A stretch of 64,000 nt of DNA. Origin: Arthrobacter castelli DSM 16402 (lineage in GTDB: Bacteria > Actinomycetota > Actinomycetes > Actinomycetales > Micrococcaceae). The DNA is taken from the NCBI RefSeq assembly GCF_000430705.1, contig NZ_AUMN01000004.1, positions 62,001 through 126,000 of the forward strand. The letters run 5' to 3'. Of the stretch, positions 1-64,000 are shown one piece after another. Made by a program: the position numbers and the translations under genes. The notes beneath the pieces are model-generated. The model did no database searches and was not told the DNA's origin. It was given only the letters and a program-made list of their open reading frames with translations. Position 1 is the first letter of the stretch. Each line of letters opens with the position of its first letter.

Positions 1-1
1 G

Positions 2-765
2 GAACCGATGTTGGGGCCACAGCTGACCGGCGCGTTCCTGGCCTCCGCAGATCACCAGGTCGACCCCCGCGCCATGGCGGCTGCCCTGCAGACGGCGCTG
101 GCCGGCCGCCCTGACTACCACAGGCTCACGGCCAGAGCCACCGGTGTGTTGAGTATGGGCGGCTGCGTTACCGGAGTCCGGCTGGAGGACGGGACAACCG
201 TGACGGCCGACGAAGTTGTGCTCGCCAACGGGCTCTCCGCCGCGGGCATGGACGGGCTGCCGGACGGCCTGTCGTTGCCGCTGCGACCTGTGTACGGAGA
301 TATCCTCCGGCTGAATGTGCCGCAAGCCCTGCGCCCCCTGCTGACCCGCACCGTGCGGGCGGTGGTGTGCGGCAGGCAGGTGTATGTGGTGCCGCGGGCC
401 GACGGCACAGTGGTGATCGGAGCGACACAGCGGGAAAACGGCTCGGCCGGTGTCTCCGCCGGGGGCGTTTACGAGCTGTTGCGGGATGCGCAGACAGTGA
501 TCCCCGCCGTCGCCGAACTGGAATTGCAGGAGACCATCTGCCGTCCGCGGCCGGGCACCGCCGACAACGCACCACTGCTGGGCCGGTGCCGCGGCCAGGA
601 CGGCCAGGACGTCGCCGGGCTGCTGCTTGCCACCGGATTCTTCCGGCACGGGGTGCTGCTCGCACCGCTGGCCGCCCGCCTGTGCGCCGAACTGATCGAC
701 GGCGCTAAACCATTCATGGATGTAGAACGGTACCGCCCGGACCGGTTCGTCGAGGAGGGAGCACT

Positions 766-769
<4 letters not shown>
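2..769 (+). CDS. thiO: Glycine oxidase ThiO, C-terminal part (cut by window start)
   Basis: Flavin-dependent glycine/D-amino-acid oxidase of the DAO family that supplies the imine (dehydroglycine) used by ThiG in thiamin thiazole synthesis. The reading frame is open from the first bases, so the FAD-binding N-terminus lies upstream of the window. Visible are the substrate/FAD domain, with VVPRADGTVVIGATQ and the C-terminal stretch RPGTADNAPLLG followed by ATGFFRHGVLLAP, typical of the DAO fold. The stop overlaps the thiS start (ATGA), so the two are translationally coupled. The order thiO-thiS-thiG is the classical arrangement and makes the assignment firm, although amino-acid oxidases of this family look alike in isolation. 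Confidence 0.9.
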
Positions 770-1841
<1,072 letters not shown>

Positions 1842-1865
1842 GAGGAGGGGCTTGTTGCAGCCAGC

Positions 1866-1891
1866 CCGGCACCGGATGGTTCCGGAGCCGG
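1866..1891. terminator. Hairpin between convergent thiG and a membrane-protein gene
   Basis: Inverted repeat with 11-bp arms (one mismatch) and a TGGT loop, placed in the 51-bp gap between the thiG stop and the stop of the minus-strand gene. There is no clear T-run. The position suits a bidirectional terminator; function is inferred. Confidence 0.4.
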
Positions 1892-1892
1892 T

Positions 1893-2198
1893 TCAGCGGG
1901 CCTGCAGCGTTTCGGTGTACCGTGCATCGTCGGAGGCGGCGCGCCTGCGGGCCAGCACCACCACGGTGGCGATGGCCGCAAGCATGCCGGCGATCATGGG
2001 AAGCAGCCATGCCAGCCAGCTGATGCCCGGCGTGTAGCTCACCGAGAATGCCACCAGGATGACCCACAGCAGCAGGCCGGTGGCGACGGCGATTCCGGCC
2101 GGCAGCAGCAGTCCGTACGTAGCCCGCTTCCGGTCAATGCCCCAGATGGCAAAGCCGATGGCAGCATTGATGATGACGATCGCACTTAACGTAGCCAT
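1893..2198 (-). CDS. Small integral membrane protein, unknown function
   Basis: About 101 residues with three hydrophobic segments: roughly residues 2-20 (ending FAIWGIDRKR), 27-53 (LLLPAG to WVILVAFSVSY) and 58-84 (ISWLAWLLPMIAGM to VVVLARRR). A short charged tail follows. Codons in this part have G/C in third position, as in neighbouring genes, which supports coding. The frame stays open upstream to a GTG at 2291, but that stretch uses rare CTA and ATA codons and would overlap the divergent gene at 2221, so the ATG at 2198 is preferred. No family is recognised and no good ribosome site is visible. Confidence 0.6.
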   Translation of the reverse strand: MATLSAIVIINAAIGFAIWGIDRKRATYGLLLPAGIAVATGLLLWVILVAFSVSYTPGISWLAWLLPMIAGMLAAIATVVVLARRRAASDDARYTETLQAR

Positions 2199-2220
2199 GG
2201 GGATCAACGATATAGCCCAT

Positions 2221-2691
2221 ATGGGAAAGGCACCATTGTCACGTAGCCAAGCCAGACGATTCGGAATAATCGCGTCTCTGCTGATACTCACAGCTGGAAT
2301 GTGGTGGGGATGGTTTGCCTGGGATGTTGATTACCAACGCGATCCAGTAACGGGGGAAGTTTCCGGGCCCTACGAACTGTGGCAGGGAATCGGGTGTGCC
2401 ATCTGTTGGATTGTTCTGGCGCTAGTGGCCCAGAGACTTCTCCGGCCAACCATCATTGTCATTGCGATGCCCGTCTCATTCACCACCGCTTACGCACTCA
2501 CTGTCATCCCGCCCGACAAGTCAGGTTTGTCAGGCGTTGGTGTTATTTTGGTCGCCATCGGCACATTCGTAAGCACGTTGGCAGTCATAGGCGTGGCTAA
2601 GGGTGTGCGCCACTTAACCAATCGTGGCGACCGCCCAATTCGAGGGCGCTGCGCATCTGATCCATCGTGCCATGCCAGCTCCGGCCCTTGA
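2221..2691 (+). CDS. Membrane protein with four predicted helices, unknown function
   Basis: About 156 residues. Hydrophobic segments are FGIIASLLILTAGMWWGWFA, IGCAICWIVLALVAQRLL, TIIVIAMPVSFTTAYALTVI and VGVILVAIGTFVSTLAVIGV, with a polar loop (DYQRDPVTGEVSGPYELWQ) after the first. This looks like a genuine four-helix protein of a type common as uncharacterised actinobacterial membrane proteins. Third-position GC is lower than in the flanking thi and moeZ genes. The frame is open upstream to 2059, but that part is antisense to the neighbouring gene and looks like its shadow, so the ATG at 2221 was chosen. The last 15 residues, after LTNRG, are not membrane-like. Confidence 0.55.
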   Translation: MGKAPLSRSQARRFGIIASLLILTAGMWWGWFAWDVDYQRDPVTGEVSGPYELWQGIGCAICWIVLALVAQRLLRPTIIVIAMPVSFTTAYALTVIPPDKSGLSGVGVILVAIGTFVSTLAVIGVAKGVRHLTNRGDRPIRGRCASDPSCHASSGP

Positions 2692-2739
2692 GCGCGTCAT
2701 GCCGGCCGGGTGGCGATCAGCCACCCGGGGAAGGATTGC

Positions 2740-2964
2740 CTAGGTGGCTGCGAAGCCGATCTTGCGCGGTTCTTCGGCGCCGATCTCCACGTAGCCCAGT
2801 ACCTTGGACGGCACCAGCACGGTCCGGCCCTTGTTGTCGGTCAAGCGAAGCTCAGTATCACCGTTCATGGCCTTTGAGACAGTTTCGGCGACCTCATCGG
2901 CAGTTCCGGACGACTCGATGACAATTTCACGCCCAACGTTCTGAATGCCGATCTTGATTTCCAC
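2740..2964 (-). CDS. DUF3107 family protein
   Basis: Conserved 74-residue actinobacterial protein of unknown function. The pattern (VEIKIGIQNVGREIVIESS at the N-terminus, a central LRLTDNKGRTVLVPSKVLGYVEIG and a terminal KIGFAAT) matches DUF3107, a small beta-rich protein. The start is GTG with a strong GGAGG ribosome site 8 bp upstream. In many actinobacteria this gene sits beside a TetR regulator and moeZ, as it does here. It shares strand with tetR and lies 58 bp downstream, so the two may be co-transcribed. Confidence 0.88.
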   Translation of the reverse strand: MEIKIGIQNVGREIVIESSGTADEVAETVSKAMNGDTELRLTDNKGRTVLVPSKVLGYVEIGAEEPRKIGFAAT

Positions 2965-3022
2965 TTCTGATGCCTCCTGGTCAGTGACGAAGTCTGTCTG
3001 TATCCACTCTAAAACGTGCCGT

Positions 3023-3670
3023 TCAACTCTGGCTCGGAAACCGGCTGATTCCGCGCCAAGCTAAACGGTATATCAACTCGCTGGCCACCTCGAGGTCCAG
3101 GTTCTTGTCCGTTTCCAGCCAGTATCTGGCGCTGACCTGGGCCATCCCGGCCAGGGCACGTCCGAGGAGCGTGGCCTCCTGATGTGACAACTTGGTGTCT
3201 TCGGCAATCACCTGGGCGATGGCATCGGCATACTTGGCGTTGAACGCTTCCAAGCGGGAGCTGACGTCCGGGTCATTGGCCAGATCGGACTCGAACACCA
3301 TGCGGTGGGCCTGGTCGTCGTTGGCAACGAACTCGAAGTAGGCATGCATCGTCGCGTGCACACGCTGTTTGTTGTCCGACGTGGAATTCAGCGCCGAGAC
3401 GAGCAACTCGGTCAGCGACGCCAAATGGTTGTCCAGCAGCGCCAGATACAGCTCACGTTTACCCGGAAAGTGCTGGTATAGCACTGGTTTGCTCACGTGG
3501 GCCGTTTCGGCGATCTCGTCCATGGCGGCGCCATGATAGCCGTTGGCAACAAAGACGTCGTGCGCAGCCTGCAGCAACTGCCGCCGTCGTTCGTCACGGG
3601 GCAGCCTTGTCGACCGTCCCGCCGGCGGGTTCTGCGCTGAGCTCAATTCTTCGGTGCCTTCCTGCGTCAT
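3023..3670 (-). CDS. TetR-family transcriptional regulator
   Basis: 215-residue regulator. The N-terminal helix-turn-helix runs from about residue 27 to 75, with RRRQLLQAAHDVFVANGY followed by MDEIAETAHVSKPVLYQHFP, the standard TetR recognition-helix region. The C-terminal part is the ligand/dimer domain. An in-frame upstream start at 3721 exists, but the ATG at 3670 is preceded by AAAGGGGATC at good distance and starts the protein where relatives begin (MTQEGTEEL). It is divergent from moeZ with about 105 bp between starts, so it may control itself, DUF3107 and possibly moeZ. The ligand is unknown. Confidence 0.9.
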   Translation of the reverse strand: MTQEGTEELSSAQNPPAGRSTRLPRDERRRQLLQAAHDVFVANGYHGAAMDEIAETAHVSKPVLYQHFPGKRELYLALLDNHLASLTELLVSALNSTSDNKQRVHATMHAYFEFVANDDQAHRMVFESDLANDPDVSSRLEAFNAKYADAIAQVIAEDTKLSHQEATLLGRALAGMAQVSARYWLETDKNLDLEVASELIYRLAWRGISRFPSQS

Positions 3671-3775
3671 GAAAGTAGGGATCCCCTTTAGCTTAGCCGT
3701 TCGGCATAATGGAAGAGACAACCGCCACGTGCCGGCCCCATAGGCGGCAACACACGACGGAATGGAAACTTCAAG

Positions 3776-4957
3776 GTGTCATCTCAACAGCAACTCCCGC
3801 CGCTGGTCGAACCGGGCGCCGACCTCACCGTGGACGAAATTGAGCGGTACTCTCGGCATCTGATCATTCCGGAAGTCGGAATGACCGGCCAACGACGGTT
3901 GAAGAATGCCCGGGTGCTGGTGATCGGCGCCGGCGGCCTGGGATCTCCGGCTCTGCTGTACCTGGCCGCGGCCGGCGTGGGAACCATTGGAATTGTCGAC
4001 GACGACGTGGTGGACACCTCGAATCTGCAGCGGCAGGTGATCCACGGGGTCGACGACGTCGGCCGGCTCAAGGCCGAGTCCGCCCGCGACGCCGTCGCCC
4101 GGCTGAATCCGCTGGTGGACGTTGTGCTGCATGTTGTACGGCTGGATTCGACCAACGCCCTGGACATTTTCTCCGGGTACGACCTGATTCTCGACGGAAC
4201 CGACAACTTCGCCACCCGTTACCTGGTCAACGACGCCGCCGCGATCCTGGGCAAACCGTATGTCTGGGGATCCATTTATCGCTTCGATGGCCAGATATCG
4301 GTCTTCTGGGACAAGTACGGTCCGAATTACCGCGATCTGTATCCGGAAGCGCCGCCGCCCGGAAGCGTCCCGTCCTGTGCCGAGGGCGGTGTGCTGGGCA
4401 TGCTTCCCGCTTCGGTGGGGTCTGTGATGGTGACCGAAGCCATTAAGCTGATTACCGGCACCGGAGAAACGCTGCTGGGCCGGCTGATGATCTACGATTC
4501 ACTGGCCATGAGATGGCGTGAGGTCAGGGTGCGTAAAGATCCGGATGCGGAGCCAATCACCCATCTGGTGGACTACGAGGCCTTCTGCGGGATCCTGCCG
4601 GCGGATGCTGCCGACGCCGCGGACTCAGCGGCCATATCGGTGCGGGAACTTGCCGGAATGCTGGAGGCCCGGGGCCGCGGGGACGACGACTTCGAACTGA
4701 TCGACGTTCGTGAGCCGGGCGAGTATGAGATCGTCAACATCCCCGGATCGGTGCTGGTGCCCAAGGCTAAGATTATCGACGGCGATGCCCTGGCCCGGTT
4801 CTCCGGCCGGAAGCTGGTGTTCCACTGCAAATCAGGGGCGAGGTCGGCTGAGGCCCTCGCAGTGGCGCAACGGGCCGGCTTTGACAGCGCCGTCCATGTC
4901 GACGGGGGAGTCGCGGCGTGGGTGGAGGAGATTGAACCGGCAAAACCGAGCTACTGA
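3776..4957 (+). CDS. moeZ: MoeZ-type adenylyltransferase/sulfurtransferase (ThiF/MoeB domain plus rhodanese)
   Basis: E1-like enzyme of 393 residues that adenylates the C-terminal Gly-Gly of sulfur carrier proteins (MoaD, CysO, possibly ThiS) and passes sulfur to them. The N-terminal domain carries VLVIGAGGLGSPALLYLAAA for ATP binding and DDVVDTSNLQRQVIHG with the R-finger region. The zinc CxxC pairs of MoeB are not present; only single cysteines (VPSCAEGG, EAFCGI) are seen. The rhodanese domain starts near residue 285 with the active loop CKSGARS near residue 353. The start is GTG. It is the only full E1 with rhodanese in the window, so it may serve the ThiS upstream; that is inference. Confidence 0.93.
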   Translation: MSSQQQLPPLVEPGADLTVDEIERYSRHLIIPEVGMTGQRRLKNARVLVIGAGGLGSPALLYLAAAGVGTIGIVDDDVVDTSNLQRQVIHGVDDVGRLKAESARDAVARLNPLVDVVLHVVRLDSTNALDIFSGYDLILDGTDNFATRYLVNDAAAILGKPYVWGSIYRFDGQISVFWDKYGPNYRDLYPEAPPPGSVPSCAEGGVLGMLPASVGSVMVTEAIKLITGTGETLLGRLMIYDSLAMRWREVRVRKDPDAEPITHLVDYEAFCGILPADAADAADSAAISVRELAGMLEARGRGDDDFELIDVREPGEYEIVNIPGSVLVPKAKIIDGDALARFSGRKLVFHCKSGARSAEALAVAQRAGFDSAVHVDGGVAAWVEEIEPAKPSY

Positions 4958-5353
4958 GCTCCGGCTTGCCCTGCGGTTGGCCAGTATCTGCCGGTATGAG
5001 GTGGGACTGCCCGACGAGTGGTCGGTATCTGCCGGTATGAGACGTCGGGAAGGGTACTTTTTGACTTCTGGATGGGCGGTGGTGAGGCGGATGAGACTTT
5101 CTTTGGGCTCGGGTAGCCACTCGACCTGCCCGATGATTGTTATAGCGACGGGACCCAAAAAACTTCGTATCGGGTCGGGGATTCTCGAGGTGGCGAGTTC
5201 CGCCTCCACCTGCACGACTTGATCCCACCCGTACTGTTGTGTGGTTTGGTCGGGTTGGTGATGTGCGATGCCAATCCGATCCAGGGTGATATGCCGGGCG
5301 GATGGATTTCCCAGCCCCAGAGCCCCGCGAATAACCGTGAGCGCCTCACGCAT
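4832..5353 (-). CDS. Hypothetical protein downstream of hemA
   Basis: Open frame of 173 codons on the hemA strand, starting 39 bp after the hemA stop. The first 90 residues look protein-like (ARHITLDRIGIAHHQ, YGWDQVVQVEAELATS, PVAITIIGQVEWLPEPKES), with alternating hydrophobic strands reminiscent of a small beta domain. I do not recognise a family. The last third is low-quality: it contains a 17-bp DNA duplication read in two frames and runs about 125 bp antisense into the moeZ 3' end. Either the gene has lost its original stop by frameshift, or only the 5' part is ever functional. Confidence 0.4.
   Translation of the reverse strand: MREALTVIRGALGLGNPSARHITLDRIGIAHHQPDQTTQQYGWDQVVQVEAELATSRIPDPIRSFLGPVAITIIGQVEWLPEPKESLIRLTTAHPEVKKYPSRRLIPADTDHSSGSPTSYRQILANRRASRSSVARFCRFNLLHPRRDSPVDMDGAVKAGPLRHCEGLSRPRP
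4984..5041. repeat. 17-bp direct repeat pair
   Basis: GTATCTGCCGGTATGAG occurs at 4984-5000 and again at 5025-5041, 41 bp apart. It lies just after the moeZ stop, inside the doubtful minus-strand frame. It looks like a local duplication. Confidence 0.8.
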
Positions 5354-5392
5354 CAGGCGGATGCCTTCATCTGGAATCTCTCCACGACCGGC

Positions 5393-6730
5393 TCAGGCTG
5401 ATTCTTCCCCGGGCTGCTGATCGTGCTGCCCGTGGACGGGACAGGACGCGCCCGAAGCGGTGCCCGCAGCCGCGGAGGGCTCGGCGACCTCAATGCCGTA
5501 GAGCGCTTCCAGGGCCGCAATGTATGTATCCTGCTCGCCGTCGGCGGCCAGCTGCCGACCACGGACCGTGGGGATGTGCAGCAGCTGCTTGACCATGCGG
5601 CGCAGGGCGAATTCCACTTCCTCGGCGGCAGCGGTGCAGCCGTGCTGTGCCCGCACCCGCTCCAGCTCGACGTCGAGCACGTTGTGCGTATGCTTGCGCA
5701 GCGCCACGATTGCCGCGTCGACAGTGCGGGATTTCTGCTGGCTCTCGAAAGACTCAGCGGCGTCGGCCACGATTTCATGGGCCGTGGTCAGTGAATCAGC
5801 CTGCTCCTGAGGTGCTGCCAGCCGGACGGATTCCAGGGTTATCAGCTCCACGCCCTCGAGGTCCCCGACGCCCGCGTCGAAGTCGTGCGTGAGGGCAAGG
5901 TCGATCATGATCAGCGGCTTTGCCGGGGCGCTGCGCACCCGGGACAGGTCATCGGCGGTGATCCGGTTGGATCCGCCGCTGCAGCCAATGACGACGTCGG
6001 CGCCGGCCAGCGCTGCCGGCAGGCTGTCGCGGTCAAGTGCCGTTCCGCCGCGGGATGCGACGAAGGATTCGGCGCGGCCTGAGGACGAGAACACCGAAAT
6101 GTTGCTGCATCCGTGCTCGCGCAGCAGCGACATGGTCGCCCCGGCATACGCGCCTGTGCCAATGATGACCACATTCCGCCCGGACCAGTCCGCTCCACCC
6201 AAATCGGCGGCCAGTTCCAGTGCCACGGTGACGATGGACAGGCCCTGCTGACCGAGTCCCGTCCGCGAGCCGACATCCTTGGCGGTCTTGGACGCGGTCT
6301 GGAACAGCCGGGTGAGCCCGCCGCTGGCGGTGCCGGTTTCCTGGGCTTCAATGAGGGCGCGCCGGACCTGGCCGGCGATCTCGCGTTCGCCGACGACGGC
6401 CGAATCCAGCCCGGAGCCGACGGAGAACAGGTGACGGGATACGTCCACGCCGGTGTTGACGGCGAAGGACTGTTCCACGAGGTGCGGATCGATGCCGCTG
6501 TTGTGGCTGATCTGCCGAACCAGCGCCGTTTGGGCGGTTCCGGCGTCCCCCTCGGAGGGGAGTTCGCAGTAAATCTCGTAGCGATTGCACGTCGAAAGGA
6601 CGACGGCTCCGGAAATGGGATGGCCGTCGTCGATTACGGAGGTGCCAACCTCTGAGGAGCCCGCGCTGAGCCGCGCTATGGTCTCAAGGTCCACATCCGT
6701 GTGGGTCGCAACAAGAGATAGTAGATTCAC
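5393..6730 (-). CDS. hemA: Glutamyl-tRNA reductase
   Basis: First committed enzyme of the C5 pathway: NADPH-dependent reduction of glutamyl-tRNA(Glu) to glutamate-1-semialdehyde. 445 residues, starting with a GTG codon ([20 protein letters not shown]). The catalytic cysteine is C48 in STCNRYEIY. The NADPH domain holds [17 protein letters not shown] and [15 protein letters not shown]. The C-terminal dimerisation helix region includes [21 protein letters not shown]. The terminal tail ([20 protein letters not shown]) is poorly conserved. It is divergent from hemE with 160 bp between start codons. The semialdehyde is used by HemL, encoded at the far end of the same cluster. Confidence 0.96.
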
Positions 6731-6890
6731 AGCGTCTCAATCATAACGGTGGAAGGCTGATTCGGCCGAATAGGCAAGCCTAATCCACGCGCTGTTTCGT
6801 GGCTTTCGCGTGGTGATTCCGGACACCTTCGCAGTACAGCGCGCCCGCCGGGTTAACCATCCGCAGGCGTTCTTCGGCAGAATCGAGAGT
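6731..6890. promoter_or_regulatory. Divergent hemA/hemE promoter region with two short dyads
   Basis: The 160 bp between the hemA GTG and the hemE ATG must hold both promoters. Two adjoining perfect dyads lie near the hemA side: ATTCGGCCGAAT at 6760-6771 and TAGGC-AA-GCCTA at 6771-6782. The second has some resemblance to a DtxR/IdeR-type half site (AGGC/GCCT with flanking A/T) but is shorter than the 19-bp consensus. No convincing -35/-10 pair was picked. Regulator identity is inference. Confidence 0.4.
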
Positions 6891-7952
6891 ATGACACTTC
6901 CACTTGACCATCCGCTGATGGATGGTCGCACGTCCGGCTCGCCGTTGATCGATGCCTACCGGTCCCGGAAGCCATCGCGGCGCCCCATCTGGTTCATGCG
7001 CCAGGCGGGGCGTTCGCTGCCGGAATACCGTGCCGCACGGGAAGGCACGGCCATGCTCGATGCCTGCCTCACGCCTGACCTGGCCGCCGAGATCACGCTG
7101 CAGCCGGTGCGCCGTCACGGAGTCGACGCCGGTATCTTCTTCTCGGACATCGTGATCCCGCTCAAGCTGGCCGGTATCGACGTCGACATTAAGCCAGGGG
7201 TGGGCCCGGTGCTGGGCCAGCCGGTCCGCACGGCCGCCGATGTGGCGTCCCTGCCGCCGTTGACCGACGAAGCCCTGGAGCCGGTCCGCGAGGCGGTACG
7301 GCTGGTGGTGGCGGAACTTGGCACCGTGCCGCTGATCGGCTTTGCCGGTGCCCCCTACACGTTGGCTGCCTACATGGTGGAGGGCAAGCCCTCGCGTGAC
7401 CACCTGGGCCCGCGGACTATGATGCACGCCGATCCTCAGGCGTGGAAGGCGCTGGCGGCCTGGACAGCCGAGGCCTCCGGCAAGTTCCTGCGCGCCCAGC
7501 TGGAAGCGGGCGCCAGCGCCGCCCAGCTCTTCGACTCCTGGGCCGGTTCACTGAGCCTGGCGGACTACGAGCAGCACGTGGCTGGCGCATCGGCCGCCGC
7601 CCTCGACCACGTGCGCGGACTGGACGCACCGCTGGTGCATTTCGGCACCGGAACCGGCGAACTGCTGGCGGCGATGCGCGACGTCGGCGCAGACGTGGTG
7701 GGTGTTGACTACAGGCTGCCGCTGGACGAGGCGAATCGCCGGCTCGGGGCGGACACTGTGTTGCAGGGAAACATTGATCCCGCGCTGCTGTCCGCACCGT
7801 GGTCCGTGCTCGAAGAACACGTCCGCGGGGTGCTTGCCGCCGGCCAGTCGGCGCCCGGCCACGTGGTCAATCTGGGACACGGGGTTCCGCCGGACACCGA
7901 CCCGGCCGTGTTGACGCGCATCGTGGAGCTCGTCCATTCGGTGGACCCGTAG
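6891..7952 (+). CDS. hemE: Uroporphyrinogen decarboxylase
   Basis: Decarboxylates the four acetate side chains of uroporphyrinogen III to give coproporphyrinogen III. 353 residues, the usual length. The family signature [18 protein letters not shown] near the N-terminus carries the substrate-binding arginines. [19 protein letters not shown] contains the catalytic aspartate region, and [16 protein letters not shown] and [13 protein letters not shown] are also conserved. The frame is open upstream to 6810, but that part is in the divergent promoter; the ATG at 6891 begins the conserved protein. The stop TAG overlaps the hemY GTG by one base, indicating coupling. Confidence 0.96.
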
Positions 7953-9493
7953 TGCAGACAGCAAGGACTCCCGGTAGTTCCGGCCAGCCCGGCCAGCCCG
8001 GCAAACCAGGCAAAACCGGCAAACCAGGCAAACCCAGGAAACCGTCCGCCGTCGTCGTCGGGGGCGGCATCTCCGGGCTGCTCGCCGCCCGCGAACTGAG
8101 CGCCGCCGGCACTGCCGTCACGGTGCTGGAAGCCAGCGGCCGGTTCGGCGGCTGCGTGGGGTCGCATGACGTTGCCTCCCTCACTCTGGACAGCGGGGCT
8201 GAATCATTCGCCACCCGCTCGACGGCGGTCAGCGACCTGATCGGCGAGCTCGGGCTGGAAGAACGACTGGTCGATCCCAACCCGGCCGGAGCCTGGGTGC
8301 AATTGCCACAAGGCGCGGTCCCGCTGCCCAAGACCGGGGTGCTGGGCATACCCGCCGACCCCGGCGCTCCCGAGGTGCGGCGCGCCCTTGGGTTCCGCGG
8401 GTCATTGCGGGCACGGCTGGACAAGTGGCTGCCGGCTTCCGTCGGCACTGACGACGAATCCGCCAGCGTCGCCGACGTGGTCACCGCACGGATGGGCCGC
8501 ACCGTGCTGGAACGGCTGGTGACGCCCGTCGTCGGCGGCGTCCATTCAGCCGACCCGGCCATCCTCGACGTCGATATGGTCGCTCCGGGGCTGCGCCGGC
8601 TGGTGGCAGAGCACGGTTCGCTGGGCCAGGCCGTGACTCAACTGCGGGCGCGGGCCAAATCCGGTTCGGCAGTCCAGTCACTGGCCGGCGGGATGCACCT
8701 GCTGGTCGATGCCCTCGTCGATGAGCTGAAACAGTCCAAGGTGCAGCTGCTCAGCGACGCATCCGTGACGGGGCTGCAGCGCGACGACCCATCAGGCAAG
8801 TGGGTGGTCGAAACGGCCGCGCGGAAGTGGAACACTGACGCCGTTGTCGTCGCCACCCCCGGGCCGGTGGCAGCGGATCTGCTCTCCGCGGCCGTGCCCG
8901 GCCTGGATCAGGTCCGACCGCCCCGCGGGCACCAGATCAAGCTGGTCACCCTCGTCCTCGATATGCCCGAGCTCGACACGCCGACCCGTGGGACCGGGAT
9001 CCTGGTGGCCCCGCAGGCCCCGGGAATCGAAGCCAAGGCATTGACGCACGCCACCTCCAAATGGGCCTGGCTGGCCGACGAAGCCGGCCCCGGCACGCAC
9101 GTGCTGCGGCTCTCCTATGGCCGGATGAGTTCGGGCAGCACAGCCGGGGAGTTCGATGCCGGCGGCGGGGATGCGTCCGGCGCGGGCGATGCCGGCGGGA
9201 CGGCGGGGCCGGAAACCGACGCGGAGCTGCTGGACTCCGCGGTGTCCGATGCGGCGGCGCTGCTGGGTGTGCACTTCACCACCGACGACCTGCTGGGCAG
9301 CGGGATCGTGCGCTGGCAGGGCGCCATGCCCTTTGCCGCCGTCGGGCACCGGCAGCGGGTGGAGCAGGCACGGGAGATGATCGGGCAGCTGGACGCGCTC
9401 GCCGTCGTCGGCTCCTGGGTGGCCGGCACGGGGCTGGCCGCCGTCACCGCCGATACCCGCCAAACGGTCCGGTCGCTGGCCGGAAAACTATGA
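7952..9493 (+). CDS. hemY: Coproporphyrinogen III oxidase (HemY/CgoX, FAD-dependent) with collagen-like N-terminus
   Basis: Six-electron oxidation of coproporphyrinogen III to coproporphyrin III in the coproporphyrin-dependent pathway. 513 residues. The FAD dinucleotide motif VVVGGGISGLLAAREL begins at residue 34, and the C-terminal FAD segment is ALAVVGSWVAGTGLAAVTAD. Before it lies an unusual collagen-like run of seven Gly-X-Y triplets (residues 8-28: GSS, GQP, GQP, GKP, GKT, GKP, GKP). A Gly/Ala-rich insert (GGGDASGAGDAGGTAG) precedes the last domain. The GTG start overlaps the hemE stop and no better start exists before the FAD motif. The presence of HemQ nearby indicates copro- rather than protoporphyrinogen as substrate. 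Confidence 0.93.
   Translation: MQTARTPGSSGQPGQPGKPGKTGKPGKPRKPSAVVVGGGISGLLAARELSAAGTAVTVLEASGRFGGCVGSHDVASLTLDSGAESFATRSTAVSDLIGELGLEERLVDPNPAGAWVQLPQGAVPLPKTGVLGIPADPGAPEVRRALGFRGSLRARLDKWLPASVGTDDESASVADVVTARMGRTVLERLVTPVVGGVHSADPAILDVDMVAPGLRRLVAEHGSLGQAVTQLRARAKSGSAVQSLAGGMHLLVDALVDELKQSKVQLLSDASVTGLQRDDPSGKWVVETAARKWNTDAVVVATPGPVAADLLSAAVPGLDQVRPPRGHQIKLVTLVLDMPELDTPTRGTGILVAPQAPGIEAKALTHATSKWAWLADEAGPGTHVLRLSYGRMSSGSTAGEFDAGGGDASGAGDAGGTAGPETDAELLDSAVSDAAALLGVHFTTDDLLGSGIVRWQGAMPFAAVGHRQRVEQAREMIGQLDALAVVGSWVAGTGLAAVTADTRQTVRSLAGKL
7973..8044 (+). repeat. Tandem Gly-X-Y coding repeat in hemY
   Basis: Imperfect 9-bp units of the type GGCAAACCA/GGCCAGCCC encode seven Gly-X-Y triplets followed by RKP, directly after the hemY start. 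The low-complexity DNA contrasts with the rest of the gene and could vary in copy number by slippage; multiples of 9 bp keep the frame. Confidence 0.85.
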
Positions 9494-9501
9494 CAGAAAT
9501 A

Positions 9502-9518
9502 TTCTACAATGTGTAGAA
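9502..9518. promoter_or_regulatory. 17-bp perfect dyad upstream of hemQ
   Basis: TTCTACA-ATG-TGTAGAA is a perfect 7-3-7 inverted repeat in the AT-richer 70-bp gap between hemY and hemQ, the only sizeable gap in the first half of the haem operon. It resembles a repressor operator more than a terminator because the stem is AT-rich and has no T-run. It is somewhat like the TACA/TGTA cores of BlaI/CopY-type operators, but with a 3-bp spacer. An internal hemQ promoter under regulation is a reasonable inference. Confidence 0.5.
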
Positions 9519-9563
9519 GAACGGTTTCGACTTTATCCACGAGCAAGGAGCAAACTGTTAAGC

Positions 9564-10286
9564 ATGAGCAACACATTGGATGAACCCCGCACGTCAAGCA
9601 ACGCGTCCGCCGAAAACGGCGGCCCTGAGGGTGTTGTTCAACGGTTTACCCTCTGGACCGTATTCAAGCGGACGGATCACGTCGACCGTTCATCAACGGT
9701 GGATTCCTTCGAAGAGTTGACCAGCCAGCTGGCCGACGACGGCGTCACCCTGCGCGGCCTCTACGACGTCTCCGGCATGCGCGCCGATGCCGACGTCATG
9801 GTGTGGGTGCACGGCCCCAAGGCCGAGGACCTGCAGGCCGCGGTCCGCCGGATCCGCCGGACCGGCCTGTTTGCCGGCACCGAAATCGCCTGGTCCGCGA
9901 TGGGCACCCACCGCGAAGCGGAATTCAACAAGAACCATTCGCCGGCCTTCTACCGCGGCGTCAGCCCCGAGGAATGGGTGTGCGTCTACCCCTTCGTCCG
10001 CTCCTACGAGTGGTACACGCTGCCCAGCGAGGAACGCGCGGCGATGCTCCGGGACCACGGCATGCTCGGCCGCGACTTCCCGCAGGTGCTGTCCAACACG
10101 GTCTCGTCGTTCGCGCTGGGGGACTGGGAATGGATCCTGGGCCTGGAGGCTCCCGAACTGACCGACCTCGTGGACCTGATGCGCCATCTGCGCAATACGC
10201 CGGCCCGGCACCACGTGCGCGAGGAAATTCCCTTCTACACCGGCCGCCGGGTCAATGCGGCACAGATTGCGGAGGTCCTGCAGTGA
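9564..10286 (+). CDS. hemQ: Coproheme decarboxylase HemQ/ChdC (chlorite dismutase family)
   Basis: Last enzyme of the coproporphyrin-dependent pathway: peroxide-driven decarboxylation of coproheme to haem b. 240 residues with the dimeric ferredoxin-like fold of the chlorite dismutase family. The proximal haem histidine is H165 in RDHGMLGRDF. The catalytic tyrosine region YPFVRSYEWY (Y142, Y148, Y151) and the actinobacterial pattern MRHLRNTPARHHVREEIPFYTGR are present. The first 23 residues are a polar, Asn/Ser-rich leader. AAGGAG precedes the ATG, with a somewhat long spacing. The stop overlaps the hemH GTG. Confidence 0.95.
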   Translation: MSNTLDEPRTSSNASAENGGPEGVVQRFTLWTVFKRTDHVDRSSTVDSFEELTSQLADDGVTLRGLYDVSGMRADADVMVWVHGPKAEDLQAAVRRIRRTGLFAGTEIAWSAMGTHREAEFNKNHSPAFYRGVSPEEWVCVYPFVRSYEWYTLPSEERAAMLRDHGMLGRDFPQVLSNTVSSFALGDWEWILGLEAPELTDLVDLMRHLRNTPARHHVREEIPFYTGRRVNAAQIAEVLQ

Positions 10287-11497
10287 CCACCCAGCCTGAC
10301 CTGGCCGACGACGGCGGAATCCGGGTCATGGAGCCGAAACGATACGACGGCATCTTCCTCGCCTCCTTCGGCGGGCCCGAGGGGCAGGAGGATGTGATCC
10401 CGTTCCTGCGCAATGTCACCCGCGGCCGCGGGATCCCCGATGAGCGGCTCGAAGAAGTGGCCACCCACTACCGGGCCAACGGCGGGATCAGCCCCATCAA
10501 TGCGCAAAACCGGGCGCTGAAGGCCGCGCTGGAGGCGGAACTGGAGCGGCGCGGTATCGACCTGCCGGTGCTGTGGGGCAACCGGAACTGGGACCCGTAC
10601 GTCCCCGAAACGCTGCAGCGGGCATACGACATCGGCCACCGGCGCCTACTGGCAGTGTCCACCAGCGCCTATGCGAGCTATTCGAGTTGCCGCCAGTACC
10701 GGGAAGATTTCGGTATGGCCCTGGAACAGACCGGGCTGACCGGAAAGCTCGAGGTCGACAAGGTGCGCCAGTACTTTGACCATCCCGGATTCGTGGCACC
10801 CTTCGTGGAGCGTCTGACCGAGGGGCTCGCCGGGGTCCGCGGAAAACTGCAGGCCACCGGAACGGAAGGCGCCGTCGACGCCCCCGAACAGGATCCGGAT
10901 GCCCGCGACGTGCACGTGCTCTTCTGCACGCACTCCATCCCCACCGCCGATGCTGAAGCATCCGGGCCGCGGAACCGCGAATTCGTCGAATCCAGCGCCT
11001 ACGTTGCCCAGCATCTGGCAGTCGCCACCTCCATCATGGACACCATCGCCGAGGCGGACACCGAGTGGTCGCTGGTGTACCAGTCCCGCAGCGGCTCGCC
11101 GCAGACCCCGTGGCTGGAACCGGACGTCAACGACAAGCTCGCCGAGCTGGCCGCCGACGGCGTCAAGGGCGTGGTGCTGGTGCCGCTGGGCTTTGTCAGC
11201 GACCACATGGAAGTGGTGTGGGACCTGGATACCGAGGCCATGGAGACGGCCACCGAACTGTCGCTGGCCGCCGTCCGTGTCCCGACCCCTGGTATCCACG
11301 ACAAGTTCGTCGCCGGCCTGGTCGACCTGGTCTGCGAACGGACGGTTGAGAACAACATTGCCGACCGCCCCGCACTGACCGGGCTGGGGCCGTGGTATGA
11401 CGTCTGCACGCCCGGTTGCTGCGCCAACCGGCGCGGCGCCAAGCCGACGATCGCCGGCAGCGACGAAGCCGATCTGTCGGTCGGGGCAGCTGAATGA
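10283..11497 (+). CDS. hemH: Coproporphyrin III ferrochelatase (HemH/CpfC)
   Basis: Inserts ferrous iron into coproporphyrin III. 404 residues including a short leader before MEPKRYDGIFLASFGGPEG. The metal-site histidine is H217 in LFCTHSIPTAD, and the conserved glutamate falls in VSDHMEVVWDLDTEA. The cysteines of the C-terminal DVCTPGCCANRRG, with an upstream SSCRQYRE cysteine, fit the [2Fe-2S]-ligand set reported for actinobacterial ferrochelatases. The GTG start overlaps the hemQ stop (GTGA) and GGAGG lies just upstream. The stop overlaps the hemC ATG. Confidence 0.95.
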   Translation: MTTQPDLADDGGIRVMEPKRYDGIFLASFGGPEGQEDVIPFLRNVTRGRGIPDERLEEVATHYRANGGISPINAQNRALKAALEAELERRGIDLPVLWGNRNWDPYVPETLQRAYDIGHRRLLAVSTSAYASYSSCRQYREDFGMALEQTGLTGKLEVDKVRQYFDHPGFVAPFVERLTEGLAGVRGKLQATGTEGAVDAPEQDPDARDVHVLFCTHSIPTADAEASGPRNREFVESSAYVAQHLAVATSIMDTIAEADTEWSLVYQSRSGSPQTPWLEPDVNDKLAELAADGVKGVVLVPLGFVSDHMEVVWDLDTEAMETATELSLAAVRVPTPGIHDKFVAGLVDLVCERTVENNIADRPALTGLGPWYDVCTPGCCANRRGAKPTIAGSDEADLSVGAAE

Positions 11498-12438
11498 GCG
11501 GGTCGAAACCAACTGTCCGGTTCGGCACCCGGGGCAGTTCCCTGGCCATGACACAGACATCGGCGGCGGCTGAGGAACTGGCCGATCACGGCGGATTCGA
11601 CGTCGAACTCGTCACGGTGAAGACCCAGGGCGATGAGTTCAAGGGGTCGCTGACCCAAATCGGTGGTACCGGGGTCTTCGTCACGGCGCTGCGCGATTCG
11701 CTGCTGCGCGGGGACTGCGATATCGCCGTGCACTCGCTGAAGGACTTGCCCACCGAGGCGGCACAGGACCTGGACATCGCGGCCATTCCGCCCCGTGTCG
11801 ACCACCGGGACGCGCTGTGTGCGCGGAACAATCTGACGCTGGCGGAGCTGGAACCCGGTTCCAAGGTGGGCACCGGATCACCCCGCCGGGGGGCCCAGAT
11901 CCTCGCTGCCCGGCCGGACCTTGAAGTGGTCGATATCCGCGGCAACGTCGGTACCCGGCTGGGCCGCGTGGCACCCGGTGACCTGGACGCGGTCGTGCTG
12001 GCCGCCGCCGGACTGCAGCGGCTGGAGCTGCAGGATGCCGTCACCGAATATCTCGACCCGTCGGTCATGCTTCCGGCCCCCGCACAGGGGGCGTTGGCCC
12101 TGGAATGCCGCAGCGAAACGAATACCGACCGCTCCATGGTGGGCAAGGCCTTGGCCGCCTACGACGACGCCGCGACCCGGCTGCCCGTGACGGCTGAACG
12201 GTCGGTGCTGGCCCGGCTGGAGGCCGGATGCACCGCACCCATCGGCGCGCTGGGCCACCTCGGCCAGGGCCGGTTGTCCCTGGACGCCGTCGTCTGCAAA
12301 CCCGATGGCAGCCGGATCATCCGCCAAAGCGCCGCCACCGGCGACACCAGCGCGGCCGGTGCGGCGGCGCTGGGTGTACTGCTCGCGGAGAAGCTGCTGG
12401 ACGCGGGAGCGGCCGGCCTGACTCCGCTGGCCGAATAG
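11494..12438 (+). CDS. hemC: Hydroxymethylbilane synthase (porphobilinogen deaminase)
   Basis: Polymerises four porphobilinogens into hydroxymethylbilane. 314 residues. C246 in RLEAGCTAPIGA carries the dipyrromethane cofactor. Conserved parts include RFGTRGSSLAMTQT at the N-terminus, DIAVHSLKDLPTE and GSPRRGAQILAARPDLEVVDIRGNV with the substrate-binding arginines. It overlaps the hemH stop by 4 bp (ATGA) and is followed by hemD after 2 bp. Confidence 0.96.
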   Translation: MSGSKPTVRFGTRGSSLAMTQTSAAAEELADHGGFDVELVTVKTQGDEFKGSLTQIGGTGVFVTALRDSLLRGDCDIAVHSLKDLPTEAAQDLDIAAIPPRVDHRDALCARNNLTLAELEPGSKVGTGSPRRGAQILAARPDLEVVDIRGNVGTRLGRVAPGDLDAVVLAAAGLQRLELQDAVTEYLDPSVMLPAPAQGALALECRSETNTDRSMVGKALAAYDDAATRLPVTAERSVLARLEAGCTAPIGALGHLGQGRLSLDAVVCKPDGSRIIRQSAATGDTSAAGAAALGVLLAEKLLDAGAAGLTPLAE

Positions 12439-12440
12439 GG

Positions 12441-13382
12441 ATGGCTGGAACGTCTGAGACCGGGGCGCTTCCTGTCCTGGACAGCCGGACGGTGGCCCTG
12501 ACCCGCAGCCCGGACCGGGCCGGATCCATGCTTCACACGCTGAAGGCGACCGGGGCGCGGATGGTCCTCGTGCCGGTGATCGATTTCGAGCTTCCCGAGG
12601 ACACCGGGGCCTTCGACGATGCTGTGCGTCGCCTGTCCGCGGACGGATTCGATTGGCTGGTGGTCACCAGTATCACCACCGTGCGGGCTCTCGCCCAGCG
12701 ATGCGCTGAGCTGGATGTTGCCATGGCCGATCTGGTTCCCGAAGGCACAGCCGTGGCAGCGGTCGGAGACACCACCCGCGCCGCGCTCGAAGCGGAGGGG
12801 ATCGCGGTGTCCCTTGTGCCCGGCATGGAACGGTCGGGGGCGGGACTGCTGCAAGTCTGGCCGGCCGGTGCCCGGCACGCCTCGGTGTTGCTGCCCCAGG
12901 CCGATATCGCCGATCCGGCACTCGGCGAGGGGCTGCGCCAGCTCGGCGCCGCCGTCGTCGGGGTGACTGCCTACCGTACGGTGGCATATCCGGCCGATCC
13001 GGCCAGGAGACTGGACCAGGCGCTGTCGATGGTCAGTGGACCGGGCGTTGCTGATGGCGCGGCCGGGGCTGGTGTCGCCGCTGGTGCCGATCCGGCCGGC
13101 TCCACGCGGGACGTGCCGGTTTGGACACCGGCCGAATTCGGGACCCGGGCGCACAGCGGAGGCGTGGACGCGCTGGTGTTGACGTCGCCGAGCGCCGCCC
13201 GGCGGATCGTCGAAGAATGTCCCCGGCTGGATCCGCGCGTTAGGGTGGTGGCCATCGGCAGGCCGACGGCGCGCGAGGCTGAACGCTGCGGCCTGGCGAC
13301 GGCGGCGACGGCCCCGGAGCCGTCCGGGGCGGGCATTGCGGCAGCATTGAATCAGGTACTGAGCCCAGGGCCAGGTTCCTGA
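12441..13382 (+). CDS. hemD: Uroporphyrinogen-III synthase
   Basis: Cyclises hydroxymethylbilane with inversion of ring D to give uroporphyrinogen III. 313 residues with the weakly conserved two-domain HemD fold: VALTRSPDRAGSMLHTLKATG at the start, WLVVTSITTVRAL, VAAVGDTTRAALEAEGI, and in the second lobe DALVLTSPSAARRIVEE and VVAIGRPTAREAERCGL. An Ala/Gly-rich insert near residues 195-215 lengthens the linker between the lobes. The ATG at 12441 lies two bases after the hemC stop. Sequence conservation in this family is low, so context is part of the evidence. Confidence 0.93.
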   Translation: MAGTSETGALPVLDSRTVALTRSPDRAGSMLHTLKATGARMVLVPVIDFELPEDTGAFDDAVRRLSADGFDWLVVTSITTVRALAQRCAELDVAMADLVPEGTAVAAVGDTTRAALEAEGIAVSLVPGMERSGAGLLQVWPAGARHASVLLPQADIADPALGEGLRQLGAAVVGVTAYRTVAYPADPARRLDQALSMVSGPGVADGAAGAGVAAGADPAGSTRDVPVWTPAEFGTRAHSGGVDALVLTSPSAARRIVEECPRLDPRVRVVAIGRPTAREAERCGLATAATAPEPSGAGIAAALNQVLSPGPGS

Positions 13383-13448
13383 AGGACAGGGAAGGACCCT
13401 GAGCAGACGAAACCTGAGCCGCAGACGAAAGACCAACAAGGAGCATTC

Positions 13449-14432
13449 GTGAGTTTCCCCCACCACCGGCCCCGGCGGCTGCGTACTACCGAGGCCATGC
13501 GTCGACTGACCAGGGAGCACCAGGTGAGCGCGGGCCAATTGATTTTGCCGGCTTTCATCCGCGAAGGTGCCTCCGAGCCGGTCCCGATAGCATCCATGCC
13601 GGGGGTCGTCCAGCACACGACGGACAGCCTGCGGGCTGCCGCAGCCGACGCCGCCGAAGCCGGTCTGGGCGGGATCATGCTGTTCGGGGTGCCCGAGGTG
13701 CGCGACGCGCGGGGGAGCGCCGGCGTCGACGCCGAAGGCGTACTGAACAAGGCGATCGCCGACGTCGTGTCCGAAGTGGGCGATGACCTGGTCGTGATGT
13801 CGGACCTCTGCCTGGACGAATTCACCGATCACGGCCACTGCGGAGTGCTCGACGCCGATGGTGCCGTGGACAATGACGCCACCTTGGAAATTTACGCAGA
13901 CATGGCGCTGGCCCAGGCCAGCGCCGGCGCGGATGTACTCGGTCCCTCCGGCATGATGGACGGGCAAACCGCCGTCATCCGGCAGGCACTCGACGGTGCA
14001 GGATTCACCAATGTGTCCCAGCTGGCCTATGCGGTGAAGTACGCGTCGGCGTTTTACGGTCCCTTCCGCGAAGCCGTCGACTCCCAGTTGCAGGGCGATC
14101 GCCGCAGCTACCAGATGGACCCCGCCAACCGCACCGAGGCCATGCAGGAGGTCGGCCTCGACCTGGCCGAGGGCGCGGATATGGTGATGGTGAAGCCGGC
14201 GCTGAGCTACCTGGACGTGATATCCGACGTCGCCGAGGTCAGCGACGTTCCCGTGGGCGCTTACCAGGTCTCCGGCGAGTACGCGATGATCGAGGCCGCT
14301 GCCGCCAACGGCTGGATCGACCGTCGTCGTGCGATTGAAGAGTCAGTGCTGAGTATCCGCCGCGCCGGTGCGGATATGGTGCTGACGTACTGGGCGCAGG
14401 AATTGGCCGGATGGCTGAAGGAAGGAAAATAA
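13449..14432 (+). CDS. hemB: Delta-aminolevulinic acid dehydratase (porphobilinogen synthase)
   Basis: Condenses two aminolevulinates to porphobilinogen. 327 residues. The two active-site lysines are K197 ([12 protein letters not shown]) and K249 ([12 protein letters not shown]). In the metal site [14 protein letters not shown] the zinc cysteine triad is incomplete: C121 and C131 remain but the middle position is D123, as in the magnesium/monovalent-ion-assisted class rather than the three-cysteine zinc class. The start is GTG, 66 bp after hemD, with an AAGGAG site. The stop overlaps the hemL ATG by one base. Confidence 0.95.
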
Positions 14433-15751
14433 TGACCAGCTCTGCTGAACTCTTTGACCGCGCCAAGGCGACCATGCCCGGCGGGGTCAGTTCCCCGGTC
14501 CGCGGGTTTGGTTCCGTCGGCGGGACCCCGCCCTTCATGGCCTCCGGACGGGGCGCGTACCTGAGGGACGTCGACGGCCGCGAGTACGTGGACCTGGTCG
14601 GCTCCTGGGGGCCGGCGCTGCTGGGCCACTCACATCCGGCGGTGCTCGACGCCGTCCACTCCGCCGTCGACCGCGGGCTCTCCTTTGGTGCCTCCATAGC
14701 CGGGGAGGCCGAGCTGGCCGAATTGGTGCTGGGCCGGGTCGCCGCCGTCGAACGCCTGCGGATGGTCTCCACCGGGACCGAAGCGACGATGACGGCTGTC
14801 CGGCTGGCCCGCGGCTACACCGGCAGGAACCTGATCATCAAGTTCGCCGGCTGCTATCACGGCCACCTCGATTCGCTGCTCGCCTCGGCCGGATCCGGCG
14901 TCGCCACGTTGTCCCTGCCCGGCTCGGCCGGTGTCACCGAAGCCACAGCCGCAGAGACCCTGGTGCTGCCGTACAACGACCTTGACGCGGTGCGTGAAGC
15001 CTTCGAAACCCACGGCGACAAGATCGCGGCCGTCATCACCGAGGCGGCTCCGGCCAACATGGGCGTGGTCGCTCCCGCCGACGGATTCAACGCCGGGCTG
15101 GCCGATATCACGGCCCGGCACGGCTCACTGCTGATCATGGATGAGGTGCTCACCGGATTCCGCGTCGGCCCCGCCGGATACTGGGGTGAGACCGGGGGAG
15201 CGGCCGGCGCCTCACCGGCATGGGCCCCGGACCTGCTCACCTTCGGCAAGGTGATCGGCGGCGGCATGCCGGTGGCTGCAGTCGGCGGGCGCGCCGAAGT
15301 GATGGACCATCTGGCACCGACCGGGCCGGTCTACCAGGCAGGCACCTTGTCGGGTAATCCGATTGCCATGGCCGCAGGCATTGCGACCCTGACGGCCGCT
15401 GATGAGGCTGTCTACTCCACCATCGACAGGCGTTCGGCCCAGCTGTCGACGGCGCTGGGCGATGCCCTGAACGCCGCCGGCGTCGACCACAGCATCCAGC
15501 GTGCCGGCAACCTGTTCAGCGTCGCGTTCGGTACGTCGCAGACCGGTGTGCACAACTATGAACAGGCGCAGTCGCAGCAGGCCTTCCGGTTCGGGCCGTT
15601 CTTCCATTCCATGCTGGAATCCGGTGTTTACCTGCCGCCGTCGGTGTTCGAGGCGTGGTTCCTCTCAGCCGCCCATGACGACGCCGCGATGGAACGGATC
15701 ACCCGTGCGCTTCCCGCCGCTGCAGCGGCTGCGGCGCGGGCAGCCGGGTAG
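14432..15751 (+). CDS. hemL: Glutamate-1-semialdehyde 2,1-aminomutase
   Basis: PLP/PMP enzyme converting glutamate-1-semialdehyde, the HemA product, to 5-aminolevulinate. 439 residues. PLP lysine K273 lies in [25 protein letters not shown] at the start, [16 protein letters not shown] for phosphate binding and [16 protein letters not shown] are typical. The ATG chosen overlaps the hemB stop; an in-frame ATG 21 bp upstream lies inside hemB and is less likely. It is the last gene of the haem operon, and no clear terminator follows before the minus-strand remnant at 15763. Confidence 0.96.
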
Positions 15752-15762
15752 GGACAGCGACG

Positions 15763-15957
15763 TTACTCCGGCATAGTCGCTACAGTATCGGTCTCCACCA
15801 GCGCTCCCGGGCGGGCGTGGCCGGCGGTGATAACGAGTCGGAACTCTCGCGCCGGGGTAGCGTCATCCAGAGGTGCGGAGTACAGGTGATATGCGACTGC
15901 ATGGGTGCTGGCCCCTGGGCTGATCCCATGCTTGAATGCGGATGCATGGACTTTCAC
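15763..15957 (-). pseudogene. Remnant of a type II toxin gene
   Basis: Short frame of 64 codons starting GTG at 15957, overlapping the antitoxin stop (GTGA) as in intact modules. VKVHASAFKHGISPGASTHA, YHLYSAPLDD and PAREFRLVI resemble the toxin partner of actinobacterial RHH-type modules, which generally begins with a His-containing HESALKHG-like motif and a DDD-P-R-L segment. The homologous part is lost after about residue 40. The conserved end of the family (valine-rich strand, then a IHAM-like motif) is not readable in any frame, so the protein is probably truncated or decayed. Family assignment is by pattern memory only. Confidence 0.5.
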
Positions 15958-16206
15958 GTGGCGTGTGTCCAGCTGCGCACGGCTTCGCGGGTGGCCTCCG
16001 ACCGGGGTGGCACGTTCCTGCTTTGCGCGGGCGTTCAGGGTCGCCAATAACTCTGCGTCCATCCTTGCAGGCACGATCGCACCCGGACCGTCGCCAACGG
16101 TTGGCCGGCCACGCCTTCGCAACGTCTCGAGCTCGAAACCGGATTCGGCTTCGTCCGCCCAATCCTGAATCATCTCGTCCGTGACGGGCTGTCCGCACAT
16201 GTGCAT
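15954..16206 (-). pseudogene. Ribbon-helix-helix antitoxin gene with a frameshift
   Basis: The first part reads DEMIQDWADEAESGFELETL, RRRGRPTVGDG and VPARMDAELLATLNARAKQE, typical of actinobacterial RHH/CopG-like antitoxins. At a GGGG run (16004-16007, CCCC on the coding strand) one extra base shifts the frame. Reading one base back restores RSEATREAVRSWTHAT and a stop at 15954, exactly the expected antitoxin end and overlapping the toxin GTG. A one-base insertion (real or sequencing error) therefore breaks the gene. The start is uncertain (16206 or 16200). It is convergent with hemL. Confidence 0.6.
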
Positions 16207-16275
16207 TGATTGTTGATGATGCTGGATCATCGGTGGGTGCGTAGGATCGTCGATACGAGCAGGAAGGGGTCACGG

Positions 16276-16968
16276 ATGCGTCGGATAGTCGGTGCTGTGT
16301 CCTGGGGCGTGATCGTTGTTGTCTTGACGACCGTCGGTGTCGCGGGGTGCTCGTCCCGCCAGGGAATGGAGGGAGAGTGCACGTTGAAGGTCCGCGATGA
16401 AGGTGCCGTGTACCGGGCGGTGGCGGTGGCCTCGATGCCGCGACCTGGCCGGTCGTTGGGCAGTGCACACTTCGGCGACTGTGACGGTAGTCCGCTACAG
16501 GGCTCGTACCAAGGTGAATTGTTCGCCCTTCCCAACACCAGTACTGACCAGGCCGTGTTGCTGGGCCAAGGCGGACACGCCTCGGTATACGTGAACACGG
16601 CCCTGAAGATGGACCAGTGGCCGGCCTTGCTCAAGGCCGCCTCCCAGCCCGTAACGTGTGAAGAGTCGGTGGCGTTCACCGGGACCTGGGATATCGTCAT
16701 CGACGACGGGGCGATGCCCGATGAGGGGGACTATGACCTCACAGTTCCCTATACCGCGGCGTTCACCACCGCCCACGGCATGGGGTTGGACCTGGACACG
16801 TGGTCTCGCGTCGAGTTGGATGCGCGCATTACCAGCAACACCGATCCGGTGCCGACCCCACGGTTTCTCAAGCAGGCGCTAGCAGCGAAGAATCCGCCGC
16901 AGGTGACCGTGACCGCGACCTGCCGCGGCACTAAGTTCGACGTCGCAACCATCGAGTTTGCAGATTGA
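16276..16968 (+). CDS. Secreted lipoprotein, possibly DUF6281-like
   Basis: 230-residue lipoprotein. The signal peptide MRRIVGAVSWGVIVVVLTTV ends in the lipobox VAGC, with lipidated Cys near residue 25. The mature part begins CSSRQGMEGECTLKVRDEG and contains VYRAVAVASMPRPGRSLGSA, reminiscent of small actinobacterial lipoproteins of the DUF6281 type. That match is tentative. The start is well supported: AGGAAGGGG lies 6-7 bp before ATG 16276, although the frame is open to 16210. Further Cys residues (FGDCDGS, PVTCEES, TATCRGT) could form disulfides outside the cell. The role is unknown; it opens the accessory stretch after the toxin-antitoxin remnant. Confidence 0.7.
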   Translation: MRRIVGAVSWGVIVVVLTTVGVAGCSSRQGMEGECTLKVRDEGAVYRAVAVASMPRPGRSLGSAHFGDCDGSPLQGSYQGELFALPNTSTDQAVLLGQGGHASVYVNTALKMDQWPALLKAASQPVTCEESVAFTGTWDIVIDDGAMPDEGDYDLTVPYTAAFTTAHGMGLDLDTWSRVELDARITSNTDPVPTPRFLKQALAAKNPPQVTVTATCRGTKFDVATIEFAD

Positions 16969-17063
16969 CGCCCCAAATGACCCTGCACACAGGGGAACTT
17001 GCTCCTCCCCTCGCATGGTCACCAGCCGTCGCGCGGCCGCGTAGGACGATGGTGCAGGGAACA

Positions 17064-17303
17064 CTAGTTGGCGCTGCTCCTGCTCTGGGCTTCGATTCCC
17101 GGTGTTGCGCTGCGCCCAATCAGGAACCACAGGATCGGCCCCAGAAACGGTACGGCGAGAATGATGATGACCCATACGCCCTTGGCAGCAGAGGTGTGAC
17201 GACTGGTGCGGCCAACACTGATTAGCGCCACTAGAAGGAAAAAATGCAGGATCAGGGGCAGCAACACCGCCACTTCAAACCACATCGGCATGATGGGGTT
17301 CAT
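17064..17303 (-). CDS. Small membrane protein with PLDc_N-type domain
   Basis: 79 residues: two hydrophobic segments (WFEVAVLLPLILHFFLLVAL and VWVIIILAVPFLGPILWFLI) separated by a basic loop. The second segment with PFLGPILWFLIGR is the hallmark of the phospholipase-D-nuclease N-terminal (PLDc_N) membrane motif found in cardiolipin synthases and in many stand-alone small proteins, including immunity-like ones. The ATG overlaps the stop of the upstream 62-residue gene by 4 bp. The frame remains open far upstream (to 18038), but that extension is antisense to another gene and not protein-like. Confidence 0.7.
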   Translation of the reverse strand: MNPIMPMWFEVAVLLPLILHFFLLVALISVGRTSRHTSAAKGVWVIIILAVPFLGPILWFLIGRSATPGIEAQSRSSAN

Positions 17304-17488
17304 TCTCCGTTTCCTCCCTGCCGCGGGGGTTCGTCTCCATAGCGGGCGATTCGCAATTTGAGCTCGGTGATCTTTAGCTGCAGAACCTTGATCACCAATA
17401 TGGCAATCCAGATGCCCAGTACCGCTACAGCAGCTACAAAGACAAAATACAAAACTGCGAAAATTCCGAAACCAGCAGCCATTTCCAT
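17300..17488 (-). CDS. Very small single-pass membrane protein
   Basis: 62 residues with one long hydrophobic helix (FGIFAVLYFVFVAAVAVLGI continuing to ILVIKVLQL) and a basic amphipathic tail (KITELKLRIARYGDEPPRQG). The start ATG at 17488 has AGGGGG about 8 bp upstream. Its stop overlaps the start of the PLDc_N-type gene, so the pair is translationally coupled. No family is recognised. The arrangement suggests the two proteins act together at the membrane (inference). Confidence 0.6.
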   Translation of the reverse strand: MEMAAGFGIFAVLYFVFVAAVAVLGIWIAILVIKVLQLKITELKLRIARYGDEPPRQGGNGE

Positions 17489-17681
17489 GGAGTCGAATCC
17501 CCCTTGATATTTGAGACGTTCTCCCCATGCTAATTGACTGTTCTATCCTCCAGTGCCTGCCTGAATCGGCATCTGACCGAAGGACGAGGACACAACATCT
17601 CAGTCGCGCTGCCCAACATCCGGCTTTTCCGTATCCCGAATCGGTGTGAGTTGCGCCATGGCCGCACCTATCATGTTGGCT

Positions 17682-17999
17682 ATGAACATTGAGGAAGTGG
17701 ACGAGCGCGATAGCACCTGGGAGCAGCACGACTCCATTTACCGGGTGTACTTCGCCAAAGGAGTTTCCCGGGCAATCACTACAGTTGACGTGTCTGATGC
17801 CACTTTCAGCGAAGTGCACAAATGGGCAAAGGAAAAAGCTTCCGATGACACGCTCATCGCTATCGCACTTGTCGGTCGCAACGCCCGAGGGCTGAAAGGT
17901 TTGACGTGGCTGTTTGGAATGGACCCGAACGACCGCCCGGGAAGCGATATCGAGTTGCGGATGTTCGCGGAAATGAGCACTGAAAAATCCTGCACCTGA
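17682..17999 (+). CDS. Conserved hypothetical protein
   Basis: 105 residues, soluble. The pattern MNIEEVDERDSTWEQHDSIY, RVYFAKG, VSDATFSEVHKWAKEKA and LVGRNARGLKGLTWLFGMDP is that of an uncharacterised actinobacterial family whose members begin E-E-R-D-x-x-W-E and end in GLTWLxGMDxND. I recall the pattern but no function. The frame is open to a GTG at 17646; the ATG at 17682 fits the family start, though no clear ribosome site precedes it. Third-position GC is lower than in the haem genes, suggesting accessory DNA. Confidence 0.65.
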   Translation: MNIEEVDERDSTWEQHDSIYRVYFAKGVSRAITTVDVSDATFSEVHKWAKEKASDDTLIAIALVGRNARGLKGLTWLFGMDPNDRPGSDIELRMFAEMSTEKSCT

Positions 18000-18194
18000 C
18001 TTTGGCAGCCTGAGCAGTTTACGCTCCAAACGTTCCAATGGCGTCTCTCTATGGCCAGTTGTCTAGCTTGCTTGCCGAGCGTCCCGTAAGCCGAAGGCGA
18101 TTCAGAACATCATCAAGATACAACACCGGACGAACGACGCTCGAGGGCATCGAGCTCAAGAGCCGGGTCCGCTACGCACGAGGAGAATGGGTGC

Positions 18195-19235
18195 ATGTCA
18201 AAACGATTCGAGTGGGTGCCTACCCTTTCCCGGGGCGATTGGCTTCGCCCTATGGAAGCTGAACCGTTTGGCAGCATCCTGTCGATTGTGCCTCGCGGTT
18301 TCGAAACGTACGCGCGTATATTCCATCCTGTCGAACGCGACCGCCCGCGCGACACGAAGACGTGGCAGGGCGTTGATGAGACGACGTACTTCGACGGTGT
18401 CGAGGACATCGAGGCATCGCTTGAGACGGAGCGCACCACCTGGGCGAAGGCTGCTGCATCGTTTGACACGGTCATGCACGCCGAGGCGCAGTACGCACGC
18501 CTCGTGCGGCGTGACTACGGCAATGTCGATGGCGCGATCGCCGCAGACGGCTGGCGCTACGGGGACACGATGGAGGGATGTTTTGACGCCACGTCACTCA
18601 CGGCGGCGTCGGTGGTTCTTGCTCGTCACACCACGACTCCGGATGCTGGCATCGCCGCCGTTTGGGATGGGTGGGGCGGCCTTATCAGTTCGGCAGGGGT
18701 GGGTTACTTCGTCGTCGAGCCGGGAGACGGGCTGGCCGCCAGCTACACCGACGAGGTTGCTAAGCGCGTCGGTTGTCCGACGCTTCGCGAGCGGCTTGCT
18801 ACGGCCGCTCGGCGAGGGATCGCCGGGGCGCGTTCCATGGCCGAGACCCTTCCGGGACTCGCCAGCGACGAGCCGGAACTCGGCTCTGGGCTGCTCACTC
18901 GTGAAGTCGCAACCGGGCCCCGGTTCGATCTGCATGGAGGCACTGGACGGAACTATGTTCTGTTCGAGGCAGGGGCTAATGACTTCGCGGATGCTGCTTG
19001 GCCTGGCTGCGCGCCCTGGGTCGATAATGTCCTGTGGTCACAGTCGCCCAGCATTCTGTGGCCCGACGATCACTCGTGGTTGCTTGCCACAGAAATCGAC
19101 TTCGACTCGACGCTCGTTGCGGGAACGACGGCGCTTATCCGCGAGCTCGTGCAGACGCCGGGTCTCGAGGCGCTGCCGATTCGCACCGACGCCGATCTGA
19201 CGTGGGATGGCGACGTGCTCAATCGCCCCGATTGA
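18195..19235 (+). CDS. Conserved hypothetical protein, 346 residues
   Basis: Soluble protein with no signal peptide or membrane segment. Features are SILSIVPRGFETYARIFHPV near the N-terminus, AAVWDGWGGLISSAG, a central RPL-like basic linker, GRNYVLFEAGANDFADAAW, QSPSILWPDDHSWLLATEID and a terminal aspartate-rich end. I have seen this pattern in uncharacterised actinobacterial proteins and assign no function. The start is strong: GAGGAGAATGGGTGC precedes ATG 18195. A second long frame on the same strand (18187-19200) is Arg/Ser-rich and is a shadow. It has no evident operon partner. Confidence 0.75.
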   Translation: MSKRFEWVPTLSRGDWLRPMEAEPFGSILSIVPRGFETYARIFHPVERDRPRDTKTWQGVDETTYFDGVEDIEASLETERTTWAKAAASFDTVMHAEAQYARLVRRDYGNVDGAIAADGWRYGDTMEGCFDATSLTAASVVLARHTTTPDAGIAAVWDGWGGLISSAGVGYFVVEPGDGLAASYTDEVAKRVGCPTLRERLATAARRGIAGARSMAETLPGLASDEPELGSGLLTREVATGPRFDLHGGTGRNYVLFEAGANDFADAAWPGCAPWVDNVLWSQSPSILWPDDHSWLLATEIDFDSTLVAGTTALIRELVQTPGLEALPIRTDADLTWDGDVLNRPD

Positions 19236-19755
19236 CATCGCAGCTCAGCACGCAGAAATTGGTACTCAATGGGTTTGGCACGGATGAGACACTTGCCGGT
19301 TCCGGATGTCGATCCTTGAGTGGGTAGGGTCAGGAGGGCGTGTTCCCGGCTTCAGCTGAGTGGACAATGAATGGACCAGTGATTTTGCCGGTCCTGTTGT
19401 ATGCGACATTTCCCAGTCACTGACCGGCCTGGTGAATGCGGTGAGTCTGGCCGATAGGCTGGCCGTGGTTTGAGTTCTCGACCCGGGTGCCTGAGCAGGA
19501 AGTCCACTGGCCGGATCGAGTGGTCGCGTCGTGCCAAACGCTCATGACCTTCTTCTTCGTCAGAACATCATCTGTGCTTTCACGGAGACGAAGTCACCAT
19601 AGCTCCATCCGAAAGGCACGGGGCCACCCGAACAGGACTCTCCAGCTGCCCGCTTGAGTCGGGGTTCTTTGGGACGGCCCGGGACATTCTATGCCGGACA
19701 GCCCTTGCGGAATTCGTCAGCGCGTACAGGGCGGGATCGGTAGAGACTACTATCG
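19236..19755. other. Stretch without a recognisable gene
   Basis: About 520 bp after the hypothetical protein. Six frames give only short frames without family resemblance; the best (minus 19352-19537) is Arg/His/Pro-rich and looks like chance. There are no terminal inverted repeats or transposase motifs. It may be decayed coding DNA. Confidence 0.5.
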
Positions 19756-19797
19756 TGTGGGCTACTTCGATGCGAGGGACTCTTCCGCGTCCTCCTG

Positions 19798-20031
19798 TTG
19801 GTCACGGCCAAACCGCCAGGACCTACGTCCTCTATTGGCGAAGCGGACATTCCGGGCCGCACCGACGATGGCTGGAAGGGCGTAGGTCAGACCACGGTGC
19901 TGAAAATCCACGGTGTTGACGTCAAGGCAGCAATCGCAGTCACAGGTGACTATTCGGATATCTACGTTGCCGAGAATACTGGTCCAGATGATTGGCCTGA
20001 CATGATTCGCCGGAAAATGGTTCTCAACTAA
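19798..20031 (+). CDS. Possible small protein or gene fragment
   Basis: Frame with TTG start; it remains open upstream to a GTG at 19756, which would add a short hydrophobic leader (VLLLVTA). The body GWKGVGQTTVLKIHGVDVKA and AIAVTGDYSDIYVAENTGPD followed by DWPDMIRRKMVLN looks protein-like and ends cleanly. No family is recognised. It could be a small secreted protein or the 3' remnant of a longer gene whose 5' part has decayed. No convincing ribosome site is visible. Confidence 0.3.
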   Translation: MVTAKPPGPTSSIGEADIPGRTDDGWKGVGQTTVLKIHGVDVKAAIAVTGDYSDIYVAENTGPDDWPDMIRRKMVLN

Positions 20032-20131
20032 CGGGTGCTCAACGGGGAACATATGTCCCTGAAGAACCCATCGACCAGTGGTGTCAGGGTTCCTCCTCGC
20101 CTATCGAGTGGGCGAGACGTATTCTTCGACT

Positions 20132-20608
20132 ATGGGGAATACGGATGAAAGTGCTCATGGTGTGCCGGCAACAGTGGACGACATAGGTCACCGGAGCCGG
20201 AGAGAAACGCCATATGCGGCGGTATTATTCAAAGGCATTTTCATCGGGTCTCTCTTCGGAGCCGTCCTGATGCCGCTTTCGATGATTGGTCCCTCACCGA
20301 GCCCAGCTTGGCAACCGGACTTCGGCACCTACATCGTGGCAGTGATCGCCGGACTCTTCATCGGTGGAGCTGTTGCTGGGTTCTCTGCTGCATGTGCTTT
20401 GGGACTCCACGTATTGATGGGCCGGATTTCGACCGTGCTGCGGGCCCCGTCCGCAGCACTTGGGGCGATGGTGGGTGTGTTCGTTCCAGCATGCTTGGTC
20501 TTTGGTCCCCGGACAGCCCTGACCTTGCTTGACGGCTGGCCATGGTGGGTGAGCGCGTTAGCTGCAAGCGTCCTGGCCGTGAGAATGACAAAGCGATTCA
20601 GAACCTGA
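20132..20608 (+). CDS. Membrane protein with four predicted helices
   Basis: 158 residues. A polar N-terminal leader (MGNTDESAHGVPATVDDIG) precedes hydrophobic segments VLFKGIFIGSLFGAVLMPLS, TYIVAVIAGLFIGGAVAGFS running into AACALGLHVLM, ALGAMVGVFVPACLVFG and WWVSALAASVLAVRM. Glycine-rich helices (GLFIGGAVAG) suggest tight packing. The frame is open to 20078, but the ATG at 20132 gives the cleanest protein. No family is recognised and nothing nearby suggests a role. Confidence 0.55.
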   Translation: MGNTDESAHGVPATVDDIGHRSRRETPYAAVLFKGIFIGSLFGAVLMPLSMIGPSPSPAWQPDFGTYIVAVIAGLFIGGAVAGFSAACALGLHVLMGRISTVLRAPSAALGAMVGVFVPACLVFGPRTALTLLDGWPWWVSALAASVLAVRMTKRFRT

Positions 20609-20645
20609 CCAACATCCACATTGGCTCATGCGTCATTTGTGGCTT

Positions 20646-20792
20646 CTAGCCCACAGCGATCAAGCGATCAGAGTTACTACCCCACCGCCGATCGGCCCAA
20701 GCATCACCCCTGGAGCCCGCATACCCCATGACTCCCAGCGCGATGAAAGCCGTCATCACGAGCACAATGAATGCGACGAGAAAGCCGACCAT
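20646..20792 (-). CDS. Possible 48-residue membrane peptide
   Basis: Short frame with one hydrophobic helix (MVGFLVAFIVLVMTAFIALG) and a charged tail (GSRGDAWADRRWGSNSDRL). GGAG abuts the ATG directly, too close for a normal ribosome site, so it may instead be a fragment of a decayed membrane-protein gene continuing upstream. It lies downstream of and on the same strand as the exonuclease gene. Confidence 0.25.
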   Translation of the reverse strand: MVGFLVAFIVLVMTAFIALGVMGYAGSRGDAWADRRWGSNSDRLIAVG

Positions 20793-20882
20793 CTCCCGCG
20801 CCCACCCATCGACAGATGCGTCGAATACATGATCGGGGACCAGGCAGATGTGGAACCTGCAGGGTCGTCCAACCGCTGATAC

Positions 20883-21584
20883 TTAAGCAGCGACCAGTTC
20901 GGCGTGGGCGGGCCACTCACCGCTGATGACTGCCTCCGGGTCCCTGGTCCGTCGCAGGTAGTCCTGGAAGCTGGCAGCCTGTTCGCGGCACCAGCCGATC
21001 TGCGACTCATGCAATGCGGCGGCGTCCGTCTGCAACTGGGGGAATTTATCGGCCAGGCAGTCGGCCAGCCGGATGGTGGCCAGCGCGTCCGCCGCGGAGG
21101 TATGAGCCTCCGAGAGATCGACCAGATACTCCTCGCACAGGGCCACCAGGGTACGTTTTCCCTTGCGGAATCGGTGGACCTCCTTGTTCAGTACGAACGG
21201 ATCGATCACCGGGCTGGCCACCGGAGGGATGACACCGTAGCGGGCGCATTCGGCATTGAGCACCGTGAAATCGTAGGGGGCGTTGAACGCCATGACCGGA
21301 GTGCCGGCGTCGAACAACCCCGCCAGCACGGTCGACACCTGGGCAGCAACGCGGTGCGGGACCATACCGGAGCGCCGCGCCTGGCGGTTGGAAATGCCGT
21401 GCACCGCCGTCGCTTCGGCTGGAATCTCGATCTCCGGACGCGCCAGCCACTCATGGCTGGCAATCACTGACCCGCCGCCGTCGACCACCACGACGGAGGC
21501 CGTGACAATGCGGGCCTGATGCGGATCCCGGCCGGTGGTTTCGAGATCGAACGCTGCCCTGGGGAGTTCGTGCCAATTGTCCAT
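20883..21584 (-). CDS. DnaQ-like 3'-5' exonuclease (DEDDh family)
   Basis: 233 residues with the exonuclease motifs: ExoI FDLETTG (D13, E15), ExoII FNAPYDF, and ExoIII with AHTSAADALAT (His...Asp). The fold matches the epsilon-subunit/oligoribonuclease type 3'-5' exonucleases that proofread or trim single-stranded DNA or RNA. There is no C-terminal BRCT or helicase part. It is divergent from the alkyltransferase-like gene, with 76 bp between starts, at the edge of a genome-maintenance block. The exact substrate is not predictable. Confidence 0.88.
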   Translation of the reverse strand: MDNWHELPRAAFDLETTGRDPHQARIVTASVVVVDGGGSVIASHEWLARPEIEIPAEATAVHGISNRQARRSGMVPHRVAAQVSTVLAGLFDAGTPVMAFNAPYDFTVLNAECARYGVIPPVASPVIDPFVLNKEVHRFRKGKRTLVALCEEYLVDLSEAHTSAADALATIRLADCLADKFPQLQTDAAALHESQIGWCREQAASFQDYLRRTRDPEAVISGEWPAHAELVAA

Positions 21585-21660
21585 GTTTCGAAGCTATCGG
21601 CAGGTACCGACAAAACCGTGGAACGCCACAACCTTTGGCCGGATTGAATAGAGTTGGAGT

Positions 21661-22035
21661 ATGCGGGATGAGTATGTGGATGCAGTGCTGGCCGCGGTGA
21701 ATCTGATTCCGCCGGGCAGAGTGCTGGCATACGGCGACATCGCCGAATTGCTGGATTCAGCCGGTCCCCGCCAGGTCGGTGCGGTGATGTCCCATTACGG
21801 TGGTTCCGCGCCGTGGTGGCGGGTGCTGCGTGCCAATGGCGAGCCTCCAAAGTGCCATGATGCGAGGGCGCTGGGCCACTATGAAAACGAAGGGACACCA
21901 CTGAAGCTGACCGGCAGCGGCGTTTATCGGGTGGATATGAGGGTGGCCCGCTGGCAACCCTCGGATACTGAAATCAAGGCGATCGAAGACCTCGTGGCAA
22001 AAATGTCACACCCCTGTGGTGAAGTGGTTCCGTGA
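21661..22035 (+). CDS. Alkyltransferase-like protein (MGMT fold without catalytic cysteine)
   Basis: 124 residues with the DNA-binding domain of O6-methylguanine-DNA methyltransferase. VNLIPPGRVLAYGDIAELL is the helix-turn-helix start, and RQVGAVMSHYGG carries the base-flipping arginine-finger region. The active-site PCHRV is replaced by PWWRVL, so no alkyl transfer is possible. Such ATL proteins bind O6-alkylguanine and recruit nucleotide excision repair. The stop overlaps the adnA GTG by 4 bp (GTGA), coupling it to the AdnAB helicase-nuclease genes, which strengthens a repair role. Confidence 0.88.
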   Translation: MRDEYVDAVLAAVNLIPPGRVLAYGDIAELLDSAGPRQVGAVMSHYGGSAPWWRVLRANGEPPKCHDARALGHYENEGTPLKLTGSGVYRVDMRVARWQPSDTEIKAIEDLVAKMSHPCGEVVP

Positions 22036-25000
22036 CCGAAACTACAGCACACCGGCTGCACCTCCGCCCGCCGGAACAACATCGTCCTGAGCCGCCGCTG
22101 CTTAGCGCCGATCAGCAGGCCGTTGTCGACCTCCCGTCCGGTTCCGGCCCTGCCCTCATCCTCGGGGCACCTGGTACGGGCAAGAGCACCGTGCTGGTGG
22201 AGGCCGCGGTGCGGCGGATCAACGACGACGGCGTGGACCCGGCGTCGGTGCTGATGCTGGCCCCCTCACGGTCGATGACGGCGACGCTGCGGGACCAGAT
22301 GACGGCACGGCTGAATCGGAGCCTGAGTGCGACGCCGGCTCGCACCTGGGCGTCATATTCATTCGACCTGATCACCCGGGCACGCGCCGAGGGACGGTTG
22401 CCGCAGCTGACGCGGCCGCCCAAACTGCTCTCCGGTCCCGAACAGGACCTGATCATCGCTGAGTTGCTCGCCGGACACGAGGCAGCCGGGGTGCGTGCCC
22501 TGCCGTGGCCGGACGAACTCGAGGCCGCCCGCGGAACGCGCGGCTTCCGACAGGAAGTACGGCAGCTGTTCGACCGGGTGATCGAGTACGGCATCACTTC
22601 GGACGATTTTGCCCGCATGGGCCATGAGCTGGACCGGCCGGACTGGGTGGCCGCAGCACAGCTGTACGCCGAGTACCGAGACCTGATTGACCTGCGGATG
22701 CCGGAAAGCTTCGACCCCGCAGGCATTATCACCGCCGCCCGGCAGCTGTTCCAGGACGATCCTGAATTCCTGCAGCAGGAACGCGACCGGCTGTCGCTGG
22801 TGCTGGTCGACGACCTGCAGGAAGCTAATCCGGCCGTACATGAGTTGCTGGCCGTGCTGGGAGCGGGCAAGGACGTGTTGGCCGCAGCCTGCCCGGACAC
22901 CGTAGTGCAGGGCTTCCGCGGTGCCCGGCCTGATCTGGTGTTCGCCGTCGAAGGGCTGCTGGCAACAGACTCCACGCCGGTGTCCCGGTACGTGCTCTCG
23001 ACGTCGCACCGGCTGCCCGCGCCCCTGGCTGCAACATGGCAGACCGTGGCCTCACGCATAGCACGCCGCGGTGCCTCCAGCCACGGCCGTGAACTGGTTC
23101 AACCGGTCACCGGCACGGAGCCGGCGGCAGGCGCGTCAGGCGATCCGCAGGCGGCGGAACCGGAGGAACCGCAGGCGGCGGAACCGGACGATCCAGGTGA
23201 ACCGGAGAAACCGGAGGAAGCACACGGCGCCCGGGAAACAGGCCGGGCCGAAGCGCATGTTTTGGCTTCGTCGGTGCATGAGCTGCGGTATATCGCCCAG
23301 CGGATCCTGGACGCCCAGCTCAATGGCGGCCGGCAGCTGTCGCAGATGGCTGTCATTGTCCGCACCGGTGGCCAGCTGGCCCACGTTCAGCGGTTCCTGA
23401 CGGCACAAGGCATCCCGGTCAACGTCCCGGTGGCTGAAACCGCCGTGCGTGACGAGCCGGCCGTGCGCCCGCTGCTGGAGGCCTATGCCATCGCGCTGGA
23501 TCCGGACGGCCTAACGCCCGAAACGGCGGTGGAGCTGTTGACCTCCCGGATCGGTGGTGCCTCCGCCATCGACTTGCGCCGGATCCGGCAGGCATTGCGC
23601 CGTGAGGAGATCCAGGCCGGTGGCGGACGCAGCAGCGACGCCCTGCTGGTGGACGCCTTGCGGGAGCCGCCGCTGCTGGAGACACTCGGATTCCAGGCGC
23701 GTCCGGCGCAGCGCATTGGCAGGATATTGGCGGCCGGTGCTGCCGCAGCGACCGAGCAAGGCGCAAACGCCGAGACGATGCTGTGGGCTTTGTGGTCGGC
23801 ATCGGGATGGTCCGACTATTGGGCCCGTCTGGCCATCGACGGCGGCCCGGCCGGGCTGCGCGCCGACCGCGATCTGGACGCCATGATGGAACTCTTCCAC
23901 ACCGCCGAACGGTATGTTGATCAGCTGCCCGGTTCCAATCCGCGGCAATTCCTGGAGTACCTGATGAACCAGGAACTGCCCATGGACACGCTCGCACGCC
24001 GGGCACAGAACCGGGAGGCAGTGGAACTGTTGACCCCGGCCAGTGCTGCGGGCAGACAGTGGCCGGTGGTCTTCGTCGCCGGTCTGCAGGACGGGGTGTG
24101 GCCCAACCTCCGGCTGCGCGGCGAGCTGCTGGGCAGCACCTTGTTCGTCGATGCCATGGAACTGGGCCCGGAGCAGGCCCGCAGGGTGGACGTCCTGACA
24201 CGGCTTCACGAGACTCGCTACGACGAATTGCGCAGCTTCTCCGCAGCCATCTCACGCGCCGGATCCCAACTGGTTTGTACCGCGGTGTCGTCCGAAGAAG
24301 AGGCGCCGTCGCAGTTCATCGACATCGTGGACCCGTGGACCGACCCGGAGAATCCACGTCCCAAGACGGAGGTGCTGCGTCCGTTGACGCTGCGGGCGCT
24401 GGTGTCCGAGCTGCGGCAATGGGCACAGCAGGACGAGGAACACCCGCTCACCGCCGGGCGGGCTGTGCGGCAACTCGCCAGACTGACGTGCAGCGAGACG
24501 CCGGTCGCCGGGGCGGATCCGGACAGCTGGTGGGGGCTGCTGGAATTGTCCAGTGCGGGGGTGGATATCGTCGATCCGCAGCAGCCTGTACCGGTTTCCC
24601 CGTCCAAGGTGGAAGCCGTCCATAAGTCACCATTGAGCTGGTTCATCCAGGCCGCCGGCGGAGAAGCCACCACCGATTTCGCCCGGAGCCTGGGGACGCT
24701 GGTGCATCAAATAGCCCATGATATGCCCGACGCCGCCGGCAGCGAATACATCAAGGAATTGCAGCACCGCTGGCCGGAGCTGGGGATGAAGGAAAACTGG
24801 GAGGGGCGGCTGGACTACCAGCGGGCGGAGACAATGGTCCGCAAACTTGCGGCGTATATTCTGCTGATGCGCCGGGAGGGTCGGCAACTCGTCTCCACCG
24901 AAACCGACTTCGCCGTCGAGGTCCCCGGCGGCGAACGGACGGCCTTGCTGCGGGGGCAGGTGGACCGGTTGGAAATCGACGACGACGGCCGGTTGGTGAT

Positions 25001-25358
25001 CGTTGACTTGAAGACCGGGCGCAGCACACCGACGAAGAACGAGCTCGAACGGCACGGTCAATTGGCGGCGTACCAAGTCGCGGTGCATCACGGTGCTTTC
25101 GAGGGCAAAGACGAGTCGGGTGGTGCCGCGCTCGTGCAACTAGGCGGCACCACCAAGAGTGTCAAGGTGCAGGACCAGGAGCCCTTGGAAACGGACCAGG
25201 ACTGGGCGACTCCGGTCATCGTTGAGGCAGCCGCGCTGATGGCCGGCCATGAATTTGAGACACGGCATGACCCCGCTGCCGGAGCGTACCGGGGGCATGG
25301 ATGCCGGGTTCCTGAAGTTTGTCCGTTGTGCCCGGAGGGGAAGCAGGTGACCGAGTGA
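22032..25358 (+). CDS. adnA: AdnA-like subunit of the AdnAB helicase-nuclease
   Basis: 1108-residue superfamily 1 helicase/RecB-nuclease fusion. With AdnB it resects DNA double-strand breaks in actinobacteria. Walker A GAPGTGKS lies at residues 45-52. Motif II is VDDLQ rather than DE-x-Q, and the motif VI area (RYDELRSFSAAISRAGSQLV) is degenerate, suggesting that AdnA is the weaker motor. The C-terminal nuclease has LVIVDLKTGRS with QLAAYQVA. A cysteine cluster GCRVPEVCPLCPEG at the end suggests the iron-sulfur site of AddB-like nucleases. A Pro/Glu linker sits near residues 355-405. The start and stop codons overlap both neighbours. Confidence 0.9.
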   Translation: MTETTAHRLHLRPPEQHRPEPPLLSADQQAVVDLPSGSGPALILGAPGTGKSTVLVEAAVRRINDDGVDPASVLMLAPSRSMTATLRDQMTARLNRSLSATPARTWASYSFDLITRARAEGRLPQLTRPPKLLSGPEQDLIIAELLAGHEAAGVRALPWPDELEAARGTRGFRQEVRQLFDRVIEYGITSDDFARMGHELDRPDWVAAAQLYAEYRDLIDLRMPESFDPAGIITAARQLFQDDPEFLQQERDRLSLVLVDDLQEANPAVHELLAVLGAGKDVLAAACPDTVVQGFRGARPDLVFAVEGLLATDSTPVSRYVLSTSHRLPAPLAATWQTVASRIARRGASSHGRELVQPVTGTEPAAGASGDPQAAEPEEPQAAEPDDPGEPEKPEEAHGARETGRAEAHVLASSVHELRYIAQRILDAQLNGGRQLSQMAVIVRTGGQLAHVQRFLTAQGIPVNVPVAETAVRDEPAVRPLLEAYAIALDPDGLTPETAVELLTSRIGGASAIDLRRIRQALRREEIQAGGGRSSDALLVDALREPPLLETLGFQARPAQRIGRILAAGAAAATEQGANAETMLWALWSASGWSDYWARLAIDGGPAGLRADRDLDAMMELFHTAERYVDQLPGSNPRQFLEYLMNQELPMDTLARRAQNREAVELLTPASAAGRQWPVVFVAGLQDGVWPNLRLRGELLGSTLFVDAMELGPEQARRVDVLTRLHETRYDELRSFSAAISRAGSQLVCTAVSSEEEAPSQFIDIVDPWTDPENPRPKTEVLRPLTLRALVSELRQWAQQDEEHPLTAGRAVRQLARLTCSETPVAGADPDSWWGLLELSSAGVDIVDPQQPVPVSPSKVEAVHKSPLSWFIQAAGGEATTDFARSLGTLVHQIAHDMPDAAGSEYIKELQHRWPELGMKENWEGRLDYQRAETMVRKLAAYILLMRREGRQLVSTETDFAVEVPGGERTALLRGQVDRLEIDDDGRLVIVDLKTGRSTPTKNELERHGQLAAYQVAVHHGAFEGKDESGGAALVQLGGTTKSVKVQDQEPLETDQDWATPVIVEAAALMAGHEFETRHDPAAGAYRGHGCRVPEVCPLCPEGKQVTE
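23145..23188 (+). repeat. 20-bp direct repeat in the adnA linker
   Basis: CCGCAGGCGGCGGAACCGGA occurs at 23145-23164 and 23169-23188, 24 bp apart (a multiple of 3). It encodes the repeated PQAAEPEE/PQAAEPDD of a flexible acidic linker between helicase parts. Confidence 0.85.
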
Positions 25359-28300
25359 ATTCGGCCAGTCAGGCGATGCTGGATCTGGACGGAACCGGCG
25401 AGCAGGAGCGGTTCACGCCGCAGCAACTTGCCTCAGCCCTGGGACAACACCAGCCCACCGAAGAGCAGGCCGCGATTATCAGTGCGCCCCTGGAACCGCT
25501 GCTCGTGGTGGCCGGCGCCGGGTCCGGAAAAACGGCGACGATGGCCGATCGTGTCGTCTGGCTGGTGGCCAATGGGAAAGTCCGTCCCGAGGAGATACTT
25601 GGCGTCACCTTCACCAGGAAGGCGGCCGGGGAATTGGCGGACAGAATGCGGACGCAACTGGCAAACCTGTCCCTCAAGGGACTGCTGCCGGCAGACGTAA
25701 CTTCGCCGTCCGAGGCTGACGCCGGCTTACTCGATCCGAAAGTTTCCACCTACCACTCCTACGCCAGCAGCCTGGTCACCGATCATGGGCTGCGGCTGGG
25801 TATAGAACGGGACTCGGTACTGTTGGGCGGAGCCCAATCGTGGCAAATGGCCAGCCAGGTGGTGGAGGCCTACTCAGGCGAATTCGAGCACTTCACCGCC
25901 GCGAAATCGACCCTGGTGCAGGCAGTGATCCAGCTGGCCGGCGAATGCTCGGAACACCTGCAACATCCCGGCGAGGTGCGCACTTATTTGCTCCAGGAAG
26001 CAGCGCGGATGGAAAATCTTCCATACCTTGAGGGCAAAACGAAGGAACCGGCCGCAGAGGCCCGGAAGATCGTTGATCGGCTGCGGACCCGGGCGACCGT
26101 CGCCGAACTGGTGGAGCGTTACACCGGTTTGAAGCGGGAACGGGGAGCCCTGGACTTCGGGGACCTGGTGGCGCTGGCCGCGAAAATCGCCGACGAGGTT
26201 CCCGCCGCCGGGCACATGGAACGGCAACGGTTCAAAGTGGTGCTGCTGGACGAGTTCCAGGACACCTCACACGCCCAAATGCAATTGTTTTCACGTCTCT
26301 TCGGCGGTGGGCACCCCGTCACGGCGGTGGGGGACCCGAACCAGTCGATTTACGGATTCCGGGGCGCCTCGGCCGGGCAGCTCTTCAGCTTCCCGACCAC
26401 CTTTCCCCTCATGGATGCGTCCGGATCAGGGTCTGCCGCACCGGTGAAGTACCTCAGTATTGCCTGGCGGAATTCGGTCAATGTCCTGTCCATGGCCAAC
26501 ACCATTTCCCGGCCGCTTAACGCAGTTGCCCCAAACCGGCCGGGCTCAGCCCGGATCGAGGTGCCCGATCTACGGTCGGCACCGGCGGCCGGGGCCGGCA
26601 AGGTGATCCTGGGGCGGTTCGAGACGGATGCGGACGAGGCAGCTGCGGTGGTCCGCCGCGTCGAGCAATACCGGGCCACCGCATTCACCCGGGATGAGAA
26701 GACTGGACGGGCGGTACCCACCTCGGCCGCGGTGCTGTGCCGGCGGCGCGCTCAAATGGAGCCGATCCGCAAGCAGCTTGAAGAACGGGCAGTTCCATAT
26801 GAAATCGTCGGGCTCGGTGGCCTGCTCAGCACGCCTGAGATTGTGGATCTGGTGGCTACGCTGCGCGTCCTGGCAGATCCGTCCCGTTCCGATTCACTGA
26901 TGCGGCTGCTGACCGGCGCGCGCTGGCGGGTCGGCCCGGCCGACCTGATGGCGTTCTCGGACTGGTCGAAATTCCTGGCCAGGCAACGGGAGAAAGCCTT
27001 CGCGAATCCGCAGGAAGCCGGCCGGCAGGACGAGTCCGAAGCCCCGGTGGTGGAACACGACCAAGTGGACAGCGCCAGCCTGGTTGAAGCGCTCGACTGG
27101 CTGCCCAGGGACGGATGGACATCCGGCCACGGACGCAGCCTGTCGCCTGAGGGGCTTGGACGGCTGCACCGGCTGCGGCAGGAGCTGAACAACCTCCGCA
27201 CCTTCATTGGGGACGATCTGACCACCCTGTTGTCCGAGGTGGAACGGACTATGCTGCTCGATATCGAAGTGGCGGCCATCCCGGGCGTGAGCATTCACTA
27301 CGCCCGCCGCCACCTGGACGCATTCCACGACGCAGCGGCCGGATACATTCAAACGGCCCAGCGGATGGACCTGTTGGCCTTCCTCAGCTGGCTCGATGCC
27401 GCGGCCGAGGAGGAGAATGGGCTGGATATTCCGCAGGTGGAAGTACGCCGCGACGCCGTCCAGCTCTTGACCGTGCACGCGTCCAAAGGCCTCGAGTGGG
27501 ACGCTGTCTTCGTTCCCGGCCTCAACGCCGCGACCTTTCCGTCGGACAAGGACTCACGCTGGAGCAGCGGCAACTCGGCCCTGCCGTGGCCGCTCCGGGG
27601 TGACTGTGCGGGCTTGCCGGTGTGGGACTGCGACCAGCGGGACCAGAAAGGCTGGGTGGACAGCGAGAAAGCGTTCAAGGGCGAGGTCGCCCACCATACG
27701 GAAATGGAGGAGCGCCGGCTCGCCTACGTTGCCTACACCCGGGCCAAGCATGTGCTGATGTGCACGTCGGCTGCATGGAACGGCTCGCGGGGATCTGTCG
27801 CGGGGGTTTCCACCTTCCTGGAAGAGGTGCTTCCCCTGGCCGGGGGCACCGAACCCGCTGCGGCCATTGAACTATGGGCGGACGAAGATGAAGTCAGCAC
27901 CTTCAACCCAATGACGGTCGATCTGGAACGGGCGGTGTGGCCATACGACCCGCTGGAAGGCCCAGTGGGACCGGACGGGCCAATCCGCAAACGACCGGGA
28001 CGCCGGGCGCAGATGGAACGGGCCGCCCGCAATGTGCATGCCGCAGCCGAAGGGCTCAGCGCCGACAGCGACGGTGCGCCGGCCGCGGATGCCGGGGCGA
28101 CACCGTCCAGTGCGGGCGATGGACCGGCGCATCCCATAGACCGCGCATCCGCCCGTTGGGATACAGAGACGTCCCTGCTGCTTGAGCGGCACAATGCTCC
28201 CAACCATCGGTTGGATGTTGAGTTGCCCCAGCACATATCCGCCTCCACCCTCGTGGACCTGGCCGACAACCCGGCGGAGGTGGTCCGGCAGTTGCGCCGC

Positions 28301-28813
28301 CCCGTGCCCAGGAAACCGGGGATGGCGGCGCGGCAGGGGACAGCCTTTCACACGTGGGTCGAAGAATACTTCGGAACCACCGGAATGCTGGAGTTTGAAC
28401 AACCGCGCACCGCCGACAGTTTCATTGACGAGAATTACGATCTCGATTCGATGACCGCGACCTTCAAGGAATCCGAATGGGCCAGACGTTCCCCGGCAGC
28501 CATCGAGGTCCCGGTGGAAACCCAGGTGGAGGCCGTGGTGGTCCGTGGCCGGATCGACGCCGTGTTCCAGGATCGGGACGGGACCTGGGACCTGGTCGAC
28601 TGGAAAACCGGCGCCGTGCCATCAGCGTCACAACTTGGGATCCGCGGCGTTCAGCTGGCGGTTTACCGGCTGGCCTGGGCGCGGTTGAAAGACGTTCCGC
28701 TCGACCGGGTGAATGCGGCCTTCTACTACGTCAAGGAGAACAAGGTCGTTCGTCCGCACGACATGGCCGGCGAGGAGGAACTTGAATCAGTGATCAGGTC
28801 CGCGTACGGGTAA
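25355..28813 (+). CDS. adnB: AdnB-like subunit of the AdnAB helicase-nuclease
   Basis: 1152-residue UvrD/RecB-like motor and nuclease, partner of AdnA. Walker A AGAGSGKT at residues 53-60 is canonical. Motif II VVLLDEFQDTSHAQ, motif III VGDPNQSIYGFRG, motif V VHASKGLEWDAVFVPGL and motif VI RRLAYVAYTRAKHVL are all intact, so this is the main motor. The C-terminal RecB nuclease domain shows WDLVDWKTGA and QLAVYRLAW. The GTG start overlaps the adnA stop by 4 bp. The extreme 3' end overlaps the convergent kinase-like gene by 20 bp. Confidence 0.92.
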   Translation: MNSASQAMLDLDGTGEQERFTPQQLASALGQHQPTEEQAAIISAPLEPLLVVAGAGSGKTATMADRVVWLVANGKVRPEEILGVTFTRKAAGELADRMRTQLANLSLKGLLPADVTSPSEADAGLLDPKVSTYHSYASSLVTDHGLRLGIERDSVLLGGAQSWQMASQVVEAYSGEFEHFTAAKSTLVQAVIQLAGECSEHLQHPGEVRTYLLQEAARMENLPYLEGKTKEPAAEARKIVDRLRTRATVAELVERYTGLKRERGALDFGDLVALAAKIADEVPAAGHMERQRFKVVLLDEFQDTSHAQMQLFSRLFGGGHPVTAVGDPNQSIYGFRGASAGQLFSFPTTFPLMDASGSGSAAPVKYLSIAWRNSVNVLSMANTISRPLNAVAPNRPGSARIEVPDLRSAPAAGAGKVILGRFETDADEAAAVVRRVEQYRATAFTRDEKTGRAVPTSAAVLCRRRAQMEPIRKQLEERAVPYEIVGLGGLLSTPEIVDLVATLRVLADPSRSDSLMRLLTGARWRVGPADLMAFSDWSKFLARQREKAFANPQEAGRQDESEAPVVEHDQVDSASLVEALDWLPRDGWTSGHGRSLSPEGLGRLHRLRQELNNLRTFIGDDLTTLLSEVERTMLLDIEVAAIPGVSIHYARRHLDAFHDAAAGYIQTAQRMDLLAFLSWLDAAAEEENGLDIPQVEVRRDAVQLLTVHASKGLEWDAVFVPGLNAATFPSDKDSRWSSGNSALPWPLRGDCAGLPVWDCDQRDQKGWVDSEKAFKGEVAHHTEMEERRLAYVAYTRAKHVLMCTSAAWNGSRGSVAGVSTFLEEVLPLAGGTEPAAAIELWADEDEVSTFNPMTVDLERAVWPYDPLEGPVGPDGPIRKRPGRRAQMERAARNVHAAAEGLSADSDGAPAADAGATPSSAGDGPAHPIDRASARWDTETSLLLERHNAPNHRLDVELPQHISASTLVDLADNPAEVVRQLRRPVPRKPGMAARQGTAFHTWVEEYFGTTGMLEFEQPRTADSFIDENYDLDSMTATFKESEWARRSPAAIEVPVETQVEAVVVRGRIDAVFQDRDGTWDLVDWKTGAVPSASQLGIRGVQLAVYRLAWARLKDVPLDRVNAAFYYVKENKVVRPHDMAGEEELESVIRSAYG

Positions 28814-30248
28814 CCGGATCCTGCCGGTCGGCGGTGCCGGGGTCCGGGGCATCGCCGCGGTCGGGACCGACCTCGCGCTCGGGGCTACGGTCGGGATCTG
28901 CCTCCTCGCCGGAGTCCGGACCGTTATCCGAGTCAACGTCCGACGACGGATCGGAGCCCGAGTCGACGGCGTCGTCGCCTTCGGGGTATTCGTCGGCGGG
29001 AACGGGCTGCACCGTGACCTTATCGTTGTCGGCGGGCCGGGCAGAGGCATCAGCGCCGCCCGCGGGGTCCTGGTCGGCAGTGTCATTGGTTCGCGATGTA
29101 TCGAGGTCCGGGCCGTCGTCGGCGTCACTGCCCGGTTCCGGCGCCGCCTCGGCGTCATCGTCGGTGCCGGTTGTCACTATCGCCTCATCGGGTATCTCTG
29201 CTGCGTTCGCCTCGGCGTCATCGTCGTGGCGGGAATCCGGCACCGGGTCGCTCGTCTCCACCTCCCCGGTGCTGATGGGCGCCACGGACTCTGAGTGCGG
29301 ACGCTCCGGGGGATCCGCCGAAATCGGCTGGCCGCCGTACTCAGCGATGTCCGATTCCAGCGCGGCGAGCATTTCCTCAGCCTCGGCGACCACGGCCGGA
29401 TCATCGATTGCGATGCCCCGCACGAGCCATTGGGCCACGGCAAACTCGGCAGACAGCGCGGCACGGCGAAGCAGATGGCGGTCCGGGGCACGCTGGACAG
29501 CCACCGAATACGATTCCAGCACCGAATCGGCGAAGCGCTGGTCGTTGGCAGCGATCAGCCAGGCGAAGTCATCCGCCGGATCTCCAATGCGCATATCCGT
29601 CCACCCGTTGACGCCGGTGACACGGGCCTGATCTATCAGCAGTTGGTCTTCGTGGAGGTCACCGTGCACGACTGACGGCTGGAACTGCCACAATGCAGCA
29701 TCTTCGAGGGCATTCTCCCAGCGCAGCAATAACGACGACGGAATCTTTCCGGTCGTCGCTGCCTGATCCAGCTCGTTGAGTTTCCGCTGGCGGAATTCGT
29801 CGGCGCTGTAGCTGGGCAGGTCCGCCGAGTGCACCAACTCCAACGGCAAATCATGGATCGCGGCCATGATCCTGCCAAGTTCGGCGGCGATGTTGCCGGG
29901 TTCTGCCACCAGCTGGTCGATGCTGCGGGTGGACCCGGGAACATGTGAATAGACGAATGTGGACAGGTTTCCCTGGCGTACTGTTCCAGCCACGTTGGGC
30001 AACAGGAACGGCAATTCGGCCCGGACCGCCGGGGTGAAGCACCGCAGCACATGCAGTTCCGTTTCCAGGCGGACACTTGCCTCGGCATGTTTGGGCGAGC
30101 GCACACGCCACCGTTTGCCGGCGTCGTCAAGCAACACAGCGGACTGAAAATCCGCTGCGTCGTCGGGTGCGGTGGCGACCCCTGCGGGTGTCAGGCCGGG
30201 TACCGCGGCGCTTGCTATGGCTGCCAGTTCGGTGGGAGTTCTTGTCAC
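28794..30248 (-). CDS. Aminoglycoside-phosphotransferase-fold protein with long acidic tail
   Basis: 484 residues. The first ~310 form an APH/macrolide-phosphotransferase-like kinase: a nucleotide-binding lobe (AVLLDDAGKRWRVRSPKH), the catalytic loop SVVHGDLHEDQLLI, and GDPADDFAWL. Two deviations are visible: the catalytic-loop Asn is Gln, and the metal-binding Asp of the usual I-D-W motif is missing (GVNGWTDM). Small-molecule kinase activity is therefore uncertain. The remaining ~170 residues are Asp/Glu/Pro/Ser-rich and presumably disordered. The GTG start at 30248 faces nudC. Genes of this type are commonly next to adnAB/nudC in actinobacteria, so it is probably not a resistance gene. Confidence 0.75.
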   Translation of the reverse strand: MTRTPTELAAIASAAVPGLTPAGVATAPDDAADFQSAVLLDDAGKRWRVRSPKHAEASVRLETELHVLRCFTPAVRAELPFLLPNVAGTVRQGNLSTFVYSHVPGSTRSIDQLVAEPGNIAAELGRIMAAIHDLPLELVHSADLPSYSADEFRQRKLNELDQAATTGKIPSSLLLRWENALEDAALWQFQPSVVHGDLHEDQLLIDQARVTGVNGWTDMRIGDPADDFAWLIAANDQRFADSVLESYSVAVQRAPDRHLLRRAALSAEFAVAQWLVRGIAIDDPAVVAEAEEMLAALESDIAEYGGQPISADPPERPHSESVAPISTGEVETSDPVPDSRHDDDAEANAAEIPDEAIVTTGTDDDAEAAPEPGSDADDGPDLDTSRTNDTADQDPAGGADASARPADNDKVTVQPVPADEYPEGDDAVDSGSDPSSDVDSDNGPDSGEEADPDRSPEREVGPDRGDAPDPGTADRQDPVTRTRT

Positions 30249-30423
30249 AATTCCAACGGTAGATGTAACCGCGGCCTGAGCCCGGTTACGAGGCGGCGAG
30301 TCGCGGGAACCGTAGCCCTTGGAACATGCTGGGAGAATGCTGGGTCACAACTGGATCCGCCCATCCACAGGTCCGGCCTGAGGCGAATCGTGAAAACCCC
30401 GAATGGTTCAGTAACGTGGAAGG

Positions 30424-31419
30424 ATGAGCAACACAGTTCCGCCCGCAGGGCCTTCGCCCGAAGATGCTCACCCTCCATTAGGATCACTGGCGCTGGCCCG
30501 GGCGGGCGTGGACCGCGGAGGCGACTGGCGGGTGACGCCGGGGCTGATGGAACGACTCTGGTCCGCGCCCGGAACCAAAGTCATGCTGATCGCGCATGGC
30601 CGCAGCCCGGTCCGTGACTCCTCGCTGCTGCTGGTGGATGCCGCCAGCATTGACCCCACCCGGACCCCGGTGTATCTGGGGCATACGACGGTTGCCGGTG
30701 CCGGACCTGCCGGCAGCGAACCCGCGGGGACCGACGTCGTCCTGTTGATGCTCAAGGAACCTTCCAACCAATGGGAGGGCGACGAATCGGTCCGATGGAT
30801 TGGACTTCGCGAGGCCGCCACGGAACTGCCTGCCCGGGATGCGGCGCTCTTTGTGGAAGCGGCGGCCATTGCCAACTGGCACGCCACGCATACCCATTGC
30901 CCGCGGTGCGGCACGCCCACGGATGTTGAATCCGGCGGCTGGGTCCGGCGGTGCCCGGTGGATAACAGCGAGCACTTCCCGCGCACCGACCCGGCGATCA
31001 TTGCCACGGTGATTGACGAGAACGACAGGCTGCTATTGGGAAGTTCGGCACAATGGTCCAACAAGCGGTTTTCCACGCTGGCTGGTTTCGTTGAGCCCGG
31101 GGAGTCGCTCGAAGCCGCGGTCATCCGGGAAATTGCCGAGGAATCCGGTGTCCGCGTCCATTCGCCGCGCTATCTGGGTTCGCAGCCGTGGCCATTCCCG
31201 GCGTCGCTCATGCTGGGATTCACCGCCCGCGCCCACAGCGCAGAAGCCGTGCCCGACGGCGTCGAAATCAGTGACCTGCGCTGGTTCACCAGACAGGAGC
31301 TGACTGAGGCAGTGGGCAGCGGGGAAGTGGTGATTGCCTCCGGCGCCTCCATCGCGCGGTCACTGATCGAGCACTGGTACGGCGGGCCGATTGCGGAGCC
31401 GGCGGGACCGCAGCCGTGA
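30424..31419 (+). CDS. nudC: NAD(+) diphosphatase / NADH pyrophosphatase NudC
   Basis: 331-residue Nudix hydrolase that cleaves NAD(H) and removes NAD caps from RNA 5' ends. The zinc-ribbon region reads HCPRCGTPT and RRCPVDNSEHFPRTDP: three cysteines are present and the fourth ligand position is not Cys. The Nudix box GFVEPGESLEAAVIREIAEE is intact (G-x5-E-x7-REuxEE), followed by the NudC hallmark SQPWPFPASLM. GGAAGG abuts the ATG. Its stop overlaps the uvrD2 GTG by 4 bp, so both are coupled. Confidence 0.93.
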   Translation: MSNTVPPAGPSPEDAHPPLGSLALARAGVDRGGDWRVTPGLMERLWSAPGTKVMLIAHGRSPVRDSSLLLVDAASIDPTRTPVYLGHTTVAGAGPAGSEPAGTDVVLLMLKEPSNQWEGDESVRWIGLREAATELPARDAALFVEAAAIANWHATHTHCPRCGTPTDVESGGWVRRCPVDNSEHFPRTDPAIIATVIDENDRLLLGSSAQWSNKRFSTLAGFVEPGESLEAAVIREIAEESGVRVHSPRYLGSQPWPFPASLMLGFTARAHSAEAVPDGVEISDLRWFTRQELTEAVGSGEVVIASGASIARSLIEHWYGGPIAEPAGPQP

Positions 31420-33611
31420 GCCAGACAAGCATAGCCGGCGACCTCGGACAGGAGCAGTCCCTGGAGGAACGCGTCCTCGGCGCACTGGATGACGAACAGC
31501 GCAGCGTCGCCTCAACGTTGACCGGACCATTGTGCGTATTGGCCGGGGCCGGAACCGGAAAAACCCGTGCGATCACACATCGCATCGCCTACGGAGTGCA
31601 CGCCGGTGTGTACAAACCCCAACAGGTATTGGCCGTGACCTTCACGGCCCGCGCCGCCGCCGAAATGCGCACCAGGCTGCGGGATCTGGGCGTCGCCGGT
31701 GTGCAGGCGAGGACGTTCCACGCCGCGGCGCTGCGGCAACTCCAGTTCTTCTGGCCGCAGGCCATCGGCGGCCAGCTTCCGGGCCTGCTCGACCACAAGG
31801 CCACGCTCATCGCCGACGCGGCGCGCCGGCTGAGGCTGAGCACCGACCGCGCGGCCATCCGGGACCTGGCGTCGGAAATCGAATGGGCCAAGGTGTCAAT
31901 GCTCACCCCTGACACCTACCTGGCGAAGACCGCAGGCAGACCGGAACCGGCAGGCTTCGACTTCACCACCATCGCCCGGCTCTTCCAGGCGTATGAGGAC
32001 GTCAAGACCGACCGGAACGTCATCGACTTCGAAGACGTGCTGCTGATTACCATTGGCATCCTGCAGGAGGATCCGCGCGTCGCCGCGGCCGTCCGCGCCC
32101 AGTACCGGCATTTCGTCGTCGACGAGTACCAGGACGTGTCGCCCCTGCAGCAGCGGCTGCTCCAGCTGTGGCTCGGCGACCGCCAGGAATTGTGCGTGGT
32201 GGGGGACTCCAGTCAGACCATCTATTCGTTCACCGGCGCCACGTCGCGGCACCTGCTTGAATTCACTCGTAAGTTCCCGGAAGCCGACGTCGTCAAGCTC
32301 GTGCGCGATTACCGGTCCACTCCGGAGGTGGTGAAACTCGCCAATGATCTGCTGGCGGCACGCACCAGGGAAGTGGATGCGGCCGCCCGGCGGCGTGAAG
32401 CACTGGGTGGCGTCGCCCCCGCGAAAAAGTCCGTCCGGGACAGCTGGGCCAGGCCGTTGGAGCTGATCGCCCAGCGGGACTCCGGCCCGCCGCCGTCGTT
32501 CGAGGAATTCACCGACGACGAGGCCGAGGCCGCCGGAACAGCCCGCAGGATCAAAGCTTTGGTCGACGACGGCGTCCCGGCCAGCCAGATCGCGGTGCTC
32601 TACCGCACCAACGGTCAATCCGAGGCCTACGAGCAGGCCCTGGCGGCTGCCGGTATCGGGTATCAGCTGCGCGGCGGCGAGCGGTTCTTCGCACGCCGGG
32701 AAGTGCGGGACGCCATCCTGCAGCTGCGGGCGGCATCCCGCACGGCCGGCGGCGACGATGTGCCCCAACTGGTCAGGGACGTGCTTTCGTCCCTGGGGTA
32801 CAGCGCCGAGGGGCCGCAGAGCAGCGGGGCCGTCCGGGAGCGGTGGGAGTCGCTGGCGGCGTTGGTGGCACTGGCCGACGACGTCGCCGCCACCCGGCGG
32901 CAGATTCCGGGGGCGCAGTTCACCCTGGCCGATTTCGTGTCGGAACTGGATGAGCGGGCAGCGGCTCAGCATGCGCCAACTGTGGAGGGCGTGACTCTTG
33001 CATCTCTGCACTCCGCGAAAGGTCTGGAATGGGACGCGGTGTTCCTGGTGGGCCTCAGTGAAGGCCTGATGCCGATATCGTTCGCCAACACGGAAGAGGG
33101 CGTCGACGAGGAACGCCGACTGCTCTACGTAGGCATCACCCGCGCGCGCAAGCATCTGGCGCTGTCCTGGTCGACGGCGCGTACTCCCGGAGGCCGTGCC
33201 AGCCGGAAACCAACACGCTTCCTCGATGGTCTCAGGCCGGACTCGGCTCCGGCGTCGTCGGGCCGAACCGGCGCAGCTCCCAAGAGACGCAAGGCCGCGG
33301 CGCCGGCGCAGTGCCGCAGTTGCGGGCAGATGCTTGCCTCCGGGGCCGAACGCAAGGTCGGCCGGTGCAGTGATTGTCCGCCGGCGTACGACGAAGCGAC
33401 CTTTGAGGCGTTACGGCAATGGCGGCTCAAGGTTGCCACCGAGTCGGGAGTTCCGGCATTCGTCGTATTCACTGATGCCACGCTCGTCGCTATCGCCGAA
33501 TCGAAGCCGGCCGACCCGCGGCAATTGTCTGCTGTGGCAGGTGTGGGAGCCAGTAAACTCGACCGCTACGGGGAAGCGGTGCTGGCCATCATCAACGAAC
33601 CGGACGACTAA
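31416..33611 (+). CDS. uvrD2: ATP-dependent DNA helicase UvrD2
   Basis: 731-residue superfamily 1A 3'-5' helicase. Walker A AGAGTGKT is at residues 43-50; motif II VVDEYQDVSPLQ, motif III VGDSSQTIYSFTGA, motif V LHSAKGLEWDAVFLVGL and motif VI RRLLYVGITRARKHL are intact. The C-terminus shows the UvrD2 hallmarks: a tetracysteine zinc motif (QCRSCGQML...GRCSDC, near residues 630-650) and a terminal HRDC domain (PAFVVFTDATLVAIAESKPA, with GVGASKLDRYG). It overlaps nudC (GTGA). The whiB7 gene that often sits next to uvrD2 is not present here. Confidence 0.94.
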   Translation: MSQTSIAGDLGQEQSLEERVLGALDDEQRSVASTLTGPLCVLAGAGTGKTRAITHRIAYGVHAGVYKPQQVLAVTFTARAAAEMRTRLRDLGVAGVQARTFHAAALRQLQFFWPQAIGGQLPGLLDHKATLIADAARRLRLSTDRAAIRDLASEIEWAKVSMLTPDTYLAKTAGRPEPAGFDFTTIARLFQAYEDVKTDRNVIDFEDVLLITIGILQEDPRVAAAVRAQYRHFVVDEYQDVSPLQQRLLQLWLGDRQELCVVGDSSQTIYSFTGATSRHLLEFTRKFPEADVVKLVRDYRSTPEVVKLANDLLAARTREVDAAARRREALGGVAPAKKSVRDSWARPLELIAQRDSGPPPSFEEFTDDEAEAAGTARRIKALVDDGVPASQIAVLYRTNGQSEAYEQALAAAGIGYQLRGGERFFARREVRDAILQLRAASRTAGGDDVPQLVRDVLSSLGYSAEGPQSSGAVRERWESLAALVALADDVAATRRQIPGAQFTLADFVSELDERAAAQHAPTVEGVTLASLHSAKGLEWDAVFLVGLSEGLMPISFANTEEGVDEERRLLYVGITRARKHLALSWSTARTPGGRASRKPTRFLDGLRPDSAPASSGRTGAAPKRRKAAAPAQCRSCGQMLASGAERKVGRCSDCPPAYDEATFEALRQWRLKVATESGVPAFVVFTDATLVAIAESKPADPRQLSAVAGVGASKLDRYGEAVLAIINEPDD

Positions 33612-33655
33612 CCATTGCGTCCCTGCGCAGGATCCGTTCCCGGTTCATTTGCCTG

Positions 33656-34720
33656 TCAACTCACGGCCGGAACCGAAGCGGTAGCCCCCAGGCACCCGCA
33701 ATCGGGATGTGGTGAGTAACTGTGGGTGACGGTGGAACCGTCGGCCGCCCTCACCTGGACCACCGTCGACCAGCCCGAGGGGCGGTTGACACCGTCGACC
33801 AGCAGCAGGGATTGCAGCACGGCCGGACCTGCGGCAGATAGGGCCAATGCGCTTTCTTCCGGCCCGGTGGAATCCCTGGCCATTGCCCGCCGACGCATGG
33901 TCCGGCACATGTTGAGCCATTGCGGATCCTGGTCTGCCCGATGCCGGTCGACGCATTCAGTGCAGGCTGTTTCTCCGGGGACGACGAGCGGTCCAATCAG
34001 TACGTCGTGGTCACGCAGCACTACGGGAAGGTGGGGATGTTCGCGGTGCATGAGTTCTGCCTGCAGCCGGTCATCCGTGACATCGCTGCTGATGGAAATA
34101 ACTAAGTCGAGGGAGAACGACCCCGTGCCGCCGGCATGGGCGGTGCCAAGGGGGTGCGCCCGGATCGTGGGGTCGATGTGGTGGATCTGGCGGCGGACGG
34201 CGGCAGTACGGCCCATGCCGATGTCGCAGAGCCGGTAGGAGCCGGCACCGACATCGCATGCCCGCACCCGGTGGGCGTCCTCCAGCAGCAGGGTGCCGAT
34301 ACCGGCGGCCGCGAGGGCCTGAGCTATAACACTTCCGGTCCTCCCCAGTCCGGCGATTCGGACGGCCGCCCGGCTGCGCCGCTCCATCAACGGCACTGCG
34401 TCCTGTTCATAAGCCGCGGACCACTGTTCAACATCCGGGCCCAGGCGATCCGAACGCAATCCTGACAAGCCGGAGGCCTCTGTGCCGCCATGAATCAACA
34501 CGGGGTCGAGGAGTTCCATCAAGTATTGCGCCCGCGCCGGCAATAGTCCGCACTCGCTGGCGAGCATGGATCCGGACTTGTTCGTTCCGTCCATCAGGCA
34601 CCACAGGAGCTTCTTGTCCGGGTCGGTCAAACCGTCGAGGACAATGCTCTGTTCTCCCACCCCGAATTGCACGCAATGCCCGGATCGTTCGAACATCTGC
34701 AGTCGGCGATTGATATGCAT
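33656..34720 (-). CDS. ThiF/E1-like protein (TOMM-cyclodehydratase-like family)
   Basis: 354 residues. The N-terminal half resembles the leader-binding/winged region of azole-forming cyclodehydratases (LTDPDKKLLWCLMDGTNKSG). The Rossmann part RIAGLGRTGSVIAQALAAAG, with a divergent adenylation region, makes it E1-like. A structural zinc site is likely from ETACTECVDRH and HPDCGCLG. ATG 34720 has GGGAGG 7 bp upstream, better than starts at 34735 or 34756. Members occur as single genes beside uvrD2 and YgjP-type protease genes in actinobacteria. No YcaO gene or precursor peptide is nearby, so natural-product synthesis is unsupported. Substrate unknown. Confidence 0.7.
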   Translation of the reverse strand: MHINRRLQMFERSGHCVQFGVGEQSIVLDGLTDPDKKLLWCLMDGTNKSGSMLASECGLLPARAQYLMELLDPVLIHGGTEASGLSGLRSDRLGPDVEQWSAAYEQDAVPLMERRSRAAVRIAGLGRTGSVIAQALAAAGIGTLLLEDAHRVRACDVGAGSYRLCDIGMGRTAAVRRQIHHIDPTIRAHPLGTAHAGGTGSFSLDLVISISSDVTDDRLQAELMHREHPHLPVVLRDHDVLIGPLVVPGETACTECVDRHRADQDPQWLNMCRTMRRRAMARDSTGPEESALALSAAGPAVLQSLLLVDGVNRPSGWSTVVQVRAADGSTVTHSYSPHPDCGCLGATASVPAVS

Positions 34721-34825
34721 TGTGGCCTCCCTCATGCCTGGCACGGATTGATGCACTGCCGCCGAAGCGGGCTGAGCACCGGGTCTGTGTACTCATGCTG
34801 GCACGTCTGAATCCGGCGTGGAGGG

Positions 34826-34834
34826 TTATCCACA
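34826..34834 (+). promoter_or_regulatory. Single consensus DnaA box
   Basis: TTATCCACA is a perfect 9-mer DnaA box in the intergenic gap between the E1-like gene and the YgjP gene. It stands alone, so it is not an origin; it may titrate DnaA or be chance. Confidence 0.35.
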
Positions 34835-34885
34835 GGATGGAGCAGGCGCGGTGGCACCGGCGGTTCGGCGCTGTAACGTCGAGGT

Positions 34886-35440
34886 ATGACTACTGACGCA
34901 CCGCAGGTTGAAGTCCGACGTTCCGCCCGCCGTCGTCGTACCGTTACCGCATTTTGGGAGGACGGCGTAGCCGTCGTGGCGGTGCCGGGGCACTTGAGCA
35001 CGGCGGAGGAACAGGAATGGGTGCAGAAGATGGTGCCTAAGCTGGAACGCAAGCGTGCCCAAAACGCGGGCAAAATGCGTGGTGGTCCGTCAGGCGATCA
35101 GGACCTGATGGACCACGCACTGCGGTTGTCCGGCCGCTACCTGGATGGAAGGGCCCGGCCGAAGAGCATCAAATGGGTGGACAATCAGAACACCCGGTGG
35201 GGGTCGGCCACACCCGCGAACGAGAGCATCCGGATATCAAGCAAGATCCGGGGTATGCCGCAGTGGGTGATCGATTATGTGCTGCTGCACGAGCTCGCCC
35301 ACTTGCTGGTCGCCGGGCACAACACCAGGTTCTGGCAACTGCTGGAGGCCTATCCGGATACGGAGCGCGCGAAGGCATTCCTGGAAGGGGCGGCGTTCGC
35401 CACGTCGCGTGGACTGAGCGGAGAAACGGGCCTGGATTAG
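34886..35440 (+). CDS. YgjP-type (DUF45/M48-like) metallopeptidase
   Basis: 184 residues, cytoplasmic, no signal peptide. The zinc motif HELAHLLVAGHNTRFW (HExxH with a downstream His six residues on) and the preceding NQNTRWGSATPANESIRIS are the signature of the YgjP/SprT-like family (DUF45). The N-terminal strand VEVRRSARRRRTVTAFWEDG is also typical. Function in bacteria is undefined; a peptidase role is implied by the motif. It is convergent with the zinc-dependent protease gene at 35520, with a hairpin between them. Confidence 0.88.
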   Translation: MTTDAPQVEVRRSARRRRTVTAFWEDGVAVVAVPGHLSTAEEQEWVQKMVPKLERKRAQNAGKMRGGPSGDQDLMDHALRLSGRYLDGRARPKSIKWVDNQNTRWGSATPANESIRISSKIRGMPQWVIDYVLLHELAHLLVAGHNTRFWQLLEAYPDTERAKAFLEGAAFATSRGLSGETGLD

Positions 35441-35442
35441 CG

Positions 35443-35486
35443 GCTGGTCTTGCGGGGCTGAGGGCATCAGTCCCGGCAAGACCGGC
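35443..35486. terminator. Hairpin between convergent protease genes
   Basis: 15-bp arms with two mismatches (35443-35457 and 35472-35486) around a 14-base loop in the 79-bp gap between two converging stops. There is no T-run. Bidirectional termination is inferred from position. Confidence 0.45.
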
Positions 35487-35519
35487 CGGCAGCCCATCAC
35501 GCGACGGGGGAGCCGCCGA

Positions 35520-37052
35520 TCAAGGGCGCCAGCCCGGATGGCCCCCGCCGTCGTCACCATCGTCGCGGTCCGGATCCTCGTTGCCGGACTCTTCCGGCGA
35601 CCCTTGGCCACCGGTGTTGTCCCCATATTGGGGGTCCTCGTTCCCGGATCCGCCGACTGAAGGGCCAGTGGCCCCGTCGTCGTTGCCGTCACTGGTCTCG
35701 ACGTCACCTGTCGGCTGATCCTCGTAACCGCCGGACAGCAGTTTCTGCAGCGCCGCGTCGACGTCCTGATCCGAGGCTTCCATCAGCTGCCGGCGTTCGT
35801 CGAACCCGGCCGGGTCGTCCAGATCCTCGGCAGTCGGCAGCAGGTCGGGGTGGGCCCAAATAGCATCCCGCCCCTCGATGCCGCGGTCCTTTTCCAGCTT
35901 GGCCCACAGCGCGGCCGCATCGCGGAGCCGGCGGGGACGCAATTCCAGTCCCACCAAAGAGGTGAAAGCGTGTTCGGCCGGACCGCCGGTCGCGCGGCGG
36001 CGCCGGACCGTTTCGCGCAGCGCCTCGGCCGAAGGGAGGTTGCTGGCGGCGGCAGCGGTCAACTGATCCACCCACCCTTCGACCAGCGCGAGCGTGGTCT
36101 CCAACTTCTCCAGGGCGGCGTCCTGTTCGGCGGAACGCTGCGGCATGAACACGCCTTGTGAGAGTGCTTCCTGGATTGACTCCGGGTTTGACGGATCGAT
36201 GTCGCGGGCCAGCTCCTCGATCTTGCCGGTATCAATGTGGATCCCGCGGGCGAAGCTTTCAATCGCTCCCAACAAATGTCCGCTCAGCCACGGTACGTGG
36301 GTAAACAACCTGGCATGGGCGGCCTCGCGCACAGCCAGGAACAGCATCACTTCCTGCGGCGGGACGTCCAGCCCCTCACCGAATGAAGCAACGTTGGCGG
36401 GGAGCATGGCCATTTGGTTTCCGGCCAGCGGAATACCTATGTCGGAGGCGCTGACCACTTCGCCCGACAGCGCACCGACGGCCTGGCCGAGCTGCATACC
36501 GAAGAGTGCGCCGCCCATGTTCTGAAGCATCGACTGGGCCCCGCCCATCATCGACTTCATTTCCTCGGGCATTTGTTCACCAAGTGCTGAGGAGAGAGCG
36601 AACGCCACGGAGTTGGCGACCGGCTCGGTCATCCGCTTCCACGTGTCCATGGTCTCTTCGACCCATTCGGCACGGGACCAGACCCGGCCGATCATGCTGG
36701 TGCCGGGGAAATCCGTGGCCGGTTCCAGCCAGATTTCAGCCAGCCGGAGGGCCTCATCGACCTCGTGCGACTGTGCACTTGTCACGGAAGGATCCTCGCC
36801 GGCCGCTGCCGCCTGCCTGGCGTTCTCATGGGCCAGCTGCCAGTTCACCGGCGCATCGCTCTGCGAGCTCATCATCGACTGGACCTGCTGGAACATCATG
36901 GCCAACGCTTGCGGGTCAGACGGCATGCCGCTGGCCTTGGCGAACTCCTCCGGATCGATGCCGCCGGCCCCCTGTGAGCCGAAGAGCTTTGCCAGCATCT
37001 CCGACAGGGGATCTTTTGGATCCTCGCCTTCATGGGGTGGGTTCGAACTCAT
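35520..37052 (-). CDS. Zinc-dependent metalloprotease family protein (DUF2342-like)
   Basis: 510 residues of a conserved actinobacterial family annotated as zinc-dependent metalloprotease or F420-associated hydrolase. Helical N-terminal region with WSRAEWVEETMDTWKRMTEP and GAQSMLQNMGGALFGMQLGQ. The putative active segment is FLAVREAAHARLFTHVPWL, where REAAH stands in place of HEAAH, as is common in this family. ALVEGWVDQLT and the basic stretch RRRRATGGPAEHAFTSLVGL follow. The last 80 residues are low-complexity and acidic with SGNEDP twice. It is divergent from the PDZ-Lon gene. Protease activity is by family name only. Confidence 0.85.
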   Translation of the reverse strand: MSSNPPHEGEDPKDPLSEMLAKLFGSQGAGGIDPEEFAKASGMPSDPQALAMMFQQVQSMMSSQSDAPVNWQLAHENARQAAAAGEDPSVTSAQSHEVDEALRLAEIWLEPATDFPGTSMIGRVWSRAEWVEETMDTWKRMTEPVANSVAFALSSALGEQMPEEMKSMMGGAQSMLQNMGGALFGMQLGQAVGALSGEVVSASDIGIPLAGNQMAMLPANVASFGEGLDVPPQEVMLFLAVREAAHARLFTHVPWLSGHLLGAIESFARGIHIDTGKIEELARDIDPSNPESIQEALSQGVFMPQRSAEQDAALEKLETTLALVEGWVDQLTAAAASNLPSAEALRETVRRRRATGGPAEHAFTSLVGLELRPRRLRDAAALWAKLEKDRGIEGRDAIWAHPDLLPTAEDLDDPAGFDERRQLMEASDQDVDAALQKLLSGGYEDQPTGDVETSDGNDDGATGPSVGGSGNEDPQYGDNTGGQGSPEESGNEDPDRDDGDDGGGHPGWRP

Positions 37053-37228
37053 AGGTACCGCCGTTTCCCTGCTATAGCGTTCAGTTGGGCCAAGGGACTT
37101 GGAACTTTAAACGTTACCGGCACGTGCTTTGGGTTGTCGCCCTTTCGCGGGCAGGTTCGCTGAAGGCAAATAATGTCACTCGGCGACGCGTAGGCTGGGA
37201 CAAAGACTATATTCGAGAGGCTGTGCTG

Positions 37229-38338
37229 TTGAGTTATCCGCCACCTGCGCCGTATGGTGTGCCTTCCCGCCCCCAGCGGCAAAAAGATCCGCGATTCGGC
37301 GCAATGGTGGTTTCGGGTGTGATTGCGGTGGTGCTGATTGTCGCCGCCCTCTTCCTGCCCGCGCCTTACGTGGTGGAAAGTCCGGGGCCAACGTTCAATA
37401 CGTTGGGCAAGACGGAGCAGGGTCCCGTGATCGAGATCGAAGAACATCAGAGCTACCCGGCCGGCGGGCACCTCAATCTGACAACTGTTTACGTCACCGG
37501 CGGACCCGGCCCCCGGAACAACGTGAGCATTTTCCAGGCATTCGAAGCGTGGGCGGATCAGTCCGATTCTGTCCTTCCGGTGGAGCTGGTGTATCCGCCC
37601 GATGTCACCCGTGACCAAATCCAACAACAAAATGCGGCCGCCATGGATTCTTCGCAGGACAGCGCCATTGCGGCTGCGATGACCCAACTCGGTATCGAGT
37701 ACAACCAGGAAATGTTCGTCGTCGGATTCACCCGGGATTCCGCTGCCAAGGGCGTCCTGCAGAAGGACGACATTCCGCTGCGGATTAACGGGAAGAAGAT
37801 CGAGAATATCGACACTCTCCGCAAGGAACTCAATGCTTCCGGCGGCAAGACCGTTCAACTGACCATCAAGCGGGACGGCGAAACAATCACCGAGGAAGTC
37901 ACTCCCAATCAGGCCGATTCCGGCGACTACCGATTAGGCGTCTTCCTCGGCACCAATTATGACTTCCCGTTTAAGGTCGACATCGGGTTGCAGAACGTTG
38001 GCGGCCCCAGCGCGGGAATGATGTTTGCCCTGGGCATTATGGACAAGCTGACCGAGGGCAAGATGACCGGTGGCCGGTTCTTCGCCGGCACGGGCACGAT
38101 TTCCTCCACGGGGGACGTGGGTCCCATTGGCGGTATACAGCAGAAAATGGTCGGGGCGGACAAGGACGGCGCCGAAGTCTTCCTCGCCCCCGCGGGCAAT
38201 TGCAGCGACGTCGAGGGCAACGTCCCTCAGGGGATGGACGTGTACAGCGTCGAAACGCTGGATGACGCCGTCGACGTCGTGAAAACTGTTGGTTCCGGCG
38301 GTGACACGTCGGCGTTGGAAACCTGCCAAAGCCAGTAG
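37229..38338 (+). CDS. Membrane-anchored PDZ/Lon-type (S16) serine protease
   Basis: 369 residues. One N-terminal membrane segment (GAMVVSGVIAVVLIVAALFL) is followed by YVVESPGPTFNTLGK, typical of this family. A PDZ domain (DIPLRINGKKIENIDTLRKE) and a C-terminal Lon-like domain follow. The catalytic Ser lies in VGGPSAGMMFALGI and the Lys 45 residues later in GGIQQKMVGA, giving the Ser-Lys dyad. The start is taken as TTG 37229, with GAGAGG 8 bp upstream; GTG 37223 is too close to that site. In mycobacteria the same gene also lies between the zinc protease and UPF0182 genes. Confidence 0.92.
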   Translation: MSYPPPAPYGVPSRPQRQKDPRFGAMVVSGVIAVVLIVAALFLPAPYVVESPGPTFNTLGKTEQGPVIEIEEHQSYPAGGHLNLTTVYVTGGPGPRNNVSIFQAFEAWADQSDSVLPVELVYPPDVTRDQIQQQNAAAMDSSQDSAIAAAMTQLGIEYNQEMFVVGFTRDSAAKGVLQKDDIPLRINGKKIENIDTLRKELNASGGKTVQLTIKRDGETITEEVTPNQADSGDYRLGVFLGTNYDFPFKVDIGLQNVGGPSAGMMFALGIMDKLTEGKMTGGRFFAGTGTISSTGDVGPIGGIQQKMVGADKDGAEVFLAPAGNCSDVEGNVPQGMDVYSVETLDDAVDVVKTVGSGGDTSALETCQSQ

Positions 38339-38341
38339 GAT

Positions 38342-38355
38342 TTTCGGCGCCGAAA
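38342..38355. other. 14-bp perfect palindrome after the PDZ-Lon gene
   Basis: TTTCGGCGCCGAAA immediately follows the stop codon. It could fold as a small hairpin or serve as a protein-binding dyad. No T-run follows. Confidence 0.4.
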
Positions 38356-38563
38356 GCAATCTTGCGGGCTGTCAGAATTACGATCCAGTGACAGTCCGGC
38401 AGATCAATTGTGTCCCGATTGGTTGTGGCATTGCCTTACAGGCAGAATGAAGGGGTAAGGAACCATCGGCCGCGGTGAATCGTGGCACTACTAAAGCATC
38501 TGTTTGCTGTACAGCCACAACTTTAGATTGATGGACCAGCGCACCCTAGTGACGAGGTAACGA

Positions 38564-41500
38564 GTGACATCCGGATCATCCACGCAGGATAGACCACGCC
38601 CGATCTTCAGAGGCCGCCGGGGGCCGCTGATCCCGACACTGATTATTGTCGGTGTGCTCGTTGTAGGGTTCATCTTCTTCTCCGGCATCTACGCCGACAT
38701 CCTGTGGTTTGATCAATTGGGGTACCTCGATGTCTTCGTGACACAGAATGTTACGCAGGCGGCCATCTTCATCGTCGCAGCCCTGATCATGGGCGCGACG
38801 GTGTACGCAAGCCTCCGCATCGCCTATGGTGCCCGCCCCATCTACGCCCCGGACACTGATGTCCAGGACAACCTGAGCCGGTACCAGGAAACGATTGAGC
38901 CCGTCCGGCGGCTGGCTATGATCGGCATCCCTGCCCTGTTGGGGCTGTTTGCCGGTACCGCCGCCTCCTCCCAGTGGCAGCAGGTGCTGCTGTTCTTCAA
39001 CCAGGTTCCGTACGGAGAGACCGACCCGGAATTCGGTCTCGACTACACGTTCTACATGATCTCGTTACCCTTCCTGGGGTTCCTGACCGGCTTCCTGATC
39101 AGTGTCGTGCTGGTGGCCGGTATTGCCGGAATCCTGACCCATTACCTGTACGGCGGGATCCGCCTGGAGGAGAGGGGCATATTCACCAGCACGGCTGCCC
39201 GGGTCCATATCGCTGTGGCAGCGGCTGCCTTCCTGGTGCTGCAGGCGGCCAATTATTGGCTGGATCGCTATTCGACACTGACCAGCCAGGACGGCAACTG
39301 GGCCGGCGCCTTCTTCACGGATGTGCACGCTGTGATTCCCACGAAGGCCATTCTGGCGGTCGCCGCACTCATTGTTGCCGCGTTGTTTGTTGCGGCGGCA
39401 ACGACCAACAAGTGGAGACTTCCCCTGGTGGGAACGGCGATGTTGATCATCACCGCAGTGCTTGCCAGCGGCGTCTACCCGTGGGTTATCCAGCGCTTCC
39501 AGGTCGAACCGTCCGAGCAGACCATGGAAGTTCCGTACATCGAGCGGAATATCGAGATGACGCGTGAGGCGTACGGACTATCGGACATCAAGGTCAAGGA
39601 CTACGACGCCACCACCAACGTGAAACAGGGCGCCCTTGAAGAGGACCAGGCAACGATGGACAATATCCGTCTGCTGGATCCCAATCTGGTCGCGGCGGCC
39701 TTTGGGCAACTGCAGCAGTTCCGTCCCTACTACCAGTTCCCCAACATCTTGAACGTTGATCGGTACAAGGTGGACGGCCAGACGGAGAATGTTGTCGTCG
39801 CCGTACGCGGACTGGATACCGGAAACATCAACAGCTGGATCAACCAGCACGCCGTCTATACCCATGGTTACGGCGTTGTCGCCGCCAGCGCCAGTGAAGT
39901 CGCGGCCGACGGCGAGCCGCAATTCCTTGAATCAGGCATACCCAGTCAGGGAGTCTTCGGCGATTACCAGCCGCGGATTTACTTTGGCGAGTATTCACCT
40001 GAATACTCGGTGGTCGGTGCTCCGGAAGGCACGCAGCCGATGGAGCTGGACCGTCCGGAGACCGGCGGCGCCGCGGGGGAGGCCAAGACCACGTTCTCCG
40101 GCGATGGCGGACCAAGCGTTGGGAACTTCTTTAACCGGCTGGTCTACGCGATCCAGTTCCAATCCACCGAATTGTTGCTTTCGGACGCGGTGAATGAGGA
40201 ATCGCAGATTCTCTACGACCGCGACCCGCGTGAACGCGTTGAAGCCGTGGCACCTTACTTGACTATCGACAGCAACATCTACCCCGCCGTCGTCGACGGG
40301 AGGGTGAAGTGGATTGTCGAGGGCTACACGACGAACTCGAATTTCCCATACTCGGAACAGCAGCAGCTGGAGTCAGCCACCACTGATTCGCAGACCGGAA
40401 CCGGCGCTGCCCAGCAGGCGCTTCCACCGGAGCCGGTGAACTACATCCGCAACTCGGTCAAGGCAACAGTCGACGCCTATAACGGTTCAGTGGATCTATA
40501 CGCATGGAATCCCGATGATCCGCTGTTGCAGGCATGGCAGAACGTCTTTCCCGAGGCTATTCAGCCGCTCAGCGAGGTTTCCGGGGACTTGATGAGCCAC
40601 TTCCGCTATCCCGAGGACTTGTTCAAGGTTCAGCGCGAGTTGCTTGGAACGTACCACGTCACTAACCCGGTCAACTTCTATCGGGGCAACCAGGAGTGGA
40701 GCGTCCCGGACGACCCGACCGAATCGGATAACAACAACACTCCCGGGCAGGATGAGAGCAATGTCCCGATCCCGCCGTACTACCTGTCTCTGGCGATGCC
40801 GGGCCAGAAGAATCCGGCCTTCCAACTGACCTCGCCGTTCATTCCCGCGGCATCGAGTCAGGGCGAGGAGGCCAGGAACGTGCTGTATGGCTATTTGGCG
40901 GCTAACTCCAACGCCGGATCCACGGCAGGCGAGAAGGCGGACAGCTACGGAACGTTGCGTCTGCTGGAGCTGCCGACGGACCGAGTGGTGTCCGGGCCCG
41001 GCCAGGCGCAGAACCTGTTCAACTCCGATCCCGAAGTGTCGCAGGCGTTGAACCTCTTGCGCAGAGGTGCGTCAGAAGTACTCAACGGCAATCTGCTGAC
41101 ACTTCCCGTTGGCGGAGGCATCCTCTACGTCCAACCGGTGTATGTGCAATCATCCGGCGAATCGTCGTACCCGACGCTGCAGCGGGTGCTGGTGAGCTTT
41201 GGCGAGCAAATCGGCTTCGCGCCAACGCTGGATAAGGCATTGGACGAATTGTTCCAGGGCGACTCCGGTGTCGAGGCCGAAGGAGCCGAACAGGATGATA
41301 CCGGCGGCGGCAACGGCGGCGGTGGCTCCGGTGGAGAAGGCCAGCAGCAAGGCGGCGGTGACGCGAGTGCCCAGGCAGCCTTGCAGGACGCCTTGGAGCG
41401 TGCCAACGCCGCTATACAGCAGGGGCAGGCTGCCCTGGCCGAGGGCGACTTTGCCGCCTATGGAAAGGCACAGGCCGCCTTGAACGAGGCGCTGCAGGAT

Positions 41501-41623
41501 GCCATTGAAGCTGAGAATCAGCTCGCCAACGGAGGCTCCGGCGGGCAAGGCGGTGAAGGCGCCGGCGGGAACAATGGCGGCGGTTCCGGCGGCGCCAGTC
41601 CGGAGCCAACTGACCAGTCCTGA
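38564..41623 (+). CDS. UPF0182 family membrane protein
   Basis: 1019 residues. Seven hydrophobic segments in the first ~310 residues, from [20 protein letters not shown] to [20 protein letters not shown], precede a large extracytoplasmic domain with [40 protein letters not shown] and [20 protein letters not shown]. These are typical of UPF0182 (Rv3193c-like). The C-terminus carries a Gly-rich stretch, an Ala/Gln helix ([20 protein letters not shown]) and a second Gly-rich end. The start is GTG with GACGAGG upstream. The function of the family is unknown. Confidence 0.92.
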
Positions 41624-41652
41624 CGATGGGAATGAGCCGGGCGGACCTCGAT

Positions 41653-41681
41653 TTGGTTCCATACTTCGTGGCAGGTAGTGT
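41653..41681 (+). promoter_or_regulatory. Candidate promoter of the initiator tRNA
   Basis: TTGGTT (41653-41658), a 17-bp spacer, then TAGTGT (41676-41681), placing the likely start about 5-8 bases before the tRNA. It is a moderate match to a housekeeping sigma promoter. Confidence 0.35.
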
Positions 41682-41692
41682 TAATAACACGC

Positions 41693-41766
41693 CGCGGGGT
41701 GGAGCAGTTCGGTAGCTCGCTGGGCTCATAACCCAGAGGTCGCAAGTTCAAATCTTGCCCCCGCAA
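41693..41766 (+). tRNA. tRNA-fMet (initiator), anticodon CAT
   Basis: Cloverleaf folds fully. The acceptor stem is CGCGGGG / CCCCGCA with an unpaired C1-A72, the anticodon stem is CTGGG/CCCAG (three consecutive G-C pairs), the loop is CTCATAA with CAT at 41727-41729, and the T arm is GCAAG-TTCAAAT-CTTGC. The C1-A72 mismatch and the GGG/CCC stem identify the initiator rather than elongator tRNA-Met. CCA is not encoded; the discriminator base is A41766. Confidence 0.96.
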
Positions 41767-41771
41767 CTGGT

Positions 41772-41813
41772 AAGCGAAGGTCCGAACCGAATGGTTCGGA
41801 CCTTCGCTTTTTT
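41772..41813 (+). terminator. Intrinsic terminator of the tRNA gene
   Basis: 17-bp perfect stem (41772-41788 with 41793-41809), loop GAAT, running into a T-run at 41808-41813. It is a textbook factor-independent terminator a few bases after the tRNA. Confidence 0.92.
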
Positions 41814-41902
41814 GCTTGGCTTTGGGTTTACCCTTACCCGACCGAGCCCTGGGCGGGGAAAGAGATCGGCCACCTGCGCTCAACAGCACTAAAATAGTAA
41901 GC

Positions 41903-42499
41903 ATGATGAACGTTCAGGGAGCCGGTGGCTTGCCTCATCACCGGCAAGGCGGGGAGACAAGCGGCGACTTCGATGACGGTCGGGGAGAGACCGAGAACCA
42001 GCGGCTCGACCGGAACTGGGTTGAGCTGTTGCAGGAGCTGCGCGTCATGCAGACGGGAATCCAGATTCTGACTGGCTTCCTGCTGACCCTGCCATTCCAG
42101 TCCAAGTTCCAGGACCTGGATACGTTCCAAATCGTGGTCTATCTGTGCCTGGTCGTGGGCGCCGTGGTGGTGACGGCGCTCATCCTGACATCAGTAAATC
42201 TGCACCGGGCGATCTTTGGACTGCACATCAAGAAATCGTTGGTCACAAACACCGACCGGACCGTGCGACTCACCATGGTCCTGGTTTCGCTGGTCCTTGC
42301 CGGGACGGCGGGGTTTATCTTCGACATCGTCGTGGGCCGTGTCGCCGGCGTGCTGGTATTCGGGTTGCTACTGGTCGGCGTGATCCTGCTGTGGAACGTC
42401 TACCCATACTTCATTCGCAGCAGAGCGACCCGGCAGCGATCCAATGGCGCTTCGCCGGGCAGCAAAAAGGCGGACCGGCACAGGGCCGATCCGCCTTAG
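41903..42499 (+). CDS. DUF6328 family membrane protein
   Basis: 198 residues. The polar N-terminus is followed by NWVELLQELRVMQTGIQILT, GFLLTLPFQSKFQDLD and FQIVVYLCLVVGAVVVTALI, with two further helices (LTMVLVSLVLAGTAGFIFDI; VAGVLVFGLLLVGVILLW). The Q-E-L-R-V-x-Q-T-G-x-Q pattern and LPFQSKF are characteristic of DUF6328. Role unknown. The ATG at 41903 starts the protein, although the frame is open to 41816, inside the terminator. The final ~10 codons also form the pspA terminator on the other strand. Confidence 0.8.
   Translation: MMNVQGAGGLPHHRQGGETSGDFDDGRGETENQRLDRNWVELLQELRVMQTGIQILTGFLLTLPFQSKFQDLDTFQIVVYLCLVVGAVVVTALILTSVNLHRAIFGLHIKKSLVTNTDRTVRLTMVLVSLVLAGTAGFIFDIVVGRVAGVLVFGLLLVGVILLWNVYPYFIRSRATRQRSNGASPGSKKADRHRADPP
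42461..42497 (-). terminator. Intrinsic terminator of pspA inside the opposing gene's 3' end
   Basis: Read on the minus strand: a 13-bp stem (42497-42485 with 42479-42467, one G-U wobble), a 5-base loop, then TTTTT from the A-run 42464-42468. It sits within the last codons of the DUF6328 gene and 23 bp after the pspA stop. Confidence 0.75.
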
Positions 42500-42519
42500 T
42501 GAACGCTTGCCGACCAGCC

Positions 42520-43290
42520 TCAGTAGCCGGACTGTGTCGTCTCACCGGTGGTTAGCTGGGATGGATCGTTCTCATCCGAACGGCCCGCCTTCAAAGCCGC
42601 CAATCGGGCCTCGACTTCGGTCTGTTCACCGAGGTCCTCCAGGCTCTCGAACTGGGCATCGAGACTGGAATTCTGCAGCTCCGACTGGCCACGCACACGG
42701 GCTTCTTCCCGGCGGATTTTCTCTTCGAAGCGCCCGACTTCACTGGTGGGATCCATGAAGTCCAAGCTCTTGACGGCGTCCTGCACCTGGGATTGAGCCT
42801 CGACGGTCCGGGAGCGGGCAACCAGTTCGTCCCGCTTGCGGGTCAGTTCGTCGAGCTTATTCTTCATTTCGTTCAAACCAGTCTTCAGTTTTTCAACGAT
42901 CTCGGTTTGCGAAGCGATTGTTGGTTCAGCACTCTTGGCTTCGTTCTCAGCATCGATTTGGCGCTGAATCGCGACCTTGGCCAAATTGTTGAACTTATCA
43001 GCATCGGCTGTATCACCCTGGGCGCGGAATTCCTCAGCGCGCTGGCTGGCCGCGATGGCCTTATTGCCCCATCCCTGCGCTGCCTGGACATCTTCCTGGT
43101 GGTCCTCCTGCAGCATGCGGAGGTTGCCGATCGTCTGGGCGACGGCGCTCTCCGCCTCCGCAATGTTGTTCGTGTAATCGCGGACCATCTGATCCAGCAT
43201 TTTCTGCGGATCTTCGGCCTGGTCGATCAGGGCGTTGACATTGGCACGGGCCAGTTGTGCCACACGACCGAATATTGACTGCTTCGCCAT
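42520..43290 (-). CDS. pspA: PspA/IM30 (Vipp1) family protein
   Basis: 256-residue membrane-remodelling stress protein. N-terminal helix MAKQSIFGRVAQLARANVNA is followed by ALIDQAEDPQKMLDQMVRDY, the conserved PspA start. Almost all the rest is coiled-coil (heptads in ETVEKLKTGLNEMKNKLDEL-like stretches), with a divergent tail. ATG 43290 has GAGGGAC at proper distance; the upstream codons to 43320 are not needed. It is 60 bp downstream of the TPM-domain gene on the same strand, and the pair is probably one envelope-stress operon. No PspBC or PspF partner is visible. Confidence 0.92.
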   Translation of the reverse strand: MAKQSIFGRVAQLARANVNALIDQAEDPQKMLDQMVRDYTNNIAEAESAVAQTIGNLRMLQEDHQEDVQAAQGWGNKAIAASQRAEEFRAQGDTADADKFNNLAKVAIQRQIDAENEAKSAEPTIASQTEIVEKLKTGLNEMKNKLDELTRKRDELVARSRTVEAQSQVQDAVKSLDFMDPTSEVGRFEEKIRREEARVRGQSELQNSSLDAQFESLEDLGEQTEVEARLAALKAGRSDENDPSQLTTGETTQSGY

Positions 43291-43350
43291 TGCTTTGTCC
43301 CTCTTTCTTCCTTGCATCAATTGCCTGTTGATCCTTTGCGTCGAGCTGTC

Positions 43351-45360
43351 CTAGAAACTTCCTCCGGCGCCGCCGCCAAAGCCGCCTCCGAAGTCGCCGC
43401 CTCCGAAGTCGCCACCACCGAAGCCGCCGAATCCACCGCCGCCACCCAGGACGGAACCCAGCAAAATGCCTCCAAGCATGGCGCCGCCCATGCCACTGCC
43501 GCCGCGGTGCCGGCTGTACATTCCGCCACCGTAGCCGCCATGGCCGCCGAATCCTTCAACATCGGTCTGGGCGATCTTCGCTGCCTGCCCGGCAAGAACA
43601 TTTGCCTGGTGAGCGTAGGAGAGGGCCGAGGTGGGGTCGTCGCGGGAGATGGAAAGCGCGTGATCAAGGTTCCGCTGCGCTTCGGCCAGCCGGGTCCGGG
43701 CTTCGCTCCCGACACCGCCGCGCCTGGCCGCAATGTAGTCGGAGGTGCCCGAAATTTGCGACCGCGCGGAGATCACCGCCTGTTGCAAGGCGCTTCGGGA
43801 ACGGCGATCCTGCTCCTGCTTGTCACGCACGCCGGCGAGCGCCTCGTCCAATTGCCGATTCGCTTCGTCAATGCGCTGCAGGCACGCCAGAGGACCATAT
43901 TTTCCGGCTGCCATTTCGCTTCGCACTTGCTGCAGAGCGGATTCAGTGCGGGCCAGGGGGCCGGCCAGTTCAGGGTGTGAACCGCCGTCGAGCATGGCGC
44001 GTGCTGCTGCGACGTCGGCAGAAACATCTGCGATGGCAGGTTCAAGTTCCTTGGTCGCTTCCGCGAGGTCGTCCGAGAGCTTGTCGATGGCGTCGAGCAG
44101 AATATTCGTCTGTTGGACGCTGTCCTCAGCGGCGCGCACTGCAATCACGGCAGATCCGGTGTCGCCTTCGGCGATCTTTTCCTCAGCCGTTTCGGCGGCG
44201 GTTTCGACGAATTCGAGGCGCTGGTTCGCCTGTGCGATATTATCGGCAACCTGGGTGATGGCCTCGCCCGCGTACCGTTCCTGCAGCTTCGCAAGGGAAG
44301 CTTCGGCAGCCTGAACGTTTTGGGTCGCATCGGCCGCACGCGCCCGGGCATTCTGCAGTGCCGCCGGAGCGTTCTTTTCCAGTTCCCGCAACTTGTCGAA
44401 TTCGGCCTTGTGCTCTTCCAACGAGCTATTGGCCGCCTCGCAGTTCCGGATGATTTGTCCCAGCCACGACCGCTGCTGCTCCTCCGTGTCAGGAATGTGA
44501 TCGTCCAGTTGCTGCTGCAGTTTGAACGATTCGCCGAGCTGCGTTTTGGCATGGTCGATATCGGCGATGAACGGCCGCACTGCCTCATCCCCGTACTGCG
44601 CCTGTGCAAACAGGACTTCCTGGTCGCTGGTCTTGATGGCATCATCACAAGCGACCAATAGACTGCCGGCCCGCTGGCGCAGTTCTTCGATGCTGAGTGA
44701 AGCCAGCGGGTCCGGCGGGGCTTTTTCCTCGTCTTTGTCCAGTTCGGCCTGTCCGTCCTTGGTGGCCGAATGGCTGCGCGAACGGAGGAACAGGAACCCT
44801 GCGATTCCGATCACCGCGATAATGAGCGCCACAGTTAACACAGTTGAAATTCCGCCTCCGTCGTTGGGGTTTCCGTCGCCTCCGCTGGCTGCATCGGCCG
44901 CACCGTTGGTTGCACCGATGGCTGCTTCAGCCCAGTTATCGTCGTCCAGTTCGGGACGGACGACTTCCTGGGAGATGGTCTGTTCCTCCTCAGCGCTGAT
45001 ATCGCTTGCTGAGTTGAAGTTGAGCTGGAAATCCCGTGTCTCTGTTGCAACGGCCAGCACCCCGTCAATAGTTCCGAGGTTGTTGACCTGGGCCGTTTCC
45101 TGAACCCACGCCTGTGGGCTGTCAGTGCCGGTGAAGTCCGGGACGAACGCGATATGCAGGTTGTAGCCGTGCTCATCCTGAAGCTGCTCGATGGCGTCTA
45201 TGACCGTCGATTCTTCAGAGCTGCTGAGTACATCGGATTCATCGATAAGATATTCACCGGGTGGGAATTCCACTGGTTCCGCAGCGAAGGCTGCGGCCGG
45301 GGCGCTGAAAGCCGCGGCAATTCCAATCGACACAGCCCATGGCTTAATCGACGCTCGCAT
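43351..45360 (-). CDS. TPM-domain membrane protein with coiled coil and Gly/Phe-rich tail
   Basis: 669 residues. A signal peptide (WAVSIGIAAAFSAPAAAFAA) is followed by a TPM (YgcG-like) extracytoplasmic domain from about residue 30 to 150 (YLIDESDVLSSSEESTVIDA; DGVLAVATETRDFQLNF). One membrane helix (VLTVALIIAVIGIAGFLFLR) near residue 180 leads into a long coiled-coil cytoplasmic part. A Gly-rich tail of GGFGG/GGDFGG units ends in GGSF. TPM proteins are linked to membrane-protein assembly or repair. Here the gene precedes pspA, which suggests a joint membrane-integrity role. The start is ATG 45360. Confidence 0.85.
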   Translation of the reverse strand: MRASIKPWAVSIGIAAAFSAPAAAFAAEPVEFPPGEYLIDESDVLSSSEESTVIDAIEQLQDEHGYNLHIAFVPDFTGTDSPQAWVQETAQVNNLGTIDGVLAVATETRDFQLNFNSASDISAEEEQTISQEVVRPELDDDNWAEAAIGATNGAADAASGGDGNPNDGGGISTVLTVALIIAVIGIAGFLFLRSRSHSATKDGQAELDKDEEKAPPDPLASLSIEELRQRAGSLLVACDDAIKTSDQEVLFAQAQYGDEAVRPFIADIDHAKTQLGESFKLQQQLDDHIPDTEEQQRSWLGQIIRNCEAANSSLEEHKAEFDKLRELEKNAPAALQNARARAADATQNVQAAEASLAKLQERYAGEAITQVADNIAQANQRLEFVETAAETAEEKIAEGDTGSAVIAVRAAEDSVQQTNILLDAIDKLSDDLAEATKELEPAIADVSADVAAARAMLDGGSHPELAGPLARTESALQQVRSEMAAGKYGPLACLQRIDEANRQLDEALAGVRDKQEQDRRSRSALQQAVISARSQISGTSDYIAARRGGVGSEARTRLAEAQRNLDHALSISRDDPTSALSYAHQANVLAGQAAKIAQTDVEGFGGHGGYGGGMYSRHRGGSGMGGAMLGGILLGSVLGGGGGFGGFGGGDFGGGDFGGGFGGGAGGSF

Positions 45361-45654
45361 GTGCAATACTCAACCCCATTCGGCTGTTCCGGCGGCGCCA
45401 AAAGCAGCCAATCCTGCGATCAACCAGACGCTGACCGACACCTTGATTCTATGTATCACCCTATATGTCGTCCACGGTTGAAATATATGCGGCCCCTCAT
45501 GCCTTATCCCTATGATGGCTTCGTTCGGGTATTTCATCCAGGCGAATCCCTGAGCAGGTATCCGGCTGTACAGCGAATGTCCAGCAAATATGATCTTCCA
45601 AATCAGGAACGGCGGGCATAGTGGGATACATCCACTCCGAAAGGAAATGTCGTC
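45361..45654. other. Divergent intergenic region between TPM and HtrA genes
   Basis: 294 bp holding both promoters. It is AT-richer than its flanks. On the minus strand a 29-codon GTG frame (hydrophobic, ending just before the TPM start) is readable but lacks a usable ribosome site. GAAAGGAAA near the right edge is the htrA ribosome site. No operator was identified. Confidence 0.4.
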
Positions 45655-47364
45655 ATGAGTGAGCAGCACGGCAGCGGCCAAGAGCGTCCGCGGCCTACTC
45701 AGCCGCGCGGACAGACTCCTCCACCTCCGAAGGATCCGCCGTCGAACGCGCCGCGGTTCGGACAATACCTGCCGCCGGATCGGCAAGCGCCGGAGCAGCA
45801 AGCAGACTCCGGGCAAGCTGAAGACCGGCCGGCGCAAGACCCGCAAGGGCCCGTTCAACCCGCGGCCGGACAAGCTCAGGGCGGCTATCCCCGAGCCGGG
45901 CAGCCGCATCAGGGGCAGGCACAGCGCGGCGGTTGGTACTACGACGGCGGCTGGCAATACTACGGCTCCGCCTCTCAGAGGCCACAACAGTCACAGCAGG
46001 GGCAGTCGCAGCATGCGGCCGGTGAGTATCCGGCGGGTCAGTACCCAACTGCGCAGTACCCCACGGGTCAGTATCCCACCGCGCAGTACGCCGCCGGGCA
46101 GCAGGCGGCCGGACAATACCCCACCGGGCAATACGGTGCTCCCTACCAGCAACAGCCTGCTCACGGTAAGCGGCCGAAGAGGTATGGCGGCATCGCCCTG
46201 GTGAGCGGTATGGTCATCGCGGCACTCGTCGGAGGCGGGGCCGCTATTGGTGCTGATGCCCTGCTCGATGGCGGGTCCTCGTCCACGGCTCCGGCGGCCA
46301 GCACCGCACAAAGTCCGGTGATCGTCAACGACCAGCAGAACGTCAACGCTGTGACCGCGGCGGCGAAGAAGGCTTCCCCGAGCGTTGTCACCATATCGGT
46401 CGGAGGCATGGGAACCAATGGAACCGGTTCGGGCATCATCCTGGACCGTGAGGGCCACATCCTGACCAATACCCATGTGGTGACTCTTGGCGGCCAGGCT
46501 TCGCAGCCAAATGTCGAGGTCCGGACCAATGATGGGCGAGTCCACTCCGCCGAGATAGTCGGCACTGATCCATTCTCGGATCTGGCGGTTATTAAAATCG
46601 ACGCCGAGGGCCTCACACCGGCAAAGTTGGCCGACTCCAAAGAATTGAATGTGGGTGACACCGCCATCGCCATTGGCGCACCCTTGGGGCTGAGCGGGAC
46701 TGTCACTGACGGCATCGTTTCCACACTGAACCGCACCATCAGCGTCTCTTCTTCGGCAGTGCCTGAAGATTCCGGTGGTGGAGTGCCCGATGACCAGGGC
46801 TGGAATTTTGCGCCGCCGGATGGTTCCGACAATCAGCAAAGCGGTGGTCAAGGCTCGGTCTTCATCAATGTGATCCAAACCGATGCCGCTATTAACCATG
46901 GCAATTCCGGCGGAGCACTGGTCAACGTCGATGGTGAAGTCATCGGTGTTAATGTCGCGATCGCCTCGGGAAGCAAATCCGGCGGCAATATCGGCGTAGG
47001 ATTCTCGATCCCCATCGATTACGCGGAGCGTGTGGCCAACGAAATCATCGCCAACGGTGAGGCGACACATGGGTTCCTCGGGGTTTCTGTCACTGCCAAG
47101 GCTTCAGAGGAATCCACGGGCAGCACAGCCTTCAGTGTTGGTGCCGAGGTGGCAGAGGTCGTGGACGGCGCACCGGCCGACGACGCCGGGCTGCAGCCCG
47201 GGGATGTGATCACCCAGCTCAATGGCGTGGATATTTCAGACGCCAAGGCCCTGACCGCAGCCGTGCGTCAGCAGGCTCAAGGGTCAACAGCCGACCTGAC
47301 CTATCTGCGTGATGGCGAGGAGCACACCGTCGAAGTCACGCTCGGCGACGCTGACTTGTCCTGA
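45655..47364 (+). CDS. HtrA/DegP-like membrane serine protease (S1C) with PDZ domain
   Basis: 569 residues. A long cytoplasmic N-terminus, Gln/Pro/Gly-rich, carries tandem QYPTGQYPTAQYAAG-type repeats near residues 120-165. It is followed by one membrane helix (GIALVSGMVIAALVGGGAAI). The trypsin-like domain has the triad H274 (TNTHVV), D309 (FSDLAVIKID) and S418 (NHGNSGGALVN). A C-terminal PDZ domain includes DAGLQPGDVITQLNGVDI. An acidic/Gly loop (PEDSGGGVPDDQGW) is inserted before the Ser strand. It degrades misfolded envelope proteins and fits the neighbouring TPM/PspA stress genes. GGAAA precedes the ATG. Confidence 0.93.
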   Translation: MSEQHGSGQERPRPTQPRGQTPPPPKDPPSNAPRFGQYLPPDRQAPEQQADSGQAEDRPAQDPQGPVQPAAGQAQGGYPRAGQPHQGQAQRGGWYYDGGWQYYGSASQRPQQSQQGQSQHAAGEYPAGQYPTAQYPTGQYPTAQYAAGQQAAGQYPTGQYGAPYQQQPAHGKRPKRYGGIALVSGMVIAALVGGGAAIGADALLDGGSSSTAPAASTAQSPVIVNDQQNVNAVTAAAKKASPSVVTISVGGMGTNGTGSGIILDREGHILTNTHVVTLGGQASQPNVEVRTNDGRVHSAEIVGTDPFSDLAVIKIDAEGLTPAKLADSKELNVGDTAIAIGAPLGLSGTVTDGIVSTLNRTISVSSSAVPEDSGGGVPDDQGWNFAPPDGSDNQQSGGQGSVFINVIQTDAAINHGNSGGALVNVDGEVIGVNVAIASGSKSGGNIGVGFSIPIDYAERVANEIIANGEATHGFLGVSVTAKASEESTGSTAFSVGAEVAEVVDGAPADDAGLQPGDVITQLNGVDISDAKALTAAVRQQAQGSTADLTYLRDGEEHTVEVTLGDADLS

Positions 47365-47447
47365 CTGCGCCGTTCCACCACTGATAAGGCGGTTCTGCCG
47401 CTGAGGTGGCCCCGCTGCCTGGCGAACTGCCGTGCAGACGAATCACC

Positions 47448-47494
47448 CGACGCCGGGAGCCGGTTCCACACGCTGGAACCGGCTCCCGGCGTCG
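47448..47494 (+). terminator. Strong hairpin downstream of htrA
   Basis: Perfect 21-bp inverted repeat (47448-47468 and 47474-47494) with loop CACGC, 84 bp after the htrA stop. It has no T-run, as is frequent for actinobacterial terminators. It separates htrA from the etf genes. Confidence 0.75.
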
Positions 47495-47616
47495 TCGTAT
47501 CACGCGTTATAGTTAATGAGTAATAACTGAGCTGGATGTGATTAGCTTAACGAAGCCACCGGGCCGGACAGGCCGATGGTGGAACCTATTCAAGCGGTGA
47601 GGGATGAAAGGCGACA

Positions 47617-48438
47617 GTGGAAAACAAGGCACTTAAGATTGTGGTCCTGATCAAGCACGTACCCGACGCCGAGTTCGACAGGCACCTCACGGGCCCGTCC
47701 CATACGGTTGACCGATCGACCAGCATCCTCTCCGAGCTGGACGAGTACCCCCTGGAAGCAGCGTTGCAGCTGGTTGAAGCCCACGGGGGAGCCAAAAAGG
47801 CCGGTCATCAGGTCATTGCCGTGACGATGGGACCGGATCAGGCGTCGGCGGCGGTGAAGAAGGCATTGCAGATCGGTGCCCACGAAGGCGTGCACCTCAG
47901 TGATGAGGCCTTGGCGGGCTCGGACGCGGCCGCCACGTCTTTGGCGCTGGCTGCGGTGGTCAAGCAGATCGGCGACGTCGACCTGGTGATGGCCGGCATG
48001 GCATCGACCGACGGCGAGACGTCGCTGGTTCCGGCCCAGCTGGCCGAACGGCTGCAGCTGCCCCAGGTCACCTTCGCTTCGGAGCTGGAGTTGCAGGACG
48101 AAGGCGGCACCTACCGCATCAGGGCACGGCGCGACGGCGACACGCACTCTGACACTATTGAGTCGGCGCTGCCTGCCGTGGTCTCCGTGACGGATCAGAT
48201 CAACGAGCCCCGGTACCCGAATTTCAAGGGGATCATGGCGGCAAAGAAGAAGCCGTTGACCACATTCTCACTGGCCGATATCGGGCTGGAAACGGCCGAC
48301 GTCGGATTCGATGGCTCATGGACGAGAGTAGAGTCCGCAGCGGCCCGGCCTCCGCGCAGCCACGGCACCATCATTACCGATGAGGGCGATGCCGGCAAGC
48401 AGTTGGTCGACTTCCTCGAACAGCAGAAGCTGGTCTAA
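47617..48438 (+). CDS. etfB: Electron transfer flavoprotein, beta subunit
   Basis: 273-residue ETF beta (FixA) subunit. It binds AMP and, with EtfA, shuttles electrons from acyl-CoA dehydrogenases to the respiratory chain. Conserved LKIVVLIKHVPDAE at the N-terminus, LDEYPLEAALQLVEA, VIAVTMGPDQAS, VMAGMASTDGETSLVPAQLA and LPAVVSVTDQINEPRYPNFK are present. The start is GTG with AAAGGCG upstream. The AT-rich gap before it (47497-47560) probably holds the promoter. etfA follows after 75 bp. Confidence 0.95.
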   Translation: MENKALKIVVLIKHVPDAEFDRHLTGPSHTVDRSTSILSELDEYPLEAALQLVEAHGGAKKAGHQVIAVTMGPDQASAAVKKALQIGAHEGVHLSDEALAGSDAAATSLALAAVVKQIGDVDLVMAGMASTDGETSLVPAQLAERLQLPQVTFASELELQDEGGTYRIRARRDGDTHSDTIESALPAVVSVTDQINEPRYPNFKGIMAAKKKPLTTFSLADIGLETADVGFDGSWTRVESAAARPPRSHGTIITDEGDAGKQLVDFLEQQKLV

Positions 48439-48513
48439 ATCCCGTCAACGGCGCACCCACCTACTACCGGCAGCGTTGAACACGGCCGACGCTGAAGACA
48501 AGGAGTTCGGAGC

Positions 48514-49473
48514 ATGGCTACCGTTCTGGTATTTATCGACAATCCCGGCGATCAGTTGGCCAAAGCCAACCAGGAGCTGCTGACTTTGGCCGCCGCGGCA
48601 GGAGAGCCTGCTGTGGCGCTCAACGGTCCGTTGCACGACTCGGTCGAAGCCACGATGGCCGAATACGGCGTCCACCACATCTATCGTCCCGCTGTCGAAG
48701 AGCTCGACGACTATCTGGTGGCCCCGAAGGCCGCATATCTGGCGGCGGCCGCCGGGCAGGCACAGCCTGCCGCGGTGCTGCTGGATAACACGTTTGAAGG
48801 CAAGGAAATCGCCGGGCGCCTGGGCATAAAGCTCGGGTCCGGCGTCGTCACCGACGTCACGGCAGTATCGGGCTCCGGGTCCGGCCTGACGGCCACCAAA
48901 TCCGTCCTGGCCGGCGGCTATACCGTCGAATCCACGGTCTCCACCGGGATCCCCGTGCTGACGGTAAAACCCAACACCGTCGCTCCTTCTCCGGCCGGTG
49001 CGGCAACGGAACCGGAAAAGACGGTGATCGAGGTCGACGCCGCCTCACAACCAGCTGCCCGCATCACCGGCGTCGAAGAGCGGCCGGCGAGCGGACGGCC
49101 GGCGCTGGCCGATGCCGGGATAATTGTCTCTGGCGGGCGTGGCACGAACGGTGATTTCGGTCCCATCGAAGCGCTCGCCGACGAGCTGGGAGCCGCCGTC
49201 GGCGCCTCCCGCGCTGCCACGGACGCCGGATGGATCGAACACTCCGCCCAAGTGGGGCAGACCGGCCAGACGGTTTCGCCTCAGCTGTATGTCTCCGCCG
49301 GCATTTCCGGAGCTATCCAGCAAAAGGCCGGAATGCAGACCGCCAAGGTGATCGTGGCGGTGAACAAAGACGAGGACTCGCCTGTCTTCGAGATCGCCGA
49401 CTTTGGCGTGGTGGGAGACCTGTTCGAGGTGTTGCCCCAGGCGACCGAGGAGATCCGGAAGCGCCGCAGCTGA
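48514..49473 (+). CDS. etfA: Electron transfer flavoprotein, alpha subunit
   Basis: 319-residue ETF alpha (FixB). The variable N-terminal domain begins TVLVFIDNPGDQLAKANQEL. The C-terminal FAD domain shows VSGGRGTNGDFGPIEALADE, VGASRAATDAGWIEHSAQVG, GQTVSPQLYVSAGISGAIQ and VAVNKDEDSPVFEIADFGVV, the classical FAD-binding region. It forms the heterodimer with EtfB upstream, and an AAGGAG site precedes the ATG. The stop is 8 bp from the stop of the convergent trmL. Confidence 0.95.
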   Translation: MATVLVFIDNPGDQLAKANQELLTLAAAAGEPAVALNGPLHDSVEATMAEYGVHHIYRPAVEELDDYLVAPKAAYLAAAAGQAQPAAVLLDNTFEGKEIAGRLGIKLGSGVVTDVTAVSGSGSGLTATKSVLAGGYTVESTVSTGIPVLTVKPNTVAPSPAGAATEPEKTVIEVDAASQPAARITGVEERPASGRPALADAGIIVSGGRGTNGDFGPIEALADELGAAVGASRAATDAGWIEHSAQVGQTGQTVSPQLYVSAGISGAIQQKAGMQTAKVIVAVNKDEDSPVFEIADFGVVGDLFEVLPQATEEIRKRRS

Positions 49474-49481
49474 GCGGGCGC

Positions 49482-49952
49482 TCAGTCGGTGCGGACGCCG
49501 GTGAAGTCGTGCTGGCGCCATGCTTCATATAAGGCGATGGAAGCCGAATTGGCCAGATTCAGCGACCGCAGCGAGGGTAGCATCGGCAAGCGGAGCCTCG
49601 CGGTGATGCGCGGATCCTGCTTCACCTCGTCCGGCAACCCGACCGATTCCGGGCCGAACATGAGCACGTCGCCGCAGTGGTACTCAATGTCCGTATAGCA
49701 ACGCTGCGCATCAGTGGTGAAGGCATATACGTTCTCCGGCTGGAGCGCCTCCCATGCGCTGGTCAGGCTCTCGTGCACATGGAGCACGGCCAGGTCGTGG
49801 TAATCGAGACCGGCCCGGCGCAGCTTGGAGTCATCCAGGTCGAAGCCAAGCGGCTTCACCAGATGCAGCTCTGCGCCGGTGACGGCGGCCAGCCGGATGG
49901 CATTGCCGGTATTGCCGGGAATTTCCGGGGTGTAAAAGAGGATGCGGAACAC
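49482..49952 (-). CDS. trmL: tRNA (cytidine/uridine-34-2'-O)-methyltransferase TrmL-like
   Basis: 156-residue SPOUT methyltransferase that 2'-O-methylates the wobble base of tRNA-Leu. Motif 1 TPEIPGNTGNAIRLAA, motif 2 MFGPESVGLPDEV and motif 3 MLPSLRSLNLANSASIALYE form the knotted SAM site. The start is GTG. It is short, as is typical of the single-domain TrmL class. It stands alone between the etf genes and the divergent lipid-kinase-like gene. Confidence 0.92.
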   Translation of the reverse strand: MFRILFYTPEIPGNTGNAIRLAAVTGAELHLVKPLGFDLDDSKLRRAGLDYHDLAVLHVHESLTSAWEALQPENVYAFTTDAQRCYTDIEYHCGDVLMFGPESVGLPDEVKQDPRITARLRLPMLPSLRSLNLANSASIALYEAWRQHDFTGVRTD

Positions 49953-50064
49953 CCGTCCAGTCTATGGCGCGAATGCCGCGGGCAGGACACGGGCAGGACA
50001 TGCGAAGCGGCAGGCAGCGCCGGCCGGGTTCGAGCTCGGCCGGGACCTGCCATAATCAGGTGCC

Positions 50065-50991
50065 ATGACCGAAATCCCCCAGCCACGAACCGGACGGTTT
50101 GTGGTCGCCGTCAACCCGTGCGCTGCGTTCAGCGTCAAGCATTCGTCCGGCCCGCGCGCCGAAGCGAGACTGCGTGGCCACGGTGTGGACCCGGTGATGC
50201 TTCAGGCAGCGGACTATCAGTCATTGGAGCGGGCGGTCGACTTCCATGTGGAGGCCGGAATCGACGCTCTGGTCGTGGTCGGTGGCGACGGGATGGTCAA
50301 TCTCGGTGCCAATGCGCTCGCCGGATCTGGAGTGCCGCTGGGGATCGTCCCGTCCGGGACTGGTAACGACGTGGCCCGCACACTGGGCCTGCCCCGCCAT
50401 GGACCGGAAGCGGCGGTGGACCGGCTGATGGCAGCATTGGCTTCGCCCCCGCGGTACATGGATCTGGGATTGGTCGCCCAGGCGGGCGGCAGCAAGTACT
50501 TCGCAGCCGTGCTCTCGGTGGGGTTCGACGCTGTGGTCAACGAGCGGGCAAACCGGTGGACCTGGCCGCGTGGCCGCAGCAGGTATGTCGGCGCTATGCT
50601 GCGCGAACTCGCCACCTTCAGGCCTGTCAGCTATCGGCTCGCGGTGGATGGGCAGGGGCGCCGGGATGTCGAAGCAATGATGATTTCGGTGGCCAATGGG
50701 ACGTCGCTGGGCGGCGGCATGCGGATCACTCCGGATGCGAGGTGCGACGACGGCCTGCTGGACCTGTTCGTCGTTTCCCGTTTAACCCGGCTGGGGCTGT
50801 TGGCGGTCTTTCCCAAGGTGTTCTCCGGGCGGCATACCGGGCACCGCAGCGTCCACATCCAGCGGGTCTCTTCTGTGTCCCTCGAGGCCCCCGAAGCATC
50901 CGGTGCGGTCGGCTATGCCGATGGTGAACGGGTGGGCCGGTTGCCGTGTGTTGTGACTGTCGCCCCGGCCGCAATGCAGGTGCTGGCGTAG
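50065..50991 (+). CDS. Diacylglycerol kinase catalytic-domain (DagK-like) protein
   Basis: 308 residues. The DAGK/sphingosine-kinase N-domain has the nucleotide-binding VVVGGDGMVNLGANAL and IVPSGTGNDVARTLGLP, with the lipid-kinase beta-sandwich C-domain (SVANGTSLGGGMRITPDARC and DDGLLDLFVVSRLTRLGLLA). It phosphorylates a membrane lipid, probably diacylglycerol, in lipid recycling. Length and motifs are those of soluble bacterial DgkB-type enzymes. It is followed by the cysteine desulfurase gene after 56 bp; a functional link is not evident. Confidence 0.9.
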   Translation: MTEIPQPRTGRFVVAVNPCAAFSVKHSSGPRAEARLRGHGVDPVMLQAADYQSLERAVDFHVEAGIDALVVVGGDGMVNLGANALAGSGVPLGIVPSGTGNDVARTLGLPRHGPEAAVDRLMAALASPPRYMDLGLVAQAGGSKYFAAVLSVGFDAVVNERANRWTWPRGRSRYVGAMLRELATFRPVSYRLAVDGQGRRDVEAMMISVANGTSLGGGMRITPDARCDDGLLDLFVVSRLTRLGLLAVFPKVFSGRHTGHRSVHIQRVSSVSLEAPEASGAVGYADGERVGRLPCVVTVAPAAMQVLA

Positions 50992-51047
50992 CAGCTGCAG
51001 CGCGCATTTTTCCGGTTGGACAGGGACCGTAGAATAGTTGAGTGCCC

Positions 51048-52286
51048 ATGAAACAGTCTGTGTATCTGGATCATGCGGCCACCACACCGCTTGTGGCGGA
51101 AGCGATGGCCGTACTGACTGAAGAGCTGAGCCGCAGCGGCAACCCGTCGTCGCTGCACGGCTCAGGTCGTCGTGCCCGCAGGGTGGTTGAAGACGCCCGG
51201 GAAGCACTGGCGGCAGCGGCCGGGGCGCATCCATCGGAAGTGATTTTCACTTCCGGCGGGACTGAAGCGGACAATCTGGCTCTGAAGGGTCTGTATTGGG
51301 CCCGCCGGGCCGCCGACCCGCGCCGCAACAAGATCCTGGTCCCTGCCATCGAACACCATGCCGTGGCCGACACGGTCGAGTGGCTGGCCGCCCACGAAGG
51401 CGCTGAGCTGGTGGACATCCCCGTGGATGCTGACGGTGTGGTCTCCCTCGACGCCCTGCGCACCGAACTCGAGGCGGACGCCGCGCTCGAGCAGCCACGG
51501 ATCGCGCTGGTGACCGTGATGTGGGCCAACAACGAGGTCGGCACGGTCGAGCCCATTGCCGACGTGGTGGAAATGGCGCACGGCTGCTCCGTTCCGGTGC
51601 ATTCGGACGCGGTGCAGGCCTTCGGTTCGATCCCGGTTTCGTTCGCCGCCTCGGGCCTGGACTCCATGGCAATCAGCGGACATAAAATAGGCGGGCCGGT
51701 CGGCGTCGGTGCGTTGCTGCTGGGCAGGTCGGTGGCAGTGACGCCCGTTCAGCATGGCGGTGGCCAGGAACGCGATGTCCGTTCCGGTACTCTTGACACA
51801 GCGTCCATCGCGGCTTTTGCCGCAGCGGCGACTGCCGCCGTCGACCATTTACCGGCCGAGTCCGCGAGGATAGCCGCCCTGCGGCAGCGGCTGACTGAAG
51901 GCGTCGCGGCTGCGGTGCCTGAGGCTCGGTTGCGGGGCAGGCCAGATCCGGAGAATGATGGCGGGCGGTTGCCGGGTAACGCACATTTCACGTTTCCCGG
52001 GTGCGAGGGGGACTCGCTGCTCTTCCTGCTGGATGCGGCCGGTATTGAAACCTCCACCGGTTCGGCGTGCACGGCGGGTGTGCCCCGGCCCTCGCACGTA
52101 TTACTGGCGATGGGCCTGGACGAAGACACTGCCCGCGGCGTGCAGCGGTTCAGCCTGGGGCATTCCTCCAGCGAGGCCGACGTCGACGCGTTACTGGCTG
52201 CCCTGCCGGAAGCGTATACGCGGGCCAAGCAGGCGGGAATGGCCGGACACATGTCCTCCATCCGTACCGCCGGAACCGGTCGCTAG
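51048..52286 (+). CDS. iscS: Cysteine desulfurase (NifS/IscS class)
   Basis: 412-residue PLP enzyme that removes sulfur from cysteine as persulfide. SVYLDHAATTPLVAEAM at the N-terminus, the PLP lysine K213 in AISGHKIGGPVGVGALL and the catalytic C341 in TSTGSACTAGVPRPSH are present. The SSGSAC-type short loop places it in class I (IscS/NifS). A GTG 6 bp upstream is the only other start. mnmA follows after 77 bp, so its main role is probably sulfur supply for tRNA 2-thiouridine; iron-sulfur or thiamin use is also possible. The symbol is a class-level assignment. Confidence 0.92.
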   Translation: MKQSVYLDHAATTPLVAEAMAVLTEELSRSGNPSSLHGSGRRARRVVEDAREALAAAAGAHPSEVIFTSGGTEADNLALKGLYWARRAADPRRNKILVPAIEHHAVADTVEWLAAHEGAELVDIPVDADGVVSLDALRTELEADAALEQPRIALVTVMWANNEVGTVEPIADVVEMAHGCSVPVHSDAVQAFGSIPVSFAASGLDSMAISGHKIGGPVGVGALLLGRSVAVTPVQHGGGQERDVRSGTLDTASIAAFAAAATAAVDHLPAESARIAALRQRLTEGVAAAVPEARLRGRPDPENDGGRLPGNAHFTFPGCEGDSLLFLLDAAGIETSTGSACTAGVPRPSHVLLAMGLDEDTARGVQRFSLGHSSSEADVDALLAALPEAYTRAKQAGMAGHMSSIRTAGTGR

Positions 52287-52363
52287 CAGCGCCGCTGCGG
52301 CGGAAGAACTAAAGACCAACATCGGCCGGGCGGGACTTGCCCGGCCCCAAGCAGAGGATATTT

Positions 52364-53527
52364 ATGCGAGTACTGGCAGCAATGAGCGGGGGAGTGGACT
52401 CCGCAGTCGCCGCAGCCCGGGCCGTCGAGGCCGGTCACGACGTCGTTGGCGTCCACTTGGCACTGTCCCGGATGCCGGGCACCCTGCGCACCGGCAGCCG
52501 CGGATGCTGCACCATCGAGGATTCCCGCGACGCTTGGCGGGCCTGCGACATTCTGGGCATCCCGTACTACGTCTGGGATTTCTCCGAGCGGTTCAAGGAA
52601 GACGTGGTGGACGACTTCATCGCCGAATATGCGGCCGGCCGCACCCCTAACCCCTGCATGCGCTGCAACGAACGGATCAAGTTCGCCGCCTTGCTGGAAA
52701 AGGCGATTGCGCTGGGCTTTGACGCCGTCTGCACCGGCCACTATGCGACGGTGATTGAGGACGACGACGGCAATCGCGAGCTGCACCGCGCAGCTGACTG
52801 GGCGAAAGACCAGTCCTACGTGCTGGGCGTGCTCACGGGCGAGCAGTTGCGGCATTCGATGTTCCCGCTCGCCGCCACTCCCAGCAAGGCCGAAGTGCGT
52901 GCCGAAGCCGAGCAGCGTGGATTGTCGGTGGCGAAGAAGCCGGACAGTCACGATATTTGCTTCATCCCCGACGGCGACACCCGCGGCTGGCTGGCTGAGC
53001 AGATCGAGATGCGCGAAGGCGACGTCGTCGACGATTCAGGTTCCAAGGTCGGTTCCCATGAGGGCGCTAACGCCTTCACCGTGGGGCAGCGCCGCGGCCT
53101 GAACCTGGGTACGCCCGCTCCCGACGGAAAACCTCGTTTCGTGCTTGAAGTCCGGCCCAAAGAGAACGAGGTGGTGGTCGGCCCGGAGCGGATGCTGAAC
53201 ATCGATCTGATGCGCGGCATTAAGGTCTCCTGGTGCGGGTTGCCGCCTGCCGAAGCCGATGTTTTGAGCCGTACCGACCGGGTGTCGGCTGAATTCGACT
53301 GCAGGGCCCAGGTCCGTGCCCACGGTGATCCCGTGGCCGCTACCGGCCGGGTGGAACTGGATGATGCGGGGCTCGAAGAGCTGGTCGTCACCTTGGTGGA
53401 ACCCATGCGTGGAGTGGCTCCGGGCCAGACCGTGGTGATCTACCAAGGCACCCGCGTGCTGGGGCAGGCCACCATCGACAGTGCGAGGTCCACCGAGCGT
53501 GCGGGGGCAGTGACGGCGGCCGGCTGA
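52364..53527 (+). CDS. mnmA: tRNA-specific 2-thiouridylase MnmA
   Basis: 387-residue ATP pyrophosphatase that thiolates the wobble uridine (s2U34) of tRNA Lys, Glu and Gln. The PP-loop is [16 protein letters not shown]. The two catalytic cysteines are in [19 protein letters not shown] and [16 protein letters not shown]. The C-terminal beta-barrel covers roughly residues 230-375. ATG 52364 follows GCAGAGGAT. Cysteine desulfurase is encoded just upstream, the usual donor of the persulfide sulfur. A bulged inverted repeat lies downstream at 53567. Confidence 0.95.
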
Positions 53528-53566
53528 CGGAATCGCCGCCTGCAGGCACTTCGCTTGGGTGATTTG

Positions 53567-53606
53567 GCGCACTTAGTGATAGAAACGATGCATCACTAAA
53601 GTGCGC
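53567..53606. promoter_or_regulatory. Inverted repeat between mnmA and the ABC importer operon
   Basis: GCGCACTTAGTGAT (53567-53580) and ATCACTAAAGTGCGC (53592-53606) pair along 14 bp with one bulged A and an 11-base loop, 40 bp after mnmA and 50 bp before the lipoprotein gene. It could terminate mnmA or act as operator for the importer operon. The GTGAT/ATCAC arms are dyad-like and no T-run follows. Confidence 0.5.
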
Positions 53607-53655
53607 TCACTCACACGCGCGCTTCGATATTCATTGGACAAGGAAGTTCCTGCAC

Positions 53656-55290
53656 ATGGCACAAAAGAAAAATGCGTTGCGCTCTGTCGCGGCTACAGCC
53701 GCGCTTGGCGCATTGGCGCTGACAGCATGCACCGGCCCTGTCAACGAGGGCAGCGGCGGCGGGGGAAGCGCCGAGGAGAGAGTTGTTGTCGGCACCACCG
53801 ACAAGGTCACCTCCCTCGACCCGGCCGGAGCATATGACCACGGCTCCTCCGCGGTGATGATCCAGGTCTACCCGTACCTGCTCAACCAGGAGCCCGGCAG
53901 CGCGAAGCCCCAACCAGGCATCGCGACGTCGGCCGAATTCACCTCTCCCACCGAGTACACAGTTAAGCTCAAGGACGGGCTCACCTTCGCCAACGGCCAT
54001 AAACTGACATCGTCCGACGTGAAGTTCAGTTTTGACCGGATGGTGGAAATCGACGACCCCAATGGGCCTGCGGCGCTGCTGGGCAACCTGGCCAGTGTCG
54101 AAACGCCTGACGAATCCACGGTGGTGTTCCACCTCAAGGACGGCAACGACCAGACCTTTGCATCGGTGCTGTCCAGTTCGTCCGCCGGGCCCATTGTTGA
54201 TGAGGAAGTCTTCTCACCGACCGAGATCACCCCGGACAAGAAGATCGTCAAGGCAAACGCCTTCGCCGGCCAGTACAAGATCGACACGTACACCAAGAAC
54301 GAGCTGATCACCTACAGCGCGTTCGATGGATACAAGGGGCTGCTCGGCGAACCGGAGACCGACAACGTCGAGGTGAAGTACTACACCAGCTCCAACAACC
54401 TGAAGCTGGACGTGCAGCAGGGCAATATCGACGTGGCATTCCGCACCCTGTCCTCGACTGACGTGGCAGACCTGAAGAAGGACGAGAACGTCAAAGTTGT
54501 GACCGGACCCGGCGGCGAACTGCGCTACATCGTATTCAACTTCGCCACCATGCCGCACGGAACCGAGTCCGCCAACCCGGACCCCGAGAAGGCACTTGCC
54601 ATCCGCCAGGCGATGGCACACGCCGTCGACCGGGAGGCAATCGCGAAGCAGGTCTACAAGGGCACCTACAAGCCGGCCTACTCCTACGTGCCGTCAGGGT
54701 TGCCCGGCGCCATCGAACCGCTGAAGAAGATGTACGGCGACGGCTCCGGCGGGCCGGACCTTCAGCGGGCCGCCAAGACACTTGAAGAAGCCGGCGTCGA
54801 AACCCCGGTGCGCATCAACATCCAGTACAACGGCGACCACTACGGGCCGTCATCAGGCGACGAATACGCGATGGTGAAGTCCCAGCTGGAAAAGAACGGG
54901 CTGTTCAAGGTCAACCTGCAGTCGACTGAATGGGTCCAGTACAACAAGGACCGCACCAAGGACGTCTACCCCATGTACCAGCTGGGCTGGTACCCGGACT
55001 ACTCGGATGCGAGCAACTACCTGACCCCGTTCTTCGCGCCGGGCAACTTCCTCGCGAACCACTACGAGGACGAGAAGGTTGCGTCACTGATCGCCAAGCA
55101 GCGGACGGAGACCGACGAAGACAAGCGGATGAAACTGATTGAACAGATCCAGACCGAAGTTGCGAAGGATCTGTCCACGCTGCCGCTGCTGCAGGGGGCG
55201 AGCATCGCCATCACCGGCAAGGACGTCAAGGGCGTCGAAGACACGCTGGACGCCTCATACAAGTTCCGTCTGGGAGTGATCTCCAAATAG
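53656..55290 (+). CDS. Peptide/nickel-type ABC transporter substrate-binding lipoprotein
   Basis: 544-residue solute-binding protein of the SBP_bac_5 family. A signal peptide ends in the lipobox ALTAC (lipid Cys near residue 25), then a Gly-rich linker. The body has YTVKLKDGLTFANGHKLTSS with DVKFSFDRM, the family signature, and IRQAMAHAVDREAIAKQVYK. These proteins bind oligopeptides, nickel complexes or other cations; the ligand is not evident. It is the first gene of a four-gene importer operon and is separated from the permease by a strong hairpin, expected to raise its expression relative to the membrane parts. Confidence 0.93.
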   Translation: MAQKKNALRSVAATAALGALALTACTGPVNEGSGGGGSAEERVVVGTTDKVTSLDPAGAYDHGSSAVMIQVYPYLLNQEPGSAKPQPGIATSAEFTSPTEYTVKLKDGLTFANGHKLTSSDVKFSFDRMVEIDDPNGPAALLGNLASVETPDESTVVFHLKDGNDQTFASVLSSSSAGPIVDEEVFSPTEITPDKKIVKANAFAGQYKIDTYTKNELITYSAFDGYKGLLGEPETDNVEVKYYTSSNNLKLDVQQGNIDVAFRTLSSTDVADLKKDENVKVVTGPGGELRYIVFNFATMPHGTESANPDPEKALAIRQAMAHAVDREAIAKQVYKGTYKPAYSYVPSGLPGAIEPLKKMYGDGSGGPDLQRAAKTLEEAGVETPVRINIQYNGDHYGPSSGDEYAMVKSQLEKNGLFKVNLQSTEWVQYNKDRTKDVYPMYQLGWYPDYSDASNYLTPFFAPGNFLANHYEDEKVASLIAKQRTETDEDKRMKLIEQIQTEVAKDLSTLPLLQGASIAITGKDVKGVEDTLDASYKFRLGVISK

Positions 55291-55298
55291 CAACAGAT

Positions 55299-55342
55299 GA
55301 GTGGGCGGGGCCCGCGTCCGCAAGGGCCGGCCCCGCCCACTC
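55299..55342 (+). terminator. Intercistronic hairpin after the binding-protein gene
   Basis: Perfect 14-bp GC-rich arms (55299-55312 and 55329-55342) starting 8 bp after the stop codon, without T-run. Such hairpins often protect or partly terminate transcripts so that the binding protein is made in excess. Confidence 0.6.
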
Positions 55343-55399
55343 CTTGCTGTCCGACTCATGGCCCGCGCGGCGGGCCAGCCAGGCGAATCCAGGAAACTT

Positions 55400-56485
55400 A
55401 TGACTTCAACTATTGATACTCCCGAGGGGACGACTGCCCCGGCGGAGAAGAAAAAGCCCAAGAAGCAGGGCTTGGGACTGGGCAAATACATCCTGATCAG
55501 ATTCCTGCTGATCTTTCCCACCATTTTCATCCTGGTCACCATGGTTTTCTTCCTGATGCGGATTACCGGTGACCCCATCACGGCGGCATTGGCAGGCAGG
55601 CTGCCACCGGAAGCACTACAGGCCCGGATCGAAGAGGCGGGCTATGACCGGCCCGTCATCGTCCAATACTTCGAATACCTGGGCAATCTTCTCCAGGGCG
55701 ATTTCGGGACCACATTGTCCACCAACACTCCGGTCACCACTGTGCTGGTCAACTACGGTACGGCCACCCTGGAACTGGTGTTTTACGCCCTCATCGTTGC
55801 GTTCATCATCGGGATCCCGTTCGGCTTGATCTCCGCATACAAGCGTGACCAGTGGCCGGACGCGCTGCTGCGTTTCTTCGCCATCCTGTGCTATGCGACG
55901 CCGATATTCTTCGCCGGCCTGCTGTTGAAGCTGGTCTTCTCGGTATGGCTGGGCTGGTTTCCCGTCTCCGGCCGGACATCGTATATGTCTGAGCTGGAAG
56001 GGTTGCGTGCACCGACGGGCATCTACTTGCTCGACGCCCTGCGCGCGGGCAATTGGACAATAGCGGTGGATGTGCTCGAACACGCCGTGCTGCCCGCAGT
56101 CGCCTTGGGCCTGCTGGTTGCCGGGATCTTCCTGAGGCTGGTGCGCACTAACGTCATCGGCACCCTCGGGTCGAACTTCGTCGAGGCCGGCCGCTCCAGG
56201 GGCACCAGCGAATACCGGCTGCTGACCAAACATGCCTACAAACCAGCGCTGATTCCCATCATTACGGTGATGGGACTGCAGATTGCGATGCTAATGAGCG
56301 GCGCAGTGCTGACCGAGACGACGTTCGGCTGGCGTGGCCTCGGCTTCCAGCTGGCCGAGTATTTGACCGCCCGGGACTTCGTTGCCGTGCAGGGGATCGT
56401 TATGCTGCTGGCCGTGATTGTCGCAGTCACCAACTTTCTGGTCGACATCATAGCGGCGCTGATCGACCCACGAGTGAGGTTTTGA
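55400..56485 (+). CDS. ABC transporter permease (DppB/OppB type)
   Basis: 361 residues. A short basic N-terminus (EKKKPKKQGLGLGKY) precedes the first helix (RFLLIFPTIFILVTMVFFLM) and the periplasmic loop RITGDPI...GYDRPVIVQYFEYL typical of DppB. Four or five further helices and the coupling EAA motif (FVEAGRSRGTSEYRLLTKHA) follow. ATG 55400 has AGGAAACTT directly upstream. It is followed after 2 bp by the second permease gene. An extra ~30-residue extracytoplasmic loop (VSGRTSYMSELEGLRAPTG) is seen in the middle. Confidence 0.94.
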   Translation: MTSTIDTPEGTTAPAEKKKPKKQGLGLGKYILIRFLLIFPTIFILVTMVFFLMRITGDPITAALAGRLPPEALQARIEEAGYDRPVIVQYFEYLGNLLQGDFGTTLSTNTPVTTVLVNYGTATLELVFYALIVAFIIGIPFGLISAYKRDQWPDALLRFFAILCYATPIFFAGLLLKLVFSVWLGWFPVSGRTSYMSELEGLRAPTGIYLLDALRAGNWTIAVDVLEHAVLPAVALGLLVAGIFLRLVRTNVIGTLGSNFVEAGRSRGTSEYRLLTKHAYKPALIPIITVMGLQIAMLMSGAVLTETTFGWRGLGFQLAEYLTARDFVAVQGIVMLLAVIVAVTNFLVDIIAALIDPRVRF

Positions 56486-56487
56486 CC

Positions 56488-57513
56488 ATGGCTGAGCAAC
56501 AGACACGATCGTGGTGGCTGCGGCTGCCCGTGATTTCCCACCTGCGCAAGAGCGTCGGTGTCCAACGGGTGATGCTGATCATCGGTGTGGCATTATCTTC
56601 ACTGTTCGTCCTGACGGCAATGTTCGCGCCGTTGATCGCCCCCTTCGGGTATGCCCAGACATCTGACGAGTCCGGACGGTTCGGCGCGCAGATGCCGCCT
56701 TCCGCCGAACACATCTGGGGCACCACCGTCGGCGGTTTCGACGTCTTCTCCCGGGTGGTGTGGGGCGCACAGACTGCTGCGATGGTCATTATCCTTGGCG
56801 TCGTCTTCTCGATCTTCGCCGGTGTCATCCTCGGACTTGTATCGGGATATCTCGGCGGTGTGGTGGACCGCATTCTCGTGGTTGTCGCCGACGCCGTGTA
56901 TGCCTTTCCGGGGCTGCTGCTGGCTATCGTGATGGCCATTGTGATCAGCGGCGGCCAGTCGGGCCTGTTTGGCGGCATCATGGCGGCGGCGATCTCCATT
57001 ACGGTGGTGTTCATTCCGCAATACTTCCGGGTGGCACGTGCCGAAACGCTCCGTTTGAAGGCAGAACCGTTCGTTGAATCCGCCAAAGTCGTCGGCACCT
57101 CCGACATCCGGATTATCAGCCGCCATGTGTTTCCCAACGCGACGCGGACCATGCCGCTGATCTTCACGCTGAATGCCTCGGAATCCATCCTGACGCTGGC
57201 CGGACTGGGTTTCCTGGGCTTCGGCATCGAACCGACATCGGCAGCGGAATGGGGCTATGACCTGAACCGCGCGATGGCCGATGCCACCAGCGGCATTTGG
57301 TGGACCGGCGTCTATCCGGGCCTGGCCATTGTGCTGACCGTGCTGGGGCTGACCCTGGTCGGGGAGAGCATGAACGACCTGAACGACCCCAGGCTCCGCG
57401 GACGCAAGCGGGCGCGCAAACCCGGCAGCGGCCAAGGGCCGCTGGGCCGAAGCAAGCAGACTGTTCCGACCGCCGAGGACGTGGACGGAACCGGAATGGA
57501 GGCCACCAAGTGA
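56488..57513 (+). CDS. ABC transporter permease (DppC/OppC type)
   Basis: 341 residues. N-terminal helix VMLIIGVALSSLFVLTAMFA is followed by APLIAPFGYAQTSDES and the DppC hallmark HIWGTTVGGFDVFSRVVWGA. Further helices and the EAA loop FVESAKVVGTSDIRIISRHV follow, then LTLAGLGFLGFGIEPTSAAE and LTLVGESMNDLNDPRLRGR. A basic C-terminal tail extends past the membrane part. ATG 56488 has GTGAGG upstream. The stop overlaps the GTG start of the ATPase gene (GTGA). Confidence 0.94.
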   Translation: MAEQQTRSWWLRLPVISHLRKSVGVQRVMLIIGVALSSLFVLTAMFAPLIAPFGYAQTSDESGRFGAQMPPSAEHIWGTTVGGFDVFSRVVWGAQTAAMVIILGVVFSIFAGVILGLVSGYLGGVVDRILVVVADAVYAFPGLLLAIVMAIVISGGQSGLFGGIMAAAISITVVFIPQYFRVARAETLRLKAEPFVESAKVVGTSDIRIISRHVFPNATRTMPLIFTLNASESILTLAGLGFLGFGIEPTSAAEWGYDLNRAMADATSGIWWTGVYPGLAIVLTVLGLTLVGESMNDLNDPRLRGRKRARKPGSGQGPLGRSKQTVPTAEDVDGTGMEATK

Positions 57514-59186
57514 CTGCGACATCAACCGCGCACACCGGACCTGTACTCGCCATTGACCGGCTCAGCGTCACCTTTGCCACAGATGTGGGAGACGTTGATG
57601 CCGTGAAGAATGTCAGCCTCGACGTTGCCGCAGGCGAGGTCGTAGCCGTCGTCGGCGAATCCGGTTCCGGCAAGACGGTCACCGCCAAGACAGTCCTCGG
57701 GCTGCTGCCTGAAACGGCGGTCAGCACCGGGACGGCGATCCTCAACGGCACCGACGTGATTTCGGTATCCGGGCAGAAGATGCGCCGGATCCGCGGGCGC
57801 GACGTGGCGATGGTCTTCCAGGAGCCATCGACGGCGCTCAACCCGGTCTTCACTGTGGGCTGGCAGATCGCCGAAGGCATCCGCGCCCACGGCAAGGTTT
57901 CGAAGAAGGAAGCCCGGGCGCGTGCCATCGAGGCACTGACCAAGGTCGGCATCCCGGATCCGGAGCACCGGGTGGATCACTATCCGCACCAGTTCTCCGG
58001 CGGGCAGAAGCAGCGTGTGGTGATTGCCGCCGCTCTCGCGCTGAATCCCGGCCTGATCGTTGCGGACGAGCCGTCGACCGCCTTGGACGTCACGGTCCAG
58101 GCCGAAATCCTGCAGCTGCTGCGGGACCTGCGCGACAAGTACGGAACGGCGATCATGCTGATCACCCACAACATGGGCGTTGTCGCAGACCTGGCCGACC
58201 GCGTCGTCGTGATGTATCGCGGAGACGTGGTCGAAGAGGCTGACGCGGCCACGTTGTTCGCGGATCCGCAACAGGACTACACCAAGCAGTTGCTGGCCGC
58301 GGTACCGCATCTGGGCAGGAATTCGGCGTCGGCCGGGGCGGAGGAAGGCGGAGAGCCGTCGGGGAAGCTTCTGGTCGAGGCCAAAGACTTGATCATCGAG
58401 TATCCCGGGCGGCTGGGCACGAGCGCGTTCAGGGCCGTGGACGGGGTCAGCTTCGCCATTCCGGCCGGGGAAGTGTATGGGTTGGTGGGCGAATCCGGGT
58501 CGGGCAAGACGACGATTGGCCGGTGCATCGCAGGTCTGAACCGGGCCACCGGCGGCAGTTTGAAGGTCTACGGGCATGAGATGGTCGACTTCAAGGAGCG
58601 GACCTTCAAACCACTGCGCAAGGACATTGGATTCGTGTTCCAGGATCCGGCCGCCTCGTTCAACCCGCACCTGACCATTGCCGAATGCGTGGCCGAACCC
58701 ATTGCCGTCCACGAGAAGCGCTCGCCGGCCGATATCAGGAAACGGGTCGACGAACTGATGGACGCAGTTCATCTTCCTACCCATTTTGGGGACCGTTATC
58801 CGCACGAGCTCTCCGGCGGCCAACGCCAGCGTGCCAGCCTGGCCCGCGCCTTGTCGCTGAATCCGCAGCTGCTGGTGGCCGACGAACCGACCAGCGCGCT
58901 GGATGTGTCAGTGCAGGCCAAGGTGCTGGAGTTGTTTAAGGAGATCCAGTCGGAGTTCGATTTCGCGGCGCTGTTCATCAGCCACGACCTGGCTGTGGTG
59001 GACATGCTGGCACACCGGGTAGGTGTACTGCTGCAGGGACAACTGGTGGAGGAAGGAATCGGCAGCCAGGTGATGACTCATCCGCAGCACCCGTATACCC
59101 AACGGCTGATCGCTTCGTTGCCGGTGCCCGACCCGGTCATGCAGGCCGAGCGACGTGCGGCCCACCGGGCCATGTTCACCACCTGA
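57510..59186 (+). CDS. Double ABC ATPase of the peptide-type importer (DppD-DppF fusion)
   Basis: 558 residues with two full nucleotide-binding domains. The first has Walker A GESGSGKTVTAK, signature FSGGQKQRVVIAAALALNPG and Walker B LIVADEPSTALDVTVQ. The second has Walker A GESGSGKTTIGRC, signature LSGGQRQRASLARALSLNPQ and Walker B LLVADEPTSALDVSVQ. A linker near residues 270-290 joins them. The fused form drives the heterodimeric permease encoded upstream. The GTG start overlaps the permease stop. A hairpin follows at 59215. Confidence 0.95.
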   Translation: MTATSTAHTGPVLAIDRLSVTFATDVGDVDAVKNVSLDVAAGEVVAVVGESGSGKTVTAKTVLGLLPETAVSTGTAILNGTDVISVSGQKMRRIRGRDVAMVFQEPSTALNPVFTVGWQIAEGIRAHGKVSKKEARARAIEALTKVGIPDPEHRVDHYPHQFSGGQKQRVVIAAALALNPGLIVADEPSTALDVTVQAEILQLLRDLRDKYGTAIMLITHNMGVVADLADRVVVMYRGDVVEEADAATLFADPQQDYTKQLLAAVPHLGRNSASAGAEEGGEPSGKLLVEAKDLIIEYPGRLGTSAFRAVDGVSFAIPAGEVYGLVGESGSGKTTIGRCIAGLNRATGGSLKVYGHEMVDFKERTFKPLRKDIGFVFQDPAASFNPHLTIAECVAEPIAVHEKRSPADIRKRVDELMDAVHLPTHFGDRYPHELSGGQRQRASLARALSLNPQLLVADEPTSALDVSVQAKVLELFKEIQSEFDFAALFISHDLAVVDMLAHRVGVLLQGQLVEEGIGSQVMTHPQHPYTQRLIASLPVPDPVMQAERRAAHRAMFTT

Positions 59187-59214
59187 GATCTGCACCGTCC
59201 GTGTCCTTGGTGCC

Positions 59215-59250
59215 GGCGGAACCGGCGACATAGTTTCCGCCGGTTCCGCC
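59215..59250 (+). terminator. Terminator-like hairpin of the ABC importer operon
   Basis: Perfect 13-bp arms (59215-59227 and 59238-59250) with a 10-base loop, 28 bp after the ATPase stop. There is no T-run. Confidence 0.65.
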
Positions 59251-59270
59251 CCATCTGCTTAACTGGATGC

Positions 59271-59624
59271 ATGAGTGACGTCAGCAGAGATTACGATCCC
59301 GCCGCCAGCTCACTGGCCGGCGAGGTGGATCCGGCCGTGATGGACGAATTGCTGTCCGTGCGCGGCAGTATCGACAATATCGACGCCACTCTGGTCTATC
59401 TGCTGGCGGAGCGGTTCAAGGCCACCCAACGGGTCGGGGTGTTAAAGGCGACGCACCAGCTGCCCCCGGCGGATCCCGAACGCGAGTCCGCTCAAATTAC
59501 GCGCTTGAAGGCGTTGGCCGAAGAGGCCCAACTGGACCCGGCCTTTGCCGAGAAGTTCCTCAACTTCATCATCTCCGAGGTCATCCGCCATCATCAGGCC
59601 ATATCGGGGAACGCTAAGGGATGA
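59271..59624 (+). CDS. Chorismate mutase (AroQ class)
   Basis: 117-residue all-helical chorismate mutase that converts chorismate to prephenate for Phe/Tyr synthesis. VRGSIDNIDATLVYLLAERF is the conserved first helix with the active-site Arg, KATQRVGVLKATHQLPPADP holds the Lys/Arg pair, and FAEKFLNFIISEVIRHHQAI is the last helix. The start ATG has no clear ribosome site; the terminator hairpin lies only 20 bp upstream, so the transcript may start between them. The stop overlaps the next gene's ATG. Confidence 0.9.
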   Translation: MSDVSRDYDPAASSLAGEVDPAVMDELLSVRGSIDNIDATLVYLLAERFKATQRVGVLKATHQLPPADPERESAQITRLKALAEEAQLDPAFAEKFLNFIISEVIRHHQAISGNAKG

Positions 59625-60640
59625 ACCATCCCATCACAGGCGGGGCCGCCATCGCCAGTGGTGCCGGGCCGTGGCCCGGCATTGATCCGGCCGAAGCCAT
59701 CCGGGTGATCCGGGGCGAGCTGGGCGCTCCCCACCTGTCCTTCCTGCCCTCGCTGCCGCAGCGTGGTGTCGGGGCGGACGCGGTCGGCCGGACTGCTGCC
59801 ATGTTGACCGGGTTGCCGGTCGATACGCAGCCGTATGGATGGCGGCTGGCTGCCCACGGAGGAAAGGACCTGCGCCGCGCCGCATCGTTGCTGGACACCG
59901 ATATCAACGCCTTGGCTGATGTGCTGGGCGCCGAAGAGACTGCGCCGGAACAGCTCAAGCTGCAGCTGCGGGGCCCGTGGTCGCTGGCGGCAAATCTGTA
60001 TCTGCATCACGGGGAGAGGGCCCTGTCCGACCACGGCGCTCGCCGCGATATCCTGCAATCGCTCTGTGCCGGTCTTCAAGCCCATGTCGACAAGGTCCGC
60101 GAGGTCTGCCGCGGAGCTGACATCGTGGCGCAGTTCGACGAACCCGAAATCGGCCGGGTGCTGGCCGGAGCTATCCCTACCGCCAGCGGGTACCGCACCC
60201 TGCGTTCCATTCCGGAACCGGAAGTGCTCCAGGGATGGCGTGCCATCGCGGAAGCGGCACGGCAGGCAGGCGCAGCCGAAGTGGCCGTCAACGGTCCGGC
60301 CGCAGGAGTTCCGCTGGGCAAGCTCAAGGAGGCGGGCCTCGATGCGGCGGGCGTGGACGTGGAGGGACTGTCCATGGCCCAGTGGGAAGACCTCGCCGGC
60401 TCAATTGAGGCAGGCCACCGGGTATGGCTCCGATTGAAGACGGAGACAACGGAAGCATTATCGCCGGAGGAACAAGTGCTGGAACCCTGGCGCCGGCTGG
60501 GATTGCCGGCCGCCCGGCTGCGGCAGCTACTGCTGCTTCCGACGTCGGAATTGGCCGGCGGCAGCACCGCCACGGCGCGTACGATCCTGCACCGGCTCAC
60601 GTCCACAGCTGAAGCGCTGAACCAGGCCTCCACGGAGTAG
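59621..60640 (+). CDS. MetE-like (cobalamin-independent methionine synthase C-domain) protein
   Basis: 339 residues with a single UroD/MetE-like TIM barrel: LSFLPSLPQRGVGADAVGRT at the N-terminus, QLRGPWSLAANLYLHHGERA, VAQFDEPEIGRVLAGAIPT and AGVDVEGLSMAQWEDLA. It corresponds to the conserved actinobacterial protein sometimes called a vitamin-B12-independent methionine synthase family protein (Rv3015c-like). The complete zinc ligand set of MetE (His-x-Cys...Cys) is not apparent, so catalysis of methionine synthesis is doubtful. The ATG overlaps the chorismate mutase stop. Confidence 0.82.
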   Translation: MNHPITGGAAIASGAGPWPGIDPAEAIRVIRGELGAPHLSFLPSLPQRGVGADAVGRTAAMLTGLPVDTQPYGWRLAAHGGKDLRRAASLLDTDINALADVLGAEETAPEQLKLQLRGPWSLAANLYLHHGERALSDHGARRDILQSLCAGLQAHVDKVREVCRGADIVAQFDEPEIGRVLAGAIPTASGYRTLRSIPEPEVLQGWRAIAEAARQAGAAEVAVNGPAAGVPLGKLKEAGLDAAGVDVEGLSMAQWEDLAGSIEAGHRVWLRLKTETTEALSPEEQVLEPWRRLGLPAARLRQLLLLPTSELAGGSTATARTILHRLTSTAEALNQASTE

Positions 60641-60712
60641 CTACTACGAACCGCAGGGATCAACCGGTCTCGAAGCTGCCGGTGTAGCGGCCCTGCCGGC
60701 GAGCCGGCGTCA

Positions 60713-62005
60713 TTACAATTGCCCCGCAGCCTTGAGCCGGATATACCGGTCGGCCAGGGCGCCGGGCAAGTCATGAGGTTGGGCGTCCACTACCTCCGCA
60801 CCCTGGTGACGCAACTGTTCGGTGAGTGCGGCCCGTTCAAGAACGGAGCGTTCGGCGGCGGCGGCGCGGTAGGTATCGGACACGGTCCTGCGCCCGGTCC
60901 GCATCCGGTCCAGCAGCGGATCCCGGACGGACGCGACGACGACGGCGTGCTTGGTGGTGAGGTGTCCCATGACCGGCAGCAGGCCTTCCTCGGTGGAACC
61001 GGAGTCCAGCGAGGTCAGCAGCACCACCAGGGACCGGTGTGCCGAGATGGAGTGGATCTGCGCCGGCAGCTGCGACCAATCGGCCTCGATGAGTTCGGCG
61101 TCCAGCGGGGCCATGGCGTGGACCAGCTGCTGCAGCAGCACGCCCTTCGACGCCGACTCCACCCTCGCCCGGGGGCGGCGGTCGTAGGCCAGGAAGTCCA
61201 CCCGGTCCCCGCCGCGCTCTGCCAAAACGGCCAGCAGCAAGGCCGCTTCCATTCCAGTGTCCAGCCGCGGCTCGTCGTCGATCCGGGCCGCTGACGACCG
61301 CGAGGTGTCCAGCACGATCACCACTCTGCGGTCCCGTTCCGGCCGCCAGGTGCGTACGACGACGGCCTGCCGCCGTGCAGTGGCCCGCCAATCGATGGAC
61401 CGCACATCGTCGCCGCGAACATAGTCGCGCAGTGAGTCGAATTCCGTACCCGCTCCGCGGATCTGCACCGCCGCGCGCCCGTCCAGTTCCCTCAGCCGGC
61501 GCAGCTTGGAGGGCAACTGACGTTTGGAATGGAAAGGAGGAAGCACCCGCAGCCGGCCCGGAGCCGGAACGGTCAGTTGCCGCGCAGCCACGCCGAGGGG
61601 GCCAAAGGAACGCACCGTCACATGTTCGGTGTGCAGGTCTCCGCGTCGTTGAGGCAGCAACGAGACCTGCATCCTGCGGCGCTCGCGGGAAGGAACGGAT
61701 ATCCGCTGGATCGCATTGCGGGCACCGGCGGATGGCTGCCAGCCATCACGGACCATCGCATTGAGCCGGCGGCGACCGTTATTCGTGATGGTCACCGAAC
61801 TGGAGCATTGCTCGGTGAGTCGGACGCTGGCCGGGATGTTCCGGTTCAGCCCGATGGTCCGCGGGGAGGCGGCCAGCAACAGATCCACCGCGGCCAGCAG
61901 CGCCACGAGCAATAGCCACAGCCAAATGGTCAGCCATTGCGGGAACAGCACTACCGGGAGCAACCCCAGCAGTGTCACGATGACCAGTCGTCCGGTAATC
62001 GCCAT
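60713..62005 (-). CDS. DUF58 domain protein
   Basis: 430 residues. Two N-terminal membrane helices (VIVTLLGLLPVVLFPQWLTI; WLWLLLVALLAAVDLLLAA) precede a beta-rich part and the DUF58 signature (FDSLRDYVRGDDVRSIDWRA). After it lies a von Willebrand A-like fold with a MIDAS-like DTSRSS (VVIVLDTSRSSAARIDD). It is the third gene of a DUF4350-MoxR-DUF58 operon. Such MoxR/VWA systems are thought to act as chaperones for assembly or metal insertion; the client is unknown here. The start ATG is 9 bp after the moxR stop. Confidence 0.92.
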   Translation of the reverse strand: MAITGRLVIVTLLGLLPVVLFPQWLTIWLWLLLVALLAAVDLLLAASPRTIGLNRNIPASVRLTEQCSSSVTITNNGRRRLNAMVRDGWQPSAGARNAIQRISVPSRERRRMQVSLLPQRRGDLHTEHVTVRSFGPLGVAARQLTVPAPGRLRVLPPFHSKRQLPSKLRRLRELDGRAAVQIRGAGTEFDSLRDYVRGDDVRSIDWRATARRQAVVVRTWRPERDRRVVIVLDTSRSSAARIDDEPRLDTGMEAALLLAVLAERGGDRVDFLAYDRRPRARVESASKGVLLQQLVHAMAPLDAELIEADWSQLPAQIHSISAHRSLVVLLTSLDSGSTEEGLLPVMGHLTTKHAVVVASVRDPLLDRMRTGRRTVSDTYRAAAAERSVLERAALTEQLRHQGAEVVDAQPHDLPGALADRYIRLKAAGQL

Positions 62006-62014
62006 CGCGGCGGC

Positions 62015-63061
62015 CTAGCGAGGCACCGGCACGGTGGACAGGATGGTGCCGAGCACGTCGTCGGCCTCGACGCCGTCCATCTGCGCCTCCGGGCGCAGCG
62101 AGACACGATGACGCAAGGTCGGCAGCGTCAGTGTTTTGATATCGTCCGGTGAAACGTAATTGCGCCCGGACAGCCACGCCCAGGCCCGACCGGTTTTCAG
62201 CAGTGCGGTTGCTCCCCGGGGAGAGACGCCCAGTTGGAACGAAGGTGTGGACCGGGTGGCGCGGACGATATCGACAATATAGCCGAGCACTTCGTCGGAG
62301 ACCCCCACAGCGGACACTGCGTCCCGGGCCGTCTCGAGATCGACGGCCGAAGCGACGGGGGTAATGCCCGCTGCGGACAGCTCGCGGGGATCGAAGCCGG
62401 CACTGTGGCGGCGCACCACCTCAATTTCATCGTCGCGTGGCGGCAGCGGCATGGCCAGCTTCAGCAGGAACCTGTCCAATTGCGCCTCCGGCAGCGGGTA
62501 GGTGCCTTCGTATTCCACCGGGTTTTGTGTCGCCGCGACAACGAAGGGAGATGGGAGTTGCCGGCTGACGCCGTCGGCGGAGATCTGGTGTTCCTCCATC
62601 GCCTCGAGCAGCGATGCCTGCGTCTTGGGAGGGGTGCGGTTGATTTCGTCGGCCAACATCAGGTTGGTGAATACGGGGCCTTCGCGAAAGGAGAATTCCG
62701 AGGTGTGCGTGTCGTAGACCAGCGAACCCGTGACGTCGCCGGGCATCAGGTCCGGGGTGAATTGCACCCGCTTGGTATCGAGGCTCAATGCCTCGGACAA
62801 GGCCCGCACCAGCAGGGTTTTGGCCACACCGGGAACGCCCTCAAGCAGGACATGGCCGCGGGTCAGCAGCGCGATCAGCAGACCGGTGACCGTGGAATCC
62901 TGCCCGACGACGGCCTTGGCGACTTCGCTGCGAACCCTCAGCAGCGCCTCCCGCGACGGGTCTGCGGAATCCACCCCGCTCCCGGGTCCGGCGCTGTCTT
63001 GCCCGCCGGCCGGGTACGGGGCCTGCGGTTGATATGGCGTTTCGGGGTACGGCTGACTCAT
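62015..63061 (-). CDS. moxR: MoxR-family AAA+ ATPase
   Basis: 348 residues. A Pro/Tyr/Gln-rich leader (SQPYPETPYQPQAPYPAGG) precedes the ATPase. Walker A GVPGVAKTLLVRALSEAL, Walker B NLMLADEINRTPPKTQASLL, sensor 1 VVAATQNPVEYEGTYPLPEA and arginine finger RFLLKLAMPLPPRDDE are intact. ATG 63061 overlaps the stop of the upstream DUF4350 gene (ATGA); codons open to 63106 are inside that gene. It is partner of the VWA-like DUF58 protein encoded downstream. Confidence 0.94.
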   Translation of the reverse strand: MSQPYPETPYQPQAPYPAGGQDSAGPGSGVDSADPSREALLRVRSEVAKAVVGQDSTVTGLLIALLTRGHVLLEGVPGVAKTLLVRALSEALSLDTKRVQFTPDLMPGDVTGSLVYDTHTSEFSFREGPVFTNLMLADEINRTPPKTQASLLEAMEEHQISADGVSRQLPSPFVVAATQNPVEYEGTYPLPEAQLDRFLLKLAMPLPPRDDEIEVVRRHSAGFDPRELSAAGITPVASAVDLETARDAVSAVGVSDEVLGYIVDIVRATRSTPSFQLGVSPRGATALLKTGRAWAWLSGRNYVSPDDIKTLTLPTLRHRVSLRPEAQMDGVEADDVLGTILSTVPVPR

Positions 63062-63999
63062 TTGGCAGTTGCTTCTTTCTCTAGATGGTCCAATTCCTGC
63101 GCCCATTCCAACAGTTCCGCGTCCGTTTCCGGCCGGTGCCTCAACAGGATCCTGCCGACGTCGTGCTCCGACAGCGAGCTGCCACTGGCGACGGCGCGGG
63201 CCACGGCTTCTGCCGGAGCACCGGCACCCAGCCGGAAATGTGAGGCCATTCGGGCCAGTGTCCCGGCCCGCAGATTTTCGGCCGCGCGGTGAACGGCCCG
63301 TGAATCCTGGTACAGCCGCGCCCGGCCTTCGGCGGTCTCAGCGGCCTTGGCGATGACCGGCAACGGTTCCAGCACCAAGGGCCCCCGGCGGCGTGCCTGC
63401 CACAGCACACCCAGTACCGCGGCGATGGCCAGCCAGATTCCGGCGAACCGGACCCATGGCGGAAGAAGTTCGCCAAGCTCAGGGGCATTCTGGTGGATGG
63501 CTGTATCGGCCAGCGATGGTTGGTACCACACCAGGTTCGGTTCGGCCCCCAATGTGCGCAGGGTCAGCGCAGCGTTGCCGTGGAACCGGAGTCGTTCATT
63601 GCTGATGATGTTGCCGTTGCCAACGACCGTGACATCGCCGTCGGCGGACTTGACGAACAACGCCGACGGGCCGGCCTGCTCGTTCTGCAGCAGATAGCAC
63701 ATCACCGGGCCGCGGTATGCCGACCCGCCGCCGTCGATCGGCCCCGCAGCGCGAGGGTGGTCCACCCGGCACTGAGGCGAGATCGTGGCGCTGTCCGCTT
63801 CACTTGCACCATTGCTGTCGTCGGCAGAGGGGACGACGCCGGCGGCATGGATATCCTGCGCGAAGGCCGACAGCATGGCCACGGAGGGTTCCACCAGGAC
63901 GGTCCGGGCGGAAGCATCAGCCAGTTTTTCCAGCTGGGGGTCTTCAAGCAACCCCAACCGGTCGTGCACCAGCAGGATCGTATTCTCCGTCCCGGCCGA
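63058..63999 (-). CDS. DUF4350 domain membrane protein (N-terminus beyond window end)
   Basis: At least 313 codons are visible and the frame is still open at the window edge, so the start lies past base 64000. The visible N-terminal part has SAGTENTILLVHDRLGLLED and VLVEPSVAMLSAFAQDIHA, as expected for the extracytoplasmic DUF4350 domain. A membrane helix (WVRFAGIWLAIAAVLGVLWQ) is followed by RRRGPLVLEPLPVIAKAAET and a helical cytoplasmic tail (LARMASHFRLGAGAPAEAVA). It is first of the visible DUF4350-MoxR-DUF58 operon and overlaps moxR by 4 bp. Role unknown. Confidence 0.88.
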   Translation of the reverse strand, partial: SAGTENTILLVHDRLGLLEDPQLEKLADASARTVLVEPSVAMLSAFAQDIHAAGVVPSADDSNGASEADSATISPQCRVDHPRAAGPIDGGGSAYRGPVMCYLLQNEQAGPSALFVKSADGDVTVVGNGNIISNERLRFHGNAALTLRTLGAEPNLVWYQPSLADTAIHQNAPELGELLPPWVRFAGIWLAIAAVLGVLWQARRRGPLVLEPLPVIAKAAETAEGRARLYQDSRAVHRAAENLRAGTLARMASHFRLGAGAPAEAVARAVASGSSLSEHDVGRILLRHRPETDAELLEWAQELDHLEKEATAK

Positions 64000-64000
64000 T

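Follow-up and report, generated by a model that had tools for sequence, protein, structure and literature searches.

Genes of the locus

The gene considered here, designated E1L, lies in a 64 000-nt stretch of the Arthrobacter castelli DSM 16402 genome; this whole stretch of analysed DNA is referred to as the window. Choosing an upstream GTG start would lengthen the E1L product from 354 to 366 aa. As stated in the initial annotation, E1L is situated beside uvrD2 (44 bp from its end) and beside a gene for a YgjP-like metallopeptidase (165 bp to its start); another 79 bp separate the YgjP gene from the next gene, encoding a Zincin_2 protein (Table 1). The E1L and YgjP genes of the window are divergent and stand within a long conserved block. 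These three gaps leave little intergenic room for a precursor peptide gene, in line with the earlier observation that none is near; an overlapping or distant precursor would escape such an inspection.

Window positions 28794-30248 (minus strand) encode a protein of the APH (phosphotransferase) fold that bears a long, acidic tail of low complexity; its gene sits between adnB and nudC, both in the window and in the loci of many relatives. Scored with 19 NCBIfam models for resistance proteins and kinases, this protein stays below the cut-off of each.

Table 1. Coordinates of E1L, of its sequence elements and of neighbouring genes (window positions unless another locus is named)
Feature	Coordinates	Strand	Remarks
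E1L	33656..34720	-	354 aa; orphan RRE + degenerate E1/ThiF-fold protein
uvrD2 helicase (UvrD + HRDC)	31416..33611	+	Convergent to E1L; domain matches, synteny
YgjP-like metallopeptidase	34886..35440	+	Divergent from E1L; HELAH motif at residue 135
Zincin_2 metallopeptidase-like protein	35520..37052	-	Domain matches
E1L residues 1-75, predicted RRE-type winged-helix fold	34496..34720	-	Three strands, three helices; AlphaFold2 + VIA-align
E1L residues 124-129, GLGRTG, altered glycine loop	34334..34351	-	Arg127 in 62/70
E1L residues 148-172	34205..34279	-	Asp148 kept; A159 and R171 replace NLxRQ Arg and E1 Lys
E1L Cys253-x-x-Cys256, presumed zinc site, first half	33953..33964	-	C253 and C256 each in 70/70
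E1L Cys341-x-Cys343, presumed zinc site, second half	33692..33700	-	C341 in 69/70, C343 in 66/70
DUF5679 gene	L061 8101-8337	+	Equivalents in L063-L066, L068, L070, L071, L074-L080
ABC1-domain, MABP-1-like ATPase gene	L065 7139-8911	-	PF03109, 184 bits

Domain composition and predicted fold

The Pfam ThiF model (PF00899) matched E1L residues 112-190 with 38.7 bits (cut-off 28.1), in agreement with the divergent ThiF fold recognized initially. The NCBIfam model TIGR03882 matched residues 229-341 with 37.0 bits, barely over its cut-off of 36.9. Thus, the cyclodehydratase-like match previously placed at the N-terminus of the protein sits in its C-terminal part, and the N-terminus (residues 1-85) is predicted to have an RRE-like fold.

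We built an AlphaFold2 model of E1L from 26 sequences (mean pLDDT 90.8) and used it in a Foldseek search. Among the best 50 of 244 matches at E ≤ 0.001, the top 24 rows were chains of MccB (best E-value 2.7e-20, TM 0.71); these were followed by PaaA (E-value 8.8e-17), MoeB, ThiF and other E1 proteins. Structural alignment of whole E1L by VIA-align gave for MccB (PDB 3h5n and others) a Z of 27.2 over 320 residues, spanning residues 1 to 346, for PaaA (PDB 5ff5) a Z of 25.9 and for MoeB a Z of 24.1 over 234 residues. A search with the E1L sequence profile put MccB (9.9e-20) first as well, ahead of PaaA (5.9e-12), TruD (2.8e-7) and LynD (2.6e-4).

When residues 1-85 were modelled alone with AlphaFold2 (pLDDT 87.5), three strands followed by three helices were predicted. 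In VIA-align comparisons this model was closest to ThcOx (Z 9.0), TruD (7.9), LynD (7.7), MccB (7.4), the PbtF RRE (7.2), PaaA (7.0) and TbiB1 (6.9). Values of Z below 8 are weak alone, and what carries weight for the RRE assignment is the composition of the ranked list: rows 1-17 (Z 9.0 to 6.7) are all RiPP-pathway proteins, and so are 23 of the 29 top rows, the six others being five entries for GdmN and one for BmdC. Winged helices of other kinds rank lower, e.g. that of RNA polymerase III (Z 5.3) and those of Lrp/AsnC-type DNA-binding proteins (up to 4.7). Of the seven closest proteins, ThcOx, LynD and TbiB1 are known RRE carriers; for the four others an RRE is named in the entry title (PbtF) or described in PMC12250964 and PMC10634744 (MccB, PaaA and TruD).

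With the RRE domain alone, Foldseek gave no match at E ≤ 0.001, the best one being ThcOx at 0.018. Because the N-terminus of E1L is predicted to be a winged helix, and given this Foldseek result and the six non-RiPP rows, DNA binding or another role is possible for it. Along these lines, E1L could be a regulator that contacts DNA through its winged helix and uses its Rossmann-type domain as a sensor of a nucleotide or metal. The winged helix itself and the appearance of RNA polymerase III and Lrp/AsnC-type proteins in the lower part of the list would fit such a function; still, with the 17 leading rows all of RiPP origin and with E1L aligned to MccB almost from end to end, we consider a regulator unlikely.

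Conserved and lost residues

Residues were counted in 70 aligned sequences (those of loci L001-L030 and of 40 further loci of the class, with duplicates dropped); equivalences were taken from profile alignments, the one with MccB serving to locate the catalytic Asp. At position 159, equivalent to the Arg of NLxRQ, Pro was found in 48 sequences, Ala in six and Arg in none. The equivalent of the GxxK Lys, position 171, is Arg in 57 sequences and Lys in one. At position 212, corresponding to the catalytic Asp, an Asp occurs in four sequences, with Asp somewhere in positions 211-213 in 25. The ribose-type Asp148 is kept in 62 of the 70 sequences and Asp156 in 64. The Arg, Lys and Asp considered here are the known catalytic residues of E1 proteins. 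As a positive control we used the MoeZ protein of the window, for which GAGGLG, the NLQRQ stretch and the Lys were seen in the profile alignment and TDN in the translation.

Mutational data on PaaA (PMC12250964) indicate that both R174 and K187 are required: R174A sharply lowers activity and K187A abolishes it. We infer that these residues are the E1 Arg and Lys, since their spacing of 13 matches that in MccB and MoeZ; the E1L equivalents would then be Ala/Pro and Arg, respectively.

Since the catalytic Arg, Lys and Asp have been lost across the 70 sequences, MccB-type adenylation by E1L is unlikely, and so is the activation role suggested initially. At the predicted ATP site, the E1 fold and Asp148 are retained, whereas Arg, Lys and the catalytic Asp are lost according to the alignments; the divergence noted before can accordingly be narrowed to a loss of most, not all, adenylation residues. 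Nucleotide binding, e.g. through Asp148, is perhaps retained. Conservation of D148, D156 and R171 is more than pure scaffolding would require. Together with the MccB fold, it would be expected if E1L were a working MccB-like enzyme with a rebuilt site (Arg171 standing in for Lys, and Arg127 within the glycine loop) that activates some small protein at its C-terminus; DUF5679, discussed below, would be the candidate substrate where present. Yet the catalytic Asp and the Arg of NLxRQ are unconserved, and we find a working enzyme of this kind rather unlikely.

Two cysteine pairs of E1L (Table 1) fit a presumed structural zinc site, as the initial annotation had it, and are conserved. The second pair in MoeB is CxxC; in E1L it is CxC instead.

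Distribution and constraint

Comparison with the orthologue in a locus of a congener (L002) gave for E1L a dN of 0.26 and a pS of 0.75, with synonymous sites near saturation; for YgjP these values were 0.19 and 0.69. In 17 loci with all four genes, the median identity to the window proteins was 34% for E1L, 50% for YgjP, 66% for uvrD2 and 71% for Zincin_2. Judged by these sequence comparisons, E1L is a true gene, constrained yet fast-evolving.

In a set of 59 genomes (its own included), E1L was matched in 42 by a single-protein search and in all 59 by the E1L profile, whose weak matches include MoeB/ThiF paralogues. We counted E1L as present in 45 of the 59: 38 with clear matches, six with weak matches verified at the locus (G005, G008, G014, G035, G041 and G044) and one, G012, accepted by its coordinates beside YgjP. 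Class-wide, the profile matched 290 of 296 genomes; this is an upper bound, again because of the paralogues among the weak matches. Many families of the class have relatives of E1L. The profile was also searched against 197 genomes of the phylum, 18 of which belong to the same class. In the 179 others nothing better than 3.9e-16 was observed, and matches were mostly to the ThiF core; G369 had two C-terminal or longer matches (3.9e-11 and 4.4e-10). Within the sampled phylum genomes, the E1L family looks confined to the class.

Linkage with YgjP

The association with the metalloprotease gene proposed to be conserved is indeed so. YgjP is within the flanks of E1L in 27 of 30 loci, and in 40 of the 40 genomes with both genes counted the two are within about 2.2 kb, with the reservation that for up to six of these (G005, G008, G012, G014, G035 and G041) the position beside YgjP was part of the E1L call. 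The further suggestion was that the two proteins belong to one modification or activation system, in which YgjP would be the processing peptidase. Proximity in 40 of 40 genomes and the HELAH motif kept by YgjP would agree with that; the pattern of presence and absence does not. Among the 59 genomes both genes were present in 40, E1L only in five, YgjP only in 12 and neither in two (Fisher p = 0.67), i.e. co-occurrence was at chance level. With a looser YgjP threshold the respective numbers were 42, 3, 14 and 0 (p = 1.0), and with clear E1L calls plus G044 only they were 34, 5, 18 and 2 (p = 1.0). The first of these countings has seven genomes lacking YgjP; three of them gave no match at all, and the other four (G039, G044, G055 and G057) gave short weak ones that were disregarded.

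We also inspected the locus in 12 of the 14 genomes lacking E1L. In 11 of the 12 (L081-L091, all in the family of the window) YgjP still abuts uvrD2 and thus keeps its place after E1L loss. The twelfth locus, L092, has a DUF5679 gene and a marginal E1L trace between YgjP and uvrD2 (7306-7853: DUF5679 retained, the trace behind it); the trace may represent a decaying or very divergent E1L.

Gene order was followed in 20 diverse loci of the class as well: uvrD2 and Zincin_2 were each found in 18 and YgjP in 15; contig ends cut two of the loci. In two mycobacterial-looking loci (L072 and L073) E1L stands just behind Zincin_2 with no YgjP near; this arrangement presumably fits the Rv3195-Rv3196 order of M. 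tuberculosis. A literature search yielded no function for YgjP.

With the divergent orientation of the two genes in the window counted in as well, a joint E1L-YgjP system appears highly improbable to us. What is seen is co-location without co-dependence. The link looks positional, a long-standing gene order with YgjP as a neighbour rather than a demonstrated partner.

YcaO genes and the TOMM label

The initial annotation described E1L as a solitary TOMM-type protein with no YcaO gene nearby. Solitary it is: the search extended to its whole genome (98.95% complete) gave 0 YcaO matches, and the TIGR03882 cut-off was passed by a hair. YcaO was found in 13 of the 59 genomes with no association to E1L (both 9, YcaO only 4, E1L only 36, neither 10; p = 0.48). 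Barring a YcaO gene in an unassembled gap, a YcaO partnership of E1L was therefore rejected for this genome.

TIGR03882 matches 24 of 26 E1L family members at E ≤ 0.001, which is what one would expect if E1L were a true TOMM protein that binds the leader for a YcaO from another part of the genome. The same model, however, scored 41 to 48 bits with the four proteins scanned out of six E1-like ones adjacent to YcaO genes of relatives, so that it barely separates them from E1L. According to PMC2887384, regions matching TIGR03882 are stated by the authors of the model to be fused to a docking scaffold; E1L, of 354 aa and with no YcaO domain, is unfused.

Eight YcaO loci were examined. In six of them (L106-L111) the YcaO gene has a separate adjoining E1-like gene, in contrast to E1L; in the other two (L112 and L113) no E1-like match was seen beside YcaO, and they were left out of the tree. 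The tree, which has 32 rows, places the six YcaO-adjacent proteins in a group of their own with a modest support of 80/77, the bootstrap having not settled. MoeZ, on a long branch, comes out among the E1L rows without a resolved position; hence E1L is not shown by the tree as one clade. Given the missing YcaO, the chance-level association, the absence of fusion and this separate grouping, we assign to a role of E1L in a TOMM pathway an almost negligible probability, and the TOMM label looks like over-annotation.

An anti-phage E1-E2 system was set aside: among the six window neighbours of E1L that were scanned there was no E2, JAB, ubiquitin-like or MoaD/ThiS-like protein. The 17 matches that PADLOC gave for E1L were weak and concerned E1-E2 models throughout (best 8.4e-8); for YgjP it gave none.

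Neighbours outside the family of the window

We searched for conserved small ORFs around E1L in the 20 diverse loci (L061-L080). In 15 of them, the gene just upstream of E1L, in the same orientation, codes for a 52-aa zinc-ribbon protein (PF18930 DUF5679, 54.8 bits versus a cut-off of 27). Its tail, ...RILGKA, is strongly conserved, with a length that differs by a few residues. The DUF5679 protein looks far better conserved than E1L itself. DUF5679 is present in 150 of 296 class genomes and in 12 of the 59 near genomes; it was not found in the genome of the window. No paper naming it was found in a full-text search of open-licence PMC text.

Position and tail make this protein attractive as a substrate in the working-enzyme reading. 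Against this, DUF5679 occurs in 12 of the 59 genomes versus 45 for E1L, is lacking in the genome of the window, has a tail of variable length, and is carried by four (G101, G162, G190 and G192) of the six genomes of the class in which E1L was not matched.

Directly downstream of E1L and on the same strand, an ABC1-domain gene was found in 16 of the 20 loci (judged by tblastn bounds, at most 156 bp away or overlapping it); in a 17th locus it is 2.5 kb away. The protein from L065 matches the NCBIfam model of the macrolide-binding ATPase MABP-1 over full length with 477.7 bits, below the cut-off of 800. Of the five ABC1 matches in the genome of the window, the best two (best 3.3e-8) exceed the Pfam cut-off but span only some 80 to 100 of 244 positions; in other genomes the matches are close to full length. 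Since E1L persists without DUF5679 or a full-length ABC1, its essential client would be something else or would vary.

A WhiB-family gene (PF02467), which by motif and place we take to be WhiB7, is within 4.5 kb of E1L in 17 of the 20 loci. Such a neighbour would suit the regulator reading; against it, none is beside the E1L of the window, where DUF5679 and ABC1 genes are absent too.

MABP-1 (Rv3197) is an ATPase reported to confer inducible resistance to macrolides (PMC8696161). A term search of the two MABP-1 papers revealed no mention of Rv3196. The possibility that Rv3196A, a gene treated in PMC10159623, is a DUF5679 protein was set aside, as no DUF5679 match is near E1L in L072 and L073.

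Proposed role of E1L

In our view the odds are about even that E1L is an actinobacterial adaptor of MccB/PaaA-type ancestry and vertical inheritance, peptide-binding and adenylation-dead. An ancestor of the MccB/PaaA type would have given rise to E1L with loss of adenylation. The RRE would hold a short peptide or a protein tail via strand addition, as in RiPP systems, and the E1 fold would serve as a docking platform, probably as a dimer, as in PaaA. Such a platform might act as McbB-type E1-like scaffolds do for their enzymes, with a nucleotide perhaps bound via Asp148; chemistry on the client would be done by another protein, if at all. In most loci outside the family of the window the candidate partners would be the adjacent DUF5679 protein and the ABC1 ATPase.

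A more elaborate version is that of a housekeeping actinobacterial module near whiB, in which the dead RRE-E1 protein would present a client to the atypical ABC1-family ATPase and which was pared down to the E1 in the lineage of the window. The client in many orders would be the upstream 52-aa DUF5679 protein, the downstream ATPase would supply the ATP chemistry that the E1 has lost, and the whiB neighbour would be a regulator of the antibiotic-response type. We regard this module as quite improbable.

The combination of RRE and E1 is the recognition module of RiPP natural-product pathways; its presence in an old chromosomal gene that is spread over many families of a single class, and that apparently does without adenylation and YcaO, suggests a cellular role for peptide-clamp E1 proteins outside natural products. 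Also, a current annotation model can tag an ordinary gene of the chromosome as belonging to TOMM machinery and would thereby mislead genome mining. Concrete candidates for the client and the partner are the neighbouring DUF5679 and MABP-1-like proteins.

Comparison with known systems

A 2009 survey of the E1-like superfamily may already list the E1L family. Our searches of open-licence PMC text brought up no description of an E1L-type gene, and none is mentioned in passages of PMC12710340 and PMC1779556. The authors of RRE-Finder report RRE-like matches in non-RiPP contexts (PMC7470986).

The closest relatives in architecture are MccB, the microcin C7 synthetase, and PaaA of the pantocin A pathway, both sharing with E1L an RRE and an E1 domain in a fold matched over the whole length. 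MccB acts without YcaO, as E1L would. It keeps, however, the NLTRQ motif, the GxxK Lys and the SAD Asp, residues that E1L is without, and it has a dedicated precursor, whereas no precursor gene was seen at the E1L locus.

The principle proposed for E1L is that of McbB- and Ocin-ThiF-type proteins, where an RRE-bearing E1-like scaffold binds the leader for separate enzymes (PMC10634744, PMC7470986). Differences from these and from TIGR03882-type proteins are that for E1L no YcaO was found, no fusion exists and no precursor was seen, and that E1L occurs class-wide in a conserved chromosomal block. With MoeZ, MoeB and ThiF it has in common the ThiF fold and conserved cysteine pairs; unlike them, it has unconserved catalytic residues and the extra RRE domain.

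A protein of the latter kind is encoded in the window as well: a MoeZ-type E1 with a rhodanese domain at positions 3776-4957 (plus strand), with intact catalytic residues and a score of 640.5 that falls just short of the NCBIfam MoeZ cut-off of 647.
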